Assembly: GCA_947591605.1 (NCBI GenBank) | Contig: CANQDF010000001.1 | Location: 124,001-188,000 of the forward strand | DNA from: an uncultured Clostridia bacterium | Lineage (GTDB): Bacteria > Bacillota > Clostridia > Lachnospirales > CAG-274 | Direction of reading: 5' to 3' | Length of the DNA stretch: 64,000 nucleotides | Shown here: positions 1 through 64,000 of the stretch, piece after piece | How the letters are laid out: the number at the start of each line of letters is the position of its first letter | How positions within the stretch are numbered: position 1 is the first letter of the stretch | Notes under the pieces: model-generated | The model's database searches: none | What the model was told of the DNA's origin: nothing | The model's input: only the letters and a program-made list of their open reading frames with translations | Position numbers and translations under genes: made by a program

Positions 1-723
1 AAAACCGTTTGAGTTAAGCGTGTCGGTAAGCCTTTTTACAAAGGCGGCATATGCCTCCTTGTTGCGCTCGGGCACATACTCAAAGTCGATATCCAGCCCG
101 TAATAGCCCTTGATCTCCATATTGTTAAGAACCTTTTGTATAAGTATATCCTGCAAATAATCGGAGTTTAAAAGGGTATCCGCAAGCTCGTTTGAAAAGC
201 TGCCGTCCTCGGTCAGAGTGGAAAGCAGCATTATCGGCTTTACACCGTACGAATACGCAAGCGCTATTACCTCCTCGTCGTCGGGCGATATAAGCTCGCC
301 CTCGGGAGTAAAGCCGTAGGTGAATACGGTAAGCATGGACAGGTACGGCAGCGCCTTTACCGTAAGCGCCCTGTCCGTATAAGGATAGGTATAGGCATTT
401 ACAAGCAGGCTCCTGCCCCTTTGGTAATCGTCGTCGTAGCTTATTACAAGGGTTTCTCCCGGATATATTGCCCTGCCCGATATTTGAGGATTGTTGCGCA
501 TGAGCTGAAATACATCCGTGCCCGTTTCGTCTGCTATGGTATTGAGGGTGTCGCCGCTGCGCACCGTGTAAAGCTGCAGCGGACGCCGTATAACAAGCGT
601 CTGCCCCGGCACAAGCGTCTGCAGCGGCGGAGAGTTGAGGGAGATAAGCGTAAAAAGCGGCACATTGTAGCTTTCGGCTATGCCTGCAAGCGTGTCGCCC
701 GCCCTTACCGTGTGTATCAGCAT
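1..723 (-). CDS. LysM-GH18 glycosidase, spore YaaH/SleL-like (3' part outside window)
   Basis: This gene runs off the left edge. The 241 visible residues hold two N-terminal LysM domains (about 3-46 and 51-95), each with the V-x-x-G-D-T-L signature, followed by the start of a glycoside hydrolase family 18 barrel. The catalytic D-x-D-x-E strand is present as DIDFE at about 211-215. This layout is known from spore cortex or peptidoglycan N-acetylglucosaminidases such as YaaH/SleL, so a spore or wall hydrolase role is inferred. There is no signal peptide, as in the spore-packaged members. The ATG at 723 was chosen because LysM1 begins directly after it and a purine-rich AAGGGGAAA lies upstream. 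The gene is divergent from the ATP synthase operon. Confidence 0.85.
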   Translation of the reverse strand, partial: MLIHTVRAGDTLAGIAESYNVPLFTLISLNSPPLQTLVPGQTLVIRRPLQLYTVRSGDTLNTIADETGTDVFQLMRNNPQISGRAIYPGETLVISYDDDYQRGRSLLVNAYTYPYTDRALTVKALPYLSMLTVFTYGFTPEGELISPDDEEVIALAYSYGVKPIMLLSTLTEDGSFSNELADTLLNSDYLQDILIQKVLNNMEIKGYYGLDIDFEYVPERNKEAYAAFVKRLTDTLNSNGF

Positions 724-907
724 ATATTTGTTTCCCCTTAAGATAAACTACTATAAATGTATGCGCCTTTTTGCGTTTTGTTGCATGCCGCTGCCCTGCT
801 TATACACGGCTGTGTCGGCTTTTGCGGCATACAGGCGGCATTTTTTGCCCGTTGTTCTTAACCGACCCTCGGGAGGGGCGATTATTTAAATTTTTCCAAA
901 AAACATA

Positions 908-936
908 TTGCTTAAATTAACAGCATAATGTATAAT
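908..936 (+). promoter_or_regulatory. Promoter of the ATP synthase operon
   Basis: TTGCTT (908-913), a 17-base spacer and a perfect TATAAT (931-936). It lies 55 bases upstream of the first atp gene with an AAGGAGGTG ribosome binding site between them. Confidence 0.7.
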
Positions 937-990
937 AGTTTAAAGTAAAGCACATACTTTTTTGTAAATTTTGCCGCAAGGAGGTGCGCT

Positions 991-1266
991 ATGGACAAAA
1001 AGGTTATAAAAGCGTTATCGCTTGTGACCCAACTGAGCATTTCCATGATCGTACCCATTGTAATGTGCTTGTTTGTGGGTATGTGGTTGGACAGGCTTGC
1101 AGGCACCTCACCGCTTTTTTTGCTTATATTTGTTTTTTTGGGCATAGGGGGCGGCTTCAGGAGCGTCTATATGATAACCAAGTCTTTTTTCGGAGGCAAG
1201 GATACCTATATAGACGTAGGCGAATATAAAAAAGGGAAGGGACCCGGCGACGGCAAGGACGGATGA
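991..1266 (+). CDS. atpZ: AtpZ/AtpI-family small membrane protein of ATP synthase operon
   Basis: A 91-residue protein with two predicted membrane helices (about 12-32 and 38-58) separated by a short loop with a conserved-looking GMWLDRL stretch. This is typical of the ATPase_gene1/AtpZ family at the head of atp operons. Proposed family roles are help in Fo assembly or Mg2+/Ca2+ transport with AtpI; neither can be read from the sequence. The AAGGAGGTGCGCT ribosome binding site fixes the ATG at 991. The tail is basic and cytoplasmic. It is the first gene of the operon, 54 bases before the AtpI-like gene. Confidence 0.75.
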   Translation: MDKKVIKALSLVTQLSISMIVPIVMCLFVGMWLDRLAGTSPLFLLIFVFLGIGGGFRSVYMITKSFFGGKDTYIDVGEYKKGKGPGDGKDG

Positions 1267-1320
1267 AATGCAGCCGTTTAATTAAAGCGGGGCAATTCCC
1301 GGGAAAGGGGGATATGCAGT

Positions 1321-1752
1321 TTGGAAAAGGAGTTAAGGCCCTCGGATACGGTCAAGCTTATATTTGCTTCAATGGCGGGTATAACGCTTACAGTGCTTAT
1401 AGCAGGGGTCTTTATCTCAAGCGAGCCTTTAAAATTTGCGCTCGGGCTTTTGTACGGCGCAGCCGTATCGGTGGTGAGGATACTTATGCTTTCAAGGGCG
1501 GTATCCGTATCAGTACAGATGGAGCCTGCCGAGGCAAAGGCATATGCAATGGGGCAGTATAATGCAAGGATGATGCTGCTTATCGGCGCAGCCGTTGCAG
1601 GCTATTTTATAAAGGCACTGAGCATTTACGGCATCGCTCTGGGACTTATTGCGATGCAGCCCTCTGTTTATATCGCAAATTTTATCTATGAAAAGTTAGG
1701 AGGGAAAAAGTTTGAATCTGTTAATGCTAAAAAAGCTGATAGGCATAGTTGA
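1321..1752 (+). CDS. atpI: ATP synthase subunit I-like membrane protein
   Basis: A 143-residue protein with four predicted hydrophobic helices and a hydrophilic C-terminus, in the fixed position of AtpI directly before the a subunit. In other bacteria AtpI assists assembly of the c-ring. The family is poorly conserved, so the call rests on size, topology and position. The start is taken as TTG at 1321, 10 bases after a run of G at 1306-1310. An ATG at 1314 is in another frame. The last 41 bases overlap atpB, suggesting translational coupling. Confidence 0.65.
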   Translation: MEKELRPSDTVKLIFASMAGITLTVLIAGVFISSEPLKFALGLLYGAAVSVVRILMLSRAVSVSVQMEPAEAKAYAMGQYNARMMLLIGAAVAGYFIKALSIYGIALGLIAMQPSVYIANFIYEKLGGKKFESVNAKKADRHS

Positions 1753-2446
1753 CAATCCGTCGGAAGGCTTTGACATTACCTCCAAGGTGCTTGCCAAAAT
1801 AAATATAGGCGGGCAGGAGGTATGGCTTACACAGACGGTAGTCACGACATGGGTAATAATGGCGGCACTTATTATCTTTGCCTTGATAGTTCGTATAAAG
1901 CTGAGCAGCTTTAAGGAAAAGCCCGATGGCTTTCAGAACATTGTCGAGCTTGGTATAGAAAATATGTATAAGCTTGTTGTTACCTGTATGACCGAAAAGT
2001 ATGACTATTTCGGCAAATGGTTTTTTGGCTTATTCTGTTTTATACTTTGCTCAAACCTTAGCGGTTTGCTTGGATTCAGGGCTCCTACGGCAGACCTTTC
2101 AACAACGGTTGCCGCAGCATTGGCTACCTTTGTAATGATGCACTTTATGGGCATTGTTACGGGCAAGGCAAGCTATTTTAAGGGCTACATAGAGCCTGTT
2201 CCGTTTTTGCTGCCGCTTAATATAGTAAGCGAAATTGCCACGCCTATATCGCTCAGCTTCCGTCTTTTTGGCAATATTATGGGCGGTATGGCTATAATGT
2301 CGCTTATTTACAGCCTGCCAAGATGGCTTAACTTTGGTATACCTGCGGTATTTCATGTTTATTTTGATGTATTTGCAGGCTGTATACAGACAGTTGTATT
2401 CGTTATGCTCAGCATGACGTTCATTAAAGACAAGATTGCGGATTAA
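1712..2446 (+). CDS. atpB: F-type ATP synthase subunit a
   Basis: A 244-residue Fo subunit a, forming the stator half-channels that pass the coupling ion to the c-ring. Five to six membrane helices are visible. The essential arginine sits in the SFRLFGN motif at about R184, followed by IMGG. The start is a TTG at 1712, seven bases after AGGAGGG and inside the end of the AtpI-like gene. No alternative ATG near the N-terminus has as good a ribosome binding site. Because the c subunit carries a sodium-type site, this subunit should provide a Na+ path, although I cannot prove ion choice from subunit a alone. Confidence 0.95.
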   Translation: MNLLMLKKLIGIVDNPSEGFDITSKVLAKINIGGQEVWLTQTVVTTWVIMAALIIFALIVRIKLSSFKEKPDGFQNIVELGIENMYKLVVTCMTEKYDYFGKWFFGLFCFILCSNLSGLLGFRAPTADLSTTVAAALATFVMMHFMGIVTGKASYFKGYIEPVPFLLPLNIVSEIATPISLSFRLFGNIMGGMAIMSLIYSLPRWLNFGIPAVFHVYFDVFAGCIQTVVFVMLSMTFIKDKIAD

Positions 2447-2460
2447 AACCGCTTAAATAA

Positions 2461-2739
<279 letters not shown>

Positions 2740-2779
2740 TAAACCAAACCCGAGGTAAACAGCCGATTGGAGGTGCGGT

Positions 2780-3285
2780 ATGGAAGGTTATGTAATTACG
2801 CTGGATAAACAGCTGCTTATACAGATATGTATCCAGCTTATCAATACCGGCATACTTTGCTTTGCATTAAGCAAGCTCCTTTATATGCCTGTTTTAAACT
2901 TTCTTAAAGCCAGAAAGGAAAAGGTTGCCTCCCAGATAGACGAGGCGGAGGGCAAGCTTAAGGAGGCTGAACAGCTTAAGGCTCAGTACGAGGCAAAGCT
3001 CAAGGATATTGATAACGAAAGAAACGAAATTCTGGAGTCCGCAAGGGAGTCCGCAAAGAAAAACTCAAGGCAGATAATCTCTGATGCCAGGAAAGAGGCT
3101 GACCTTATTAAAAACAGAGCCGAAAAGGATATTAAAAACGAGCGTGAAAAGGCAAAGGACGACATCAAAAAGGAGATCATATCGGTTTCCGCCGAGATGT
3201 CCCGCCGTTTCATTGCAAAGCAAATCAGCGAAAGCGAGCAGGAGCAGCTTTTTGATGAAACCGTTAAGGAGCTGGAGGAGCTTGA

Positions 3286-3298
<13 letters not shown>
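2780..3298 (+). CDS. atpF: F-type ATP synthase subunit b
   Basis: A 172-residue peripheral stalk subunit with one N-terminal membrane helix (about 12-32) followed by a long, charged, alanine/lysine/glutamate-rich coiled coil up to the C-terminus, the standard b subunit layout. It holds F1 against rotation. The conserved start of the soluble part (PVLNFLKARKEKV) is clear. GGAGGTGCGGT precedes the ATG. The end overlaps atpH by 13 bases, so b and delta are probably made in a coupled way. Confidence 0.95.
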
Positions 3299-5354
<2,056 letters not shown>

Positions 5355-5366
5355 GGGTGATGCTTT

Positions 5367-6212
5367 ATGAGCGGAGGAATGCGTGAAATTAAACGCCGTA
5401 TCAAAAGCGTGGGCAGCACCCGTCAGATAACAAAGGCAATGAACCTTGTTGCAAGCTCCAAGCTTAACAAGGCAAAGGACAGGTTTTTAAAAATACGCCC
5501 CTTTGCGGAAATGACAAGGAGCGTTATATCCTCGGTGGCATCGGGTGCGCAAAACCTCAACCATCCGTATATCAGCAGCAGAGAGGTAAAAAAGGCAACG
5601 GTTATCGTGCTTGCGGGCGACAGGGGCCTTTGCGGAGGCTATAATTCGGGCGTGTGTCAGAGTGCGCTGTCCCTGTCCTCACAGGTGGAATGCGACTATA
5701 TTACCGTGGGCGCAAAAGCCTTTGAGTACTTTAAGTCACGGGGCAAAAGCATAAGCCGCAGCGTGAGAGGTATTTCCGAAAAGCCTGAATACAGCGATGC
5801 CAGGATAATAGGCGAGGAGGTATTAAAGCGCTTTGCCGAGGGGCAGACCGATGAGGTATACCTTGCCTATACCATGTACCACTCCACCATATCCTATGAA
5901 AGTACGGTTGTAAGGCTGCTGCCCTTTGACATGGAGGAGTTCTCCTCCGATGAGGCGGAGGGCGCCGCAATATATGAGCCAAGCGCCGACGAGGTGCTCT
6001 CATATGTGCTGCCAAAGTACATCAACACTGTTATTTATGGCGCTATGGCAGAGTCCGCCCTGTGCGAACAGAGCGCACGTATGACCGCTATGGACTCGGC
6101 TACGGAAAACGCCGATGATATGATGGAAACGCTTAATACCAAATACAACAGAGCAAGACAGGGCGCAATTACTCAGGAGATAACGGAGATAATAGCAGGC
6201 GCCGAATGCTGA
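5367..6212 (+). CDS. atpG: F-type ATP synthase subunit gamma
   Basis: A 281-residue central shaft subunit. The N-terminal helix MREIKRRIKSVGSTRQITKA and the C-terminal helix (TENADDMMETLNTKYNRARQ) are the two arms of the coiled coil that turns inside F1. The middle GDRGLCGGYN motif is conserved. It begins 12 bases after atpA. The distal loop includes an acidic stretch (about 190-205) that varies between species. Confidence 0.97.
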   Translation: MSGGMREIKRRIKSVGSTRQITKAMNLVASSKLNKAKDRFLKIRPFAEMTRSVISSVASGAQNLNHPYISSREVKKATVIVLAGDRGLCGGYNSGVCQSALSLSSQVECDYITVGAKAFEYFKSRGKSISRSVRGISEKPEYSDARIIGEEVLKRFAEGQTDEVYLAYTMYHSTISYESTVVRLLPFDMEEFSSDEAEGAAIYEPSADEVLSYVLPKYINTVIYGAMAESALCEQSARMTAMDSATENADDMMETLNTKYNRARQGAITQEITEIIAGAEC

Positions 6213-6243
6213 TACTTTGTACAATAAGGAAGTGAAAATATAA

Positions 6244-7638
<1,395 letters not shown>

Positions 7639-7650
7639 GAGTGATAAATT

Positions 7651-8052
7651 GTGAATAAGGTAAAAATCAAAATTGTTACTCCCGAAAAAGAAATGTACAA
7701 CGGCGATGCCGATATGGTCATTTTCCGCTCCAAATGCGGCGATGTAGGCATAATGCACGGGCATCTGCCCATGGTCACCGTGCTTGATTACGGCGTTTTA
7801 AGGATAATGGAAAACGGCGAGGCGGTCAAAAAGGCTGCCGTATTCGGAGGTTTTGCCGAGATAGACGGCGAGTGCGTCAATATACTTACCGACGCTGCCG
7901 AATGGTCCGACGAAATAGACCTGAGCAGGGCAGAGGCGGCAAGGGACAGGGCGGAAAAAAGGCTTATGCTCTCAAGCCCGGATATTGACGAGCTGAGAAG
8001 CGAGATGGCGCTTAAAAGAGCGCTTATCAGGATAAATACAGCTGAAAAGTAA
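7651..8052 (+). CDS. atpC: F-type ATP synthase subunit epsilon
   Basis: A 133-residue F1 epsilon subunit: an N-terminal beta sandwich (KIVTPEKEMYNGDADMV, then GDVGIMHGHLPMVT) and a C-terminal helical hairpin rich in Arg, Ala and Glu. It couples gamma to the c-ring and can inhibit ATP hydrolysis. The start is GTG at 7651, preceded by GAGAGTGA, and the upstream region has no better start. It is the last gene of the operon, followed directly by a strong terminator. Confidence 0.95.
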   Translation: MNKVKIKIVTPEKEMYNGDADMVIFRSKCGDVGIMHGHLPMVTVLDYGVLRIMENGEAVKKAAVFGGFAEIDGECVNILTDAAEWSDEIDLSRAEAARDRAEKRLMLSSPDIDELRSEMALKRALIRINTAEK

Positions 8053-8055
8053 AAT

Positions 8056-8092
8056 AAAGCTGCCTCGGGGCGATCTCCCGAGGCAGCTTTTT
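8056..8092 (+). terminator. Rho-independent terminator of the atp operon
   Basis: A 14-bp perfect stem (8056-8069 with 8077-8090) with a 7-base loop, its right arm ending in a short T run, four bases after the atpC stop. Confidence 0.9.
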
Positions 8093-8405
8093 AGCGTGTC
8101 GAAAAAGTCGACACGCTTGCAGGAAATGCAAGCATTTACGAGGAACAAACGAGGGTACCTCGTTTGCTTGCGGGGTACCCCCGCAAGTTCCTCTGCCTGC
8201 ATTTTTTTCACAGAGTATAAAGAGATTCGCGCCTCGCTATCGCTCGACACTCCCTCTTTTCCTCGGACGAAAAGCACTTTTGGCTGTGCCAAAAGCCGCC
8301 CTACGGGCGTCCGCATTACTTTTTTGCGGTGCATAAGCAAAGCTCGTCCCCGTGGTCATGCTAATTTTCCCAAAGGGAAAATTACGCTGACTGCGGATTT
8401 TAGCC
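8093..8405. repeat. Palindrome-mosaic intergenic element, copy A
   Basis: Between atpC and the convergent rluA-type gene (437 bases) I see no credible gene but a run of perfect short-loop inverted repeats. They are 8093-8102/8108-8117; AAATGC/GCATTT at 8124-8137; AAACGAGG/CCTCGTTT at 8147-8165; CTTGCGGGG/CCCCGCAAG at 8167-8187; CTTTTC/GAAAAG at 8256-8274; CTTTTGGC/GCCAAAAG at 8277-8295; CGCCC/GGGCG at 8297-8309; CCGCA/TGCGG at 8311-8329; and TAATTTTCCC/GGGAAAATTA at 8362-8384. Outer stems TGCAGG/CCTGCA (8118-8123/8196-8201) and GAGGAAC/GTTCCTC (8140-8146/8187-8193) enclose the second to fourth hairpins as a multi-branch structure. A shared module CTGCGGATTTTAGCC (8391-8405) recurs at 36.6 and 60.1 kb. 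The remaining 8406-8529 is AT-rich with only a small A/T palindrome. Confidence 0.75.
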
Positions 8406-8529
8406 TGCGGCGCTTAAATTACCTTGAAGTGTTTTCGCAAGTTTAAACTCTTAAAAAATCATTTTTTGAATCTGATTTTAGGCTTTTTGTTTGTACAGCA
8501 AAAAATTCGGCTAACACCGTTATATGCAG

Positions 8530-9444
8530 TTATTTTGACCGCAGTAAAAATGCTTCGGGCGGTTCGGCAGAAAACGTTTTGCCGTCCAGATAAGCAAGTA
8601 TACCCTCCTTGAACGAAAAGGTGAGGCTGTAGGCATGCAGCAGGTGCCCCCTTACGCCGTTTACGGGTCTTCCGCCGTATTTAACATCGCCCGATATAGG
8701 GTGACCAACGGAGGCAAGCGCTGCCCTTATCTGATGTGTGCGTCCCGTAACAAGCGTTACCTCCAGCAGAGTGCAGCCGTCCTTACTGCCTATGGGTCTG
8801 TACAGGGTCACGGCTCTGCTGCCCTCGCCCGTTACAACCCTGTTGCCGTCTGCCTTTTTCTGCATTATGTCTACCTTGCCCGACTTGTCTATTTTTCCCT
8901 CGGCAAGGGCAAGGTATATCTTTTTTACGGTATGGTGCCTGAAGGCAAGGCTTAACTGCTGCTGTGCGGCAAGGTTTTTGCCCATTACCGTAATGCCGCT
9001 CGTGTTCCTGTCCAGACGGCTTACTATGCCGGGCTTGAAGGCGCCGGGTACATCGGGGCTGTAGCTGCCGTTTTGCTCAAGGTAATAAAGCAGCATATCG
9101 TTAAGGTTGGTATCCCCCTTTTTTTCGGGCTGGGAGAGCAGCCCCGAAGGCTTGTTTACAACTATTATATTTTCGTCCTCATATATGATGTCGGGCGGTG
9201 CGGAGTATCGGCGGAGAGTGCTTTGCTCAAAAAAGCCGTCTATGGTTTCGTCCGACAGGTAGAGCGCAACCTCATCACCCGATTGCAGAAGCTCGCTGCC
9301 GTATGCCCTTTTGCCGTTAAGCTTTATGTTTTTTTTGCGCAGCATTTTATATATGAAGGACTTGGGAGCCTTGTTCATATAGCGCATAATAAATTTATCC
9401 AGTCTTTGCGACTCATTGTTTTTATCAACCGTTAAAAGCCTCAT
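8530..9444 (-). CDS. RluA-family 23S rRNA/tRNA pseudouridine synthase
   Basis: A 304-residue protein with an N-terminal S4 RNA-binding domain (about 13-65) and an RluA-type pseudouridine synthase domain. The catalytic aspartate is in the SRLDRNTSG motif (D145). The conserved TGRTHQIRAAL and GHPISGDVKYG blocks follow. It converts specific uridines in structured RNA to pseudouridine; RluC/RluD-like rRNA sites are likely but the target cannot be told from sequence. The start ATG is three bases after the DUF554 stop, so the two form a short operon. It ends at the palindrome-rich region, opposite the atp operon. Confidence 0.9.
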   Translation of the reverse strand: MRLLTVDKNNESQRLDKFIMRYMNKAPKSFIYKMLRKKNIKLNGKRAYGSELLQSGDEVALYLSDETIDGFFEQSTLRRYSAPPDIIYEDENIIVVNKPSGLLSQPEKKGDTNLNDMLLYYLEQNGSYSPDVPGAFKPGIVSRLDRNTSGITVMGKNLAAQQQLSLAFRHHTVKKIYLALAEGKIDKSGKVDIMQKKADGNRVVTGEGSRAVTLYRPIGSKDGCTLLEVTLVTGRTHQIRAALASVGHPISGDVKYGGRPVNGVRGHLLHAYSLTFSFKEGILAYLDGKTFSAEPPEAFLLRSK

Positions 9445-9447
9445 AGC

Positions 9448-10146
9448 CTACCTCACAAAATGCAAAATGCCGTAATATAATGCAGGTACGAGCATGGACG
9501 GCAGCAGATTGCCTACCTTTAGCTTGCGTATGCCGAGCATATCTATGCCTAGCCCCGCTATAAGTATGCCGCCCACAAGCGAAAGCTCCCTGAGAACATC
9601 GGCGCTTATGTACGGCTCTATAAAGCCTGCCGCAAGGGTGATGCCGCCCTGATACACAAGTATGGTCACTGCGGAAAACAGTACGCCAAAGCCCAGGCTT
9701 GATGCAAAGATCACCGCATATATGCCGTCTAAAATGCTTTTTGTCAGCAGAATGGAGTAGTCGTGGTTAAGACCGCTCTGCACCGAACCGAGAATGGACA
9801 TTGACCCTACACAAAAAAGCAGGCTTGCCGAAACAAAGCTTTTTGATACGCCGCCGCTTGTGCCGCACATGCTCTCAAGCCTGTCGCCGAGCCGCTTAAG
9901 CGCACCCTCTATATCCAGTGCCTCGCCTGCAAGCCCTCCTATTACAAGGCTGACCACAAACAGCACGGGGTTGTGCTCGGGCAGCAAAAGCTGCTCTATG
10001 GCACCCTCGGCACCTATAAAAATAACTGCCAGACCCGTAGCCTGTGTTATTATCTCTCTGAAACGCTCCGTAAAGCGCCCCTTTACCAAAAGCCCGAGTA
10101 TGCCGCCTGCTATAACGGCTATTGCGTTTATTACAGTTGCTATCAT
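9448..10146 (-). CDS. DUF554 family membrane protein (YqgA/YdfK-like)
   Basis: A 232-residue protein with six or seven hydrophobic helices, glycine-rich, starting MIATVINAIAVIAGGILGLL, which is typical of the DUF554 family. The family is thought to be a transporter-like membrane protein but no substrate is established. An internal GAEGAIEQL and SLGFGVLFSA pattern fits the two repeated halves of the family. GGAGGTAAATT precedes the ATG. It is first in an operon with the pseudouridine synthase. Confidence 0.85.
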   Translation of the reverse strand: MIATVINAIAVIAGGILGLLVKGRFTERFREIITQATGLAVIFIGAEGAIEQLLLPEHNPVLFVVSLVIGGLAGEALDIEGALKRLGDRLESMCGTSGGVSKSFVSASLLFCVGSMSILGSVQSGLNHDYSILLTKSILDGIYAVIFASSLGFGVLFSAVTILVYQGGITLAAGFIEPYISADVLRELSLVGGILIAGLGIDMLGIRKLKVGNLLPSMLVPALYYGILHFVR

Positions 10147-10279
10147 AATTTACCTCCATAAAATCAAAAAAATGGGCTTTGCTGCCTGTATTTAGACAGT
10201 ATAACATATTTTTTGGGAAAAGTATATTTATATGTAAAAAAGAAAAATAAAAAAATTTATAAAAATTTTATAAAAACAC

Positions 10280-10308
10280 TTGTAATTTAATTGTAATAAT
10301 AGTATAAT
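10280..10308 (+). promoter_or_regulatory. Promoter of an orphan RNA unit
   Basis: TTGTAA (10280-10285), 17-base spacer, TATAAT (10303-10308). No open reading frame follows before the terminator at 10417. The gene-free stretch 10147-10543 holds this promoter, the RNA unit below and the short gpr leader. Confidence 0.7.
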
Positions 10309-10314
10309 AACCAT

Positions 10315-10445
10315 AAGAAGATTAGCTTAGGACGTTTAGTTCTGCTGACAAAGCTAACAGATCATCTTTTCTTTTATCTTTTTCCTTTTTTTCTTGGTAT
10401 ATCCAAGCATACAGGGGGCTCTCGCAAAGGCGGGAGCCTTTTTTG
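10315..10445 (+). ncRNA. Candidate small RNA or leader RNA, about 130 nt
   Basis: The stretch between a near-consensus promoter and a strong terminator has no start codon with a usable ORF. Its 5' part can fold: AAGAAGA and TCTTTTCTT close an outer stem with one bulge, TAGCTT (10323-10328) pairs with AAGCTA further on, and AGGAC with GTTCT inside. A pyrimidine-only tract (about 10365-10395) follows, then CTTGG/CCAAG and the terminator hairpin. It could be a free small RNA or an attenuated leader of gpr, whose start is about 100 bases after the terminator. It does not match 6S, SRP, tmRNA, T-box or the riboswitch consensus sequences I can recall. The exact 5' end is inferred. Confidence 0.5.
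10417..10445 (+). terminator. Terminator of the orphan RNA unit
   Basis: GGCTCTCGC (10417-10425), AAAG-type loop, GCGGGAGCC (10430-10438) with one G-U pair, followed by seven T. Confidence 0.85.
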
Positions 10446-10543
10446 CGGTTAAAATTGCGTGTTCGGGGCATAATGCAGGATAGACGAGGAAAGAACATAG
10501 GGCAAAGCCGATGCAGAAAAAATATAAATAAAGGAGCGGGACT

Positions 10544-11518
10544 ATGGATAAATTTTCACCCTATACGGATCTTGCCGTGGAGGCGGCAGAGGCACTGGGC
10601 ATAAAGGAAAAGGACAGCAGGGGAGTGGAGGTAAGCACACATGAGAGCGAAAACGCATCGCTGACCGTTGTAAAAATAACCGATAAAGAGGGAGAAAGAT
10701 GCACGGGCAAGCCGATGGGAACCTATATTACAATAGAGAGCCCCTACATGCGGGAGAATACGCCCGATGTACACCGTGAGATAAAAAAGCTTTTTGCCGA
10801 AAGCCTTTCAAAGCTTTGCAGGCTTGAAAAGGACGGCTCCGTACTGGTGGCAGGGCTTGGCAACCGCTATGTAACGCCGGATTCGCTGGGGCCAAAGGTC
10901 ATAAACGGTATTATGGTGACAAGGCACATAAAGGATTCGCTGCCCGAGGAGATAAGGGACAACGTAAGACCAGTATCTGCCGTTTCCCCCGGAGTTATGG
11001 GGCTTACGGGCATAGAGAGCAGTGAAATAATAAAGGGTATAGCAGAGAGAACAAGGCCCTCGCTTATTATAGCCATAGACGCCCTTGCCGCACGCAAGGC
11101 AAGCCGCATAAATTCTACCGTGCAGATGTCGGATACGGGCGTTGCCCCCGGTGCGGGTGTGGGCAACAAGCGCAGTGTGCTTAATAAGGAAACCATGGGT
11201 ATACCCGTTATTGCCGTAGGCGTGCCTACCGTGGTGGATGCGGCAACGCTTGTAAACGACAGCCTTGACTGCATACTTGACAGCATGATGGAGGCAAGCG
11301 ATAAGGGCACGGATTTTTACCGTACCCTTAAGGAGCTTGCGGGTGAGGATAAATATGCCGTTATATCAAACAGCCTTGACCCGTATACCGAGAATATGTT
11401 TGTAACGCCCAAGGAGGTGGACGCCGTTGTGGATACCCTTGCCGATATAATATCGGGAGGCATAAATATGGCGCTCCAGCCCGAAATAGATACCGAAAAT
11501 GTAAACGAGTACAAATAA
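10544..11518 (+). CDS. gpr: Germination protease GPR (small acid-soluble protein endopeptidase)
   Basis: A 324-residue aspartic-type A25 peptidase that degrades small acid-soluble spore proteins at germination. It is made as a zymogen in the forespore; the short N-terminal propeptide (about 1-15) and the mature core are both visible. Diagnostic blocks are VAGLGNRYVTPDSLGPKV, AVSPGVMGLTGIES, IAIDALAARK and SDTGVAPGAGVGNKR. Length is typical. AAGGAGCGGG lies upstream of the ATG. A forespore sigma-G promoter is expected; GCATAA and CATAG 18 bases apart at about 10468-10496 are a weak fit. It is the clearest sign that the organism makes, or descends from makers of, spores. Confidence 0.95.
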   Translation: MDKFSPYTDLAVEAAEALGIKEKDSRGVEVSTHESENASLTVVKITDKEGERCTGKPMGTYITIESPYMRENTPDVHREIKKLFAESLSKLCRLEKDGSVLVAGLGNRYVTPDSLGPKVINGIMVTRHIKDSLPEEIRDNVRPVSAVSPGVMGLTGIESSEIIKGIAERTRPSLIIAIDALAARKASRINSTVQMSDTGVAPGAGVGNKRSVLNKETMGIPVIAVGVPTVVDAATLVNDSLDCILDSMMEASDKGTDFYRTLKELAGEDKYAVISNSLDPYTENMFVTPKEVDAVVDTLADIISGGINMALQPEIDTENVNEYK

Positions 11519-11522
11519 GCCG

Positions 11523-12449
11523 TCATACAACAAGCTGCCCTGTTTTTTCGGCTATGCTTACGGTGACACGGGCGCCTGCGTCAAAGCTCAGTCTGTCGTT
11601 TTCCATACCGTCCGAAAAGATAACGCCGTTTTCGGGCATCTTCGAGGTGACGGTAAAGGTATCGTTTTCCGTGAGGGCGCCGCATACAAGCTCCGCCTGT
11701 GTAAATTTGCCGGGGAACGGCTCCCTTACAATGTAAAGCAGCTTTTTTTCGTCCCACGGCATGGGGCTAAAGACGGGCTGATCCGTGCCGAAGAGCTTGC
11801 TAAGCTGCTGCGCCTGTGTTATTACGGATTTGTACCAGCCCGTGGAGCCCAGCCCCGTGGAGATTATTATGCCGCTTGACGACTGGTTCTCGGTACGGGA
11901 GTTTACGGTCAGATCGTACCTTGCGGATATATGGCTGCTCTGCCCTATAAAAAGGTCGTTAACGGCGTATAGCACCTGTCCGTCAAAGGTTTGTGCCTTT
12001 GCGAGGGTAACCGTTTTGGTGCTGTGGCTTTTGGCGGTCACCTTTTTCAATACAGCCTCGGTCTGCCCGGGTTCAAACGGCAGAAGTACGCCGTCCCAGC
12101 GCTTTGTATCGGGGTTTATGCCTATAAGGCTCTGCCCGTCCAGATACTTCATAATGTTTGCAACAAGGCCGTCACGCCCTACCGCAATTACTATATCGTC
12201 CCTGCCGAAAAGCATATCGGGCAGAAATGCTCTGTCCGCAAGCTGTACCCTTGCATATTTTTCGGCGGCGGTCTTTACTTGCTCCACAGCCCTTGTGTAG
12301 TTCTCATGCTCGGTGAGATAGTCGGAAAAATCCGCCCCCATATGCTCTATATAAAATTTTGCCTGCTCGGGTGTGTTGTATTTGTGTATCATCTCCTGCA
12401 GGCGTGTTTTTACGGTGATGATAACTGCCTTGTTCATGCCTCTTTGCAT
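11523..12449 (-). CDS. NAD-kinase-like (diacylglycerol/ATP-NAD kinase fold) protein paired with SPFH
   Basis: A 308-residue protein with the layout of the NAD-kinase superfamily: a nucleotide-loop segment VIAVGRDGLV at 87-96, a substrate segment AVNDLFIGQ at 162-170, and the C-terminal beta sheet start SSGIIISTGLGSTGW at 191-205, comparable to G-D-G-x-I-x-S-T-P-T-G-S-T in true NAD kinases. The diagnostic GGDGT loop is altered to GRDGL, so kinase activity on NAD is uncertain. The long N-terminal helical part is not usual for NAD kinases. The first ATG (12449) has GAGG seven bases upstream; the ATG four codons on does not. It starts 32 bases after the SPFH stop, so the two are an operon. It ends 4 bases from gpr. 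Confidence 0.65.
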   Translation of the reverse strand: MQRGMNKAVIITVKTRLQEMIHKYNTPEQAKFYIEHMGADFSDYLTEHENYTRAVEQVKTAAEKYARVQLADRAFLPDMLFGRDDIVIAVGRDGLVANIMKYLDGQSLIGINPDTKRWDGVLLPFEPGQTEAVLKKVTAKSHSTKTVTLAKAQTFDGQVLYAVNDLFIGQSSHISARYDLTVNSRTENQSSSGIIISTGLGSTGWYKSVITQAQQLSKLFGTDQPVFSPMPWDEKKLLYIVREPFPGKFTQAELVCGALTENDTFTVTSKMPENGVIFSDGMENDRLSFDAGARVTVSIAEKTGQLVV

Positions 12450-12481
12450 ATTGCCGCCTCATTTCCTTTTTGTGTACGGGT

Positions 12482-13507
12482 TTATTTTTCCGTAAGGGTT
12501 TCGAGCAGGTCGGGTGAGATGCTCAGTGTGCCTATCTTATCCGCCTTGTCGCCTATCTCCACAAATGCCTTTGCTATAAGCGCCTTGGAGTCCATACCGG
12601 TCAGCACGAGCGCTTTTATCAGCTCGGCGTCCACGTTTTTGAAGGCGTTTAAAAGCACCTCCGAATCGTATGCCTTTGCGTCGGATCTTTTTCTCTCGTT
12701 TTCGGTTTCCATGTCAACAAGCTCGGCACGCCTTTTTTCAAGAGTGATGTCGTTGTTCATTTTTATGCTGTCCAGCTCCGACTGCTTTTCCTGAACAAGG
12801 TACTTGGTTTCCATCTCTTTTTCACGCTTCTGCTTTTCCTTTTCCGCTATTTTTATTTCGGTGTTTAGCTCGTTTTCCTTGACAAGACGCTCCTGCTCTA
12901 TTGCGGAGTTCCTTCTTTTATATATGGCGTCGTCCTGCTGCTTTAATATCTCCTCACGGGCGGATGCCTCCAGAGCACGCCTTGTTTCCGCCGAGGCGCT
13001 TATTGACAGTATCGAAACGGAGATTATCTCAAGCCCGTACTTTGCTGCGGTTTCGTCGTTTTCCATATTTTTGCTGAGGTATGCGGCAAGCTCCTCGGCG
13101 GATTTTACCGCCTGCCTTATGTCCTTGCCTGCCATAAACTTGGCGGCAAGTATATTTGCCATATTGGTTATCCTTTTTGTCATATATACCTTTGCGGCTG
13201 CCTGCGTCAGCTCAAAGTCCCTGTCCTTTGGGCTGTCCTTGTACGAAAAGTCAAACACCTTGGCTGCCCTCTCGTAGTTGCTTATGATGTAGGCTATATC
13301 GCCCTGTATATTGACCGACTGGAAGTCCGCAGTCATAATGTCGTTGAAGATAAAGGGGGAATCCAGAGAGGTGGCGGGCAGCACAAGTATGCCCGACTTC
13401 ATTGTATCGTACAGGAAGGAAAGCCCCAGCCCCTGTGCGGTAACTCTGCCGTTTTTTACCTTCATAACATATTGAGTTGGTGTAAATTTTTTGTACTTGA
13501 TAGCCAT
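12482..13507 (-). CDS. SPFH/band 7 domain protein without membrane anchor
   Basis: A 341-residue protein with an SPFH (band 7) domain at about 20-195 and a long charged coiled coil at about 195-290, ending in a helical alanine-rich tail that often drives ring or cage assembly. No membrane helix or signal is visible, so it is probably cytosolic. SPFH proteins scaffold or sequester partners; the coupling with an NAD-kinase-like enzyme suggests it organises that enzyme, which is an inference. GGGAGGACTTTAAA precedes the ATG. It is first in the operon and has its own strong promoter, divergent from rpsL. Confidence 0.8.
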   Translation of the reverse strand: MAIKYKKFTPTQYVMKVKNGRVTAQGLGLSFLYDTMKSGILVLPATSLDSPFIFNDIMTADFQSVNIQGDIAYIISNYERAAKVFDFSYKDSPKDRDFELTQAAAKVYMTKRITNMANILAAKFMAGKDIRQAVKSAEELAAYLSKNMENDETAAKYGLEIISVSILSISASAETRRALEASAREEILKQQDDAIYKRRNSAIEQERLVKENELNTEIKIAEKEKQKREKEMETKYLVQEKQSELDSIKMNNDITLEKRRAELVDMETENERKRSDAKAYDSEVLLNAFKNVDAELIKALVLTGMDSKALIAKAFVEIGDKADKIGTLSISPDLLETLTEK

Positions 13508-13536
13508 TTTAAAGTCCTCCCATAATTAGTATTTAT

Positions 13537-13584
13537 TTGCTACTTTCGTTTCCTGAATACATAATAGTACAAAATTGCTACTTT
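13537..13584. repeat. Direct repeat flanking the SPFH promoter -10
   Basis: TTGCTACTTT occurs exactly at 13537-13546 and 13575-13584, 38 bases apart. On the minus strand one copy follows the -35 hexamer and the other lies just after the start point. Such placement suits an operator, but no regulator is known. Confidence 0.4.
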
Positions 13585-13589
13585 GTCAA
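13561..13589 (-). promoter_or_regulatory. Promoter of the SPFH/NAD-kinase-like operon
   Basis: On the minus strand a perfect TTGACA (13589-13584), 17-base spacer and TATTAT (13566-13561), about 55 bases before the SPFH ATG. Confidence 0.75.
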
Positions 13590-13692
13590 CCCCTATTTTT
13601 ATTTTTTTTTGAAAAAAATTTGTTTGGGGAGGCATATCTCCGCATTAATATTTGCATTAAATAAGGAAGAAAACAAACACAAAAAATTTATA

Positions 13693-13721
13693 TTGACTTT
13701 ATTTGCCTGCAATGCTATAAT
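13693..13721 (+). promoter_or_regulatory. Promoter of the rpsL operon
   Basis: TTGACT (13693-13698), 17-base spacer, perfect TATAAT (13716-13721), 62 bases before the rpsL ATG. Confidence 0.8.
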
Positions 13722-13783
13722 TGTTAAATGTACGGGTGTCTACCCGCGCAATGGCAGAATTTTAAAACAGGAGGTGCAAGTTA

Positions 13784-14200
13784 ATGCCAACATTTAATCA
13801 GTTAGTAAGAAACGGCAGACAGAACAAGGTTACAAAGTCTACCGCTCCTGCACTTCAGAAGGGCCTTAATACCCTTAAGAAGAGGCAGACAAACCAGAGC
13901 TCGCCACAGAAGCGCGGTGTTTGTACTTCTGTTAAGACGGCTACACCAAAAAAGCCTAACTCAGCTATGAGAAAGATCGCCAGAGTACGTCTTTCAAACG
14001 GTATAGAGGTTACGGCTTATATCCCCGGTGAGGGCCACAACCTTCAGGAGCACAGCGTTGTTCTTATAAGAGGCGGCAGGGTTAGGGATGTACCCGGTGT
14101 ACGTTACCACATCATAAGGGGTACGCTCGATACCGCAGGCGTTGCCGACAGAAAGCAGGCACGCAGCAAGTACGGCGCTAAGCGCGGCAAAAAGAAATAA
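13784..14200 (+). CDS. rpsL: 30S ribosomal protein S12
   Basis: A 138-residue S12, a decoding-centre protein. The hallmark [11 protein letters not shown] loop, site of streptomycin-resistance changes, is the wild-type form with Lys; the [11 protein letters not shown] loop with the second resistance site is intact. The C-terminus is a basic [11 protein letters not shown]. It starts the rpsL-rpsG-fusA str operon. ACAGGAGGTGCAAGTT precedes the ATG. Confidence 0.98.
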
Positions 14201-14280
14201 TAAGGAGCAAGGCTCCGGTTTTTTCAATGCACAGCATTGATTATGCTTGTATCATTTAGTATATTCTGTTATTGCGTTTA

Positions 14281-14341
14281 TTGACGTTTTTGACGGATCA
14301 CGGTAAATATACAGGCATGAAAACGGCTCGGCAGAAGCCGT
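14281..14341 (+). promoter_or_regulatory. Possible promoter and hairpin in the rpsL-rpsG spacer
   Basis: The 186-base spacer holds TTGACG (14281-14286), 17 bases, TAAATA (14304-14309), then a hairpin ACGGCT/AGCCGT (14323-14341) 45 bases before the rpsG start. In Escherichia coli the S12-S7 spacer is where S7 represses its operon. A similar role here is only inferred. Confidence 0.4.
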
Positions 14342-14386
14342 AAGTACCTATGAATTAATAAGATTATGATTAAGGAGGGAAGAATC

Positions 14387-14857
14387 GTGCCAAGAAAAGG
14401 TCATGTTTCAAAGAGAGAGGTTTTACCGGATCCCGTTTATAAGAGTAAAACTGTAACAAAGCTCATAAATTCCATTATGCTCGACGGCAAAAAGGGTGTT
14501 GCACAGAGGATAGTTTACTCCGCATTTACCCAGGTTGAGGAAAAAACAGGCAAGCCTGCACTTGAGGCTTTTGAAGAGGCACTTAACAACATTATGCCCG
14601 TACTTGAGGTAAAGGCTCGCCGTGTGGGCGGTGCAACATACCAGGTACCTATTGAGATAAAGCCCGACAGAAGACAGGCTCTCGGCCTTAGATGGCTTAC
14701 TCTTTACAGCAGAAAGAGGAGCGAAAAGACTATGGACGTAAGGCTTGCAAACGAGATAATGGACGCTATCAACAATGCAGGCGGTGCCGTTAAGAAGAAG
14801 GACGAAACGCATAAGATGGCTGAGGCTAACAAGGCGTTCTCGCATTATAAGTGGTAA
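14387..14857 (+). CDS. rpsG: 30S ribosomal protein S7
   Basis: A 156-residue S7 that nucleates the 30S head. The start is set at GTG 14387, giving the family N-terminus [18 protein letters not shown]. The upstream in-frame ATG at 14366 lies before the AAGGAGGGA ribosome binding site and would make an unusual extension. The conserved [14 protein letters not shown] block and the C-terminal [13 protein letters not shown] are intact. It is followed 25 bases later by fusA. Confidence 0.97.
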
Positions 14858-14882
14858 TTATTGTAGGTAAGGAGGAATAATT

Positions 14883-17006
14883 GTGTCAGAAAGAGCGTGT
14901 CCGCTTGAATTAACAAGAAACATCGGTATTATGGCGCATATTGACGCAGGTAAGACAACGCTTACAGAGCGTATCTTATACTACACAGGTAAAACCTACA
15001 AAATTGGTGATACCCACGAGGGTACGGCACAGATGGACTGGATGGAGCAGGAGCAGGAGAGAGGTATAACAATAACCTCTGCGGCTACGACCACCCAGTG
15101 GCAGTTAAAGCATGGTTTACCTGATGCGGGCCCTATGCACCGTATCAATATTATAGACACACCGGGTCACGTTGACTTTACGGTTGAGGTTGAGCGTTCT
15201 CTGCGTGTGCTTGACGGCTCTGTTGCGGTATTTGACGCAAAGGGCGGCGTTGAGCCTCAGTCGGAAACGGTTTGGCGTCAGGCGGAGAGGTATCATGTAC
15301 CAAGAATGTGCTTTGTAAACAAAATGGACATTATGGGTGCTGATTTCTACAACTGTCTGGATCAGTTTAAAAACAGGCTGGGTGCAAACCCAATCGCCGT
15401 ACAGATACCTATCGGTGCCGAGGAGAAGTTTGTCGGCCTTATAGACCTTATGGAGATGAAGGCTTACATCTACAACGACAAAAACGGTACTGATATAACA
15501 ATATGCGATATACCCGACGATATGAAGGACAAGGCGCAGGAGTACAGAGAGCTTATGGTTGAGGCTATTGCCGAAACGGACGAGGCTCTTATGGACAAGT
15601 TTTTTGAAAACGGCGACCTTGAAACAGACGAAATGAAGCTTGCCCTCAGAAAGGCTTGTATAGCATGCGAGGCTGTACCTGTATTCTGCGGCTCGGCTTA
15701 CAGAAACAAGGGCGTACAGAAGATGCTTGACGGTGTGCTTGAGTACATGCCCGCACCAACGGATATACCCGCAATAAAGGGTCATCTCCCCGATGACGAG
15801 GACAACGTTGTGGAAAGACATTCATCCGACGATGAGCCTTTCTCGGCGCTTGCATTCAAGATAATGAACGACCCGTTTGTAGGCAAGCTTGCATTCTTCA
15901 GGGTATACTCTGGTGTGCTTGAATCGGGTTCATATGTATATAACTCAACAAAGGGCAAAAGAGAACGTATAGGACGTATCCTCCAGATGCACGCAAACGA
16001 CCGTAAGGAAATAGACAAGGTATATGCAGGCGATATTGCCGCTGCCGTAGGCCTTAAGCTTACGACCACGGGCGATACCCTTTGTGACGAAAACAATGAG
16101 GTAATACTGGAGTCCATGAACTTCCCCGACCCTGTTATCAGCGTTGCTATCGAGCCAAAGACAAAGGCAGGCAGAGATAAGATGGGTATTGCTCTTGCAA
16201 AGCTTGCGGAGGAGGACCCAACCTTTAAGACATATACCAATCAGGAAACAGGCGATACCATCATTGCAGGTATGGGTGAGCTGCATCTTGAGATCATAGT
16301 TGACCGTCTTTTAAGAGAGTTTAAGGTAGAGGCAAATGTAGGTGCTCCTCAGGTTGCTTACCGTGAGGCATTCAGAAAGGGCGCAGACGTTGAGAGCAAG
16401 TATGCACGTCAGTCAGGCGGTAAAGGTCAGTACGGACATTGTAAGGTACGCTTTGAGCCTATCGAGCCAAATGAGGAAAAGAGCTACGAGTTTGTCAACG
16501 AGGTTGTCGGCGGCGCTATCCCCAAGGAGTATATACCCGCAATTGACGCAGGTATCCAGGAGGCTATGCAGTCGGGTATCATTGCAGGCTATCCCGTTGT
16601 GGGTATCCGTGCAGTTGTTTACGACGGAAGCTACCATGAGGTGGACTCGTCCGAAATGGCATTCAAAATAGCAGGCTCCATGGCATTCAAGGACGCTATG
16701 AGAAAGTCCGACCCTGCACTGCTTGAACCTGTTATGAAGGTTGACATAACCATACCCGAGGAATATCTCGGCAACGTTATGGGCGACATCAACAAGAGAA
16801 GAGGCCGCCTTGAGGGTCAGGAGCCTCTGCCCGGAGGCGCTGTTATAGTACACGGCTTTGTACCGCTGGGTGAAATGTTCGGCTACTCCACCGACCTGCG
16901 TTCAAACACTCAGGGACGAGGCACCTATTCCATGGAGATAGACCATTACGAGGCTGTACCAAAGAACATCCAGGAGAAGGTTGCCGCAGGCAGAGCTTCA
17001 AACTGA
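14883..17006 (+). CDS. fusA: Elongation factor G
   Basis: A 707-residue translocation GTPase. G1 is AHIDAGKT at about 18-25, G2 lies in [12 protein letters not shown]3 is DTPGHVDF and G4 NKMD. Domains II-V follow with the GEGELHLE-like GMGELHLE and the C-terminal RGRLEGQ block. Full length. The start is GTG at 14883 with TAAGGAGGAATAATT upstream. It closes the str operon. A hairpin AAGGCACC/GGTGCCTT follows at 17037-17060 but has no T run. Confidence 0.98.
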
Positions 17007-17105
17007 TGATATATACCGCTTTACAAAGGCACCGCTTCGCAGGTGCCTTGGGCGAAATATAAAAAAATTTGCAGTTAAATATTGTAATAATTTACAAAAT
17101 AATAC

Positions 17106-17134
17106 TTGCAAATCGGAGAAAAATTATATATAAT
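17106..17134 (+). promoter_or_regulatory. Promoter of tuf
   Basis: TTGCAA (17106-17111), 17-base spacer, TATAAT (17129-17134). It gives a leader of about 80 bases. The -35 context CTTGCAAATCGG is identical to that of the rpsB promoter. Confidence 0.75.
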
Positions 17135-17222
17135 AAACGTAGTGCCCTATGTGGGTATCATGCGTTAAATTATGCTTAGTTCCAAAAATTACAAATTATT
17201 TTCATTAAGGAGGAAATTTTAA

Positions 17223-18410
17223 ATGGCAAAAGCAAAATTTGAGAGAACCAAACCTCATATCAATATCGGCACCATCGGTCACGTTGACCACGGTAAAACC
17301 ACTCTTACAGCAGCTATCACAAAGGTGCTTGCAGACAGAGTTCCCGGTAACGAAAAGGTAGATTTTGAAAATATCGATAAGGCTCCGGAGGAAAGAGAAA
17401 GAGGTATCACTATCTCTACAGCTCACGTTGAGTATCAGACAGAAAAGCGTCACTATGCACATGTTGACTGCCCCGGCCATGCCGACTACGTTAAGAACAT
17501 GATCACAGGTGCTGCTCAGATGGATGGTGCTATCCTTGTTGTTGCTGCTACCGACGGTCCTATGGCTCAGACAAGAGAGCATATCCTTCTCTCCCGTCAG
17601 GTTGGCGTTCCAAAGATCATCGTTTTCCTTAACAAGTGCGATATGGTAGACGACGAGGAACTCCTTGACCTTGTTGAGATGGAGGTTACAGAGCTCCTTG
17701 ACGAGTACGGCTTTGAGGGCTCACCTATCGTAAGAGGTTCCGCTTATCAGGCTCTCCAGGATACAAAGGGCGAGTGGGGCGACAAGATCATGGAGCTCAT
17801 GGATACTGTTGACGAGTATATACCTACACCCGAGCATGATACACAGAAGCCTTTCCTTATGCCTGTAGAGGACGTATTCTCTATCACAGGCCGCGGTACT
17901 GTTGCTACAGGCCGTGTTGAGAGAGGTACTCTTAAGGTATCGGACGAGGTTGAGATCGTTGGTCTTTCCGACGAGGCTCGCAAGGTTGTTGTAACAGGTA
18001 TCGAGATGTTCCGTAAGCTTCTTGACGAGGCTGAGCCCGGTGATAACATCGGTGTTCTTCTCCGCGGCGTTCAGAGAACCGAGATCGAGAGAGGCCAGGT
18101 TATTGCTAAGCCCGGTACGATCACACCTCATACAAAGTTTACCGCTCAGGTTTACGTTCTTACAGCTGATGAGGGCGGCCGTCATAAGCCTTTCTTCAAC
18201 AACTATCGTCCACAGTTCTACTTCAGAACAACAGACGTTACAGGCGTTATCACTCTTCCCGAGGGTACAGAGATGTGTATGCCGGGCGATAACGTTGAGA
18301 TGACAATTGAGCTTATCAGCCCAATCGCTATGGAGCAGGGTCTTCGTTTTGCTATCCGTGAGGGCGGCAGAACTGTAGGTTCGGGTTCCGTTGTTACGAT
18401 CATCGAGTAA
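17223..18410 (+). CDS. tuf: Elongation factor Tu
   Basis: A 395-residue EF-Tu. G1 is GHVDHGKT at about 19-26, G2 the RGITIS loop, G3 [12 protein letters not shown] and G4 NKCD. Domains 2 and 3 are complete to the C-terminal [14 protein letters not shown]. It carries aminoacyl-tRNA to the ribosome. Codon use is unlike the neighbours: Ile is nearly always ATC where flanking genes use ATA, as expected of a very highly expressed gene. AAGGAGGAAATTTTAA precedes the ATG. It has its own promoter and terminator, so it is separate from the str operon. Confidence 0.98.
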
Positions 18411-18424
18411 TATATATGATTTTT

Positions 18425-18460
18425 AAACCGCCCGGACACAGCTGCCCGGGCGGTTTTTTT
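18425..18460 (+). terminator. Terminator of tuf
   Basis: AAACCGCCCGG (18425-18435) pairs with CCGGGCGGTTT (18446-18456), followed by more T, 14 bases after the tuf stop. Confidence 0.92.
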
Positions 18461-18490
18461 ACCGAAAAACTTTTTTTGGAGGACAGATAT

Positions 18491-21370
18491 ATGAAAATGA
18501 AAAGGGTTGCGGGCATAATGCTATCTTTCATAATGGCATTTGCAAGTATGAATATAAGCCTTGCCGATGAAGGCAATATTCTGTCCGCATCGGACAATGA
18601 GGATACTTCAAATGAGGATACCGAAGACGATGATATTCCGTATCAGGATGAAAATATAATCAGCGGCTGCATCTATTTTGACGAATCCACGGGAACGGTA
18701 ACAGGCGTCGATTCGGAGGTAACAAGTGTTGTAATACCGAGCAAAATAGGCGAAGTTGACGTGGTTTCCATAGGAAGCGGAGCATTTGAACGCAGCAATA
18801 TTACAAAAATTACAATACCCGAAAGCGTTGTGTCCATAGGAGAGGGAGCTTTTTCGGAATGCAGCAGTCTTACGGACGTAAATATCCCAAGCGGAGTTAC
18901 TTCTATTGAGGGATATACATTCCAGTATTGCAGCAATCTTGTAAAAATGAACATACCGGAGGGAGTTGTTTCGATAGGCGAAGATGCCTTTACATACTGC
19001 GAAAAGCTGACACAAATAACCGTTCCCGAAAACGTTGCACATATCGGATACGGTGCGTTCTCCGGCTGCGGCTTTAAAACAGCAGGACCTATAGGCGGAG
19101 GATATGATTATGAGTTTGGATGGAAAAATAGAATACCCGAATATGCGTTTTACGGCTGCCGTTCCTTAACAAGCATAGATATTCCCGACAGTGTTACCTC
19201 TATAGGGGATTCTGCTTTTGAAAGCTGTAACGATCTTGCGGAAATCACTGTACCCGAAAATGTTTCCGATATTGGCAGTTCTGTATTCAGATATTGTACT
19301 TCTCTGACGGAAATTACAATACCCGAAAACGTTGTGTCAATAGGGGTGAGCGCTTTTGACGGCTGCCGAGGTCTGACAAATGTAAATATTCCTTCGGGCG
19401 TTACTTCCGTTGAGGGACATACATTCCAAAACTGCAGCGGGCTTGTAGGAGTGAGCATACCGGAGGGAGTTGTGTCGATAGGCGATTATGCGTTTGCAAA
19501 CTGCGGCAAGCTGACAGACATAACCATACCGAAAAATGTTACATATATCGGAGATTCTGCCTTCAGGAGCTGCAATAGCCTTGCGGATATAGTCATACCG
19601 GAAAAGGTTTCGCATATAGGCGGTTCCGCATTCAGAAGCTGTACCGCACTGACGGAAATCGTGATCCCCGACAGTACTGCCGAGGTGGGCAGCTATGCGT
19701 TCTATGACTGCACAAATCTGAAAAGGGCGGTTATTCCGGGCAGTATTGACTCTATAAAGACATACGCCTTTTCACGGTGTACAAATCTTGCCGACATAAC
19801 CATTCCCGACGGCATTGAAACAATAGAGGCAAATGCTTTTTCGGACTGCCGAAGCCTTGAGTCCGTAAACATTCCGCAGGGTGTGACCTCCTTGGGTACT
19901 TCTGCATTCAATGGCTGTACAGCACTGACAGCCGTAAACGTAGACGAAAATAATGCGGTATATTCCTCGTATAAGGGAATTGTGTACGATAAAGCCAAAA
20001 CGGAAATATTATTGGTGCCTGCCGCAGCAACCTATGCAGAGATACCCGACGGAGTAAAGACCATAGGCAAATACTCATTCAGAAACTGTGCCGCCCTTAC
20101 GGACGTTGTAATTCCCGAAAGCGTTACGGAAATAGGGGACTATGCCTTCAGCGGCTGCAAAGGTCTTGAAAATATAGATATTCCCGACGGAGTTACATCC
20201 ATAGGCAATTCTGCCTTTGCCGATTGTTCGGCTCTGACGGAGTTAGTGATCCCCGACAGTGTAACCTCTATAGGCTCTTACGCATTTAACAATTGCAGCA
20301 GGCTGACGGAAACGGCAATTCCGAGCGGGATCACAACTGTAGAAACCGCACTCTTTGACGGGTGCAGCAGTCTTACGGATATAATTATCCCGGATACGGT
20401 CACATCTATAGGCGATTATGCCTTTGAAGGCTGTGCTGCGCTTAAAGGTATATCAATTCCCGAAGCTGTGGAAAGTATGGGCAAAGATGTGTTTAAGGGC
20501 TGTACAGGTCTGGAGTCCGTAGTTATTCCCTCGGGCGTTGTATCGGTTGAACGCTCGGCATTTGAGGGCTGTTCAAGCCTTGCAAGCGTAACAATGGACG
20601 GTGTGACATCTATAGGCTCGTCCGCATTCCGTGACTGCAGCTCTCTTGCGGAGATAACAATACCCGATGGAGTTACCTCCATAGGATATTCAGCATTTTA
20701 CGGATGCTTAGGCCTTACGGAGATAACTGTCCCCGACAGTGTTGCGGAAATAGGGGATTATGCGTTTGTGGGCTGTGACAAAGAAAAGGTTGTTTTTTAT
20801 GTAATAAAAGGATCTTATGCCGATACGTGGGCAAATGAAAACGGATTTAAAGTATCCTACTATGATTCGGAAACAAGTACGGAAACAAGTACGGAAACAA
20901 GTACGGAAATAACCACAGAAACTCAAAGCAGTACAGAAAGCACTACCGAGTCCGCAACGGAAACTTTGGCGCCTGTAATTGCGGAAGCTGCAGGCGATAA
21001 CGGGATAAACTTTGTTGCGGGTATCGACAGCCTTAACTATAAAGAGGTCGGGTTTATATTCAAAGCCGACGGAAAGGAAGTAAGGAGAGGCACGGACACG
21101 GTCTATACATCCGTTTCGGGCTCAACCGTTAAGCTTGACGAGGTCGGCGGAAATTATATGTATTCCTTTGTCATAACCGATATTGAAGATCCGGATAAGG
21201 AAATTTCCGCTGCCTGCTACAGCATAGACGCAAACGGCAAAGAAACCGTATCGGACTTTACGGTCTATACCAAAAATAAGGCTGACGGCAGAAAAGCCGC
21301 TGTGCCCGAGCCTAAACCCGAAGCAATACTTACGGATAATGCCGTTGATATAAAGGAGGATGACAGATGA
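18491..21370 (+). CDS. Secreted BspA-type leucine-rich repeat protein
   Basis: A 959-residue protein with a signal peptide (MKMKRVAGIMLSFIMAF, cleavage near residue 30 in SLA-DE), an acidic linker, and roughly thirty TpLRR/LRR_5 repeats of about 23 residues with the pattern L-T-x-I-x-I-P-x-x-V-T-S-I-G-x-x-A-F-x-x-C. The repeats end near residue 790. An STET/TTET-rich linker (about 793-820) and a C-terminal beta domain follow. There is no LPXTG or membrane anchor, so it is predicted to be released or non-covalently held. BspA-type proteins commonly bind host or microbial surfaces. The ATG at 18491 has TTTGGAGGACAG upstream; the longer frame from 18416 would run through the tuf terminator. It overlaps the next ORF by four bases. 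Confidence 0.88.
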   Translation: MKMKRVAGIMLSFIMAFASMNISLADEGNILSASDNEDTSNEDTEDDDIPYQDENIISGCIYFDESTGTVTGVDSEVTSVVIPSKIGEVDVVSIGSGAFERSNITKITIPESVVSIGEGAFSECSSLTDVNIPSGVTSIEGYTFQYCSNLVKMNIPEGVVSIGEDAFTYCEKLTQITVPENVAHIGYGAFSGCGFKTAGPIGGGYDYEFGWKNRIPEYAFYGCRSLTSIDIPDSVTSIGDSAFESCNDLAEITVPENVSDIGSSVFRYCTSLTEITIPENVVSIGVSAFDGCRGLTNVNIPSGVTSVEGHTFQNCSGLVGVSIPEGVVSIGDYAFANCGKLTDITIPKNVTYIGDSAFRSCNSLADIVIPEKVSHIGGSAFRSCTALTEIVIPDSTAEVGSYAFYDCTNLKRAVIPGSIDSIKTYAFSRCTNLADITIPDGIETIEANAFSDCRSLESVNIPQGVTSLGTSAFNGCTALTAVNVDENNAVYSSYKGIVYDKAKTEILLVPAAATYAEIPDGVKTIGKYSFRNCAALTDVVIPESVTEIGDYAFSGCKGLENIDIPDGVTSIGNSAFADCSALTELVIPDSVTSIGSYAFNNCSRLTETAIPSGITTVETALFDGCSSLTDIIIPDTVTSIGDYAFEGCAALKGISIPEAVESMGKDVFKGCTGLESVVIPSGVVSVERSAFEGCSSLASVTMDGVTSIGSSAFRDCSSLAEITIPDGVTSIGYSAFYGCLGLTEITVPDSVAEIGDYAFVGCDKEKVVFYVIKGSYADTWANENGFKVSYYDSETSTETSTETSTEITTETQSSTESTTESATETLAPVIAEAAGDNGINFVAGIDSLNYKEVGFIFKADGKEVRRGTDTVYTSVSGSTVKLDEVGGNYMYSFVITDIEDPDKEISAACYSIDANGKETVSDFTVYTKNKADGRKAAVPEPKPEAILTDNAVDIKEDDR
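20869..20904 (+). repeat. Three tandem 12-bp units in the LRR gene linker
   Basis: GGAAACAAGTAC repeats exactly three times, with a fourth partial unit, encoding the S-T-E-T linker. Such exact units can change number by slippage and alter linker length in steps of four residues. Confidence 0.8.
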
Positions 21371-21510
21371 AGAAGTACACAAAACCAAGTATTGATATTT
21401 GCGCTTTCAATACGGAAGATATTATCACTGTCAGCGCCGTAAAGCTTAAAAACGGCGGTGAAAACGGTCAGCCTCTCAGCGAAAGCTTTGGAACATTGTT
21501 CGGAAAATAG
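21367..21510 (+). CDS. 47-aa peptide translationally coupled to the LRR gene
   Basis: This small ORF begins at the ATGA overlap with the LRR stop and encodes 47 residues starting MKKYTKPSIDICAFNTEDII and ending with a Gly/Ser-rich tail. It has no membrane helix and one cysteine. The K-Y-x-K-P-x-[IL]-[DE] start resembles the leader-like N-termini of many unannotated small clostridial peptides and of some lasso-peptide precursors; I recall this as a pattern and have not tested it. No maturation enzyme lies nearby, so function is unknown. The position inside one transcript with a terminator 30 bases after its stop supports it being real. Confidence 0.6.
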   Translation: MKKYTKPSIDICAFNTEDIITVSAVKLKNGGENGQPLSESFGTLFGK

Positions 21511-21541
21511 TATTGGGCTAATTAAGTTTTGGGGGCTTTGT

Positions 21542-21574
21542 AAGGAACGCAGATATAATTTCTGCGTTCCTTTT
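21542..21574. terminator. Bidirectional terminator between LRR unit and ylbJ
   Basis: AAGGAACGCAGA (21542-21553) pairs with TCTGCGTTCCTT (21561-21572), perfect 12-bp stem. T follows on the plus strand; ylbJ ends on the minus strand at 21610. Confidence 0.85.
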
Positions 21575-21609
21575 AGGTTTGGAAAATAAAAATTCCGTTC
21601 CATAAATTT

Positions 21610-22569
21610 TTAAATGTTTATAATGCTGCAAAGCAGCAGGCATATCATATATGCCGCAAATGCTTGGAGCAGCTTGCCCAATATGTATTTTTTTACGGAT
21701 AACCCCGCATCGGTTATAAAGGCGGCGGACTGGGCGTGTATGGAAAAGCCTCCCCACGCTGCGGCAGCCGAGATCAGCGGCATGGATATATTGCCCTTTG
21801 TGAGTTTTGCCATGCCGTTTGTTATTTCGAGTGCGGCGGCAATAACGCCATCCGTATGCTCAAAAGGTACAAGGCGTGATATAAGGGCGGGTATGCCGCA
21901 GCTGTCAAATACGGAGCATATAACGGAAAATATTACTATAAAGCCGCCTACCGCCGTTATACCGTTTACCCCCTCCATGACCGACTCGGAAAAGGCTGAA
22001 AAAAGGCTGTCCGTGCCGCAGGGCATGCTTTTGCGGCTGCGGCGGGGTGCTTTGGGAGCAAATATGCCGTATACGGCGCACAAAACAAATGCGGATATAT
22101 ATTGACAAAGCAGTATAAGTGCGCCTGCCGAGGGGCTGTGCAGCATGGTTTCTCCCACAACTCCCGTAACAAACAGCGGGCCTGTATTGTTGCAGAATAT
22201 TGCAAGCCTCTGTGCCTCGCTTTTGCTCAGCAGGTTTTCCCTGTACAGGTCGCAGGCGGTCTTGGCGCCCAAGGGGCAGCCTGATATAATGCCTGCCGCT
22301 ATTGCAAAGGCACCCTCTCCCGATATATTGAACAGCCTTTGACACAGCGGTGCGCATATCCTGCCCAGCCTCTGCGGAAACCCTGTTTTTATAAGCATGG
22401 CTGTAAATATCATAAACGGCAGCAGGGTGGGAATAACGTTGTTGTACCACAATAAAAGCCCGTTTTTTGCTCCTTTTATAATTTCTTTTGGAAATATGAG
22501 CATTATGGCATTGAAAAATAAAAATATTGTTGTTATAATATATATTAGTGGAGTTTTATGTATTTTCAT
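21610..22569 (-). CDS. ylbJ: Sporulation integral membrane protein YlbJ
   Basis: A 319-residue protein with about eight membrane helices and the nucleoside-recognition/Gate-type motifs of the YlbJ family: NNVIPTLLPFMIF, AAGIISGCPLGAKTA, CNNTGPLFVTGVVG and AAWGGFSIHAQS. YlbJ is needed for spore cortex formation in Bacillus subtilis and is made in the mother cell under sigma-E. It is divergent from the HlyD-like gene with 130 bases between them. The ribosome binding site is weak (GAGTACTTAA). Confidence 0.88.
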   Translation of the reverse strand: MKIHKTPLIYIITTIFLFFNAIMLIFPKEIIKGAKNGLLLWYNNVIPTLLPFMIFTAMLIKTGFPQRLGRICAPLCQRLFNISGEGAFAIAAGIISGCPLGAKTACDLYRENLLSKSEAQRLAIFCNNTGPLFVTGVVGETMLHSPSAGALILLCQYISAFVLCAVYGIFAPKAPRRSRKSMPCGTDSLFSAFSESVMEGVNGITAVGGFIVIFSVICSVFDSCGIPALISRLVPFEHTDGVIAAALEITNGMAKLTKGNISMPLISAAAAWGGFSIHAQSAAFITDAGLSVKKYILGKLLQAFAAYMICLLLCSIINI

Positions 22570-22699
22570 TTAAGTACTCATTTTGTTTTTTTTATTTTAT
22601 GCGGAGGGCAAGGGTTTATGCACACCTTCCTTGTCCCAAAATAAATCGGGCGTTTTGGGCATATCTGCCTGCAAGGCGCAGTAAACGGAGGTAATTACC

Positions 22700-24766
22700 G
22701 TGCCAAATGAAACAAATAAAAGAAGACGCAGCAGCGGCAGTGACAAGGTAATACATCTTACCGACAGGGATATACGCAGCAACGGCAGACGTCACACCCG
22801 TGAGGGCAGGCAGGGCGCTGCCGCAGGCAGGAGGAGCGGCGCCGAGCAGCGCAAAAGGAGCGGAGCATCTGCTGTCGGAGGAACAAGGCGCACCGAGCGC
22901 AGCGGTGACGTGCGTGAGCGCAGACCGTCGCAGACCCCTGTACGCAGAAGAGCTGCGGATACGGATCTGCGCAGAAGCAGCCGTACTGCACGCCGTGCCG
23001 ACAACACAGCCGCACAAAGGCGTACATCCGAGGGACGCCGACAGGCACCTGCGGACAGGCGCAGGGCGCAGCGCCCCGTACAAAAGGGAGGTACTGCGGC
23101 ACAGCGTCCACGCAGGCATCAGGATGCGGTACGCAGAGAGCGCCGTGCGGCTCCCGTGCAGAGGATGCCTCGTAAAAATACAAGTGCAAACGCTTTGAGA
23201 AAAGGCGTATACATGGACGGAAAAAATTCGTACATAGTTTTGTCGCAGTATCTGCCGCCCGTGATCCTTAAGACGGACAGGGATGCAAGAGGCGAGCAGA
23301 GGCAGCACGCAAAGGCGCCTTCAAGAGGCAAGGGGAGCGTAGGTATAGTAGCGGCTGTGCTTGCGGTGCTCTTTGTTATATATATATGCGGCTATGCCTT
23401 TTCATCCGGCAAAAACGAAAATATACCGTATGAAACCATACAGATAGGCGGAGTGGATTCCGCAAAAAAGGCAGAGGGCATTATTATCCGCTCGGAAAAG
23501 GTGTTTAATGCGCCTGCAAGCGGTGCGGTGGAATATGCCGTGCCGGAAAACGAAAAAATACGCAGCGGCGCCGTTGTGTGTACTATAAGCAATGCGCAGA
23601 CGGTCGCACAGCTGCAGGAGAATCTGGACAGCATAAACAACGATATACTCAAGATGCAGCAGAGCAGAGAGGATCTGTCGAGCCATACCGAGGAGGTAAA
23701 TAAGCTGGAAGCCCAGATAAAGACGCTTGCGGACGAAAATACCTTTGATTTTGCAAGCGGTGATTTTGCCGATGTGTACAACCTCAGATACAGTGTCGAA
23801 AATAAAATGAATACCCGCAATCAGCTGCTTTTGTCCGAAAACAGCAGTTCGCTCTCCGACCTTGTGGGTCAGAGGGAAAACGAGCTTAAGCAGATGAACG
23901 AGAATATAAAACAGGTGACCTCGGATGTGGACGGCATAGTATGCTACAGTGTTGACGGCAGCGAGGAGGAGCTTACCCCCGATGCAATAGACTCCCTTAC
24001 TAAGGAAAGAGTTACGCAAAAGACGGAGGAGGCGGAGGGCTTTAAATCCAACGTTGCGGCAAACGAGCCCGTATTTAAAATTATCACATCAAATAAATGG
24101 TATATAGCCTCATACCTACCCGACAGCTATACCGAGGGCTGGGAACCCGGCAGGGAAATGGAGATATACATGGATAACGGCGTGGAGAAAAACCGTGTGC
24201 TGGATGTTACCCTTCAGGTTATAAAGCATGGGGAAAAGGAGGCTTATGCGGTGTTTGAAACGGCGGATTTTGTATCGGACTATATGGATGTAAGGAATGT
24301 AAGCTTTGAAATAGACAAGCCCAAGACAGGCTATAAGATACCCGATACCTCCATATCGCAGCAGACGCTGCTTAAAATACCTGCGGAGTATGTAAATACC
24401 GACCGCAACACCGTTGTAAAGGTGACGGAAAACGGCGACAAAACCTTGCAGATAACCGTTTCCGGCACGGAAAACGGCGAGGACGGCAGCTTTGTGCTTG
24501 TACCCGTGCAGATGGGGTATCTGAATACGGGAGATACCCTAAGATCGGGCGAAAAAACCTTCAAGCTGGAATCGGTGGTTACGGTGGACGGCGTATTTCT
24601 TGTAAATTCGGGTGTTACCAAGTTTGTCAAAATAAATATGGACGGAGCTGTTTCGGGCGGGGGCTATACGGTGCTTGACGAGGCGGCAAACCCAAACCTG
24701 CATATATATGACAGAGTTGTGCAGAACGTTGTAAACGTACAGGAAAACCAGAATATTTATGAATAG
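22700..24766 (+). CDS. HlyD-like adaptor with long Arg-rich cytoplasmic tail
   Basis: A 688-residue protein. Residues 1-200 are very basic and low in complexity (many R, G, A, Q and S), predicted disordered and cytoplasmic. One membrane helix lies at about 212-234. The outside part has a lipoyl/HlyD-like barrel around an EGIIIRSEKVFNAPASGAVEY segment, a helical coiled hairpin at about 300-410, and C-terminal beta domains. HlyD-like adaptors of this type are often found beside yggS and sepF in Clostridia; their role there is not known. The start is GTG at 22700, eight bases after GGAGG. It is first gene of the cell-division cluster and 9 bases from yggS. The Arg-rich coding gives long false ORFs on the other strand. 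Confidence 0.75.
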   Translation: MPNETNKRRRSSGSDKVIHLTDRDIRSNGRRHTREGRQGAAAGRRSGAEQRKRSGASAVGGTRRTERSGDVRERRPSQTPVRRRAADTDLRRSSRTARRADNTAAQRRTSEGRRQAPADRRRAQRPVQKGGTAAQRPRRHQDAVRRERRAAPVQRMPRKNTSANALRKGVYMDGKNSYIVLSQYLPPVILKTDRDARGEQRQHAKAPSRGKGSVGIVAAVLAVLFVIYICGYAFSSGKNENIPYETIQIGGVDSAKKAEGIIIRSEKVFNAPASGAVEYAVPENEKIRSGAVVCTISNAQTVAQLQENLDSINNDILKMQQSREDLSSHTEEVNKLEAQIKTLADENTFDFASGDFADVYNLRYSVENKMNTRNQLLLSENSSSLSDLVGQRENELKQMNENIKQVTSDVDGIVCYSVDGSEEELTPDAIDSLTKERVTQKTEEAEGFKSNVAANEPVFKIITSNKWYIASYLPDSYTEGWEPGREMEIYMDNGVEKNRVLDVTLQVIKHGEKEAYAVFETADFVSDYMDVRNVSFEIDKPKTGYKIPDTSISQQTLLKIPAEYVNTDRNTVVKVTENGDKTLQITVSGTENGEDGSFVLVPVQMGYLNTGDTLRSGEKTFKLESVVTVDGVFLVNSGVTKFVKINMDGAVSGGGYTVLDEAANPNLHIYDRVVQNVVNVQENQNIYE

Positions 24767-24775
24767 GGGTGCAAT

Positions 24776-25468
24776 ATGGATACTATAGCCCAAAACTATT
24801 TAAACGTCAAAAAGAGGGTGGCAGAGGCTGCGGTTAGGAGCGGCAGGCAGCCGGAGGACGTGACCCTTATAGCGGTAAGCAAAACCAAGCCCGTAAGCGA
24901 AATTGCCCGTGCGGTGGAGGCGGGTGCCCGCATATTGGGGGAAAACAAGGTACAGGAGATAACGGCAAAGTATGACGAGCTGCCCGGGGTGGAATGGCAC
25001 CTTATAGGACACCTGCAGACCAACAAGGTAAAGTATATAATAGATAAGGTAAAAATGATACACTCGGTTGACAGCCTGCACCTTGCCGAGGAAATATCAA
25101 AGCGTGCCCTCAATGCCGGCAGAGTGATGGATGTGCTCGCAGAGGTAAATATAGGCGGCGAGGAGAGCAAAAGCGGTGTGCCTCCCGAGGCTGCCGAGGA
25201 GCTGTGCTTAAGCATGGCGCACCTTGAGGGTATAAGGATAAGAGGCCTTATGACGGTTGCGCCTTTTGTTGAAAATCCTCGGGAAAGCAGATATTATTTT
25301 GCAAAAATGAATAAATTATTTGTTGACATTAAGAGCAAAAACTATGATAATATAAATATGGATTATCTGTCTATGGGTATGACCAATGATTTTGAAGTAG
25401 CCATAGAGGAGGGCGCAAATATTGTGCGTGTGGGCACCGCAATATTTGGCGCAAGAAATTATACATAA
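24776..25468 (+). CDS. YggS/PLPBP family pyridoxal phosphate homeostasis protein
   Basis: A 230-residue alanine-racemase-like single-domain protein. The PLP lysine is K36 in LIAVSKTKP. The conserved [30 protein letters not shown] and [18 protein letters not shown] blocks are all present. The family keeps free PLP in balance and affects amino acid pools, with no known catalytic reaction. It sits upstream of sepF as in most Firmicutes. Confidence 0.93.
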
Positions 25469-25505
25469 CCACGCAAAAACAAAAGATTATTGGGAGGAAA
25501 ATACA

Positions 25506-25994
25506 ATGGCTAGTTTTTTGGATCATGTGAGAAACCTTATGCTGCCGTCGGCACCGTATGACGACGATGATTATGATGACGAATACCTCGAGGAGGACTA
25601 TTACGATGAGCCCGAGCCTCAGCCAAGGAACATTGCGCCCGTAAGGTCAAGGCGTTCGGCAAACCATGACAAGGTGGTAAGCATAAATACAAATGTGAGC
25701 ATGCAGGTGGTGGTATCCTCTCCCGTATCCATAGAGGAGGCTGCGGAGGTGTGCAAGCATCTTAAGGAGAGAAAGACGATAGTTATCAATCTTGAAAAGA
25801 CCGAGGCGGAGATCGCTCAGAGGATAAGCGATTTTCTCTGCGGTGCGGGCTATGCGCTTGATTGTTCCATACAGTCCATATCGGACGAGATATTTATTAT
25901 CTGCCCCGCAAACGTAAAAATCACGGGCGAGTTCAAGCAGGAGCTTGCAGCCAACGGCATAAAGATACCTACTGCCGCAATATGGCGCAACTAA
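25506..25994 (+). CDS. sepF: Cell division protein SepF
   Basis: A 162-residue protein that binds the FtsZ C-terminus and the membrane at the septum. The N-terminal amphipathic stretch MASFLDHVRNLMLP suits membrane binding, an acidic low-complexity linker follows (about 18-45), and the SepF fold at about 60-150 contains the RKTIVINL and IADRISDFLCG-like segments. The ATG at 25506 has GGGAGGAAAATACA upstream; the longer frame from 25422 lies inside yggS. It is 38 bases after yggS. Confidence 0.93.
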   Translation: MASFLDHVRNLMLPSAPYDDDDYDDEYLEEDYYDEPEPQPRNIAPVRSRRSANHDKVVSINTNVSMQVVVSSPVSIEEAAEVCKHLKERKTIVINLEKTEAEIAQRISDFLCGAGYALDCSIQSISDEIFIICPANVKITGEFKQELAANGIKIPTAAIWRN

Positions 25995-26004
25995 GGGATA
26001 TGTT

Positions 26005-26292
26005 ATGATAGCAAATATTTATATAGCTTTGGGATATTTTGTAAGGTTTTTGGAGCTTATGGTGCTTATAAGATGTATCCTTTCATGGATACCCATGAGG
26101 TTCAACAATCCGTTTGTCAATTTTATAAATTCCGTTACCGAGCCTATGCTTTTTCCTATAAGAAAAATGGTGTACAAGTCCCCTTTGGGAGGTCCGGGTA
26201 TGATGCTGGATATTTCACCTGTTATACTCATGCTGCTGCTTGACGGCATTTACGGCATAGCGGGTCAGCTGCTTATGGGTGCCGGCATATGA
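26005..26292 (+). CDS. YggT family membrane protein
   Basis: A 95-residue protein with two hydrophobic helices and the family pattern L-I-R-C-I-L-S-W-I-P then N-P-F-V-N-F-I-N-S-V-T-E-P-M-L-F-P-I-R-K. The family is linked to cell division or osmotic stress but its action is not settled. It overlaps the next gene by four bases. Confidence 0.9.
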   Translation: MIANIYIALGYFVRFLELMVLIRCILSWIPMRFNNPFVNFINSVTEPMLFPIRKMVYKSPLGGPGMMLDISPVILMLLLDGIYGIAGQLLMGAGI

Positions 26293-27080
26293 ACAAGCCG
26301 CAGCTTTTAAAGGGTATAACCGATGACGAGGAGCGTATACTTTACGCAAGGGCTTTGGATAAGGCATTCCTTGCGGAAAGGAGCGGCAGGGCGCAGTTTT
26401 CGGATTTTATGGATCCCCGCAAGGCGGGAGTGTTTTGCACTCTTGCGGATAAGGAGAGGAGCCTTGGCGTAAAAAGGCTGCTTTGGGGCGGCTTTGAGGA
26501 TGCGGAAAGGCGTATGATAGGCTTTTTCCCCGATTATGAGGAGCCGTCACGGGAGAGCTTTCCGATAGTATGTATAAGGATAGCATACAACGGCAAATTC
26601 AGCAGGGAGCTTACACACAGGGACTTTCTCGGTTCGGTGCTGGGGCTCGGCATAAACAGGGAAAAGGTCGGCGACATAATCGTTGAGGACGAGAGCGCCT
26701 GTATATTTGTCCGTGACGAGGTATCCGACTTTATATGCACGGGGCTTGAACGTGTGGGCCGTACAAAGGTAAAAACGGAGCTTGTAGGCACATATTCGGG
26801 ACAGGCAAAGCAAGGGGAGGAAAGGCGCATAACGGTTGCCTCTCTCAGGCTGGATGCGGTGCTGAGCGGTGCCTTTAACATATCGAGGGGCAAGACTTCG
26901 GATATGATAAGGGCGGAAAAGGCTTTTGTCAACTGGACGCCTGCTTCGGGCGGCTCGGGCAGTGTTGCCGAGGGAGATATGCTTACTCTGCGGGGTATAG
27001 GCAGGGTAAGGCTCAAAAAAATAGAGGGTACAACAAAAAAGGACAGGGTCGCTGTTGTACTGGAGATATTTAAACAATAA
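26289..27080 (+). CDS. YlmH family S4 RNA-binding protein
   Basis: A 263-residue protein with an N-terminal alpha/beta domain (GFFPDYEEP, then HRDFLGSVLGLGINREKVGDI) and a C-terminal S4 domain (about 180-245, RLDAVLSGAFNISRGK). YlmH in Bacillus subtilis sits in the division cluster; work on the family links it to ribosome rescue or rRNA binding. It overlaps yggT as ATGA. Confidence 0.9.
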   Translation: MNKPQLLKGITDDEERILYARALDKAFLAERSGRAQFSDFMDPRKAGVFCTLADKERSLGVKRLLWGGFEDAERRMIGFFPDYEEPSRESFPIVCIRIAYNGKFSRELTHRDFLGSVLGLGINREKVGDIIVEDESACIFVRDEVSDFICTGLERVGRTKVKTELVGTYSGQAKQGEERRITVASLRLDAVLSGAFNISRGKTSDMIRAEKAFVNWTPASGGSGSVAEGDMLTLRGIGRVRLKKIEGTTKKDRVAVVLEIFKQ

Positions 27081-27182
27081 TATTATTAATATACTTTATT
27101 TTGGGGGCATATTTTGGCTTGCTTTAAAATATACCCCAAAAAAACGGCATTATGTGCGAAATTTGTAAAAGGAGTGATTGTT

Positions 27183-27635
27183 TTGCTGACACCTGCGGAT
27201 ATTGAAAATGCTGAGTTTAAGAGGGTCGCAAGGGGAAAGGGCTACGACTGCGACGATGTGGACGATTTTCTGGATCTTGTTATTGAGGATTTTGAAAAAA
27301 TGCTCAACGAAAATGCAAGGCTCAACGACAAAATCAGCGTTATGAATGATGCCATACAGCATTACAAGGATATGGAGGACAGCCTTAAGGCCTCTATTGT
27401 AAAGAGCGAAAAGGCCGCCGAGGAAACCAAGCAGAACGCAAAGGCGGAGGCAGAGGGCATTGTAAATGCCGCAAAGCAAAAGGCTAAGGAAATAATAGAA
27501 AGAGCAAACAGCGAGCAGTACAAGATAGAGGCGGATACCGACCTCATAAGGGAAAAATACGAGGCATTGAGGATAAAGATAAAAACATTGCTTACCTCCG
27601 AACTGGAATTGCTCGAGAGCTCGTCAGAGGATTAA
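27183..27635 (+). CDS. divIVA: DivIVA domain cell pole/division protein
   Basis: A 150-residue DivIVA-type protein with the N-terminal membrane-binding domain LTPADIENAEFKRVARGKGYDCDDVDDFL and a long coiled coil to about residue 140. It marks negatively curved membrane such as the septum and pole. The start is a TTG at 27183, eight bases after GGAG. A longer frame from 27114 adds residues foreign to the family. It is the last gene of the cluster and is followed by a strong terminator. Confidence 0.9.
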   Translation: MLTPADIENAEFKRVARGKGYDCDDVDDFLDLVIEDFEKMLNENARLNDKISVMNDAIQHYKDMEDSLKASIVKSEKAAEETKQNAKAEAEGIVNAAKQKAKEIIERANSEQYKIEADTDLIREKYEALRIKIKTLLTSELELLESSSED

Positions 27636-27640
27636 AAAAG

Positions 27641-27690
27641 GGCTTTTTTCTGTGTGATTTTGCATAAATCGCATAGAAAAAAGCCTCTTT
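27641..27690 (+). terminator. Terminator of the sepF-divIVA cluster
   Basis: A 20-bp stem with a few mismatches (27641-27660 with 27666-27685) and a 5-base loop, followed by TCTTTT. Confidence 0.85.
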
Positions 27691-27729
27691 TGGTGCTTTG
27701 CATCAAATTATGCTTAGTATAAAATTTTG

Positions 27730-27758
27730 TTGACTAATCGTATACATAGTGTTATTAT
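27730..27758 (+). promoter_or_regulatory. Promoter of comM-dprA-topA-codY
   Basis: TTGACT (27730-27735), 17-base spacer, TATTAT (27753-27758), 80 bases before the comM ATG. Confidence 0.7.
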
Positions 27759-27837
27759 TGACAATAAAAGTAATCTGCTCCGTACAATGGGAGTGTGGGG
27801 CAGTGGTTTCAATTGTGTATTTATGCGGGGTGAAGAT

Positions 27838-29367
27838 ATGCTTGCCAAGGTCATTTCGGCTGCCATTATGGGCATAGACGGTTACAGGGTGGATGTTGAG
27901 GTGGATATAAGCACCGGTCTGCCTGCTTTTGATATTGTGGGTCTGCCCGACAATGCGGTCAGGGAGTCAAAGGAAAGGGTAAGGACAGCCATAAAAAACT
28001 CCGGCTTTGACTTCCCGGTAAAGCGTATAACGGTAAACCTTGCTCCCGCAAATACCCGTAAGGAGGGTCCTGCCTTTGATTTGCCCATAGCTGTGGGCAT
28101 ACTTGTATGTATAGGCGTTATAAAGCCCGAGGCGGTTGAAGGCACCCTGTTTTTGGGAGAGCTTTCTCTGGACGGAGCGGTAAAGAGTGTTGACGGCGTG
28201 CTGCCTATGGTCGCCTCGGCGGAGGCAAACGGTGTAAGGCGCTGCTTTTTGCCTGCGGGCAACGCAAGGGAGGCAGCCATAGTTTCGGGCGTTGAGGTAA
28301 TACCTGCGGACAGCCTGCAAAGGCTTGTTTCGGTATGTACGGGCAGGGAGGAGCCGACGGTATTCCATGCCGATGCCGAGGAGCTTTTTGAGGCCGCAGG
28401 CGGCGAAGGGCTGGATTTTGCCGATGTAAAGGGACAGGAGGCAGTTAAAAGGGCTCTTGAAATAGCGGCTGCGGGTATGCACAATATTATTATGGTAGGG
28501 CCTCCGGGCTCGGGCAAAACGATGATGGCAAAGCGTATACCCACTATCCTGCCCGATCTTACCGTGGAGGAGAGCATAGAGATAACAAAAATATACTCCG
28601 TAGCGGGGCTTATGCGCAACGGGCGCTCGCTTATCACAAAAAGGCCTTTCCGTTCGCCGCACCACACCATATCGGGTGTGGCTATGGTAGGCGGCGGCAG
28701 GATACCAAAGCCGGGCGAGGTAAGCCTTTCGCACAATGGGGTGCTGTTTTTGGACGAGCTGCCGGAGTTTGAAAGAGGCGTGCTGGAGGAGCTGCGTCAG
28801 CCCCTGGAGGACGGAGAAATAACGGTTTCAAGGGTAAACGGCAGTATGACGTTCCCTGCAAGTCTTATGTTTGTTGCAGCCATGAATCCGTGTCCGTGCG
28901 GTTTTTACGGCTATTCGGACAAGTGCCGCTGCACAAATACGCAGATAAACAAGTATATGGGCAAGGTGTCGGGCCCTCTGCTTGACAGGATAGATGTACA
29001 AATAGAGGCTTCCGCCGTGGATTACGAGGATATGCGTTCAAAAAAACATGCGGAAAGCTCTGCCGAAATAAAAAAACGTGTTGCCGCTGCGCACAGTATA
29101 CAGGCGGAGCGCTACAGGGACGAGGATATTTACTTCAACAGTCAGCTTTCCGCCTCTCAGACGGAAAGGTTCTGCAAATTGGGCAAGGCAGAGGAAGAGC
29201 TTATAAGGTCGGCATTTGACAGGCTGGGCTTCAGCGCAAGGGCTTATCATAAGCTGTTGAAGCTTGCAAGGACAATAGCGGATCTTGACGGCGGAGGAGA
29301 AATTACCGTAAGGCATATTGCGGAGGCAATACAGCTGAGGAGCCTTGACAGGCGCCTGCTGTGCTGA
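27838..29367 (+). CDS. YifB/ComM family Mg chelatase-like AAA ATPase
   Basis: A 509-residue protein with an N-terminal Lon-protease-like fold domain (about 1-170) and an AAA+ domain. Walker A is GPPGSGKT at 221-228. The FRSPHHTISGVAMVGGG and HNGVLFLDELPEF blocks, and a zinc-like CPCGFYGYSDKCRC, are characteristic. In naturally competent bacteria ComM is a branch-migration helicase. The ATG at 27838 gives the family start MLAKVISAAIMGIDGY. It sits next to dprA, as expected for DNA-uptake genes. Confidence 0.92.
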   Translation: MLAKVISAAIMGIDGYRVDVEVDISTGLPAFDIVGLPDNAVRESKERVRTAIKNSGFDFPVKRITVNLAPANTRKEGPAFDLPIAVGILVCIGVIKPEAVEGTLFLGELSLDGAVKSVDGVLPMVASAEANGVRRCFLPAGNAREAAIVSGVEVIPADSLQRLVSVCTGREEPTVFHADAEELFEAAGGEGLDFADVKGQEAVKRALEIAAAGMHNIIMVGPPGSGKTMMAKRIPTILPDLTVEESIEITKIYSVAGLMRNGRSLITKRPFRSPHHTISGVAMVGGGRIPKPGEVSLSHNGVLFLDELPEFERGVLEELRQPLEDGEITVSRVNGSMTFPASLMFVAAMNPCPCGFYGYSDKCRCTNTQINKYMGKVSGPLLDRIDVQIEASAVDYEDMRSKKHAESSAEIKKRVAAAHSIQAERYRDEDIYFNSQLSASQTERFCKLGKAEEELIRSAFDRLGFSARAYHKLLKLARTIADLDGGGEITVRHIAEAIQLRSLDRRLLC

Positions 29368-29397
29368 TAAAAAAGGCTGAAGTATCGGGAGGTATAT

Positions 29398-30492
29398 ATG
29401 CTAAGTGACGAAAACGCATTGCTTTGGCTTGCATCGGTTTTGAATATAACACCCAAAAGAAAGCACGAGCTTGCGGAAAAATTCGGCTCCGCTGCGGCAT
29501 TGGCGTCGGCGGGCAGGGATAAAGTGGTAAAGGCAGGCTTTACGGAGGATATTGCAGATGCGCTTTTTGCGTCCGAGCCGGAAAAATATGCAGCCGATAT
29601 TCTGGGCAGGCTGTATAAAACCCAGACGGATTTCATAAGCTGTAACAATAAGGAGTATCCGTCAAGGCTTAAACAAATATACGATTATCCTCTTGTGCTT
29701 TTCAAAAAGGGTACTCTGCCCGATATGTCGGATAAAAAGGTGCTGAGCATGGTAGGCTCACGCCGCTGTACAAGCTACGGCGCAACGGTCACCTATGATA
29801 CGGCAAAGGAGCTTGCAGGCAGGGGAGTTGTGATAGTGAGCGGTATGGCGGACGGCATAGACAGTATGTCGCACAGGGGTGCGCTTGATGCGGACGGAGA
29901 TACCGTGGCTGTATTGGGCTGCGGCGTGGATATATGCTATCCCGCAGGCAACAGAGAGCTTATGGACAGGATATGCGAAAAGGGCTGCGTCATAAGCGAA
30001 CTGCCGCCGTCGGTACACCCCAGCAAATATACATTCCCTGCAAGAAACAGGATAATCAGCGGGCTTTGCGATGTGCTTGCCGTTATGGAGGCGGACGAAA
30101 AAAGCGGCACCCTGATAACGGTGGATCACGCCATAGACCAGGGGCGTGACGTTATGGCGCTGCCGGGCAACGTAACAAGCCGCTTCAGCAGGGGCACAAA
30201 CAGGCTTATAAAAGAAGGAGCGGGCATAATAACCTCTGCGGAGGATATTTGTGCCTGTCTGGGCATTGAGGAAAACAATAAAAATAAAAAAAATTACGAA
30301 AAAATAAATATTTCTCTTGCGCCCGAGGAAAAATTGGTTTATGATTGTATTCATTCGGAGCCTGTGACCTCCGATGAAATTACCGCAGTCCTTGACATGT
30401 CTGTGCGTGATGTCCAGTATGCGCTTACCATGCTGGAGCTTAAGGGTGCGGTAAGTGCCGTTTCGGGGCATAGGTATATAAGAAGGCTTTGA
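29398..30492 (+). CDS. dprA: DNA processing protein DprA
   Basis: A 364-residue protein with an N-terminal SAM-like helical domain, the Rossmann fold of DprA (MVGSRRCTSYG, GMADGIDSMSHRGAL, LGCGVDICYPAGNREL, EADEKSGTLITVDHA) and a C-terminal winged-helix domain (about 305-360). DprA loads RecA on incoming single strands. GGAGGTATAT precedes the ATG. It lies 30 bases after the comM gene and 45 before topA. Confidence 0.94.
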   Translation: MLSDENALLWLASVLNITPKRKHELAEKFGSAAALASAGRDKVVKAGFTEDIADALFASEPEKYAADILGRLYKTQTDFISCNNKEYPSRLKQIYDYPLVLFKKGTLPDMSDKKVLSMVGSRRCTSYGATVTYDTAKELAGRGVVIVSGMADGIDSMSHRGALDADGDTVAVLGCGVDICYPAGNRELMDRICEKGCVISELPPSVHPSKYTFPARNRIISGLCDVLAVMEADEKSGTLITVDHAIDQGRDVMALPGNVTSRFSRGTNRLIKEGAGIITSAEDICACLGIEENNKNKKNYEKINISLAPEEKLVYDCIHSEPVTSDEITAVLDMSVRDVQYALTMLELKGAVSAVSGHRYIRRL

Positions 30493-30537
30493 TATGCTGC
30501 GGCTTTGGCTGCGGCGGATTATACAAGGGGGAGCATT

Positions 30538-32622
30538 ATGAGCAGCAAAAAAAATTTGGTTATTGTAGAGTCGCCTGCAAAGGCAAAAACTCTTAAAAAG
30601 TTTTTGGGCAGCAATTACAAGATAGAGGCGTCGGTCGGTCATGTCAGGGATCTGCCCAAAAGCGAGCTGGGTATAGATATAAACAATGATTTTGAGCCTA
30701 AATATATAACTATAAGGGGAAAGGGCGAGCTGCTTGCAAAGCTCCGCAAGGAGGTAAAGGCGGCTGACAGGGTATACCTTGCCACCGACCCCGACCGTGA
30801 GGGCGAGGCAATAAGCTGGCACCTTATGCACGCACTCAAGCTTGACGACAAAAAGGCAAGCAGGATAACCTTTAACGAGATAACCAAAAACGCCGTTAAA
30901 AAGAGCATAAAGGAGGCAAGAAAAATCGATATGGATCTTGTCGATGCTCAGCAGGCAAGGCGTGAGGTGGACAGGATAGTCGGCTACAAGATCAGCCCCC
31001 TTTTGTGGAAAAAGGTAAAAAAAGGCTTAAGCGCAGGACGTGTACAGTCGGTTGCGCTTTCGCTCATATGCGACAGGGAGGAAGAGATAGACAACTTTAT
31101 CCCCAAGGAATACTGGAGCATTGACGTGCAGCTTAAAACAGGCAAAAACAAAACGGTAAAGGCAAGGTTTTACGGCAAGGGCAAAAAAAAGCTTGAGCTT
31201 AACAGCAAGGCGGAAACGGACAAGGTGCTTGACGAGGTAAAAAACAAAGCCTTTACGGTTTCCTCCGTAAGGCGTGGCAACAGGGTAAAAAATCCCGTGC
31301 CTCCTTTTACCACAAGCACAATGCAGCAGGAGGCGTCCAAGCTGCTCGGCTTCGGCTCACAAAAGACCATGCGCATTGCCCAGCAGCTCTATGAGGGCGT
31401 AGATATAAAGGGCGAGGGTACGGTAGGCCTTGTATCCTACATCCGTACAGACTCTGTGCGTATTGCGGACGAGGCATACGAGGAGGCAAAGGAGCTTATA
31501 CTTGCAAACTACGGCGAGGAGTATGTAAAGGAACGCAGACAGTATACGACCGATAAAAGGGCGCAGGACGCCCACGAGGCAATAAGGCCCACAAGCGCAA
31601 AAAGGCTGCCCGATGCTATAAAGGACAGTCTTTCCAGGGATCAGTACAGGCTTTACAAGCTCATATGGGAGAGGTTTGTGGCAAGCCAGATGCCTCAGGC
31701 GCAGTACACAACAATATCCGCCGATATAGAGTCGGGCGGCTACAGCTTCAGGGCATCGGGCTCACTGCTTGTGTTTGACGGCTATCTTTCGGTATATAAA
31801 AAGAATGAGGAAAAGGAGGAGGAAACCTCCATGCCCGAGGTAATGGACGGAGATGTGCTCAAAATGACGGAAATCACACCGCTGCAGCACTTTACTCAGC
31901 CTCCGGCAAGGTATACCGAGGCTATGCTCATAAAAACGCTTGAGGATATAGGCGTAGGCAGACCAAGCACCTATGCGCCCACAATAAGCGTTATACAGGC
32001 ACGCAACTATGTTACCAAGGAGGATAAGCTCTTTTATACAACGGAGCTTGGCGAGGTGGTAAACAAGATAATCACATCAAACTTCGGTTCGATAATAAAT
32101 ACCGATTTTACCGCCGATATGGAGAGCACTCTCGACAGGGTGGAATCGGGCGAAATAGAATGGAAGCAGATCTTAAGGGACTTTTATCCTCTGCTTAAGG
32201 ATCTCCTGGACAAGGCGGAGAGCAATGTCGAAAACGTAAAGCTGGAGGATGAGGTGACCGATGTTATCTGTGACGAATGCGGCAGAAATATGGTAATAAA
32301 GTACGGCAGATACGGCAAATTCCTTGCCTGCCCGGGCTTTCCCGAGTGCCGCTTCACAAAGCCGCTTTATGAGGATACGGGCGTAAAATGCCCAAAATGC
32401 GGAGGCAAGGTGCTTATCAAAAAAACCAAAAAGGGCAGAAAATACTATGGCTGCGAAAACAATCCCGATTGCGACCTTATGCTCTGGAACAAGCCTACGG
32501 GAGAGCTTTGCCCCGAATGCGGCTCCGCTCTTGTCATAAAGGGTTCAAGATCGGCACGCATAGCATGCAGCAACGGAGAATGCCAATACTCAAGGGAGGC
32601 TGAACAGGCAAAGGATGACTGA
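30538..32622 (+). CDS. topA: DNA topoisomerase I
   Basis: A 694-residue type IA topoisomerase that relaxes negative supercoils. The TOPRIM domain is at 1-115 with DPDREGEAISWHL, the catalytic tyrosine is Y301 in VSYIRTDSVR, and three C-terminal Cys4 zinc fingers are visible (CDEC..., CPKC..., CPEC...), all with four cysteines. The ATG at 30538 with GGGGGAGCATT upstream gives the family start MSSKKNLVIVESPAKAKTL. It lies in one operon with comM and dprA before it and codY after. Confidence 0.96.
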   Translation: MSSKKNLVIVESPAKAKTLKKFLGSNYKIEASVGHVRDLPKSELGIDINNDFEPKYITIRGKGELLAKLRKEVKAADRVYLATDPDREGEAISWHLMHALKLDDKKASRITFNEITKNAVKKSIKEARKIDMDLVDAQQARREVDRIVGYKISPLLWKKVKKGLSAGRVQSVALSLICDREEEIDNFIPKEYWSIDVQLKTGKNKTVKARFYGKGKKKLELNSKAETDKVLDEVKNKAFTVSSVRRGNRVKNPVPPFTTSTMQQEASKLLGFGSQKTMRIAQQLYEGVDIKGEGTVGLVSYIRTDSVRIADEAYEEAKELILANYGEEYVKERRQYTTDKRAQDAHEAIRPTSAKRLPDAIKDSLSRDQYRLYKLIWERFVASQMPQAQYTTISADIESGGYSFRASGSLLVFDGYLSVYKKNEEKEEETSMPEVMDGDVLKMTEITPLQHFTQPPARYTEAMLIKTLEDIGVGRPSTYAPTISVIQARNYVTKEDKLFYTTELGEVVNKIITSNFGSIINTDFTADMESTLDRVESGEIEWKQILRDFYPLLKDLLDKAESNVENVKLEDEVTDVICDECGRNMVIKYGRYGKFLACPGFPECRFTKPLYEDTGVKCPKCGGKVLIKKTKKGRKYYGCENNPDCDLMLWNKPTGELCPECGSALVIKGSRSARIACSNGECQYSREAEQAKDD

Positions 32623-32639
32623 GCCTGTATAATGGATAT

Positions 32640-33404
32640 ATGACGGAATATGATTTGTTAAGGCAGTCGTACAGGGCATTGCTTGCGTCTGCCGATAATG
32701 CCGTGCAGGCACTGGAACAGATGGCGGAAAGGCTCAGCGCCGATCTGCCCGCAAACGTTGTTATAGCCGACAGCAGAGGATGTATTGCCGCACAGGCAAG
32801 GCTGGAGTATTTTAATCCCTTTGGCAGGGAAAAGGGCGAGATGCTGGATACGGTGCTTGCGGACAGCCTTGCGGAGTTGGACAGCGACCTTACGGATGTG
32901 CCTATGGATCGGCTGCCCGTAAGGACAGCCGCAAAAAGCGATATAAGGCAGTATACGGCAAGCATATTTGCCGCAAAGGTGTACCGCAGCAGGGCGTGCA
33001 GCCTTATAGTCTATCGCAGGGAGGCGCCCCTCGATGATGACGAAAAGGCGCTTTGTGCCTTTGTGTCGTGCGCCGCAGCCCTTATACTCAGCTCCCGTGA
33101 CAATGAGCAGCGGCTTAATGAAAAGCGCAAGCGTGAGATAATAAAAACCGTTACCGAGTCGCTTTCATACTCGGAGCTTATGGTATCGGGCATAATTTTC
33201 AGGTATCTGGGCTCAAACGAGGGCATTATAGTGGCAAGCCGCATGGCCGACAGCGAGGGCATAACCCGCTCGGTCATAGTAAATGCAATAAGAAAGCTCG
33301 AGAGCGCAGGCATACTGGAGTCACGCTCGCTGGGCATGAAGGGTACTTACATAAAAGTGCTTAATGATTATTTTGCCTCGGAAATTGCAAAAATCAAAAA
33401 ATAA
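32640..33404 (+). CDS. codY: Global GTP/branched-chain amino acid sensor CodY
   Basis: A 254-residue repressor: an N-terminal GAF-type domain (about 1-150) that senses branched-chain amino acids and a C-terminal winged helix (about 195-250) with SRMADSEGITRSVIVNAIRK and SLGMKGTYIKVLN, nearly identical to known CodY recognition helices. It controls adaptation to nutrient limitation. The ATG at 32640 has no good Shine-Dalgarno; an ATG at 32632 is followed by a stop. So translation may rely on coupling to topA, which ends 17 bases before. Confidence 0.94.
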   Translation: MTEYDLLRQSYRALLASADNAVQALEQMAERLSADLPANVVIADSRGCIAAQARLEYFNPFGREKGEMLDTVLADSLAELDSDLTDVPMDRLPVRTAAKSDIRQYTASIFAAKVYRSRACSLIVYRREAPLDDDEKALCAFVSCAAALILSSRDNEQRLNEKRKREIIKTVTESLSYSELMVSGIIFRYLGSNEGIIVASRMADSEGITRSVIVNAIRKLESAGILESRSLGMKGTYIKVLNDYFASEIAKIKK

Positions 33405-33414
33405 TAAAAAGGTG

Positions 33415-33443
33415 TTGAAAAATTGCCCGAAAATTGGTAGCAT
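33415..33443 (+). promoter_or_regulatory. Possible promoter with CodY-like box before DUF402-radC
   Basis: TTGAAA (33415-33420), 17 bases, TAGCAT (33438-33443). The spacer holds AATTGCCCGAAAATT (33421-33435), 12 of 15 positions like the CodY box AATTTTCWGAAAATT. CodY bound there would block the promoter. Confidence 0.4.
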
Positions 33444-33496
33444 ATAGATATATGATCTGCACTGATGTCATGGGTCAACGGTCGGGGGTATGTACT

Positions 33497-33967
33497 ATGG
33501 ATGAAGTCAGGCTTTACAGGCGTCGGTTTATACCCGATGAAAGGATACTGCTTAAGGATGATATTATAGTAAGCATTTGTGAGGACAGGCTGGTCACAAG
33601 GTGGAACGTGCTCACAAAGAGGCATGATTTTACGCACGGCTCAAGCTGTTACTTTTTTAAGGAGGGCTGGAAGATAAGCCGTTTTATGACTGAGGACGAC
33701 AGGCTGCTTTACTGGTACTGCGATATTATAGAAACGGAGTACGATGCCAAGGAAAATGCTTATACGCTTAACGACCTGCTTATAGACGTTATTGTATATC
33801 CCGACGGCAGAGTCGAGGTGGTGGATATCGACGAGGCGGCTCTTGCCCTTGAAAAGGATATAATACCCAAGGAGCTCGTGATAAAATCTCTTTACAGGCT
33901 AAACGAACTGCTTAAGGTGATATATTCGGGCAGGTTTCCGCTTTACAGCGCATATGCGGAGGTATGA
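33497..33967 (+). CDS. DUF402 family protein
   Basis: A 156-residue protein of the DUF402/FomD-like beta-barrel family, members of which hydrolyse nucleoside di- or triphosphates in some Firmicutes. Conserved-looking pieces are WKISRFMTEDDRLLYWYCDI, the acidic LLIDVIVYPDGRVEVVDIDE, and the helical end. The ATG at 33497 has GGGGGT seven to eight bases upstream; the longer frame from 33434 runs over the promoter. It is 3 bases from radC. Confidence 0.72.
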   Translation: MDEVRLYRRRFIPDERILLKDDIIVSICEDRLVTRWNVLTKRHDFTHGSSCYFFKEGWKISRFMTEDDRLLYWYCDIIETEYDAKENAYTLNDLLIDVIVYPDGRVEVVDIDEAALALEKDIIPKELVIKSLYRLNELLKVIYSGRFPLYSAYAEV

Positions 33968-33970
33968 CCT

Positions 33971-34669
33971 ATGGACGGCAGGGGGAATATCCATACCGGA
34001 CACAGGGAGAGAATGCGCAAAAGATTTATCGAACAGGGCAGTGCGGACGGCTTTGAGGATCATGAAATGCTGGAGATGCTCCTTTACTATGCGGTAAAGA
34101 GGAGCGATACAAATGCACTTGCTCATAAAATGATAAACAGCTTCGGCTCGTTTCATGCCTTGCTTGACGCCTCTGTGCCGGAAATTATGGAAAGCTGCGG
34201 CGTCAGTGAAGCAACAGCCTTTCTGGTGAGCCTTATGCCGTATATAGCAAGGCGCTACGGCGGCAGCGCAAACGGACAAAAAAGCAGGATAGGCTCAAAA
34301 AACGATGCCTTTGATATTATACAGCCTATGATAACCGACCATGCCTCGGAGCAGTTTTTTGTGGTGTGTCTTGACGAGGGCTATAACCTTATTAAGCTTA
34401 AAAGTCTTGCACAGGGCACGGCCACAAGCACGGAGGTGCGTCTGGAAACCATAATATCCATGGTTATAAAGCACAAGGCGGCATATGCGATAATTGCTCA
34501 CAATCATCCCGGGCATACCTACGGTCCGTCGGGAGATGACATTGCCGCTACCGAAAAAATAAAATCGGCTTTTGCCATAATAAATGTAGTATTACTTGAC
34601 CATATAATCATATGCGGCGACAAATGCTTCAGCTTTGCTCAAAACCGCATATGCGGTCTGCATTATTAA
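33971..34669 (+). CDS. radC: RadC family JAB/MPN metalloprotease-like protein
   Basis: A 232-residue protein with a helix-hairpin-helix start (about 15-85) and a C-terminal JAMM domain (H177-x-H179, then D190 in HNHPGHTYGPSGDD). RadC proteins were once tied to DNA repair but their role is not proven; the metal ligands here are complete. GGAGGTATGACCT gives the ATG at 33971, overlapping the end of the DUF402 gene's ribosome-binding region. Confidence 0.92.
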   Translation: MDGRGNIHTGHRERMRKRFIEQGSADGFEDHEMLEMLLYYAVKRSDTNALAHKMINSFGSFHALLDASVPEIMESCGVSEATAFLVSLMPYIARRYGGSANGQKSRIGSKNDAFDIIQPMITDHASEQFFVVCLDEGYNLIKLKSLAQGTATSTEVRLETIISMVIKHKAAYAIIAHNHPGHTYGPSGDDIAATEKIKSAFAIINVVLLDHIIICGDKCFSFAQNRICGLHY

Positions 34670-34682
34670 AGGAGGTTTTTAC

Positions 34683-34886
34683 ATGGACAAGAAAAGATTG
34701 GTAAGGGTGGAAAACGGTATGCTTGCAGGCGTTTGCGGAGGCCTTGCGCAGTATATTGGCATAGACCCCACCATAATAAGGCTCGTTTGGGCTATCGTTA
34801 CTCTTTTTACGGGTGTTGCTTTGGGCATTATTATATACATTATATGCGCTGTAGTTATACCAAAGGACGACGGTATAATAGACTGA
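34683..34886 (+). CDS. PspC domain membrane protein
   Basis: A 67-residue protein: a basic start, the PspC motif GMLAGVCGGLAQYIGIDPTIIRLVW, and one hydrophobic helix (about 38-60). Short PspC proteins take part in envelope stress. The ATG at 34683 has AAAGGAGGTTTTTAC upstream. It lies 13 bases after radC and 26 bases before glyS. Confidence 0.85.
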   Translation: MDKKRLVRVENGMLAGVCGGLAQYIGIDPTIIRLVWAIVTLFTGVALGIIIYIICAVVIPKDDGIID

Positions 34887-34912
34887 GCGTCTTAAACGGA
34901 GGATAATTTCAA

Positions 34913-36295
34913 ATGGAAAAGAATATGGAAAAAATAGTGGCTCTTGCAAAGTCCAGAGGCTTTGTTTTCCCGGGTTCGGAGATATACGGAGGTCTTGCCA
35001 ACACATGGGATTACGGCCCTTTGGGTGTGGAGCTGAAAAACAATGTAAAAAAGGCGTGGTGGAAGAAGTTTGTACAGGAGAGCCCCTATAATACGGGTGT
35101 GGACTGTGCAATACTTATGAACCCTCAGGTATGGGTGGCAAGCGGCCATGTGGGCGGTTTTAACGACCCCCTTACGGACTGCAAGGAGTGCCACGAGCGC
35201 TTCAGAGCCGACAACATAATTGAGGATTACAACAAGGCAAACGGCATAGAGGGAAATGCGGACGGCTGGACAAACGAGCAGATGATGGACTACATCAAGG
35301 AAAAGCAAATCCCCTGCCCAACCTGCGGTGCGCACAATTTTACCGATATAAGGCAGTTTAACCTTATGTTCAAGACGCATGCAGGCGTTACCGAGGAGGA
35401 GAAGAACGTTGTTTATATGCGTCCGGAAACCGCACAGGGTATCTTTGTAAACTTTAAAAACGTTCAGAGGACTACAAGGAAAAAGATCCCCTTTGGCATA
35501 GGTCAGATAGGCAAATCGTTCAGAAACGAGATAACACCCGGCAATTTTACATTCAGAACAAGAGAGTTTGAGCAGATGGAGCTTGAATTTTTCTGTAAGC
35601 CCGGCACAGAGCTTGAGTGGTTCTCCTACTGGAAGGACTTTTGCAAAAATTGGCTTCTGAGCCTTAACATAGCCGAAAGCAGCATTGTTATGCGTGATCA
35701 CGACCCTGCGGAGCTTGCTCATTACAGCAACGGCACTACCGATATAGAGTTTATGTTTCCGTTTGGCAGAGGCGAGCTGTGGGGCATTGCTTCGAGGACG
35801 GACTTCGATCTTAAGGCGCATGCAAGCCATTCGGGCGAAAATATGGAGTATTTTGACCCGACAACAAACGAGAAGTATGTTCCTTACTGTATCGAGCCTT
35901 CGCTCGGTGCGGACAGAGTTACCCTTGCCTTCCTGTGCGAGGCTTACGACGAGCAGGAGCTGGAGGGCGGCGATGTAAGGACGGTGCTGCATTTCCATCC
36001 TGCGCTTGCACCGGTAAAGGCTGCGGTGCTGCCTCTTTCCAAAAAACTCAACGAGCCTGCTATGGAGGTATACAACGAGCTTTGCAAGTACTTTAACTGC
36101 GAATTTGACGATGCACAGAGCATAGGCAAGCGCTATCGCCGTCAGGATGAGATAGGTACGCCTGTCTGCATAACCTACGACTTTGATTCCGCCGAGGACG
36201 GCTGCGTTACCGTGCGTGACAGGGATACAATGCAGCAGGAGAGGATAAGCATATCCGACCTCAGATCATATATAGAGGGCAAGCTTGCGTTTTGA
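34913..36295 (+). CDS. glyS: Glycyl-tRNA synthetase (dimeric type)
   Basis: A 460-residue class II synthetase of the alpha2 type (GlyQS-like single chain). Motif 2 lies in [26 protein letters not shown]. Motif 3 is the [10 protein letters not shown] segment. The C-terminal anticodon-binding domain (about 360-455) is present. Four cysteines near residues 84-142 (CKEC..., CPTC) may bind zinc. It charges tRNA-Gly. GGAGGATAATTTCAA precedes the ATG. No T-box is seen in the 26-base gap. Confidence 0.95.
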
Positions 36296-36423
36296 CGTTA
36301 TTGTTTCCCGAAGGCAGGCATAACTTCACGGGCAAACGGGCTTAAATGCGGGAGTGTTTGCCTTTGAGGCAGGTTTTGAAATTTTTGCGGTATTGGGGGA
36401 CGGCTTTTGTACACGGAGCAAGA

Positions 36424-36457
36424 CAGTACATACGGCTGTCCCCTGTACTGCTTTTTT
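36424..36457 (+). terminator. Probable terminator after glyS
   Basis: CAGTACA (36424-36430) pairs with TGTACTG (36444-36450), followed by CTTTTTT. It lies about 130 bases after the glyS stop; 36296-36423 shows nothing else. Confidence 0.55.
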
Positions 36458-36494
36458 GTCCGAGGGGCTTTTGTAAAAAAATATAAAATAAGTG

Positions 36495-36523
36495 TTGACA
36501 AAGTAAAAAAATAATGATAAGAT
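36495..36523 (+). promoter_or_regulatory. Promoter of the tRNA-Lys pair
   Basis: Perfect TTGACA (36495-36500), 17-base AT-rich spacer, TAAGAT (36518-36523). The transcript would carry palindrome element B before the tRNAs. Confidence 0.65.
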
Positions 36524-36540
36524 AATTCTTGCGTTGAAAG

Positions 36541-36775
36541 AAAGGCATTCAGGCTGTAAAATAACCTTATTTTATAAGGCAGCTTAGCATCTTAAGGCGC
36601 CGTCAGCTTAAAGCCTTTTGGCTTTAGCGATACCGTAAGGCAGGCTATAATCCGCAGGCGGAATTCACTTCCGCCGAGGAAAACAGCGAGTTTCAAGGGA
36701 CTTTTAGTCCCGCCGGAATGAGCTGTTTATACTTCTGCTTACTTTCGGAAAAGTTCCAAAGGGACTTTTTCGATA
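36541..36775. repeat. Palindrome-mosaic intergenic element, copy B
   Basis: Perfect short-loop stems follow one another: TAAAATAA/TTATTTTA (36557-36574), overlapping the alternative CCTTAT/ATAAGG (36565-36579); TAAAGCC/GGCTTTA (36609-36626); GGCGGAA/TTCCGCC (36657-36675); GGGACT/AGTCCC (36697-36711); and AAAAGTTCC/GGGACTTTT (36749-36770). GGCTATAATCCGCAG (36643-36657) and ATGAGCTGTTTATACTTCTG (from 36718) recur in copy C; the first also in copy A. No gene is seen. Confidence 0.75.
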
Positions 36776-36783
36776 TTAAATAA

Positions 36784-36856
36784 GCGCGATTAGCTCAGTT
36801 GGTAGAGCAGGTGACTCTTAATCACAAGGTCCGGGGTTCGAGCCCCCGATCGCGCA
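36784..36856 (+). tRNA. tRNA-Lys (CTT), copy 1
   Basis: A 73-nt cloverleaf: acceptor GCGCGAT/ATCGCGC, D stem GCTC/GAGC, anticodon loop CTCTTAA (anticodon CTT, reading AAG), T arm with GGTTCGAGCCC, discriminator A. CCA is not encoded. The anticodon stem has a G-A at the top pair. The next copy is identical. Confidence 0.93.
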
Positions 36857-36904
36857 TCGCCAAGCTTTTTGGCTTTATATAAGGGGCGTATACCCCATCA
36901 ATAA

Positions 36905-36977
36905 GCGCGATTAGCTCAGTTGGTAGAGCAGGTGACTCTTAATCACAAGGTCCGGGGTTCGAGCCCCCGATCGCGCA
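36905..36977 (+). tRNA. tRNA-Lys (CTT), copy 2
   Basis: Base-for-base identical to copy 1 over all 73 nt and 48 bases downstream of it. The spacer holds GCCAAGCTTTTTGGC and GGGG/CCCC hairpins that may guide processing. Followed by a terminator. Confidence 0.93.
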
Positions 36978-36986
36978 CTTAAAAAG

Positions 36987-37018
36987 GCGGGTTTGCGTTA
37001 GCGGGCTCGTTTTTTTTA
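36987..37018 (+). terminator. Terminator of the tRNA-Lys unit
   Basis: CGGGTTTG (36988-36995) pairs with CGGGCTCG (37002-37009) using several G-U pairs, then eight T. Confidence 0.65.
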
Positions 37019-37091
37019 TCGGCGCACAAGCGTATTTAGGGTAAAAAAGCAGGGCGTTTGCCATAAATTTTGCCAAATTGATAAAAAACTC

Positions 37092-37120
37092 TTGCAAATC
37101 GGCTTAAGCTGTGGTAAAAT
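37092..37120 (+). promoter_or_regulatory. Promoter of rpsB-tsf
   Basis: TTGCAA (37092-37097), 17-base spacer, TAAAAT (37115-37120). The 105-base leader contains a CCGCTTGTAAAGCGG hairpin (37169-37183) before AAGGAGGACG. Confidence 0.75.
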
Positions 37121-37231
37121 AACAACGTTGCATATAACACACGTTGGTGGTTTTGGTAAGCTGTGCCGCTTGTAAAGCGGTTCTTGTCATAAACCGACGG
37201 AGGAATAACAAATTTTAAGGAGGACGAAATA

Positions 37232-37957
37232 ATGGGTGTTATTTCAATGAAGCAGTTACTTGAAGCAGGTGTTCACTTTGGTCACCCGACAAGAAGATGC
37301 AACCGTAAAATGGCAGAATATATCTTTGCCGAAAGAAACGGTATCTATATTATCGACCTGCAGAAGACCGTTAAAAAGGTCGAGGAGGCTTATGCGGCAG
37401 TTGCCGACATCGTCAGGGACGGCGGCACGGTGCTCTTTGTAGGCACAAAGAAGCAGGCTCAGGACTCCATAAAGGAGGAGGCTCTCAGGTGCGGTATGTA
37501 CTATGTAAACGAGAGATGGTTAGGCGGTATGCTTACCAACTTTGAAACCGTTAAAACAAGGATAAAGAGATTAAAAGAGCTTGATGCCATGGTTGAGGAC
37601 GGCACAATGGATCTTCTCCCAAAGAAGGAGGTCGCAAAGCTCATGCACGAAAAGGAAAAGCTTGACAGAAATATAGGCGGTATCAAGGAGATGGACAGGA
37701 TACCCGATTGTATATTTATAGTTGACCCACGCAAGGAGCATATTGCAGTGCTTGAGGCTCAGAGCCTCGGTATCCCTACCGTAGGTATTGTTGATACAAA
37801 CTGTGATCCGGAGGAGATCGACTATGTTATCCCCGGCAATGATGACGCTATCCGTGCCGTAAAGCTTATTGCAGGCAGGATCGCAGATGCTGTTATCGAG
37901 TCCAAGCAGGGCGAGGCTAACGACGTGGAAGAAGAGAGTGCCGATGCACAGGCATAA
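37232..37957 (+). CDS. rpsB: 30S ribosomal protein S2
   Basis: A 241-residue S2 with [22 protein letters not shown], the [15 protein letters not shown] motif and the [15 protein letters not shown] segment, all canonical. The C-terminal 25 residues are acidic and variable. AAGGAGGACGAAATA precedes the ATG. It is followed by tsf, the nearly universal order. Confidence 0.98.
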
Positions 37958-37997
37958 GCGCACCGCAAAGATATGATTAATTGACGGAGGTATAAAA

Positions 37998-38933
37998 ATG
38001 GCTGTTACTGCTGCTTTAATAAAGGAACTTAGAGGTATGACAGGCGTAGGCATGAGCGACTGCAAGGCTGCTCTTGTTGAAACCGACGGTGATATTGAAA
38101 AGGCTGTGGAAGTCCTCAGGAAAAAGGGTATCGCAAAGGCAGAGAAAAAGGCAGGTCGTGTTGCCGCAGAGGGTCTTAGCTTTACTTATATTACAGAGGA
38201 CGGCAAGGCTGCCGCTGCTGTTGAGGTAAACAGCGAAACAGACTTTGTTGCCAAAAACGAAATATTCAGGACATTTGTTGAAAACGTTGCAAAGCAGGCT
38301 GTTAAGTCTGATGCTGCCGATATGGACGCATTTATGGCTGAGCCTTGGATAGAGGACGGCTCCAAAACCGTTAAGGAGGCTCTTGTTGAAAAGATTTCCG
38401 TTATCGGCGAGAACCTTTCAATAAGAAGATTTAAAAAGTTTACCGCAGAGGAGAACAGCGTATTTGTTTCCTATCTTCATGCAGGCGGCAAGGTTGCTGT
38501 TTTGCTTGAATTCCTCTCCGATGTTAAAAACGACGCTCTTATTGAGGCAGGCAAGAATGTTTGCATGCAGATCGCCGCTATGAACCCTAAGTTTGTACGC
38601 AGAGAGGATGCTCCCGCAGACTTCATCGCCAAGGAGAGAGAGATACTCACCGAGCAGGCTAAGGCAGACCCCAAAAATGCAGGCAAGCCCGATAATATCC
38701 TTGAAAAGATGATAGAGGGTCGTATCAATAAGGAGCTTAAGGAATTCTGCCTTGTTGACCAGGAGTATGTAAAGGACGACAAGATCAGCGTAGGCAAGTA
38801 TGTTGAGAGCGTTGCAAAGGAGATCGGCGCTAAGGTATCCGTAAAGGCATTTGTTCGTTTTGAAACAGGTGAGGGTATCGCAAAGAAGGACGAGGATTTT
38901 GCAGCCGAGGTTGCAAAGGCTATTCAGGGCTGA
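37998..38933 (+). CDS. tsf: Elongation factor Ts
   Basis: A 311-residue exchange factor that resets EF-Tu. The N-terminal UBA-like helix LIKELRGMTGVGMSDCKAAL and the TDFVAKNEIF motif that displaces Mg2+ in EF-Tu are intact. Length is at the long end of the family (E. coli 283), with the C-terminal part extended. GGAGGTATAAAA precedes the ATG. Second gene after rpsB. Confidence 0.97.
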   Translation: MAVTAALIKELRGMTGVGMSDCKAALVETDGDIEKAVEVLRKKGIAKAEKKAGRVAAEGLSFTYITEDGKAAAAVEVNSETDFVAKNEIFRTFVENVAKQAVKSDAADMDAFMAEPWIEDGSKTVKEALVEKISVIGENLSIRRFKKFTAEENSVFVSYLHAGGKVAVLLEFLSDVKNDALIEAGKNVCMQIAAMNPKFVRREDAPADFIAKEREILTEQAKADPKNAGKPDNILEKMIEGRINKELKEFCLVDQEYVKDDKISVGKYVESVAKEIGAKVSVKAFVRFETGEGIAKKDEDFAAEVAKAIQG

Positions 38934-38963
38934 TAAATACGCCTTTTAACGCAATACGGGCCT

Positions 38964-38992
38964 TTGTGTGATCAATATAGGTAATGTATATA
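38964..38992 (+). promoter_or_regulatory. Promoter of rpmH-rnpA
   Basis: TTGTGT (38964-38969), 17 bases, TATATA (38987-38992), 35 bases before the rpmH ATG. No DnaA boxes are seen in this gap. Confidence 0.55.
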
Positions 38993-39027
38993 TTTTGTAA
39001 ATACACCATAAAAGGAGGTGCTTCGAT

Positions 39028-39162
39028 ATGAAAATGACATTTCAGCCAAAAACCAGACAGAGAAGCAAGGTTCACGGCTTCAGAAAGAGAATGAGTACTG
39101 CCAACGGCAGAAAGGTTATACTGAGAAGACGCAGAAAGGGCAGAAAGGCTTTGTCTGCATAA
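39028..39162 (+). CDS. rpmH: 50S ribosomal protein L34
   Basis: A 44-residue very basic protein, [18 protein letters not shown] at the start and [18 protein letters not shown] at the end, matching L34 in full. AAAGGAGGTGCTTCGAT precedes the ATG. It opens the origin-proximal set with rnpA next. Usual spacing to dnaA is lost: rpsB-tsf lies upstream instead. Confidence 0.97.
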
Positions 39163-39170
39163 TTGTTGAA

Positions 39171-39196
39171 TAAAGCCCGCTTTATGGCGGGCTTTA
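39171..39196 (+). terminator. Hairpin between rpmH and rnpA
   Basis: Perfect 10-bp stem TAAAGCCCGC/GCGGGCTTTA with a 6-base loop. The T run is short, so it may be a partial terminator or processing site setting the L34 to RnpA ratio. Confidence 0.6.
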
Positions 39197-39260
39197 ATTG
39201 TATTTTACAATGTAAATGGATTTTTTTGCTTATTAAAATTATTGTAATGGGGGTAACCCT

Positions 39261-39617
39261 ATGTTATTTACCGAGTCCCTTAAAAAAAACCATCAGTTCA
39301 GGTTTGTATATAACAGGGGCAGATCAATTGCCAACAGATACCTTGTTATGTATGTTGTAAAAAACAGTCTTGATATAAACCGCATAGGTTATTCGGTCAG
39401 CAAAAAGGTTGGCAACAGTGTTGTAAGGAGCCGTGTGACCAGACTCCTCAGAGAGAGCTACCGCCTTAACGAGCATATGCTGGAATCGGGCTTTGACATA
39501 GTTGTAGTTGCAAGGGCGGCAATGAAGGATGCGTCATATGCGGATGCAGAGCATTCGCTTAAGCACCTGTTAAAAAAACACAGGCTGTTAAAGGAACAGA
39601 AGGATGTATATGCTTAA
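39261..39617 (+). CDS. rnpA: Ribonuclease P protein component
   Basis: A 118-residue basic protein. The RNR motif is present in modified form as [21 protein letters not shown], and the [10 protein letters not shown] beginning is canonical. It supports RNase P RNA in trimming tRNA 5' ends. Its end overlaps yidD by 14 bases. GGGGGTAACCCT is the ribosome binding site. Confidence 0.95.
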
Positions 39618-39825
39618 AGGCAGTGTACTTTTTTTAATAAGGTTTTACCGTTTGTATATTTCTCCGCTTAAAATGCCGTGCTGCAGGTTTACGCCCACAT
39701 GTTCGGCATATGCGTATGAGGCAATATCAAAATACGGCATTTTAAAGGGAGGCTGTTTAAGCATAAAACGCATTTTAAAATGCCATCCGTTTTACAAGGG
39801 GGATCCATACGACCCCGTACCGTAG
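39604..39825 (+). CDS. yidD: Membrane protein insertion efficiency factor YidD
   Basis: A 73-residue protein with the family pattern [32 protein letters not shown] and [25 protein letters not shown]. The amphipathic N-terminus sits on the inner membrane and helps YidC. It overlaps rnpA and is 101 bases before yidC. Confidence 0.94.
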
Positions 39826-39926
39826 TTTTATCGCAGTATTTATAGGGGACGGCCCGCAAAGCAGGGTGTTTTACAGGCATCTGCATCGGGAGGCGGCCGT
39901 TCCGCCCCACACATTAGGAGGAGCTT

Positions 39927-40991
39927 ATGTTTTCAGCGCTTGATATGCTTGCCAGAACCCCGGATATATTAAATGACCCAAGCTTTATTACGGGTGCGAT
40001 AGCGTGGGTTTTGGGCAAGATAGTTAATTTTTTCTTTATATTTGTTTACAACAATATAACGCAGGTCAATTCTCTTGGCCTTTCCATAATATTTTTGACT
40101 GTATTTGCACGTCTGCTTATGACTCCTATAGCCTATAAGCAGCAAAAATCTATGTTTGTTATGCAAAAGCTTCAGCCGGAGCTGCAGAAAATAAGGGATA
40201 AATATAAGGATAATCTCTCCGACCCCGAAGTTCAGAAAAAAATGAACATAGAAACACAAAGGGTGTATACAAAGCATAACTACAGCCCTCTCAGCGGCTG
40301 TCTGCCTTTGCTTATACAAATGCCCATATTCTTCGGGCTTTACTATATAATGCGACATCCGTTTTTATATATTGATGTAATAAACGATATATATACACAG
40401 TTTTCGACCATAGTGATGGAGTTTGCCGTAAAATCAGGCTCGGACAGCTCCATAATGAAGCTTATAACAGAGTTTGGCATAAGCAAGGGCCTTGAGGCGG
40501 GCACAACGATAAATGTGGAAACGTTTGCAAGGCTTTTGAATGCGCTTGACCCCGCACAGGTACAGCAGCTTGTGCACGGCGTCGGCTCGGACTCCCTTTC
40601 TGCCCTCTTTGAGCAGAAGCAGGCTATCGAAACCTTTATGGGTATAAGCCTTACCGAAACGGTGGGCTTCGCTCTTAACAAAAAGCTGATAATACCTGTT
40701 TTATCGGCAGCAACCACATGGCTCTCCTCATGGCTTATGACAAGGAAGAATAAATCCGAGGATCCTCAGGTACGCAGCCAGCAGCAGATAATGAATGTTG
40801 TCATGCCTATAATGATGGCATGGATAACAACGGGTCTGCCCGGCGGTGTCGGCCTTTACTGGGTAACCTCAAACATCTTCCAGATATGTCAGCAGGCTGT
40901 GTTAAGCAGACACTTTGAAAAGAAAAAAGAGCGTGAGGAACAGGAAGAAAAGGACAGTAAAAACAAAAAGAACGGGGGCAGCAAAAAATGA
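39927..40991 (+). CDS. yidC: Membrane protein insertase YidC (Oxa1 family)
   Basis: A 354-residue insertase with five membrane helices. The conserved cavity arginine is in TVFARLLMTPIAYKQQ, and the PLLIQMPIFFGLYYIMR and LPGGVGLYWVTSNIFQI segments are typical. There is no lipobox, unlike many Bacillus YidC. A region of about 80 residues between helices 2 and 3 (about 160-240) is longer than in most. The C-tail is Lys/Glu-rich, likely ribosome-binding. AGGAGGAGCTT precedes the ATG; it overlaps jag by four bases. Confidence 0.94.
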   Translation: MFSALDMLARTPDILNDPSFITGAIAWVLGKIVNFFFIFVYNNITQVNSLGLSIIFLTVFARLLMTPIAYKQQKSMFVMQKLQPELQKIRDKYKDNLSDPEVQKKMNIETQRVYTKHNYSPLSGCLPLLIQMPIFFGLYYIMRHPFLYIDVINDIYTQFSTIVMEFAVKSGSDSSIMKLITEFGISKGLEAGTTINVETFARLLNALDPAQVQQLVHGVGSDSLSALFEQKQAIETFMGISLTETVGFALNKKLIIPVLSAATTWLSSWLMTRKNKSEDPQVRSQQQIMNVVMPIMMAWITTGLPGGVGLYWVTSNIFQICQQAVLSRHFEKKKEREEQEEKDSKNKKNGGSKK

Positions 40992-41884
40992 TAAAATGTA
41001 TCGAGATGACAGGCAAAACCGCCAGTGAAGCAATACAGGCGGCATGTGAAAAAATGGGGCTTAAAATTACCGATGTTGAGTACGAGATATTGGACGAGGG
41101 CTCCAAGGGGCTTTTTGGCATAGGCGCAAGACCCGCCAAGGTAAAGGTGTGGGTGATCGGCTATGACGAGGCTGCCGAAAAGGCTGCCGCAGAGGCTGCA
41201 AGAGCCGAGAAGGAGGCAAAAAAGCAGCTTGAGGCGGAAAAGGCAGCCAAGGAAAAGGCTGCAAAGGAAAAAGCTGCCAAGGAAAAGGCAGAAAAGGAAA
41301 GATCCGTCAAGGCGACAAAGGAGCAGAGCGAACCCGTAAAATCGGACGAGAAGACCGTAACGGACGAGCCAAGACCGGAGCGTCCTCAGCTTACCGAGGC
41401 AGATATGGAGAAGGTTGCCGCACAGAGCAAAAAGTTCCTGTCGGATGTATTTGCCGCAATGAATATCGAGGTGGAAATAGACGCAAAATTTGTGGACAGC
41501 AAGCAGCTGCTCATAAATATGGAGGGTCCCGAAATGGGAGTTGTTATAGGCAAAAGAGGTCAGACCCTCGACAGCCTGCAGCACCTTGTAGGGCTTGTGG
41601 TAAACAAGGGTGAGTTTGCATTCATTACGGTAACGCTCGATACCGAGGGTTACAGAAAAAGGCGCAGGGAAACCCTTGAGCACCTTGCATTCAACCTTGC
41701 CAAAAAGGCAAAGCATCTGCATAAAAACGTTGTGCTGGAGCCTATGAATCCATACGAAAGGCGCATTATACATTCCACCCTGCAAAACGACAGGTATGTT
41801 ACCACCTACAGCGAGGGCGTAGAGCCTCACAGGTATGTGGTAATAGCGCCCAAAACAAGGGAGCAAAGGGAAAGAAATTATTGA
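40988..41884 (+). CDS. jag: Jag/KhpB (EloR) RNA-binding protein
   Basis: A 298-residue protein: Jag_N domain (1-50, MIKCIEMTGKTASEAIQAAC), an Ala/Lys/Glu-rich coiled linker at about 60-125 with AAKEK units, a KH domain with GKRGQTLDSLQHL (about 187-199), and an R3H domain with RKRRRETLEHLAF-like and R-x3-H at the end (EPHRYVVIAPK). KhpB/Jag binds many RNAs and affects cell elongation. Starts at the ATGA overlap with yidC. Confidence 0.93.
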   Translation: MIKCIEMTGKTASEAIQAACEKMGLKITDVEYEILDEGSKGLFGIGARPAKVKVWVIGYDEAAEKAAAEAARAEKEAKKQLEAEKAAKEKAAKEKAAKEKAEKERSVKATKEQSEPVKSDEKTVTDEPRPERPQLTEADMEKVAAQSKKFLSDVFAAMNIEVEIDAKFVDSKQLLINMEGPEMGVVIGKRGQTLDSLQHLVGLVVNKGEFAFITVTLDTEGYRKRRRETLEHLAFNLAKKAKHLHKNVVLEPMNPYERRIIHSTLQNDRYVTTYSEGVEPHRYVVIAPKTREQRERNY

Positions 41885-41908
41885 TAAGATATATTTAGAG
41901 GTGAAGTT

Positions 41909-42877
41909 ATGAATATTTTTGCCGAAATGGGCAAATCACTGTCTTTTTCAAATTACAGGCTGTACAGAAGCGACAGAGGAGGCAAAAACTTTCTCTACCT
42001 GCTTATGCTGTCGATAATAGGCTTTATAATAGTTGTAATGCTCGGCTTTTATGTTCCTGTTATGCTTAACGGAGGCATCGAGTCGTTTCTTGACGAGGTG
42101 CCGGATTTTTCTATGTCTTCGGACGGCATACTTACAATAGACCATGAACCTATTGACAGCGTTACGGACGAAAACCAAAGGCTTGTAGTTGATACGGGAT
42201 ATGAGTACGGCTATGATGACAGCACGGGCACCATATACCGCATTATCGGATATGCGGATGACGCATCGGGCTATACTACCGAGGATGTTATAGATGTATC
42301 TCAGTACAGCCAGAGTGCGGTAATATCCAAAAATGCGCTTGTAATGTATCAGCAGGGGCAGTGTGAGGTTCTGGAATATAACGAGATCCCTGCCAATATA
42401 CTCTCGAAAATAAGCAACGAGGGTCTGCTTGAGCTTATAAAAAGTATGGCAATTATAATTACCGTAATAGTATTTTTTGCGTTTATAATAAGGCTTGCTT
42501 TATGGAATATTGTAAATGCGGCTATAGGCGCAATAATAAGCAGCAATATGGGCGTAAAAAACACCTTCGGACAGAACTATGCAATGGCGCTCAGAGCTTA
42601 TACACCCGTGTACCTTGTATCCTGCATACTTGTGGCATTCGGTATAAGCGTGCCGTTCAAGTGGGTGATCATGCTGCTTGTAACGGGCTTTATACTCTCA
42701 AAGGCAATAAAGACTATCAAGGCTCAGCTTGAAAAGGACGCTGCCGAGGCAGCTATGACCGCTGCGGCTCCCAATGCCGACAGCGACCTTATGTTCCGTG
42801 CCATGTACGGAGAAAACGATGTATATCATAATACCGGCTCGGATACAAATACCGACGGTAACGACAACAGATATTGA
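41909..42877 (+). CDS. DUF1189-like multi-pass membrane protein
   Basis: A 322-residue protein with an N-terminal helix (about 28-52), a large outside domain rich in Asp, Ser and Tyr (about 55-165), and three or four C-terminal helices (about 185-270), ending in a hydrophilic tail. The MALRAYTPVYLVSCI and the early YRLYRSDRGGKNFLYLLMLS pieces resemble DUF1189 proteins, but I hold that loosely. The function is unknown. The site between jag and mnmE is not standard. Confidence 0.5.
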   Translation: MNIFAEMGKSLSFSNYRLYRSDRGGKNFLYLLMLSIIGFIIVVMLGFYVPVMLNGGIESFLDEVPDFSMSSDGILTIDHEPIDSVTDENQRLVVDTGYEYGYDDSTGTIYRIIGYADDASGYTTEDVIDVSQYSQSAVISKNALVMYQQGQCEVLEYNEIPANILSKISNEGLLELIKSMAIIITVIVFFAFIIRLALWNIVNAAIGAIISSNMGVKNTFGQNYAMALRAYTPVYLVSCILVAFGISVPFKWVIMLLVTGFILSKAIKTIKAQLEKDAAEAAMTAAAPNADSDLMFRAMYGENDVYHNTGSDTNTDGNDNRY

Positions 42878-42928
42878 TTTTTTGGGGCTGTCAGCTTTGA
42901 CAGCCCAATTTTGTATGAGGTGACAATT

Positions 42929-44314
42929 ATGCTCAAGGTAAATCTGGATGATACCATAGCGGCGCTGTCCACACCCGCAGGCAGCGGAGGCATAGGCATA
43001 GTGCGCATAAGCGGACCCGATGCCGTAGAGGTGGCAGACAGGCTTTTTGTGCCTGCAAAGGGCAAGCCCCTTGGGGAGAGAAAAAGCCACACGGTAAGCT
43101 ACGGCAAAATAGTGTACGATGGCAGAGTATGCGACGAGGTGCTTGTAAGCATAATGAGAGCCCCCAATACCTATACCCGTGAGGATATTGCCGAGATAAA
43201 CTGCCACGGCGGAATAAGGTCGGTAACGGCTGTGCTGGAGGCTGTGCTGAAGTCGGGTGCAAGGCTTGCCGAGCCGGGAGAGTTTACCAAGCGTGCATTT
43301 TTAAACGGCAGGATAGACCTTACACAGGCAGAGGCGGTGGCGGATATAATATCCGCAAAAACGGACAAAAGCCGTGAGGCGGCGCTAAAACGGCTGGACG
43401 GCAGCCTGTGCGTCAAAATAAGGGCGCTTAGGGAGAAGATACTGCTTATGCTTGCCAATATCGAGGCTGCGATAGACTATCCCGAGCATGATGACGAAAC
43501 AATGACCTACGAGTCTGTGGCAAACGGCAGCAGGGAGCTTATGTCCGAGCTTGACAGGCTTATTGCAGGCGCCGATACGGGCAGGATATACAAGGAAGGC
43601 ATAAAAACAGTTATACTGGGCAAGCCCAATGTGGGCAAAAGCTCTCTTTTAAATGCGGCGGTGGATGAGGAAAGAGCCATAGTTACCGATATACCCGGCA
43701 CCACACGGGATGTGCTGGAGGAGCTGATAAACATAAACGGCATACCTCTCAGGCTGACAGATACCGCAGGCATAAGGGATACAGACAACCCCATTGAAAA
43801 AATAGGGGTGGAAAAAAGCCGCAGCCTTGCGGACGAGGCGGATCTTGTGCTGCTTATGCTGGACGGCTCAAGACCCCTTGACGATGAGGACAGGAAGCTT
43901 ATAAACCTGTCGGAAAACAAAAACAGGATAGTAATCATCAACAAGAGCGACCTTGCGCAGTGTATTGATATTAGCGAAATAACAGCGCTTACAGGCAGCG
44001 ATCCGATAGCTGTGTCCGTTAAACAGGACAGCGGTATAGAGCTTATATACGAGCGCATAAGGTCAATGTTTCTTGGCGGCAGCATAGCTGCGGACGATGA
44101 GGTGCTTATTTCCTCCGAAAGAAACAAAAACAGTCTGTACAAAGCAAAACAATTCCTTTATAATGTAATTGAAACGGTAGACAACCGTATGCCCGAGGAT
44201 CTTATATCCATAGATCTAACACAGGCATACGAGGCGCTCGGTGAGATAACGGGCGAAACGCTTGACGAGGATATAATAGATAAGATATTCAGTGAATTTT
44301 GTCTGGGCAAGTAA
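42929..44314 (+). CDS. mnmE: tRNA modification GTPase MnmE
   Basis: A 461-residue protein: an N-terminal folate-binding domain (DTIAALSTPAGSGGIGIVRISG), a helical domain and a G domain (GKPNVGKS at 231-238, DTAG, NKSD). It ends in CLGK, the C-x-G-K that carries the catalytic cysteine. With MnmG it makes the 5-carboxymethylaminomethyl group on wobble U34. The ATG at 42929 with GAGGTGACAATT was chosen over a TTG at 42911. Confidence 0.96.
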   Translation: MLKVNLDDTIAALSTPAGSGGIGIVRISGPDAVEVADRLFVPAKGKPLGERKSHTVSYGKIVYDGRVCDEVLVSIMRAPNTYTREDIAEINCHGGIRSVTAVLEAVLKSGARLAEPGEFTKRAFLNGRIDLTQAEAVADIISAKTDKSREAALKRLDGSLCVKIRALREKILLMLANIEAAIDYPEHDDETMTYESVANGSRELMSELDRLIAGADTGRIYKEGIKTVILGKPNVGKSSLLNAAVDEERAIVTDIPGTTRDVLEELININGIPLRLTDTAGIRDTDNPIEKIGVEKSRSLADEADLVLLMLDGSRPLDDEDRKLINLSENKNRIVIINKSDLAQCIDISEITALTGSDPIAVSVKQDSGIELIYERIRSMFLGGSIAADDEVLISSERNKNSLYKAKQFLYNVIETVDNRMPEDLISIDLTQAYEALGEITGETLDEDIIDKIFSEFCLGK

Positions 44315-44328
44315 TTTGAGGTGAAAAT

Positions 44329-46206
44329 ATGGCACAATTGTATGAAGCCGAAAGCGCCGATGTAGTGGTTATCGGTGCGGGTCATGCGGGCTGTGAGGCG
44401 GCGCTTGCCTCTGCAAGGCTGGGGCTTGAAACCATTATATTTACAATAAATCTGGACAGCATAGGCATGATGCCCTGCAACCCCAACATAGGCGGCAGCT
44501 CCAAGGGTCACCTTGTAAGAGAGGTGGATGCGCTCGGCGGCGAGATGGGCAAAAACATAGATAAAACCTATATACAAAGCCGTATGTTAAATATGGGTAA
44601 GGGTCCTGCGGTGTACTCGCTCAGGGCTCAGGCGGACAAGAACCGATACCATACCGAGATGAAAAAAACACTTGAAAATACCGATCACCTCCATATAAGG
44701 CAGGGAGAGGTCGTGGATATACTCACCGATGAGGATAACAGGGTCACGGGCGTTGTAACGGAGTCGGATGCGCTTTACAGATGCCGTGCCGTTGTTATAT
44801 GCACGGGTACCTATTTAAAATCACGCTGCCTTTACGGCAGTACGGTGATACAGAGCGGGCCCAACGGACTGCGCAATTCCACCCATCTGAGCGAGTGCCT
44901 TAAACGGCTCGGCGTAAAGCTTATGCGCTATAAAACGGGTACTCCTGCCAGGATAGACAAAAGAACGGTGGATTTTTCAAAAATGCAGGAGCAAAAGGGC
45001 GATGAAAAGCTAGTGCCCTTCAGCTTTGAAAACCGTCCCGAGGATATAGAAAGGGAGCAGGTGAGCTGCTACCTTACCTATACAAATAAGCAAACGCACG
45101 ATATAATAAGGGCTAACCTTGACCGCTCTCCGCTTTATTCGGGCGTTATAGAGGGAACGGGGCCCAGGTACTGTCCGTCCATAGAGGACAAGGTGGTGCG
45201 CTTTGCGGATAAGGAAAGACATCAGATATTTATAGAACCAGAGGGTGAGGATACCAACGAGCTGTATGTTTCGGGCATGAGCAGCTCCCTGCCCGAGGAT
45301 GTTCAGCAGGCTATGTACAGGACGCTGCCGGGGCTTGAAAACTGCCGTATAATGCGTACTGCATATGCCATAGAGTACGATTGCATAAACGCCAACCAGC
45401 TTAAGCTGAGCCTTGAGTTTAAAAATATCGCAGGGCTTTTCAGCGCAGGTCAGTCCAACGGCACCAGCGGCTATGAGGAGGCTGCGGCACAGGGTATAAT
45501 AGGCGGCATAAATGCGGCTATGTACTGCCTTGGCAGGCAGCCGCTTATAATAGACCGCTCCGAGGGCTACATAGGTGTGCTTATAGACGACATAATAACC
45601 AAGGAGAGCCGTGAGCCTTACCGTATGATGACCTCCAGGGCGGAGTACCGTCTGCTTCTCAGACAGGACAATGCCGACTTAAGGCTTACGGAAAAGGGAC
45701 ATGAAATAGGGCTTATAAGCGATGAGCGCTATGAGAGCTTTTTAAGGAAAAAAGCCGATATACGATCCGAAATCAAGAGGGTGGGCAAGGTAAATATAGC
45801 TCCCTCCGAGGAGGTAAACAGGCTGCTTGTATCTCTCGGCACTGCACCGATCGAAACGGGCGCAAAGCTCTGCGAGCTTATACGCCGTCCCGAGCTGAGC
45901 TACGATCTGCTCTCTCCCATAGATACGGAAAGGCCTGCTTTAAGCGATGAGGTAAGGGAGCAGGTAAATATACAGATAAAGTATGAGGGATATATAAAAA
46001 GACAGCTTGCGCAGGTAGAGCAGTTTAAAAAGCTGGAGCAGAGGCGCATACCCGAGGACATCGACTACGGCAAGGTATCGGGCTTAAGGATAGAGGCAAG
46101 GCAAAAGCTTGCCGCCGTGCGCCCGGTAAGCATAGGTCAGGCAAGCAGGATAAGCGGCGTAAGTCCTGCGGACGTAAATATGCTGCTTGTACATATTGAA
46201 AGATAG
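44329..46206 (+). CDS. mnmG: tRNA uridine 5-carboxymethylaminomethyl enzyme MnmG
   Basis: A 625-residue FAD-binding partner of MnmE. The nucleotide motif is GAGHAGCEA (16-24); the [23 protein letters not shown] and GTYL-type blocks, the catalytic [16 protein letters not shown] region and the C-terminal helical domain are all present. Length is normal. GAGGTGAAAAT precedes the ATG, 14 bases after mnmE. Confidence 0.97.
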
Positions 46207-46214
46207 GTGATAAT

Positions 46215-46940
46215 ATGGGATTTTTTGATATATTTGACGATGTATTGAACACTCTTAACGATATTTCCGGCAGCGGACGTTCAAGAGAACAGAGGGAATA
46301 CGAAAGAAAGCTGAACGAAGCGGGGTCGCTGGGCAACGTTTTTGAAAATGCGGAAAAATATGATGTGGATATATTTGACCACAAGGAGAGCAACGGTTAT
46401 ATCAAAAACAACAATGATTTTATAAGCAAACAGCTTAACTTGGTGAATGCCAATTTTGATGCAAGGGTCTTTATGACCTGGGCAAAAAATCTGTTCTCGG
46501 CTGTGGCGTCGGCACACAGCAGGGCGGAGCTGCCCTCGGATATGAGAGCCTTTGTAAGCAAGGATTTTGATTTTGAGGGCTGCAATATCAGGCTGGATGG
46601 TTTTTCGGCTTGCTATATGCACCTTTATCGCCGTGAGGGAGAAAACGAGCTTTTGCAGGTGTATATCTCCGTATTGGACAAACCGGGGATCTCCGACAGA
46701 GAGGCAAAAAGGTATTTTATGCGCTTTTTCAGACCCTCGCAGTTCAGGATAGAGGATATGCGCAAGGTAAAAATATCCGCCTGCCCAAACTGCGGTGCGC
46801 CCGTAAAGTTTAAAAGAGGGGATACGGAGCAATGCGCATACTGCGGTCATTATGTCACCTTTGAGGAGTACGGCTGGCAGCTTACGGAGATAGAGCCGAT
46901 AACCGAGGATACCGTCATAGAGAATATAGGTGAAATATGA
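46215..46940 (+). CDS. Tim44-like domain protein with zinc ribbon
   Basis: A 241-residue soluble protein. Residues about 65-175 (LNLVNANFDARVFMTWAKNLF onward, quoted here only by its ends) resemble a Tim44-like fold: F-x-x-x-x-F-x-x-W-A-K, acidic middle, then LQVYISVLDK. A C-terminal zinc ribbon, CPNC and CAYC about 16 residues apart (about 190-211), follows. The first 30 residues are a short helix and a Ser/Arg linker. The function is unknown. It is inserted between mnmG and rsmG, normally adjacent; the coupling to rsmG as ATGA shows it is translated with them. Confidence 0.6.
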   Translation: MGFFDIFDDVLNTLNDISGSGRSREQREYERKLNEAGSLGNVFENAEKYDVDIFDHKESNGYIKNNNDFISKQLNLVNANFDARVFMTWAKNLFSAVASAHSRAELPSDMRAFVSKDFDFEGCNIRLDGFSACYMHLYRREGENELLQVYISVLDKPGISDREAKRYFMRFFRPSQFRIEDMRKVKISACPNCGAPVKFKRGDTEQCAYCGHYVTFEEYGWQLTEIEPITEDTVIENIGEI

Positions 46941-47644
46941 GAGAGCTTCTGGAGAAAATATGCCTTGAAATGGGTATAGCCCTTGACGGCAGGCAGCTCG
47001 ACGCCCTTGTGCGCTATAAGGAGCTGCTGCTTGAATGGAACGAAAAAATGAACCTTACCGCCATAACGGACGAGAGGGAGATAGCCGTAAAGCATTTTGC
47101 GGACTGTCTTTCCGTGCTGTGCATAAGGGATATAGGCGGCAAAAGCGTTATAGATGTGGGCACGGGCGCAGGCTTTCCGGGGCTTGTGCTTAAAATTGCG
47201 GTGCCCGATATTTCTCTTACTCTGCTTGACAGCCTTAACAAAAGGATAACCTTTCTTAAAGCCGTTTGTGAGGAGCTGGGGCTTGACGATGTAAGGTGCC
47301 TGCATATGAGAGCCGAGGAGGGCGGCAGAGAACCCGATTTGAGGGAAAAATTTGATATCTGTGCCTCCCGTGCGGTAGCAAGGCTCAATGTGCTTGCGGA
47401 ATACACCCTGCCCTTTGTAAAATGCGGCGGTGAACTTATTGCCCTTAAGGGTCCCTCGGCAGACGAGGAGATAAGCATGGCGGAGAGGGCTGCCGCCGTA
47501 CTGGGCGGAAGGATAATGACGCCCGAAAGCGTGCATCTGCCCGAAAGCGAGCTTGAGCATAAAATAATTGTCATTAAAAAATGCAGAAATACGCCGGGCA
47601 AATATCCGAGAAATCCGGGTAAGATAAAGGCGTCGCCCCTGTAA
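46937..47644 (+). CDS. rsmG: 16S rRNA m7G527 methyltransferase RsmG
   Basis: A 235-residue AdoMet enzyme that methylates G527 of 16S rRNA. The LLEWNEKMNLTAITD start, SAM motif VIDVGTGAGFPGLVL (about 70-84), the ASRAVARLNVLAEY motif and the CGGELIALKG block are canonical. It overlaps the Tim44-like gene by four bases and ends the cluster. Confidence 0.95.
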   Translation: MRELLEKICLEMGIALDGRQLDALVRYKELLLEWNEKMNLTAITDEREIAVKHFADCLSVLCIRDIGGKSVIDVGTGAGFPGLVLKIAVPDISLTLLDSLNKRITFLKAVCEELGLDDVRCLHMRAEEGGREPDLREKFDICASRAVARLNVLAEYTLPFVKCGGELIALKGPSADEEISMAERAAAVLGGRIMTPESVHLPESELEHKIIVIKKCRNTPGKYPRNPGKIKASPL

Positions 47645-47720
47645 AGAGCGTCTTTTGGGTGTACTGAAAAAGTAAACTTGGTTTTGTTCAGAGTCCTTGA
47701 CAAAGAACGTGTTTGGTATG

Positions 47721-47759
47721 AAAACAGCGCTGCCGATGATAAATTGGCAACGCTGTTTT
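47721..47759. terminator. Bidirectional terminator between rsmG and rpn
   Basis: AAAACAGCG plus TGCC pair with GGCA plus CGCTGTTTT across one mismatch; T run on both strands. It separates convergent genes. Confidence 0.8.
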
Positions 47760-47769
47760 AAATTTGCAA

Positions 47770-48675
47770 TTATACTGTATTAATGCCGTTTTTTGCTATT
47801 TCTTCGATCTCTTCGACGGAAAGCCCGGAAATATCGGCTATCTCCTCATTGGGATATCTGCCCAACATTTTTTTAATGATATAATATTTCATATTATTTT
47901 CGCCTTTGATTATACCCTCGGCAATACCCTCGGCTTTGCCTCTGGCTTCACCCCTGGCTTCCCCTCTGGCAATTATTTTATCCAAAACATCACACATATT
48001 GGCACGCTCCTCTCTATGCTCTTTATAATATTCATCTTCAAATCTGTTGTCATCGGTCAGGGTCTTCATAAGGACAAGAAGCTCCCAGATGTGTCTGACC
48101 TCGTCGTTCATGGGTACATAATTTCCCGTTTCGTGTACCTGTACAAAATAATCTGCAATTATCTTAAAATCACTCTTGAATTTGTTTATCGTTTTTCTTG
48201 GCAAAAAAGCAACATCCACAACATTTATTTTATAATTATTTACAAAAGGACGTACCTTATCACCGACTTTAAAGCAATCATAAAGGGAAGTATATTTATC
48301 CCAGCGCCTGTCGGAAAAATTGAGCACCAAAGTTATAACGGGACACGGTTCAAGGTTGTTTGCCAGCATATGCCTGTAAGAGGCACCGTCATAGCCTATA
48401 ACTCTCAAAGGCATATTTTTGTCAATGTTTGTCTGATTTTCTATGCCCAGAATAGAGATTATAACATTTTCACGCTTCCATTTTTTTGCGACATCTCTTT
48501 GCTGCTGCCGTACATTGTCGTCTTCAGCCAGCATAGAACCCGTATCCATATCCTCAAGCTCGTTTTCCTTGACCTCATTTTCTCCGTCGAAAATGAGAAC
48601 ATTTACGATGTCCGAAAAGACATCATTAAAGCTTTCAAGATGTTTTTCGGCTATATCCTTTTTGTTTCTGCTCAT
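47770..48675 (-). CDS. Rpn family PD-(D/E)XK nuclease / putative transposase
   Basis: A 301-residue protein of the recombination-promoting nuclease (Transposase_31-like) type. The N-terminus KHLESFNDVFSDIVNVLIFDG and the core ISILGIENQ and MPLRVIGYDGASYR match the nuclease fold. The C-terminus has the family's typical repeats RGEARGEARGKAEG, an unstable region, and an IADISGLSVEEIEEI helix. Such genes often expand or move by recombination, though no transposon ends are seen here. It has its own promoter and is bounded by terminators. Confidence 0.78.
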   Translation of the reverse strand: MSRNKKDIAEKHLESFNDVFSDIVNVLIFDGENEVKENELEDMDTGSMLAEDDNVRQQQRDVAKKWKRENVIISILGIENQTNIDKNMPLRVIGYDGASYRHMLANNLEPCPVITLVLNFSDRRWDKYTSLYDCFKVGDKVRPFVNNYKINVVDVAFLPRKTINKFKSDFKIIADYFVQVHETGNYVPMNDEVRHIWELLVLMKTLTDDNRFEDEYYKEHREERANMCDVLDKIIARGEARGEARGKAEGIAEGIIKGENNMKYYIIKKMLGRYPNEEIADISGLSVEEIEEIAKNGINTV

Positions 48676-48718
48676 TTGTGTACCTTTCTCGGTGACTGTT
48701 ACCCATATCCGTATTTAT

Positions 48719-48747
48719 ATTATATACCCAAAACGGCGGTATTACAA
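48719..48747 (-). promoter_or_regulatory. Promoter of the Rpn nuclease gene
   Basis: Minus strand TTGTAA (48747-48742), 17-base spacer, TATAAT (48724-48719), about 45 bases before the ATG. The 48676-48947 gap also holds the hydrogenase promoter and an A/T-rich palindrome at 48822-48850. Confidence 0.65.
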
Positions 48748-48882
48748 TACCTATTTTATGCGGTTCGACGGTTTAAAAGGGACAATATGATAACGCCCTT
48801 TCCCTTTACGGGTCCAACTGTTATATTATATCTTGGCATATATAATAATATCGTATGTCGGGTGCAAAATACAAGCTGTATG

Positions 48883-48911
48883 TTGAAATAAGCATTTATT
48901 TGTGTTATATT
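48883..48911 (+). promoter_or_regulatory. Promoter of the hydrogenase gene
   Basis: TTGAAA (48883-48888), 17-base spacer, TATATT (48906-48911), 37 bases before the ATG. Confidence 0.65.
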
Positions 48912-48947
48912 TATAAAAACAGAGTAAAAAACAAACAGGAGGATTTT

Positions 48948-50453
48948 ATGAGAGGAATAGATACCCCGGTATCCAAGCTGCGCAGGCAAATATTTGCGGA
49001 GATAACAAGGATAGCTTTTGAGGAGGACGGCAGCATAAACAACGCCATAGAGGCAGTACCGTATACCGTTTGCCCCGGCGATACCGCTACATACAGAGAG
49101 AGCATATACCGTGAAAGAGCCATAGCCTCGGAGAGAGTAAGGCTTGCAATGGGTATGTCGCTAAGGCCCGAGGACAGACCCGTTCACGTTACAAGCGGTC
49201 TTGCCGAGAGCAATATAGCGGAGCATTATTACGAGCCGCCGCTCATGCAGGTAATACCGTCGGCGTGCAACAAGTGCGAGGAGAACATTTACCGTGTTTC
49301 GGATATGTGCAAGGGCTGTGTGGCGCATCCCTGCATGGAGGTGTGCCCCAAAAATGCCATATCAAGGCAGAACGGCAGGGCGGCAATAGACGAGAGCAGG
49401 TGTATAAAATGCGGCAAATGCAGGGAGATATGCCCATACAGCGCAATAATAAAGCTTTCAAGGCCGTGTGCGGAGGCATGCGGTGTAAAGGCGATAGAGT
49501 CGGACGAGCAGGGCAGGGCCAAAATAAATACCGATAAATGCGTATCCTGCGGTATGTGCATGGTAAGCTGTCCTTTCGGAGCAATTGCGGATAAATCACA
49601 GGTATTTCAGCTTGCAAGGAGCTTAAAGGACGGCAATAAGGTGGTTGCCGAGCTTGCACCCGCATATGTGGGTCAGTTTGGCGCAGACGTCACGGCAGGT
49701 CAGGTAAAGCTTGCGCTTAAGGCGCTCGGCTTTGCGGAGGTAAGAGAGGTCGCCCTCGGTGCCGATATAGGCGCAGTGGCTGAGGCAAAGCATTATGCCG
49801 AGCATGTTGCAACGGGTGAGCTGCCGTTCCTTTTAACGTCGTGCTGTCCGTCGTGGTCAATGCTTGCAAAGACGCAGTTCCCCGAGATGATAGACAGCGT
49901 TTCGAGAGAGCTGACGCCTATGGTGGCTACCGCAAGGCGCATAAAGCACGAGGATCCGGAGGCGAAGGTGGTGTTTATAGGCCCCTGTGCGGCAAAAAAG
50001 CTTGAGGCGACAAGGCGTACCGTAAGGAGCGATGTCGACTTTGTAATAACCTTTGAAGAGCTTGCGGCAATGTTTGACGCAAGAGGCATAGACCCGCATA
50101 ATATGGAGCTTACGGCTGGTCTGCACGATGCAACCGCAGCAGGCAGGGGCTATGCGTGCGCAGGAGGAGTTGCACAGGCAATTGAAAGCTGCATAAAGGA
50201 GTATTACCCCGATGTTGAGGTAAAAATACAGCATGCGGAGGGGCTTGCGGACTGCAAAAAAATGCTTACGCTTGCAAAGCTGGGCAAAATGAACGGCTGC
50301 ATGATAGAGGGCATGGCTTGTCCGGGCGGCTGTGTCGCAGGCGCAGGTACGCTGCTGCCGGTAACCAAGGCTAAGGCGGCAATAGCAAAGCTTAAGGCGG
50401 AAAGCACGGTGCAGATACCCGATATGTCTGTTATGGATGTTGACCTGAGCTGA
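48948..50453 (+). CDS. Monomeric [FeFe] hydrogenase, group B-like
   Basis: A 501-residue cytosolic enzyme expected to interconvert protons and H2. H-cluster motifs: TSCCPSW (297-303), GPCAAKK (345-351) and MACPGGCVAG (456-465), giving cysteine ligands C300, C347, C458 and C462 and the proton-relay C299. Two ferredoxin-like 4Fe-4S motifs (CIKCGKCREICP, CVSCGMCMVSCP) and an N-terminal run of cysteines (CNKC... MCKGC... C... CP) form the relay. The L2 variant G-P-C instead of M-P-C and the N-terminus MRGIDTPVSKLRR fit the group B1/B3 type rather than bifurcating group A. The ATG at 48948 has CAGGAGGATTTT. Maturases are not in this window. Confidence 0.9.
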   Translation: MRGIDTPVSKLRRQIFAEITRIAFEEDGSINNAIEAVPYTVCPGDTATYRESIYRERAIASERVRLAMGMSLRPEDRPVHVTSGLAESNIAEHYYEPPLMQVIPSACNKCEENIYRVSDMCKGCVAHPCMEVCPKNAISRQNGRAAIDESRCIKCGKCREICPYSAIIKLSRPCAEACGVKAIESDEQGRAKINTDKCVSCGMCMVSCPFGAIADKSQVFQLARSLKDGNKVVAELAPAYVGQFGADVTAGQVKLALKALGFAEVREVALGADIGAVAEAKHYAEHVATGELPFLLTSCCPSWSMLAKTQFPEMIDSVSRELTPMVATARRIKHEDPEAKVVFIGPCAAKKLEATRRTVRSDVDFVITFEELAAMFDARGIDPHNMELTAGLHDATAAGRGYACAGGVAQAIESCIKEYYPDVEVKIQHAEGLADCKKMLTLAKLGKMNGCMIEGMACPGGCVAGAGTLLPVTKAKAAIAKLKAESTVQIPDMSVMDVDLS

Positions 50454-50462
50454 TAAAAGATA

Positions 50463-50491
50463 TTGTATTTTTTTGCATAATGAGTTAAAAT
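50463..50491 (+). promoter_or_regulatory. Promoter of the PEGA-lepB operon
   Basis: TTGTAT (50463-50468), 17-base spacer, TAAAAT (50486-50491), 50 bases before the ATG. Confidence 0.55.
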
Positions 50492-50541
50492 ATAAGCAGT
50501 ATGTAATTTTGTAAAAGTTATACCGATATGGAGTTGTTTAT

Positions 50542-52014
50542 ATGGCAGATGCTAAAAACATAAACGAAATAAGAAGACACAGGAGCGGCAAGCCCAACAA
50601 GAACAACCTTGGCAGGCACCGCAAAAACGGCATTGCTTTTCCCGTTGTGGTGTGTGCTGCCGTTATAGCGGGTGTGATAATAGGCTTTAAAAGCTACGGC
50701 TTTGCATATGACAAGGTAGCAAAGCAAAGTATACTTGCCGCCAAGGAAAACGAAAACGGCGAGAGGGAGTTCAGCGCCAACAACATAATAGAGCAGGCGC
50801 AGAACAACCTTGTAGGCTCCGATATAGACGGAGTTATAAAGGATATAAACAAGGATGAGAGCAAATTTACCTTTTACTCGCTTAAATCCAACGAAACGGT
50901 GATACTCACGGCAACGGAGGATACACAGTATCCGTTTCCCAATACGATAAACGACTACAAGATAGGCGATGTTGTCACCTTTGTATACGATGAGGACAGA
51001 AACCTTACGGATATTAAAAACTGTGAGGCAGCGTGGGCGTTTTCGGATACGGGGCTTATTGTCAATACCGACTCCAAGCTGCTTAAATTCGGCGATTCGT
51101 CAACACAGTACAAGGATAAATCCTTTAAATATACCGACGGTATAACCACGGTGCGCTACAAGGATGTATATACCGACATGAGCAAGATAGACAAGCTTGA
51201 TTATGTTACGGTAAGGGGCTATGACAACGGCGTTACAAACAAGGCGTACTCCGTTACCATTGAAAAGAGCCACGGCTCGCTGGAGATACATAACGGCGAG
51301 CAGATACAGGACGGTATAATAAAGCTTAACGGAAACGAAATATCGCTTGATAAGGCAAGAAGCATGAACCTTACAGAGGGCAGATATACCGTTGAGGTAA
51401 CGGGAAGCAACTGCGAGCCTTACACTACCGAGGTAATGGTAAGGCCGTCTGCAACGGCAACGGTGGATTTGTCGGTTATACAGGTAAAGAGCGGTCTTTT
51501 GGATGTTACCGCAAACGTTGCGGACTTTACCGTGACCATAGACGGCACGGATTACAAGTCGGGCGACCCTATACTTTTAAGCTACGGCAGGTATAATGTA
51601 AAGGTAAGCAAGCCCGATTATGTGGACTATACAGGCACAGTTACAATAAACGAGGATATAAATACCTTCTCTGCTACCCTTAAGGAGAGGGAAAAGACGG
51701 GTACGGTAAATGTTTCCACCAATCCCGGGTCGGCAAGGGTGTATATAGACGGCACATTTATGGGTCAGTCGCCTCAGAGCAGGCAGCTCCCTCTCGGCAG
51801 CCATACCGTTGAGATACGCATGGACGGCTATATTACGGAAACCAGGGATATAAACATTGCAAACGAGGGCGATACGGTAAGGTGTCAGGCAAACCTTACG
51901 CCTGTTGTAACGCCCTACGCAGGTGAAACAAGCCGTCCTGCGCCCAAAGCTCCCGCCGAGCCTGCTGCGCCTGCAACGGGTGCGGAGGTCATAACAGAGG
52001 TAGTTGTGCAATGA
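50542..52014 (+). CDS. PEGA-domain surface protein
   Basis: A 490-residue membrane-anchored protein: basic cytoplasmic start, one membrane helix (about 31-50), an outside domain of about 200 residues with no family I recognise, and three PEGA-like beta repeats (about 255-305, 315-370, 380-435; best seen in VNVSTNPGSARVYIDG then GSHTVEIRMDGY). It ends in a Pro/Ala-rich tail. PEGA domains occur in wall and secreted proteins. The stop overlaps the signal peptidase start by four bases. Confidence 0.8.
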   Translation: MADAKNINEIRRHRSGKPNKNNLGRHRKNGIAFPVVVCAAVIAGVIIGFKSYGFAYDKVAKQSILAAKENENGEREFSANNIIEQAQNNLVGSDIDGVIKDINKDESKFTFYSLKSNETVILTATEDTQYPFPNTINDYKIGDVVTFVYDEDRNLTDIKNCEAAWAFSDTGLIVNTDSKLLKFGDSSTQYKDKSFKYTDGITTVRYKDVYTDMSKIDKLDYVTVRGYDNGVTNKAYSVTIEKSHGSLEIHNGEQIQDGIIKLNGNEISLDKARSMNLTEGRYTVEVTGSNCEPYTTEVMVRPSATATVDLSVIQVKSGLLDVTANVADFTVTIDGTDYKSGDPILLSYGRYNVKVSKPDYVDYTGTVTINEDINTFSATLKEREKTGTVNVSTNPGSARVYIDGTFMGQSPQSRQLPLGSHTVEIRMDGYITETRDINIANEGDTVRCQANLTPVVTPYAGETSRPAPKAPAEPAAPATGAEVITEVVVQ

Positions 52015-52478
52015 GCAAAAGGGCAAAAGCCAATATAATATTTATCCTTGAGGCGGCAGCAATGGTTTTTATGCTTTATGCCTTTGCATACCCCTACAAG
52101 GTGGAGGGCAGCTCCATGGAGGATAACTATTTTACGGGCGACAGGGTCTTTATATCTCATTTTGCCGCATGGTGCGGCGATATAGACCGAGGCGACGTTA
52201 TTGTGTGCGACCTTGCGGATATGCGTGTCATAAAAAGGGTGATAGCAATACCCGGTGACAGCATAGAAATATCGGACGGCAAGGTAATGCTTAACGGCGT
52301 ACCGCTTGACGAACCGTACCTTGCCAAGGACACATACACAGGCAGAAATATATCGCTTGTAATGGGCAGCGGCGAGTACTTTGTTATGGGCGACAACAGG
52401 GGCGCAAGCAGGGACAGCAGGCACGAGGGCTGCGTTAAAAAAAGCGGCATACGAGGCAAGGTAATTTTTAAAATATAA
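52011..52478 (+). CDS. lepB: Signal peptidase I
   Basis: A 155-residue type I signal peptidase with one membrane helix (about 9-28). The catalytic serine is S35 in VEGSSME and the general-base lysine K75 in VIKRVIAIPGD. The C-terminal GDNRGASRDSR box is present. It is translationally coupled to the PEGA gene (ATGA overlap). The 155-residue length is short for the family, which is common in Firmicutes with several SPases. Whether it is the housekeeping enzyme or one devoted to this neighbour cannot be told from the sequence. Confidence 0.92.
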   Translation: MSKRAKANIIFILEAAAMVFMLYAFAYPYKVEGSSMEDNYFTGDRVFISHFAAWCGDIDRGDVIVCDLADMRVIKRVIAIPGDSIEISDGKVMLNGVPLDEPYLAKDTYTGRNISLVMGSGEYFVMGDNRGASRDSRHEGCVKKSGIRGKVIFKI

Positions 52479-52493
52479 AAAAGTAAAAAGTTC

Positions 52494-52522
52494 TTGTGTT
52501 TTGGCATTTGTTGTGTTATACT
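52494..52522 (+). promoter_or_regulatory. Promoter of rpsO
   Basis: TTGTGT (52494-52499), 17-base spacer, TATACT (52517-52522). Confidence 0.6.
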
Positions 52523-52539
52523 ATACAGGTATGATATCC

Positions 52540-52579
52540 AATGCTCGGGGATAGGCATCTCCGACCGTTTCTGAGCATT
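52540..52579 (+). promoter_or_regulatory. Structured leader of rpsO
   Basis: AATGCTC (52540-52546) pairs with GAGCATT (52573-52579); inside, GGGGAT pairs with ATCTCC with one G-U. S15 is known to repress itself through structured leaders in several bacteria. The hairpin is seen; its function is inferred. Confidence 0.5.
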
Positions 52580-52630
52580 TGGGGTGTACACGGCAAACAT
52601 TGTTATTTTAATGTTATGGAGGAAAACAAA

Positions 52631-52891
52631 ATGGAATTAAACAAAAAGGAAATTGTTGCTAAATTTGGCAGAACACCCGAGGACACAGGTTCGCCCGAGG
52701 TTCAGGTTGCCTTGCTTACCGCAAGGATCAATCACCTTACCGAGCACCTTAAGGAACACAAAAAGGATCACCATTCAAGGAGAGGTCTGCTTAAAATGGT
52801 TGGTCAGAGAAAGGGCTTGCTTAACTATATCAAGTCAAAGGATATTGTTAAGTATCGTGAGCTTATCGCAGAGCTTGGCCTCAGAAAGTAA
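52631..52891 (+). CDS. rpsO: 30S ribosomal protein S15
   Basis: An 86-residue S15 with [30 protein letters not shown] and [21 protein letters not shown], canonical. It binds 16S rRNA in the platform. The ATG at 52631 follows GGAGGAAAACAAA; a longer frame would extend over the leader hairpin. It is a separate transcript upstream of pnp, the common order. Confidence 0.97.
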
Positions 52892-52925
52892 TGTATTGAT
52901 GCCTTTAGGGTAAACACAATACAAC

Positions 52926-52956
52926 GGGGGCTGTCGGTTTTCGGCAGTCCCCTTTT
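52926..52956 (+). terminator. Terminator of rpsO
   Basis: GGGGGCTGTCG (52926-52936) pairs with CGGCAGTCCCC (52942-52952) with two G-U pairs, then TTTT. Confidence 0.8.
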
Positions 52957-52975
52957 GATAACCAAGGGCGGGGAG

Positions 52976-53042
52976 ATTTTTTAGTTTACAGATGTCCTTA
53001 ACAGTCAAGGTCTTTCCGTAAGGCCGTCTGTAAGCTAAAAAT
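52976..53042 (+). promoter_or_regulatory. Long hairpin in the pnp leader
   Basis: TTTTTAGTTTACAGA (52978-52992) pairs with TCTGTAAGCTAAAAA (53027-53041), a 15-bp stem with one mismatch and a 34-base loop, 38 bases before the pnp ATG. In E. coli, PNPase represses its own mRNA via a leader stem cut by RNase III. An equivalent here is inferred. Confidence 0.5.
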
Positions 53043-53079
53043 GTTTCTCCTGCCTAAAAAAATACAGGAGGATAAAAAT

Positions 53080-55212
53080 ATGAGCAAGATTTACAAAATG
53101 GATTTGGCAGGCAGAGAGCTCTCTGTCGAAATAGGCAAGGTGGCAGAGCTTGCCAACGGTGAATGTCTGGTCAGGTACGGGGATACCGTAGTGCTTGTTA
53201 CCGCTGTGGCGTCGGAAAAGCCTAGGGCAGGCATCGACTTTTTCCCTCTTTCCATAGACTATGAGGAAAAAATGTATTCCGTAGGCAAAATACCCGGTTC
53301 CTTTAACAGGCGTGAGGGCAGACCATCGGAAAAGGCTATACTTACAGCCAGGGTCATAGACAGACCGATAAGACCGCTTTTCCCTAAGGATTACAGAAAC
53401 GATGTATGTATAAATGCTTCCGTTATGAGCGTTGACCAGGACTGCGTACCGGAGATATGCGCAATGATAGGCTCGTCAATAGCGCTCTCAATATCGGATA
53501 TACCTTTCTACGGTCCTACGGGTTCGGTTTCCGTAGGTATGGTGGACGGACAGTTTGTCATCAACCCGACCGCAGAGCAGAGGGCAAAAAGCAGGCTCAG
53601 CCTTACGGTTGCTTCCACAAAGGAAAAGGTCATGATGATAGAGGCAGGTGCAGACGAGGTATCCGATGAGGATATGATAGCCGCTATCGAGTTCGGACAT
53701 AAGCAGAATGTTGAAATATGCAAGTTTATTGACGGTATAGTTGCCGAGCTTGGCAAGGCAAAGCACAGCTATGAGGAGCATATAGTGGATCATGATTTTT
53801 ATGAGGCTATAAAGGCGCTTATTACAGACCCACGCATGGAAGAGGCTGTATTTACCGATATGAAGCAGATAAGGGACGAGCGCATAAGCGAAATTACCGG
53901 CGAGGTAATAGAGCAGCTTGCTTCCTTCAAGGCGGAAGACGAGGACGATGAGGCATTTGCGGTAAGAGCCGACGAGGCTATATATAAATACGAAAAGGAA
54001 ACGGTAAGGCGTATGATACTCAGGGATCATAAGCGCCCCGACGGACGTGCGCTCAACGAGATAAGGCCTCTTACGGCAGAGGTGGATATTCTCCCACGCA
54101 CACACGGCTCGGCTATGTTCAAGAGAGGTCAGACGCAGGTCATCACCGTTACCACACTCGGCTCGTCGGGTGATGCGCAAAAGCTTGACGGCCTTGACCC
54201 AACGGAAACAAGCAAGAGATATATGCACCACTACAACTTCCCCGGTTATTCGGTAGGCGAGGCAAAGCCTTCAAGGAGCCCCGGCAGGAGAGAAATAGGC
54301 CACGGCGCACTTGCAGAGAGGGCGCTGCTGCCCGTTATACCAAGCGAGGCGGATTTCCCTTACACAATAAGGCTTGTATCGGAGGTAGTAAGCTCCAACG
54401 GCTCCACATCTCAGGCAAGCGTGTGCGGCTCCACCCTGTCGCTTATGGCAGCGGGTGTGCCTATCAAAAAGCCTGTTGCAGGTATATCCTGCGGTCTTGT
54501 AACGGGTGAAACGGATGACGATTTTATTCTTCTTACGGATATACAGGGCCTTGAGGACTTCTTCGGCGACATGGATTTTAAGGTTGCGGGTACCCACGAG
54601 GGTATAACAGCCATACAGATGGATATGAAGATACAGGGTCTTACCTTTGACATAATAAAGGGAGCAATAAAGAACACACACGAGGCAAGAGATTATATAA
54701 TTGACGAGGTAATGCTTAAGGCTATACCCGAGCCAAGGGCAGAGCTCAGCCCATATGCGCCAAAGATCGAGTTTGTACAGATCAACCCCGATAAGATGGC
54801 TGAGGTCATCGGCTCAAAGGGTAAGGTCATAAACAGGATCATTGAGGAGTCGGGTGTTGATAAGATAGATACCGAGGATGAGGGCAGGATATTTATTTCA
54901 TCTCCTGATGCCGAGGCTATACGCAAGGCTGTTGATATGATAAAGTGCATTGCCGAGGATCCCGAAATAGGCAAGGTATACACAGGCAAGGTAACAAGGA
55001 TAATGAGCTTTGGCGCCTTTGTTGAAATAGCTCCCGAAAAGGAGGGGCTTGTACACATATCCAAGCTTGCACACGAAAGGGTGGAAAAGGTAGAGGATGT
55101 GGTTTCGGAAGGCGACATAATAGATGTTAAGGTTACCGAGATAGACCATCAGGGCAGAATAAACCTTTCAAGAAAAGCTTGCCTGCCAAGACCCGAGAAA
55201 AAGTCGGAATAA
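53080..55212 (+). CDS. pnp: Polyribonucleotide nucleotidyltransferase (PNPase)
   Basis: A 710-residue 3'-5' phosphorolytic exoribonuclease. Two RNase PH domains (about 5-145 and 320-545), a helical linker, a KH domain (EVIGSKGKVINRI) and an S1 domain (GKVYTGKVTRIMSFGAFVEI) lie in order. The start block YKMDLAGRELSVEIGKVAELA and the KPSRSPGRREIGHGALAERAL active-site segment are intact. The ATG at 53080 with GGAGGATAAAAAT was chosen over a frame beginning 53041 inside the leader stem. Confidence 0.97.
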   Translation: MSKIYKMDLAGRELSVEIGKVAELANGECLVRYGDTVVLVTAVASEKPRAGIDFFPLSIDYEEKMYSVGKIPGSFNRREGRPSEKAILTARVIDRPIRPLFPKDYRNDVCINASVMSVDQDCVPEICAMIGSSIALSISDIPFYGPTGSVSVGMVDGQFVINPTAEQRAKSRLSLTVASTKEKVMMIEAGADEVSDEDMIAAIEFGHKQNVEICKFIDGIVAELGKAKHSYEEHIVDHDFYEAIKALITDPRMEEAVFTDMKQIRDERISEITGEVIEQLASFKAEDEDDEAFAVRADEAIYKYEKETVRRMILRDHKRPDGRALNEIRPLTAEVDILPRTHGSAMFKRGQTQVITVTTLGSSGDAQKLDGLDPTETSKRYMHHYNFPGYSVGEAKPSRSPGRREIGHGALAERALLPVIPSEADFPYTIRLVSEVVSSNGSTSQASVCGSTLSLMAAGVPIKKPVAGISCGLVTGETDDDFILLTDIQGLEDFFGDMDFKVAGTHEGITAIQMDMKIQGLTFDIIKGAIKNTHEARDYIIDEVMLKAIPEPRAELSPYAPKIEFVQINPDKMAEVIGSKGKVINRIIEESGVDKIDTEDEGRIFISSPDAEAIRKAVDMIKCIAEDPEIGKVYTGKVTRIMSFGAFVEIAPEKEGLVHISKLAHERVEKVEDVVSEGDIIDVKVTEIDHQGRINLSRKACLPRPEKKSE

Positions 55213-55265
55213 TGTAACGGTAAAGGCACTTTACCGAGTATAATATTTTATAATGTAAGGATAAT

Positions 55266-55300
55266 AAAAAGGGGGATAGTTTTTACTGTCCCCTTTTTCA
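55266..55300 (+). terminator. Terminator after pnp
   Basis: AAAAAGGGGGATAGT (55266-55280) pairs with ACTGTCCCCTTTTT (55285-55298), one G-U; strong T run. Confidence 0.85.
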
Positions 55301-55320
55301 GCAGATAAAGAGGTGATACT

Positions 55321-56544
55321 GTGCTTGTAAAGCATACTTATGAAAGCGGTGTAAGGCTTGTTATAAAATATCTTCCGCATACAATGGGCGTAAGTACGGG
55401 CATATATGTGCGCAGCGGCTCCCGTGACGAGGCTGCGGGCGAGGAGGGTATGTCGCATTTTATTGAGCATATGCTTTTTAAGGGTACCCGCAGCAGAACG
55501 GCTGCCGATATAGCGGAGGAAATGGACGTTATGGGCGGTCAGCTTAACGCCTATACCACCAAGGAGTATACCTGCTACTATGCAAGGGTACTTAGTGATA
55601 ATTTTGAAAAGGCTGCAAATATACTCTGCGATATGTATTTTAACTCCGTATTTGACGATGAGGATATAAGACGTGAGGCGTCGGTAATTGCCGAGGAGAT
55701 AAATATGTATGAGGATACTCCCGACGAGCTTGTTTTTGACGAGCTGCAGGCAGGCATATGGAAAAACTCAAATCCGCTTGGCAAGCCTATTTTGGGCACT
55801 GCCGAAAGCGTAAGGACATTTAAACACAGCAATTTTAAGGATTATATGAGGGGGCATTACCGCCCGGACAACACGGTGCTGTCGGTTGCGGGCAGCATAG
55901 ATCCGCAGCGTGTGATAAATGTGCTGGGAGAGTATTTTGGCAGGGCGTGGGAGAGCGAGAGCGGAATAAGAAGCTTTGAAAAGGCTGAATACCAAACCTG
56001 TAAACGGAGAAAGCACAAGGATATAGAGCAGGCGCACATATGCCTTTGCTACGAGGGCGTGCCCGTGGGGGATAAGCATATATATGATATGAATATACTT
56101 AATACCCTGCTCGGCGGCGGCATGAGCTCACGCATATATCAGACCGTGAGGGAAAAATATGCCCTTGCATACTCAATTTACAGCTATATGAGCTGCTATA
56201 TGGATGCGGGTATTTTTGTGGTATATGCGGGCGTAAACCCAGAGCATGAGAAAAGGGCGGCAGAGCTTATAATAAGCGAGATAGAGAGCATTTTTACCGA
56301 CAGGATATCCGATGAGGCTATAGAAAAGGCAAAGGCACAGCTTAAAAGCAATTATCTTTTGGGGCTTGACAGCACCATAAACATCATGGAGGCAAACGGC
56401 AGAAATATGGTGCTTAAAAATACGGTTACGGAAAGCGACGAGGTAACCGAAAAAATAGATAAAGTAAGCTCGGCAAGCATGTACGGGCTTGCCGAGAGGA
56501 TATTTAACAGAGATATGCTGAGTATTTCGGTAGTGAGCCGATAA
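55321..56544 (+). CDS. M16 family zinc peptidase (YmxG/MPP-like)
   Basis: A 407-residue protease with the inverted zinc motif HFIEH (H46, E49, H50) and the distal E in VIAEEINMYEDTPDE. The two-domain M16 layout is complete to the C-terminal domain, GGGMSSRIYQTVREKYALAYSIYS. Bacillus YmxG sits after pnp in the same way; its substrate is not defined. The start is GTG 55321 with AGAGGTGATACT upstream. Confidence 0.92.
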   Translation: MLVKHTYESGVRLVIKYLPHTMGVSTGIYVRSGSRDEAAGEEGMSHFIEHMLFKGTRSRTAADIAEEMDVMGGQLNAYTTKEYTCYYARVLSDNFEKAANILCDMYFNSVFDDEDIRREASVIAEEINMYEDTPDELVFDELQAGIWKNSNPLGKPILGTAESVRTFKHSNFKDYMRGHYRPDNTVLSVAGSIDPQRVINVLGEYFGRAWESESGIRSFEKAEYQTCKRRKHKDIEQAHICLCYEGVPVGDKHIYDMNILNTLLGGGMSSRIYQTVREKYALAYSIYSYMSCYMDAGIFVVYAGVNPEHEKRAAELIISEIESIFTDRISDEAIEKAKAQLKSNYLLGLDSTINIMEANGRNMVLKNTVTESDEVTEKIDKVSSASMYGLAERIFNRDMLSISVVSR

Positions 56545-56561
56545 AAACGCATTTTTGGCAA

Positions 56562-56599
56562 AAGGGCTGTATAGTTATTGCTGCATAGGTACAGCCCTT
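56562..56599 (-). terminator. Hairpin at end of the unknown membrane gene
   Basis: AAGGGCTGTA (56562-56571) pairs with TACAGCCCTT (56590-56599); on the minus strand it is followed by TTTTGCC. It overlaps the gene's last codons. Confidence 0.5.
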
Positions 56600-57171
56600 G
56601 CAAAGTTTATTAACACAATATGGTAAATAATAAAGTACAGCATGTCCGACAAATATATTGAGCCGTCGTAAAGCGTAAAAGGAGGCTGTTTTAATGCCGT
56701 AAGCACGGCAGAGGCAATGCACACCAGAATACAGTATACAATAAACGGCTTTACGCTTTTTATCACCTTTAGCGATACAAGCGTAAAAAACACAAGAGTC
56801 AGCAAATATACAAAATACGATATATGGTATAGTATGAGCGTGCCTCCCATAATACCGGAAACCGTGTAAAACAGCGTAGGCAGGCATGGTATAAACAAAA
56901 GCTTTGCCCTTTTTTTGCCGTAGGCTGCCGCACATATTATAATAAATATCGGTACCAAAGCTTTGATAAGCCATACAGCAAAGTTGATCCTGCTGTTTAT
57001 ATCCATTATGGTGCCCAGCAATAATACAGGATTATTTAGCATTGCCATAATTTTGCCTTTTTCCGGTATCAATATTGTATATACATGCATAAGCAGCATG
57101 AGCAGCGCAAAGCTTGCCCCTACAAATACAGGCTGAGGCTCGGTGCTGAGCCCTAAACGTTTTCTGAGCAT
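56575..57171 (-). CDS. Multi-pass membrane protein of unknown function
   Basis: A 198-residue protein with six predicted hydrophobic helices and almost no charged loops. I do not recognise a family. Short notes: a positively charged start MLRKRLGL, a GTIMDINSRINFAVW loop, and a C-terminal IIYHIVLINFARAVP. There is no close Shine-Dalgarno apart from GGGGGGA about 8 bases upstream of the ATG. It stands alone, between the M16 gene (convergent) and the Feo operon. Confidence 0.6.
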   Translation of the reverse strand: MLRKRLGLSTEPQPVFVGASFALLMLLMHVYTILIPEKGKIMAMLNNPVLLLGTIMDINSRINFAVWLIKALVPIFIIICAAAYGKKRAKLLFIPCLPTLFYTVSGIMGGTLILYHISYFVYLLTLVFFTLVSLKVIKSVKPFIVYCILVCIASAVLTALKQPPFTLYDGSIYLSDMLYFIIYHIVLINFARAVPMQQ

Positions 57172-57278
57172 AAATATCCCCCCGGGTAAATATTTGTTTA
57201 TATATTGGCATTATTCCATATATTGTTTTTATTATAATAACACATATATACGAAAAAGGCAAATATAAAAAATACATA

Positions 57279-57327
57279 AAGGACTCCCGTATGCAGCAGG
57301 TTTTGCCTGTATACGGGAGCCCTTTTA
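57279..57327. terminator. Terminator of the Feo operon (minus)
   Basis: A stem of about 19 bp (GGACTCCCGTAT... with ATACGGGAGCCC), loop TTTT, followed on the minus strand by TTTATG. It lies about 22 bases after the last feo gene. Confidence 0.82.
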
Positions 57328-57348
57328 TATAACCTATTTAAATGCTTT

Positions 57349-57507
57349 TCAGTGACACTTGCGGTTACAGCCCTCACAGCCGCAGCCGCAGGAGCTTTTG
57401 CCGTCTTTTTTGTTTTTTATCATACTGCGTATTATTGCAGCCACAACGGCAAGCAGTACTGCTCCGGTTGCGGCGGTGCCTATATTTTCGGCTATAAAAG
57501 CTGCCAT
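57349..57507 (-). CDS. FeoB-associated Cys-rich membrane protein
   Basis: A 52-residue protein, MAAFIAENIGTAATGAVLLAVV then a short basic loop and a C-terminal run of six Cys (SCGCGCEGCNRKCH), the FeoB_associated family. It has one membrane helix and may hold iron at the exit of FeoB. TAAGGAGGCATTTTT precedes the ATG. It is downstream of feoB by 12 bases. Confidence 0.9.
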   Translation of the reverse strand: MAAFIAENIGTAATGAVLLAVVAAIIRSMIKNKKDGKSSCGCGCEGCNRKCH

Positions 57508-57519
57508 AAAAATGCCTCC

Positions 57520-59940
57520 TTATCTTTGAGCTGCAAGCTTTGCGCCAAATGTAGTGCTCTCCTTGTACGGACGTACAAGCATATATATAATGCCTGCCGC
57601 ACATATAAAGGCAGCAGCGGTGCCCAAACCGAATACACCCTCGGTGACCAGCATACCTATCTGATATACGCAAAGCGATATAACGTATGCAAAAATTGTT
57701 TGGTAAGCAATTGCAAAAGCAGTCCACTTAGGCGAGTTCATCTCACGCTTGATGGCTCCCATAGCCGCAAAGCATGGTGCGCAAAGCAGGTTGAACACAA
57801 GGAAGGTGTATGCACCCAGCATGGAATAGTCTGCCGCAAGTGTGCCCCATATTTCCGAGCCGTCCTCTGCCACCTCGGCAAAGCCATAGAGTATGCCGAA
57901 GGTACCCACAACGTTTTCCTTGGCTACAAGGCCCGTAATGGCAGCCACGGCAGCCTTCCAGTTGCCAAAGCCGAGAGGTGTGAACACGGGAGCGATAACC
58001 CTGCCTAAGCTTGCAAGTATACCGCTGCTCAGGTCGTCTACCATGCCGAAGCCGTTTTCCGTAAAGCCAAAGCTTGATGTGAACCATACAAATATGGTTG
58101 AAAGCATAATTATGGTGCCTGCCTTTTTGATAAAGGACCAGCCTCTTTCCCACATGCTTCTGAGGACGCTGCCTGCGGTAGGCAGGTGATAGGCGGGCAG
58201 CTCCATAACAAAGGGAGCGGGGTCGCCCGAGAACATTTTTGTCTTTTTAAGCATTATACCGGAGATAACTATAGCTGCAATACCCACAAAATATGCGCTT
58301 GGCGCTACCCACGACGCACCGCCGAACAGTGCGCCCGCAATAAGCGCTATTATAGGCAGCTTTGCGCCGCAGGGGATAAAGGTGGTGGTCATGACGGTCA
58401 TACGGCGGTCACGCTCGTTTTCGATCGTTCTGGATGCCATTACGCCGGGTACGCCGCAGCCTGTGCCTATAAGCATAGGTATAAAGGACTTGCCCGAAAG
58501 ACCGAAACGGCGGAATATCCTGTCCATAATAAACGCTATCCTTGCCATATAGCCGCACCCCTCAAGGAATGCAAGGAATATGAAAAGTACGAGCATCTGA
58601 GGTACAAAGCCGAGTACGGCTCCCACACCGGCAACTATACCGTCCAGTATAAGCCCGGACAGCCAGTCTGCACAGCCTATATTGGTGAGTATGCCCTCAA
58701 TGATAACGGGCACGCCGGGTACCCATGTGCCATAATCCGACGGATCGGGCTCTTCAAGCTTTGTATCAGCCGCAAAATCCTCTGCGGTTACGGAAACGGT
58801 TTCAATACTTCCGTCCTCGCCCTCAACATCATATGAGGCGACAACATCCGCAGCGGCGGGATTTTCTCCGTCAAGGTCGGATACATCGATACCCGCCTCC
58901 TCGGCGGCTTCAATAAATGCGTCAATACGTGCCTGTGCGTCCTCGTATTCCGCCGCAGCCTCGTCATATGCCGCTCTGCCGCTGCCAAGCAGGAACCAGC
59001 CGTCACCGAACAGCCCGTCGTTTGTCCAGTCGGTAACATAGGTACCCACCGTTGTTACCGAAACATAGTAGACCAAAAACATTACTGCCGCAAATATGGG
59101 CAGCGCAAGTATACGGTTGGTTACTATCCTGTCTATCTTATCGGATACGGAGAGCTTTACACCCGATCTTTTGCTGATGCACTTGCCTATGATGCCCGAT
59201 ATATACTCGTATCGTTCATTGGTAATTATACTCTCGCTGTCATCGTCAAAGTCCGCCTCAAGCTCGGCTATAATGCTGTCTATATTATAGGGCTTATCCA
59301 TTGCCTCAAGTATTTTGTCATCTCTTTCAAGCAGCTTTATTGCAAAAAAGCGCTTTTTGCCTTCGTCTACCGAGCCGTCTATTATGCTTTCAACCTGGGC
59401 TATGTAATCCTCCGCCTTTTTGGAGAAGATGCTCATAGCCTTTTGCGTGCCGCTTTTTGCTGCCGAAACAGCCATATCGGCTGCCTCCTTTACCCTTGTG
59501 CCCTTAAGGGCGGATATTTCTATAACGGGTACGCCAAGCTCCTTTGAGAGCGCCTCCGTGTTTATTTTTTCTCCGTTTTTTTTAAGCACATCAAGCATAT
59601 TTACGGCTATTACCACTGGTATGCCAAGTTCTGTGAGCTGTGTTGTAAGGTAAAGGTTGCGCTCGAGGTTGGTGCCGTCAACGATATTAAGTATCGCATC
59701 GGGGCTTGTATCCAGGAGGTAATTTCTCGATACGACCTCTTCAAGAGTGTAGGGCGAGAGCGAATATATACCGGGGAGATCCGCAATGGTGACCTCCTTG
59801 TCAAATTTAAGCCTGCCCTCTTTTTTTTCAACGGTTACGCCGGGCCAGTTGCCCACAAACTGATTTGAACCCGTAAGCGCATTAAACAGCGTAGTTTTGC
59901 CGCTGTTGGGGTTTCCTGCCAAAGCAATTGTAAGTGCCAT
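57520..59940 (-). CDS. feoB: Ferrous iron transporter FeoB
   Basis: An 806-residue Fe2+ permease. The N-terminal G domain has GNPNSGKT (8-15), GVTVEKKEG, DLPGIYSL and NMLD. A helical GDI-like domain follows, then the membrane core with two Gate motifs; CGxG-type and TGCGVPG segments are present. An insertion rich in Asp/Glu/Ala (about 318-400) lies between the first membrane helices and is absent from the E. coli form as I recall it. The ATG has AAAGGAGATAATC upstream. It is followed by the Cys-rich partner. Confidence 0.96.
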   Translation of the reverse strand: MALTIALAGNPNSGKTTLFNALTGSNQFVGNWPGVTVEKKEGRLKFDKEVTIADLPGIYSLSPYTLEEVVSRNYLLDTSPDAILNIVDGTNLERNLYLTTQLTELGIPVVIAVNMLDVLKKNGEKINTEALSKELGVPVIEISALKGTRVKEAADMAVSAAKSGTQKAMSIFSKKAEDYIAQVESIIDGSVDEGKKRFFAIKLLERDDKILEAMDKPYNIDSIIAELEADFDDDSESIITNERYEYISGIIGKCISKRSGVKLSVSDKIDRIVTNRILALPIFAAVMFLVYYVSVTTVGTYVTDWTNDGLFGDGWFLLGSGRAAYDEAAAEYEDAQARIDAFIEAAEEAGIDVSDLDGENPAAADVVASYDVEGEDGSIETVSVTAEDFAADTKLEEPDPSDYGTWVPGVPVIIEGILTNIGCADWLSGLILDGIVAGVGAVLGFVPQMLVLFIFLAFLEGCGYMARIAFIMDRIFRRFGLSGKSFIPMLIGTGCGVPGVMASRTIENERDRRMTVMTTTFIPCGAKLPIIALIAGALFGGASWVAPSAYFVGIAAIVISGIMLKKTKMFSGDPAPFVMELPAYHLPTAGSVLRSMWERGWSFIKKAGTIIMLSTIFVWFTSSFGFTENGFGMVDDLSSGILASLGRVIAPVFTPLGFGNWKAAVAAITGLVAKENVVGTFGILYGFAEVAEDGSEIWGTLAADYSMLGAYTFLVFNLLCAPCFAAMGAIKREMNSPKWTAFAIAYQTIFAYVISLCVYQIGMLVTEGVFGLGTAAAFICAAGIIYMLVRPYKESTTFGAKLAAQR

Positions 59941-60001
59941 GATTATCTCCTTTCGTTTTTGTTAGCTGTGTCCAACACGGATTAGCCTATGCAAATAAAA
60001 G

Positions 60002-60020
60002 TTATCTTAGACTAACCGAA
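60002..60020 (-). promoter_or_regulatory. DtxR-type iron box before feoB
   Basis: TTCGGTTAGTCTAAGATAA on the minus strand fits the DtxR/IdeR consensus TTAGGTTAGSCTAACCTAA at about 14 of 19 positions, and overlaps a TAAGAT -10-like element. Iron repression is inferred. Confidence 0.55.
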
Positions 60021-60084
60021 AGACTTAAAAAAACAGACATTTCTGCCTCATTTATACCAAAATGCTTTATTAAATCAAGTAACT

Positions 60085-60200
60085 CAAAGCTCCGCAGACT
60101 AAGATCCGCAGGAAAAAGTGCTTTTCTCTTCAGTCCCGATGAAATGAGCTGTTTATACTTCTGCTTGTACTCTAAAAAGTCCCGAAGGAACTTTTTATAC
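60085..60200. repeat. Palindrome-mosaic intergenic element, copy C
   Basis: Shares GACTAAGATCCGCAG (60097-60111; compare copies A and B) and, with copy B, ATGAGCTGTTTATACTTCTG (from 60144) followed by the hairpin AAAAAGTCCC/GGAACTTTTT (60174-60196). It lies between feoA and feoB; on the minus strand the last hairpin has a T run and probably ends the feoA transcript. No gene here. Confidence 0.7.
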
Positions 60201-60204
60201 AGCG

Positions 60205-60426
60205 CTATTCAACGTCTATCATCTGCGCATCCGCTTTCCTTATGCTGAGCTCATAGCCCCTTACGGTAAGCTCGATAGGGTCGCCCAGCGGTGCCACCTT
60301 GCGCACAAACACCTTGGTATTTTTGGTAATGCCCATATCCATTATCCTGCGTTTTACGGCGCCCTCACCGTTTAATTTTACCACGTTTACGGTTTGACCG
60401 GGCGCAATATCCTTTAATGTTTTCAT
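60205..60426 (-). CDS. feoA: FeoA family protein, second copy
   Basis: A 73-residue SH3-like protein with GQTVNVVKLNGEG, KRRIMDMGI and the conserved GDPIELTVRGYELSIRK end. FeoA binds or supports FeoB on the cytoplasmic side. The ATG at 60426 follows AAGGAGGAATATA; the longer frame would begin before it. It lies 69 bases after the first FeoA. Confidence 0.92.
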   Translation of the reverse strand: MKTLKDIAPGQTVNVVKLNGEGAVKRRIMDMGITKNTKVFVRKVAPLGDPIELTVRGYELSIRKADAQMIDVE

Positions 60427-60495
60427 TATATTCCTCCTTGACTTGATATACGGTTTAAATATAATATCTGCCTTACGGGGCAGTACAAGCACATT

Positions 60496-60708
60496 TTATG
60501 CAATTAAAATTTTGCTTGCCATACGGCGGTCAATTGCTATGCGGCTTTGACGTACATTTACTATAAAGCTGCCGTTCATTTGCGCAACAACAATTATTTC
60601 AGCCCCGTCTGTAAAGCCCAAGGACTGAAGATGATGCCTGGTGCTGTCATTGCCCGTTACATTTTTTACAGTGTACTGTGTACCTATTGATGCCATGAGC
60701 AGCGGCAT
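60496..60708 (-). CDS. feoA: FeoA family protein, first copy
   Basis: A 70-residue FeoA-like protein, more diverged than the second: HHLQSLGFTDGAEIIVVAQMNGSFIVNVRQSRIAIDRRMASKILI. GGAGGTGATTCT precedes the ATG. It is the first gene after the iron boxes. Two FeoA proteins with one FeoB is common in Clostridia. Confidence 0.88.
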   Translation of the reverse strand: MPLLMASIGTQYTVKNVTGNDSTRHHLQSLGFTDGAEIIVVAQMNGSFIVNVRQSRIAIDRRMASKILIA

Positions 60709-60745
60709 AGAATCACCTCCCCGAAAAGTGTTAGCTTTGGATAAT

Positions 60746-60784
60746 TTAAGTTAGGCAAGCTTACTTACAGTTAGCCATACCTAA
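60746..60784 (-). promoter_or_regulatory. Two tandem DtxR-type iron boxes before feoA
   Basis: 60746-60764 (about 13 of 19) and 60766-60784 (about 14 of 19) each fit the DtxR/IdeR palindrome on either strand; TTAGCC...CCTAA is clearest. They lie just downstream of the -10, a position for roadblock repression. Confidence 0.6.
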
Positions 60785-60793
60785 TCCTACATT

Positions 60794-60822
60794 ATATTAC
60801 TCCCAATTTTTTATTTTGTCAA
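60794..60822 (-). promoter_or_regulatory. Promoter of the feoA operon
   Basis: Minus strand perfect TTGACA (60822-60817), 17-base spacer, TAATAT (60799-60794). Confidence 0.75.
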
Positions 60823-60865
60823 GCGATTTTTAAAAAATTTATTTTTATACCGAAAGGTCTGCCTC

Positions 60866-61792
60866 CTAAAAGCCGCATGCAAGCTCCGCAAGCATTATGA
60901 CGGCAGGCAGGGACACAAACGAAAGTATTGTAGATACTGCAAATATCTCGGAGGCGTACACGGCATTTTTGCCGTAGTTGATTGCAAACATTGTGGCAGA
61001 AGCCGCTGCAGGACAGGCTGCCTCAACTATTGCGGTTATAACGACCTTTTCCTCTATGCCGAAGGACATAAATGCAAGCACACATACAAGGGGCACGGCA
61101 AAAAGCCTGAGTGCCGATATGTAATATACACGTACAGCCGTAAGCGCCTTTCTTATATCCGTCTGGGCTATAGTGGCGCCTGCAATTATCATGGCAAGCG
61201 GTGAGTTCATTGCGGATATTTGCTCCACAGCCTCGGCTGCGGGCGCAGGCAGCTTTATTTTAAAAACAAAAAGCAAAAGACCCAGTATCGAGCATACTAT
61301 GGCAGGCGAAGCAAGGTGCCTGAGTGTGGTGCGCATATCCGTCCTGCCGACAGTTTGTATAACGCCGTGTGTCCACAGGCATATATTGAACACTGTCATA
61401 TATGCCGTAAGGTAAAGTACGCCCTCCATGCCGAAAAGCCCGTTTACAAGCGGTATGCCTATAAAGCCGCAGTTTGAGTACACCACGGAGAGCCTTTCCG
61501 TTTCATAGTCGGGTCTTTTTGCGCCGACAAGCAAAAAGGACAGGGCTATGCCTATAAGGTGGCTTGCAACCGCCAATACGGCAGAAATGATAAAATTGTG
61601 CATCAGTCTTTCGTTTACCTCTGTCTGATAAGCGTTTATTATCATAATGGGGTTTACTGCCATAAGCAGTACGGAGGTAAGCGATTTATTGCTTTTTTCA
61701 GTAATTATGCCTGTTTTGTATGCGATGCAGCCAACAATGGCTATTATCATCATTACAAGTATTTTTTCAGCAGCGGTCAATGCCAGAAACAC
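60866..61792 (-). CDS. AEC family transporter (auxin efflux carrier type)
   Basis: A 308-residue protein with about ten membrane helices, MAVNPIMIINAYQT and the NCGFIGIPLVNGLFG motif, typical of the AEC/mem_trans family. Substrates in bacteria are often organic acids such as malate; none can be assigned. It starts 3 bases after yigZ and ends the minus-strand operon. Confidence 0.88.
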   Translation of the reverse strand: MFLALTAAEKILVMMIIAIVGCIAYKTGIITEKSNKSLTSVLLMAVNPIMIINAYQTEVNERLMHNFIISAVLAVASHLIGIALSFLLVGAKRPDYETERLSVVYSNCGFIGIPLVNGLFGMEGVLYLTAYMTVFNICLWTHGVIQTVGRTDMRTTLRHLASPAIVCSILGLLLFVFKIKLPAPAAEAVEQISAMNSPLAMIIAGATIAQTDIRKALTAVRVYYISALRLFAVPLVCVLAFMSFGIEEKVVITAIVEAACPAAASATMFAINYGKNAVYASEIFAVSTILSFVSLPAVIMLAELACGF

Positions 61793-61795
61793 AGC

Positions 61796-62431
61796 CTACA
61801 CCTCGTTTTCCGCCAGCATACGGTCCTCACCCTCGGTGATTTCCGCCCTGCCGTTTGTTACATTTATTATATCCTTTATAAAGCTACTGCATTTTGATTT
61901 TTGTACAAGCACGTTAAAGACAACATCGGCGGTGTACAGTGTGTCCTCAAGGCGGTGTCCGCCCTGCATTATTTCGTATTGGACCTTGCCGCTGAGGGTA
62001 TAGTCTGTCCTTACAGAAATACGCCTGCAAAGCACCATGGTCACGATGCCGGCAGCTGCGATGCCGTCCTTTGCGCCTCTTGTATATGCACGCACCAAGC
62101 CTCCTGTGCCAAGCAGCGTACCTCCAAAATACCTTGTTACGACAGCCACCGTATCGGTGACCTGTGCCCCCCTGAGCACTTCAAGCATGGGTATGCCGCC
62201 CGTACCCTGCGGTTCGCCGTCGTCGCTGTAGCGCTGCAGCTCCATATTTTTGCCGATAATATAGGCATATACGTTATGCCTTGCGTCCCAGTATTTCTTT
62301 TTGACGGCTTCTATATACTCAATTGCCTCTGCCTCGCTTGCGACAGGCTTTACATGCGAAATAAAACGGGATTTTTTTTCGACAAATTCCGAATGTGCCT
62401 CGGAGACAACCGTATTGTATTTTTCGTCCAT
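61796..62431 (-). CDS. yigZ: YigZ/IMPACT family protein
   Basis: A 211-residue protein with the conserved KKSRFISHVKPV, DARHNVYAYIIG, SDDGEPQGTGGIPMLEVL and VVTRYFGGTLLGTGGLVRAY blocks of the UPF0029/IMPACT domain, plus a C-terminal DUF1949-like domain. The role is not defined; ribosome or proline-related regulation has been suggested for relatives. It sits between cvpA and the AEC gene. Confidence 0.92.
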   Translation of the reverse strand: MDEKYNTVVSEAHSEFVEKKSRFISHVKPVASEAEAIEYIEAVKKKYWDARHNVYAYIIGKNMELQRYSDDGEPQGTGGIPMLEVLRGAQVTDTVAVVTRYFGGTLLGTGGLVRAYTRGAKDGIAAAGIVTMVLCRRISVRTDYTLSGKVQYEIMQGGHRLEDTLYTADVVFNVLVQKSKCSSFIKDIINVTNGRAEITEGEDRMLAENEV

Positions 62432-62456
62432 ACCGTACTACCACCTTTTAAGCGGG

Positions 62457-63164
62457 TCAGAAGATTTTTTGCATTATCAGATCAAGCAGCAGATTATGCT
62501 CGTACATAAAGTGAGCAAGCTTTGACGAGGATATAAGGCTGTAAAGCTCATATACCCAAGGCTTTGTAATAAAGGCATAAATAAGGGTAAAGCCCAGCCA
62601 TATAAATATTACCGCAAGCACAAGGCCCGTAATTGCGCCTCCGAGCCTATTGACACCGTTAAGCACGGGCAGCTCCGCAATAAACTCAATGCTTTTTAAA
62701 AAGATCCTTAAAATCGTCATAAATACAAAAAACAGCACCCATACCAGCACAACATTTATTATAATGTTGGCAACAAAGCCTGCCACATAATCGACTATAC
62801 CGTCTGCCCCGATGAGGTCGTATATGACAGAGTTATTGTTTTCAAGCAGCTTTTCCTTTAAGGGGTCGGGCAGTGAAAGTGAGCCTATAAGGCTTACCTC
62901 CTGCTGCTTTGTATAGGTCTGTACGGCATTTTCAAGCCCGAGTGTATTAATGACGCTGCCCTTTATCGTATCAAAAAGAGGGCTTTTTCTTATAAACCCC
63001 GATACAACGGGATAAAAGATAAGCGATGCTCCGAATGAGGCGGCGCTGTACACTGCCCGTATCAGCATTTTGACAATACCCATATTGCAGCCTATTATAA
63101 GCCCCAGTATAAGCAGGGCTGCCACAACCGCATCGGCTGCGTTTATCTGTGTAATAGCTTCCAT
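62457..63164 (-). CDS. CvpA family membrane protein
   Basis: A 235-residue protein with four hydrophobic helices: VVAALLILGLIIGCNMGIVKMLI at the start and NGVNRLGGAITGLVLAVIF near residue 165, as in CvpA (colicin V production) proteins. An extra segment of about 60 residues (65-125) lies between helices 2 and 3. GGTGAATAT precedes the ATG, 9 bases after the upstream gene. Confidence 0.82.
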   Translation of the reverse strand: MEAITQINAADAVVAALLILGLIIGCNMGIVKMLIRAVYSAASFGASLIFYPVVSGFIRKSPLFDTIKGSVINTLGLENAVQTYTKQQEVSLIGSLSLPDPLKEKLLENNNSVIYDLIGADGIVDYVAGFVANIIINVVLVWVLFFVFMTILRIFLKSIEFIAELPVLNGVNRLGGAITGLVLAVIFIWLGFTLIYAFITKPWVYELYSLISSSKLAHFMYEHNLLLDLIMQKIF

Positions 63165-63173
63165 ATATTCACC

Positions 63174-64000
63174 TTAACTCTCGCCTTCTGTTTTCGGCTC
63201 GGCGCTCTCCTGCTCGGAGGATGGCTCTTCGGTATGTATCTCCTCGGTTTCAGCCTCCGTGCCGCTGTCATTGCCTTCGGGCAAGGTAGCAGTGCTCTCT
63301 TGTGTATCCTCGTCCGTTCCGTCATATACACCGTCCGACGTGCCGCCTATAATGTTGTTGCCCTTGCCTGCCTTTACCACCACAGCTTTAACGGGAGTGA
63401 CCGCCAGTATTTTGTCGCTACCGTTGTATGCAAGCACCTTGGTGGTGTCCTGGTGTACGGTACAGGTCCATACGCTGCCGCCCTTTGTCTTGTATGCTTC
63501 AAAGCTTCTGCCCATACCTATTACCGTTACATCCTGACCGGGGAAAAGCCCCGTTACGGTCTTGCCGGGCATATACTCGTTTACCTTTTCACCCTTTGAG
63601 TTGTACCACAAAACGGTATTTGCCTCCGCCGTGTCCGAGGCGTTAAGGACAGGCTCGCCCATCACTGCGGCAAGCGTACCGTCCCCGTTTACACAGGCAT
63701 AGCTTATGCGGTTGTTAAACGGCACCTCCGTTTTTTGCGTATCTCCGTTTACGGTAGGGTCTATAAATACCGCTCTGTCGTCCATAAGCGCAACGCACCT
63801 GCCGTCTGCGGTAAACCTGAGCATAAAAGGCATACAGTCCTCACAAAGCACGGAGGTGAACATACCGCCGCCGGAGGGAGTATCGCTTGTATCAGCAGAG
63901 CTTATGTAATAAAAGGTAACGTTGGACTGCATGTACAGCCCGCTTATGTTCATAAAGCTTACGGCAAGCATTTTGCCGTCATCCGAAACGTCAATCGCCA
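63174..64000 (-). CDS. DUF5711-like beta-propeller membrane protein (5' part outside window)
   Basis: The visible 275 residues continue in frame past the window's right edge. They look like WD/PQQ-type repeats (IDVSDDGKMLAVSF, LRFTADGRCVALMDDRAVFID, YACVNGDGTLAAVMGE), followed by a disordered Glu/Ser/Thr-rich C-tail (about 45 residues). No N-terminus is seen. In related Clostridia a DUF5711 protein with one helix precedes CvpA; I assign that loosely. It is first of four genes on the minus strand. Confidence 0.6.
   Translation of the reverse strand, partial: AIDVSDDGKMLAVSFMNISGLYMQSNVTFYYISSADTSDTPSGGGMFTSVLCEDCMPFMLRFTADGRCVALMDDRAVFIDPTVNGDTQKTEVPFNNRISYACVNGDGTLAAVMGEPVLNASDTAEANTVLWYNSKGEKVNEYMPGKTVTGLFPGQDVTVIGMGRSFEAYKTKGGSVWTCTVHQDTTKVLAYNGSDKILAVTPVKAVVVKAGKGNNIIGGTSDGVYDGTDEDTQESTATLPEGNDSGTEAETEEIHTEEPSSEQESAEPKTEGES

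Follow-up and report, generated by a model that had tools for sequence, protein, structure and literature searches.

The atpC locus and its hairpin cluster

Downstream of atpC in the window (the whole 64,000-nt stretch of DNA analysed here), a dense cluster of hairpins starts directly 3′ of the gene's terminator hairpin at 8056–8090, as a sequence-only reading had it. That reading counted at least nine perfect hairpins in 8093–8405, and exactly nine non-overlapping ones are found there with arms of at least 5 and loops of 2–10, whereas 200 dinucleotide shuffles give 2.36 ± 1.25 and at most six; with arms of at least 8 there are five against 0.03 expected. The folding z-score of this segment is −7.1 on the + strand and −9.8 on the − strand. 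The two outer stems described earlier also pair as stated, TGCAGG at 8118–8123 with CCTGCA at 8196–8201, and GAGGAAC at 8140–8146 with GTTCCTC at 8187–8193. The cluster itself thus stands but the limits first given to it do not, as the whole feature runs from about 8091 to 8489. Its parts, and those of the gene before it, are as follows.

7651–8052, + strand: atpC (ATP synthase epsilon chain; Pfam PF02823 and PF00401), the gene upstream, its terminator being the target of insertion
8056–8090, no strand assigned: atpC intrinsic terminator hairpin with a 14-bp stem, a 100% complementary, terminator-like inverted repeat; the target site
8091–8489, + strand: whole element copy, a long form with three inserts, delimited by alignment of genome copies
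8091–8107, + strand: left terminal inverted repeat TTAGCGTGTCGAAAAAG (consensus TCAGCGTGTCGAAAAAG), resembling IS1182 ends
8093–8117, + strand: H1 hairpin with a 10-bp stem, which includes the left inverted repeat
8118–8204, + strand: H2 hairpin (TGCAGGAAATGC / GCATTT..CCTGCA), split here by insert A and uninterrupted in short copies
8138–8195, + strand: insert A, a 58-bp double-hairpin module present in some copies only (stems 8146–8154/8158–8166 and 8167–8175/8179–8187)
8218–8259, + strand: P3 helix (AAAGAG / CTCTTT), ending just before CCTC; 28 different helix sequences in homologues
8261–8349, + strand: CCTC motif, invariant, and H4 hairpin (GGACG..GCTCGTCC), covarying and split here by insert B
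8270–8335, + strand: insert B, a 66-bp palindromic module missing from short copies and a separate repeat in relatives
8350–8390, + strand: insert C, a 41-bp hairpin module with its stem around 8362–8384
8392–8413, + strand: P5 motif TGCGGATTTTAGCCTGCGGCGC, nearly invariant across genera
8414–8489, + strand: A+T-rich right arm (consensus end TTTTTTGACAGTCTGA); this copy stops at TTTTTG (8489)

Two raw open reading frames cross the cluster, 8096–8446 (+) and 7972–8340 (−). A coding role for them is rejected, since the copies of the element consist of hairpins and are interrupted by the 58-, 66- and 41-bp inserts in which they differ.

In the window copy the right end falls ~9 bp short of the consensus, and the second copy of the hairpin that flanks most other copies is missing too; an intact right end was not found anywhere in the window. 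With these two parts lost, this right-truncated copy is probably immobile.

A dispersed repeat with defined ends

When the bacterium's own assembly was queried with the cluster stretch and then with the right arm (the latter alone giving at least about 40 places), the merged searches located the element as an interspersed repeat at no fewer than 60 sites in the 2.37-Mb genome, a figure that is a lower bound on copy number. Related elements are present in other Clostridia. The length is ~235–440 bp, with a short form of ~240 bp as well as longer forms, and the short copies are without the segments corresponding to 8138–8195, 8270–8335 and 8350–8390 of the window copy. Complete copies start with TCAGCGTGTCGAAAAAG and end with ..TTTTTTGACAGTCTGA, the terminal inverted repeats being imperfect and ~17 bp long (TCAGCGTGTCGAAAAAG / TCAGACTGTCAAAAAAAC). 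As is expected of a repeat, some contigs start or stop inside element copies. Two contig ends (L021 on C38 and L084 on C29) apparently carry the two halves of one copy, recognizable by a common hairpin, and duplicated hairpins could serve to join contigs.

Insertion usually duplicates whole hairpins

Direct repeats (score at least 12) surround 20 of the 28 two-ended copies in the element's own genome, a frequency to be compared with 0.5% for mismatched flank pairs (n = 756); in six related species the repeats are at 42 of 47 copies against a null of 0.14% (n = 2162). Pooled, and leaving aside L193 as well as L127 + and L187 +, in which the palindromic left end was read on the wrong strand, direct repeats of 13–39 bp (median 24) flank 62 of 72 two-ended copies. 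When public Clostridia contigs, partly of the same genomes, were scanned for the P5 motif, repeats were found at 35 of 49 copies. What is repeated is distinctive: 52 of the 62 repeats are one complete hairpin from foot to foot (a hairpin foot no more than 3 nt from both repeat ends), which holds for 8.6% of length-matched random windows. The duplicated hairpin, which the element end adjoins in the same 62 copies, is usually an intrinsic terminator. Its sequence varies from site to site, and agreement is confined to the two flanks of one copy.

The ten copies in which a long repeat is lacking include three of the element's own genome that lie between two unrelated hairpins (L004, L028, L111) and two with 7-bp repeats and no hairpin (L038, L040). 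Unrelated hairpins on either side suggest recombination between copies and hence genome rearrangement. In relatives, two loci (L322, L323) likewise have element or IS1182 copies between unrelated hairpins. Such exchanges lend something to the idea of a static repeat that has been spread between terminators by recombination or gene conversion with no transposition at all. That idea is scarcely credible, since recombination makes no target duplications, while every insertion has duplicated its own distinct hairpin and has exact element ends.

Comparison of the region downstream of atpC in 20 genomes has the element at the atpC terminator in five (the genome studied here, G021, G014, G004 and, in decayed form, G006) and in most of the others a single atpC terminator with the element absent. 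In G014 and G004 the duplications are perfect and are of those genomes' own, differing atpC terminators, with the element in opposite orientations, which points to repeated and independent use of the site.

Association with IS1182

The genome also contains pieces of IS1182-family transposase elements, and their left ends read CAGACTGTCAAAAAAG, which matches the right end of the element at 16 of 16 positions. Most of these piece ends sit at the foot of a hairpin, and in one case a single hairpin is flanked by an element copy and an IS1182 end. All of the pieces are decayed or at contig ends, and an intact IS1182 was not found in this assembly. The relative G006 does have an intact IS1182 transposase of 475 aa (NF033551, 416.9 bits against a cut-off of 270) with the domains PF13751, PF05598 and PF01609 (DUF772 and DDE), and there a single 25-bp hairpin is found at three places: before IS1182, between it and the adjoining element, and after the element. 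In a different family of the order two IS1182 copies (L320, L321) have whole hairpins duplicated on both sides, while some intact IS1182 whose ends differ in sequence are without hairpin duplication. At three loci (L136, L051, L053) IS1182 copies have a terminator-like hairpin just inside the end inverted repeat, which possibly insulates the transposase gene from outside transcription.

Beyond the ends, comparison of the element with IS1182 revealed no common sequence, so the element is not a simple internal deletion derivative; as far as its sequence goes it is IS1182-associated rather than IS1182-derived. This restriction of likeness to the ends, along with the assembly's want of an intact IS1182, would also suit a MITE moved by a different transposase, or by an RNA-based route, with a similar target preference, its IS1182-like ends then being coincidental. 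There is precedent in IS1630, an IS30-family element of Mycoplasma fermentans, which according to a title cited in PMC3317919 duplicates inverted repeats and of which strain M64 has four copies with duplications of 16–26 bp (PMC3317919). A coincidence of this kind is improbable given the perfect end match, the threefold use in G006 of one hairpin that an intact IS1182 shares with a copy of the element, and the duplication of whole hairpins by IS1182 in another family. IS1630 belongs to another transposase family, and the accessible part of PMC3317919 mentions neither a MITE partner nor a conserved internal fold.

A model for hairpin-directed insertion

The element is short, non-coding and multicopy, has terminal inverted repeats and an autonomous partner with the same ends, and shows target duplication in 62 of the 72 copies, though not at the window copy; this is the description of a MITE. 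The interpretation favored here, with a probability of roughly 85%, is that it is mobilized in trans by IS1182 transposase and targets hairpins at a cruciform junction, duplicating the whole hairpin. The transposase acting on these shared ends would recognize a DNA hairpin, mostly that of an intrinsic terminator and probably extruded as a cruciform, and would attach the element's ends, strand by strand, at the 5′ foot of that hairpin. Repair of the gaps would then leave the whole hairpin on both sides, and because of this the length of the duplication would be that of the hairpin, 13–39 bp. Were the DNA linear, strand transfer would have to take place at two sites 13–39 bp apart, a range unexpected for any fixed transpososome, while in an extruded cruciform both 5′ feet would be at one junction whatever the stem length. 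A threefold range of duplication lengths that tracks hairpins is hard to reconcile with a transposase of fixed geometry acting on linear DNA, and the tracking suggests that the true substrate is a cruciform or hairpin junction.

A proposed terminator hand-over and host transcripts

The two copies of a duplicated hairpin are not equivalent. At least five T in the eight nucleotides after the stem are present at the right hairpin copy in 38 of 60 cases and at the left in 1 of 60 (Wilcoxon p = 2e-9). There is also a bias of orientation, the T-tract being right-only in 23 copies and left-only in six (p = 0.002), so that the element tends to lie in the sense of the terminator. Where the terminator reads in the direction of the element, the left hairpin copy loses its T-tract and the right keeps it, and insertion would shift the terminator rather than destroy it. 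With the T-tract on the outer hairpin copy, transcription from upstream should therefore cross the element and stop at the distal hairpin. Harm to the host would be slight, since one hairpin keeps its T-tract, and this suggests how so many terminators, the one behind the ATP synthase operon among them, can be occupied by the element.

A conserved interior fold

Alignment of 34 copies from seven species contains H1, H2, CCTC, H4 and a near-invariant 22-nt motif, and 97.8% of the alignment cells in the named helices pair. Covariation of these helices is 0.165, against 0.075 in shuffled alignments and no more than 0.062 when the helices are slid, and that of H4, in which there are 19 variants, is 0.402 against 0.174 and no more than 0.176; in neither case do any of 500 shuffles reach the observed value. 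As shuffles leave the relatedness of copies in, more weight falls on the slid controls and on how many independent types there are. Two base pairs of H2 have double-sided changes. A P3 helix of at least 4 bp ending beside CCTC was recovered from 41 of 50 cores, its sequence taking 28 different forms (AAAGAG/CTCTTT, GTAGTGA/TCACTAT and GTAACAA/TTGTTAT among them), these calls being single-sequence folds of which a few are probably non-homologous helices. In the multiple alignment P3 is misaligned and P5 is without variation, and counts of G-U against A-C pairs are to be read within those limits. The parts conserved across genera are the P3 helix, CCTC, the H4 hairpin and the near-invariant TGCGGATTWWAGYCTGCGRCGC.

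These results support selection on the interior structure, acting as RNA or as DNA. The sequence-only reading had offered a mobile palindromic element, an RNA with a complex fold and protein-binding sites as separate options; the first is strongly supported and the second is supported too, so that these two hold jointly. For the first there are the copies, at least 60 of which came from the genome search that it proposed, the terminal inverted repeats, the target duplications, and presence at the atpC terminator in some relatives and absence from it in others. For the second there are the conserved fold and, from the covariation analysis of homologues also proposed, compensatory changes in stems, of a structure that may act as RNA or as DNA. 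It had named a want of other copies and of compensatory changes as what would count against it, and both are present.

A further step would be to take the element to carry a functional structured RNA kept across genera, which the terminator hand-over would fuse to the 3′ UTRs of host genes as a mobile 3′-UTR module that stabilizes or regulates host transcripts; this is a tentative and rather unlikely extension. With no Rfam family in the element at the gathering threshold, and only chance-level matches at E ≤ 1, the interior fold lies outside Rfam and is a candidate RNA open to RNA sequencing in any host. The array could also be regarded as mainly a structured regulatory RNA, a 3′-UTR or attenuator of atpC, in which repetition is secondary. 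The strongly negative z-scores on both strands, the compensatory changes and the sense-orientation bias would all fit. That account is nevertheless very improbable in view of the 60 or more copies elsewhere, the terminal inverted repeats and target duplications, the lack of an Rfam family, and absence from atpC in most relatives, which makes the element mobile and not bound to atpC. As a full account it is refuted by the hairpin duplications, though a function besides mobility is compatible with them.

Comparison with known systems

Group IIC introns, like the element, insert beside intrinsic terminators; they are not known to make a target duplication, and encode or need a reverse transcriptase. 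RUP, BOX and SPRITE are different elements with other ends. They resemble the present one in being short, non-coding, multicopy, hairpin-forming and intergenic (reviewed in PMC10969869), and duplication of whole terminator hairpins is not mentioned for them in the accessible part of PMC10969869; SPRITE itself resembles a terminator, whereas the element inserts into terminators.

The closest comparison for the IS1182-mobilized MITE is with IS1272/TnSha1, IS1182-family elements of staphylococci whose targets are hairpins irrespective of sequence, among which are many confirmed transcription terminators (PMC4923244, PMC5678879). Hairpin targets and the transposase family of the element's partner are in common. 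The difference is in the outcome: TnSha1 takes terminator hairpins as targets with their partial deletion (PMC4923244), and IS1272 deletes the hairpin, duplication being drawn as a hypothetical pathway b (Fig. 13 of PMC5678879), so that part or all of the hairpin is removed with no target duplication, while here the whole hairpin is duplicated. Hairpin replacement of the IS1272 type does not describe the element, as 62 of its 72 copies keep long flanking repeats, mostly whole hairpins. Hairpin targeting and hairpin duplication are each known; their combination appears to be new, and a paper on an IS1182 MITE was not found in the literature searched, from which most subscription journals are missing. 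The element supplies, in its many natural copies, data on a pathway so far only drawn as possible for IS1272.

Related repeats and minor observations

A palindromic module like insert B is repeated many times in relatives (L059 in G001, L061 in G011, L058 and L076 in G036), apparently in other contexts too, and may be a separate small repeat family. Searches for homologues of the element on plasmids found none, and the P5 motif is present in a single viral contig, IMGVR_UViG_3300035512_000922 (L318), at 782–803. Elsewhere in the window, positions 36,575–36,777 (−) are a decayed representative of a second subfamily of this structured element, with P3 AAACAG/CTGTTT and H4 GGCGGAAGTGAATTCCGCC; it stops just before a tRNA gene, and a tandem pair of tRNA genes of apparently identical sequence lies at 36,784–36,977 (+). 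Another decayed member of the second subfamily is at 60,045–60,205 (−), its P5 motif at 60089–60110 having two mismatches.
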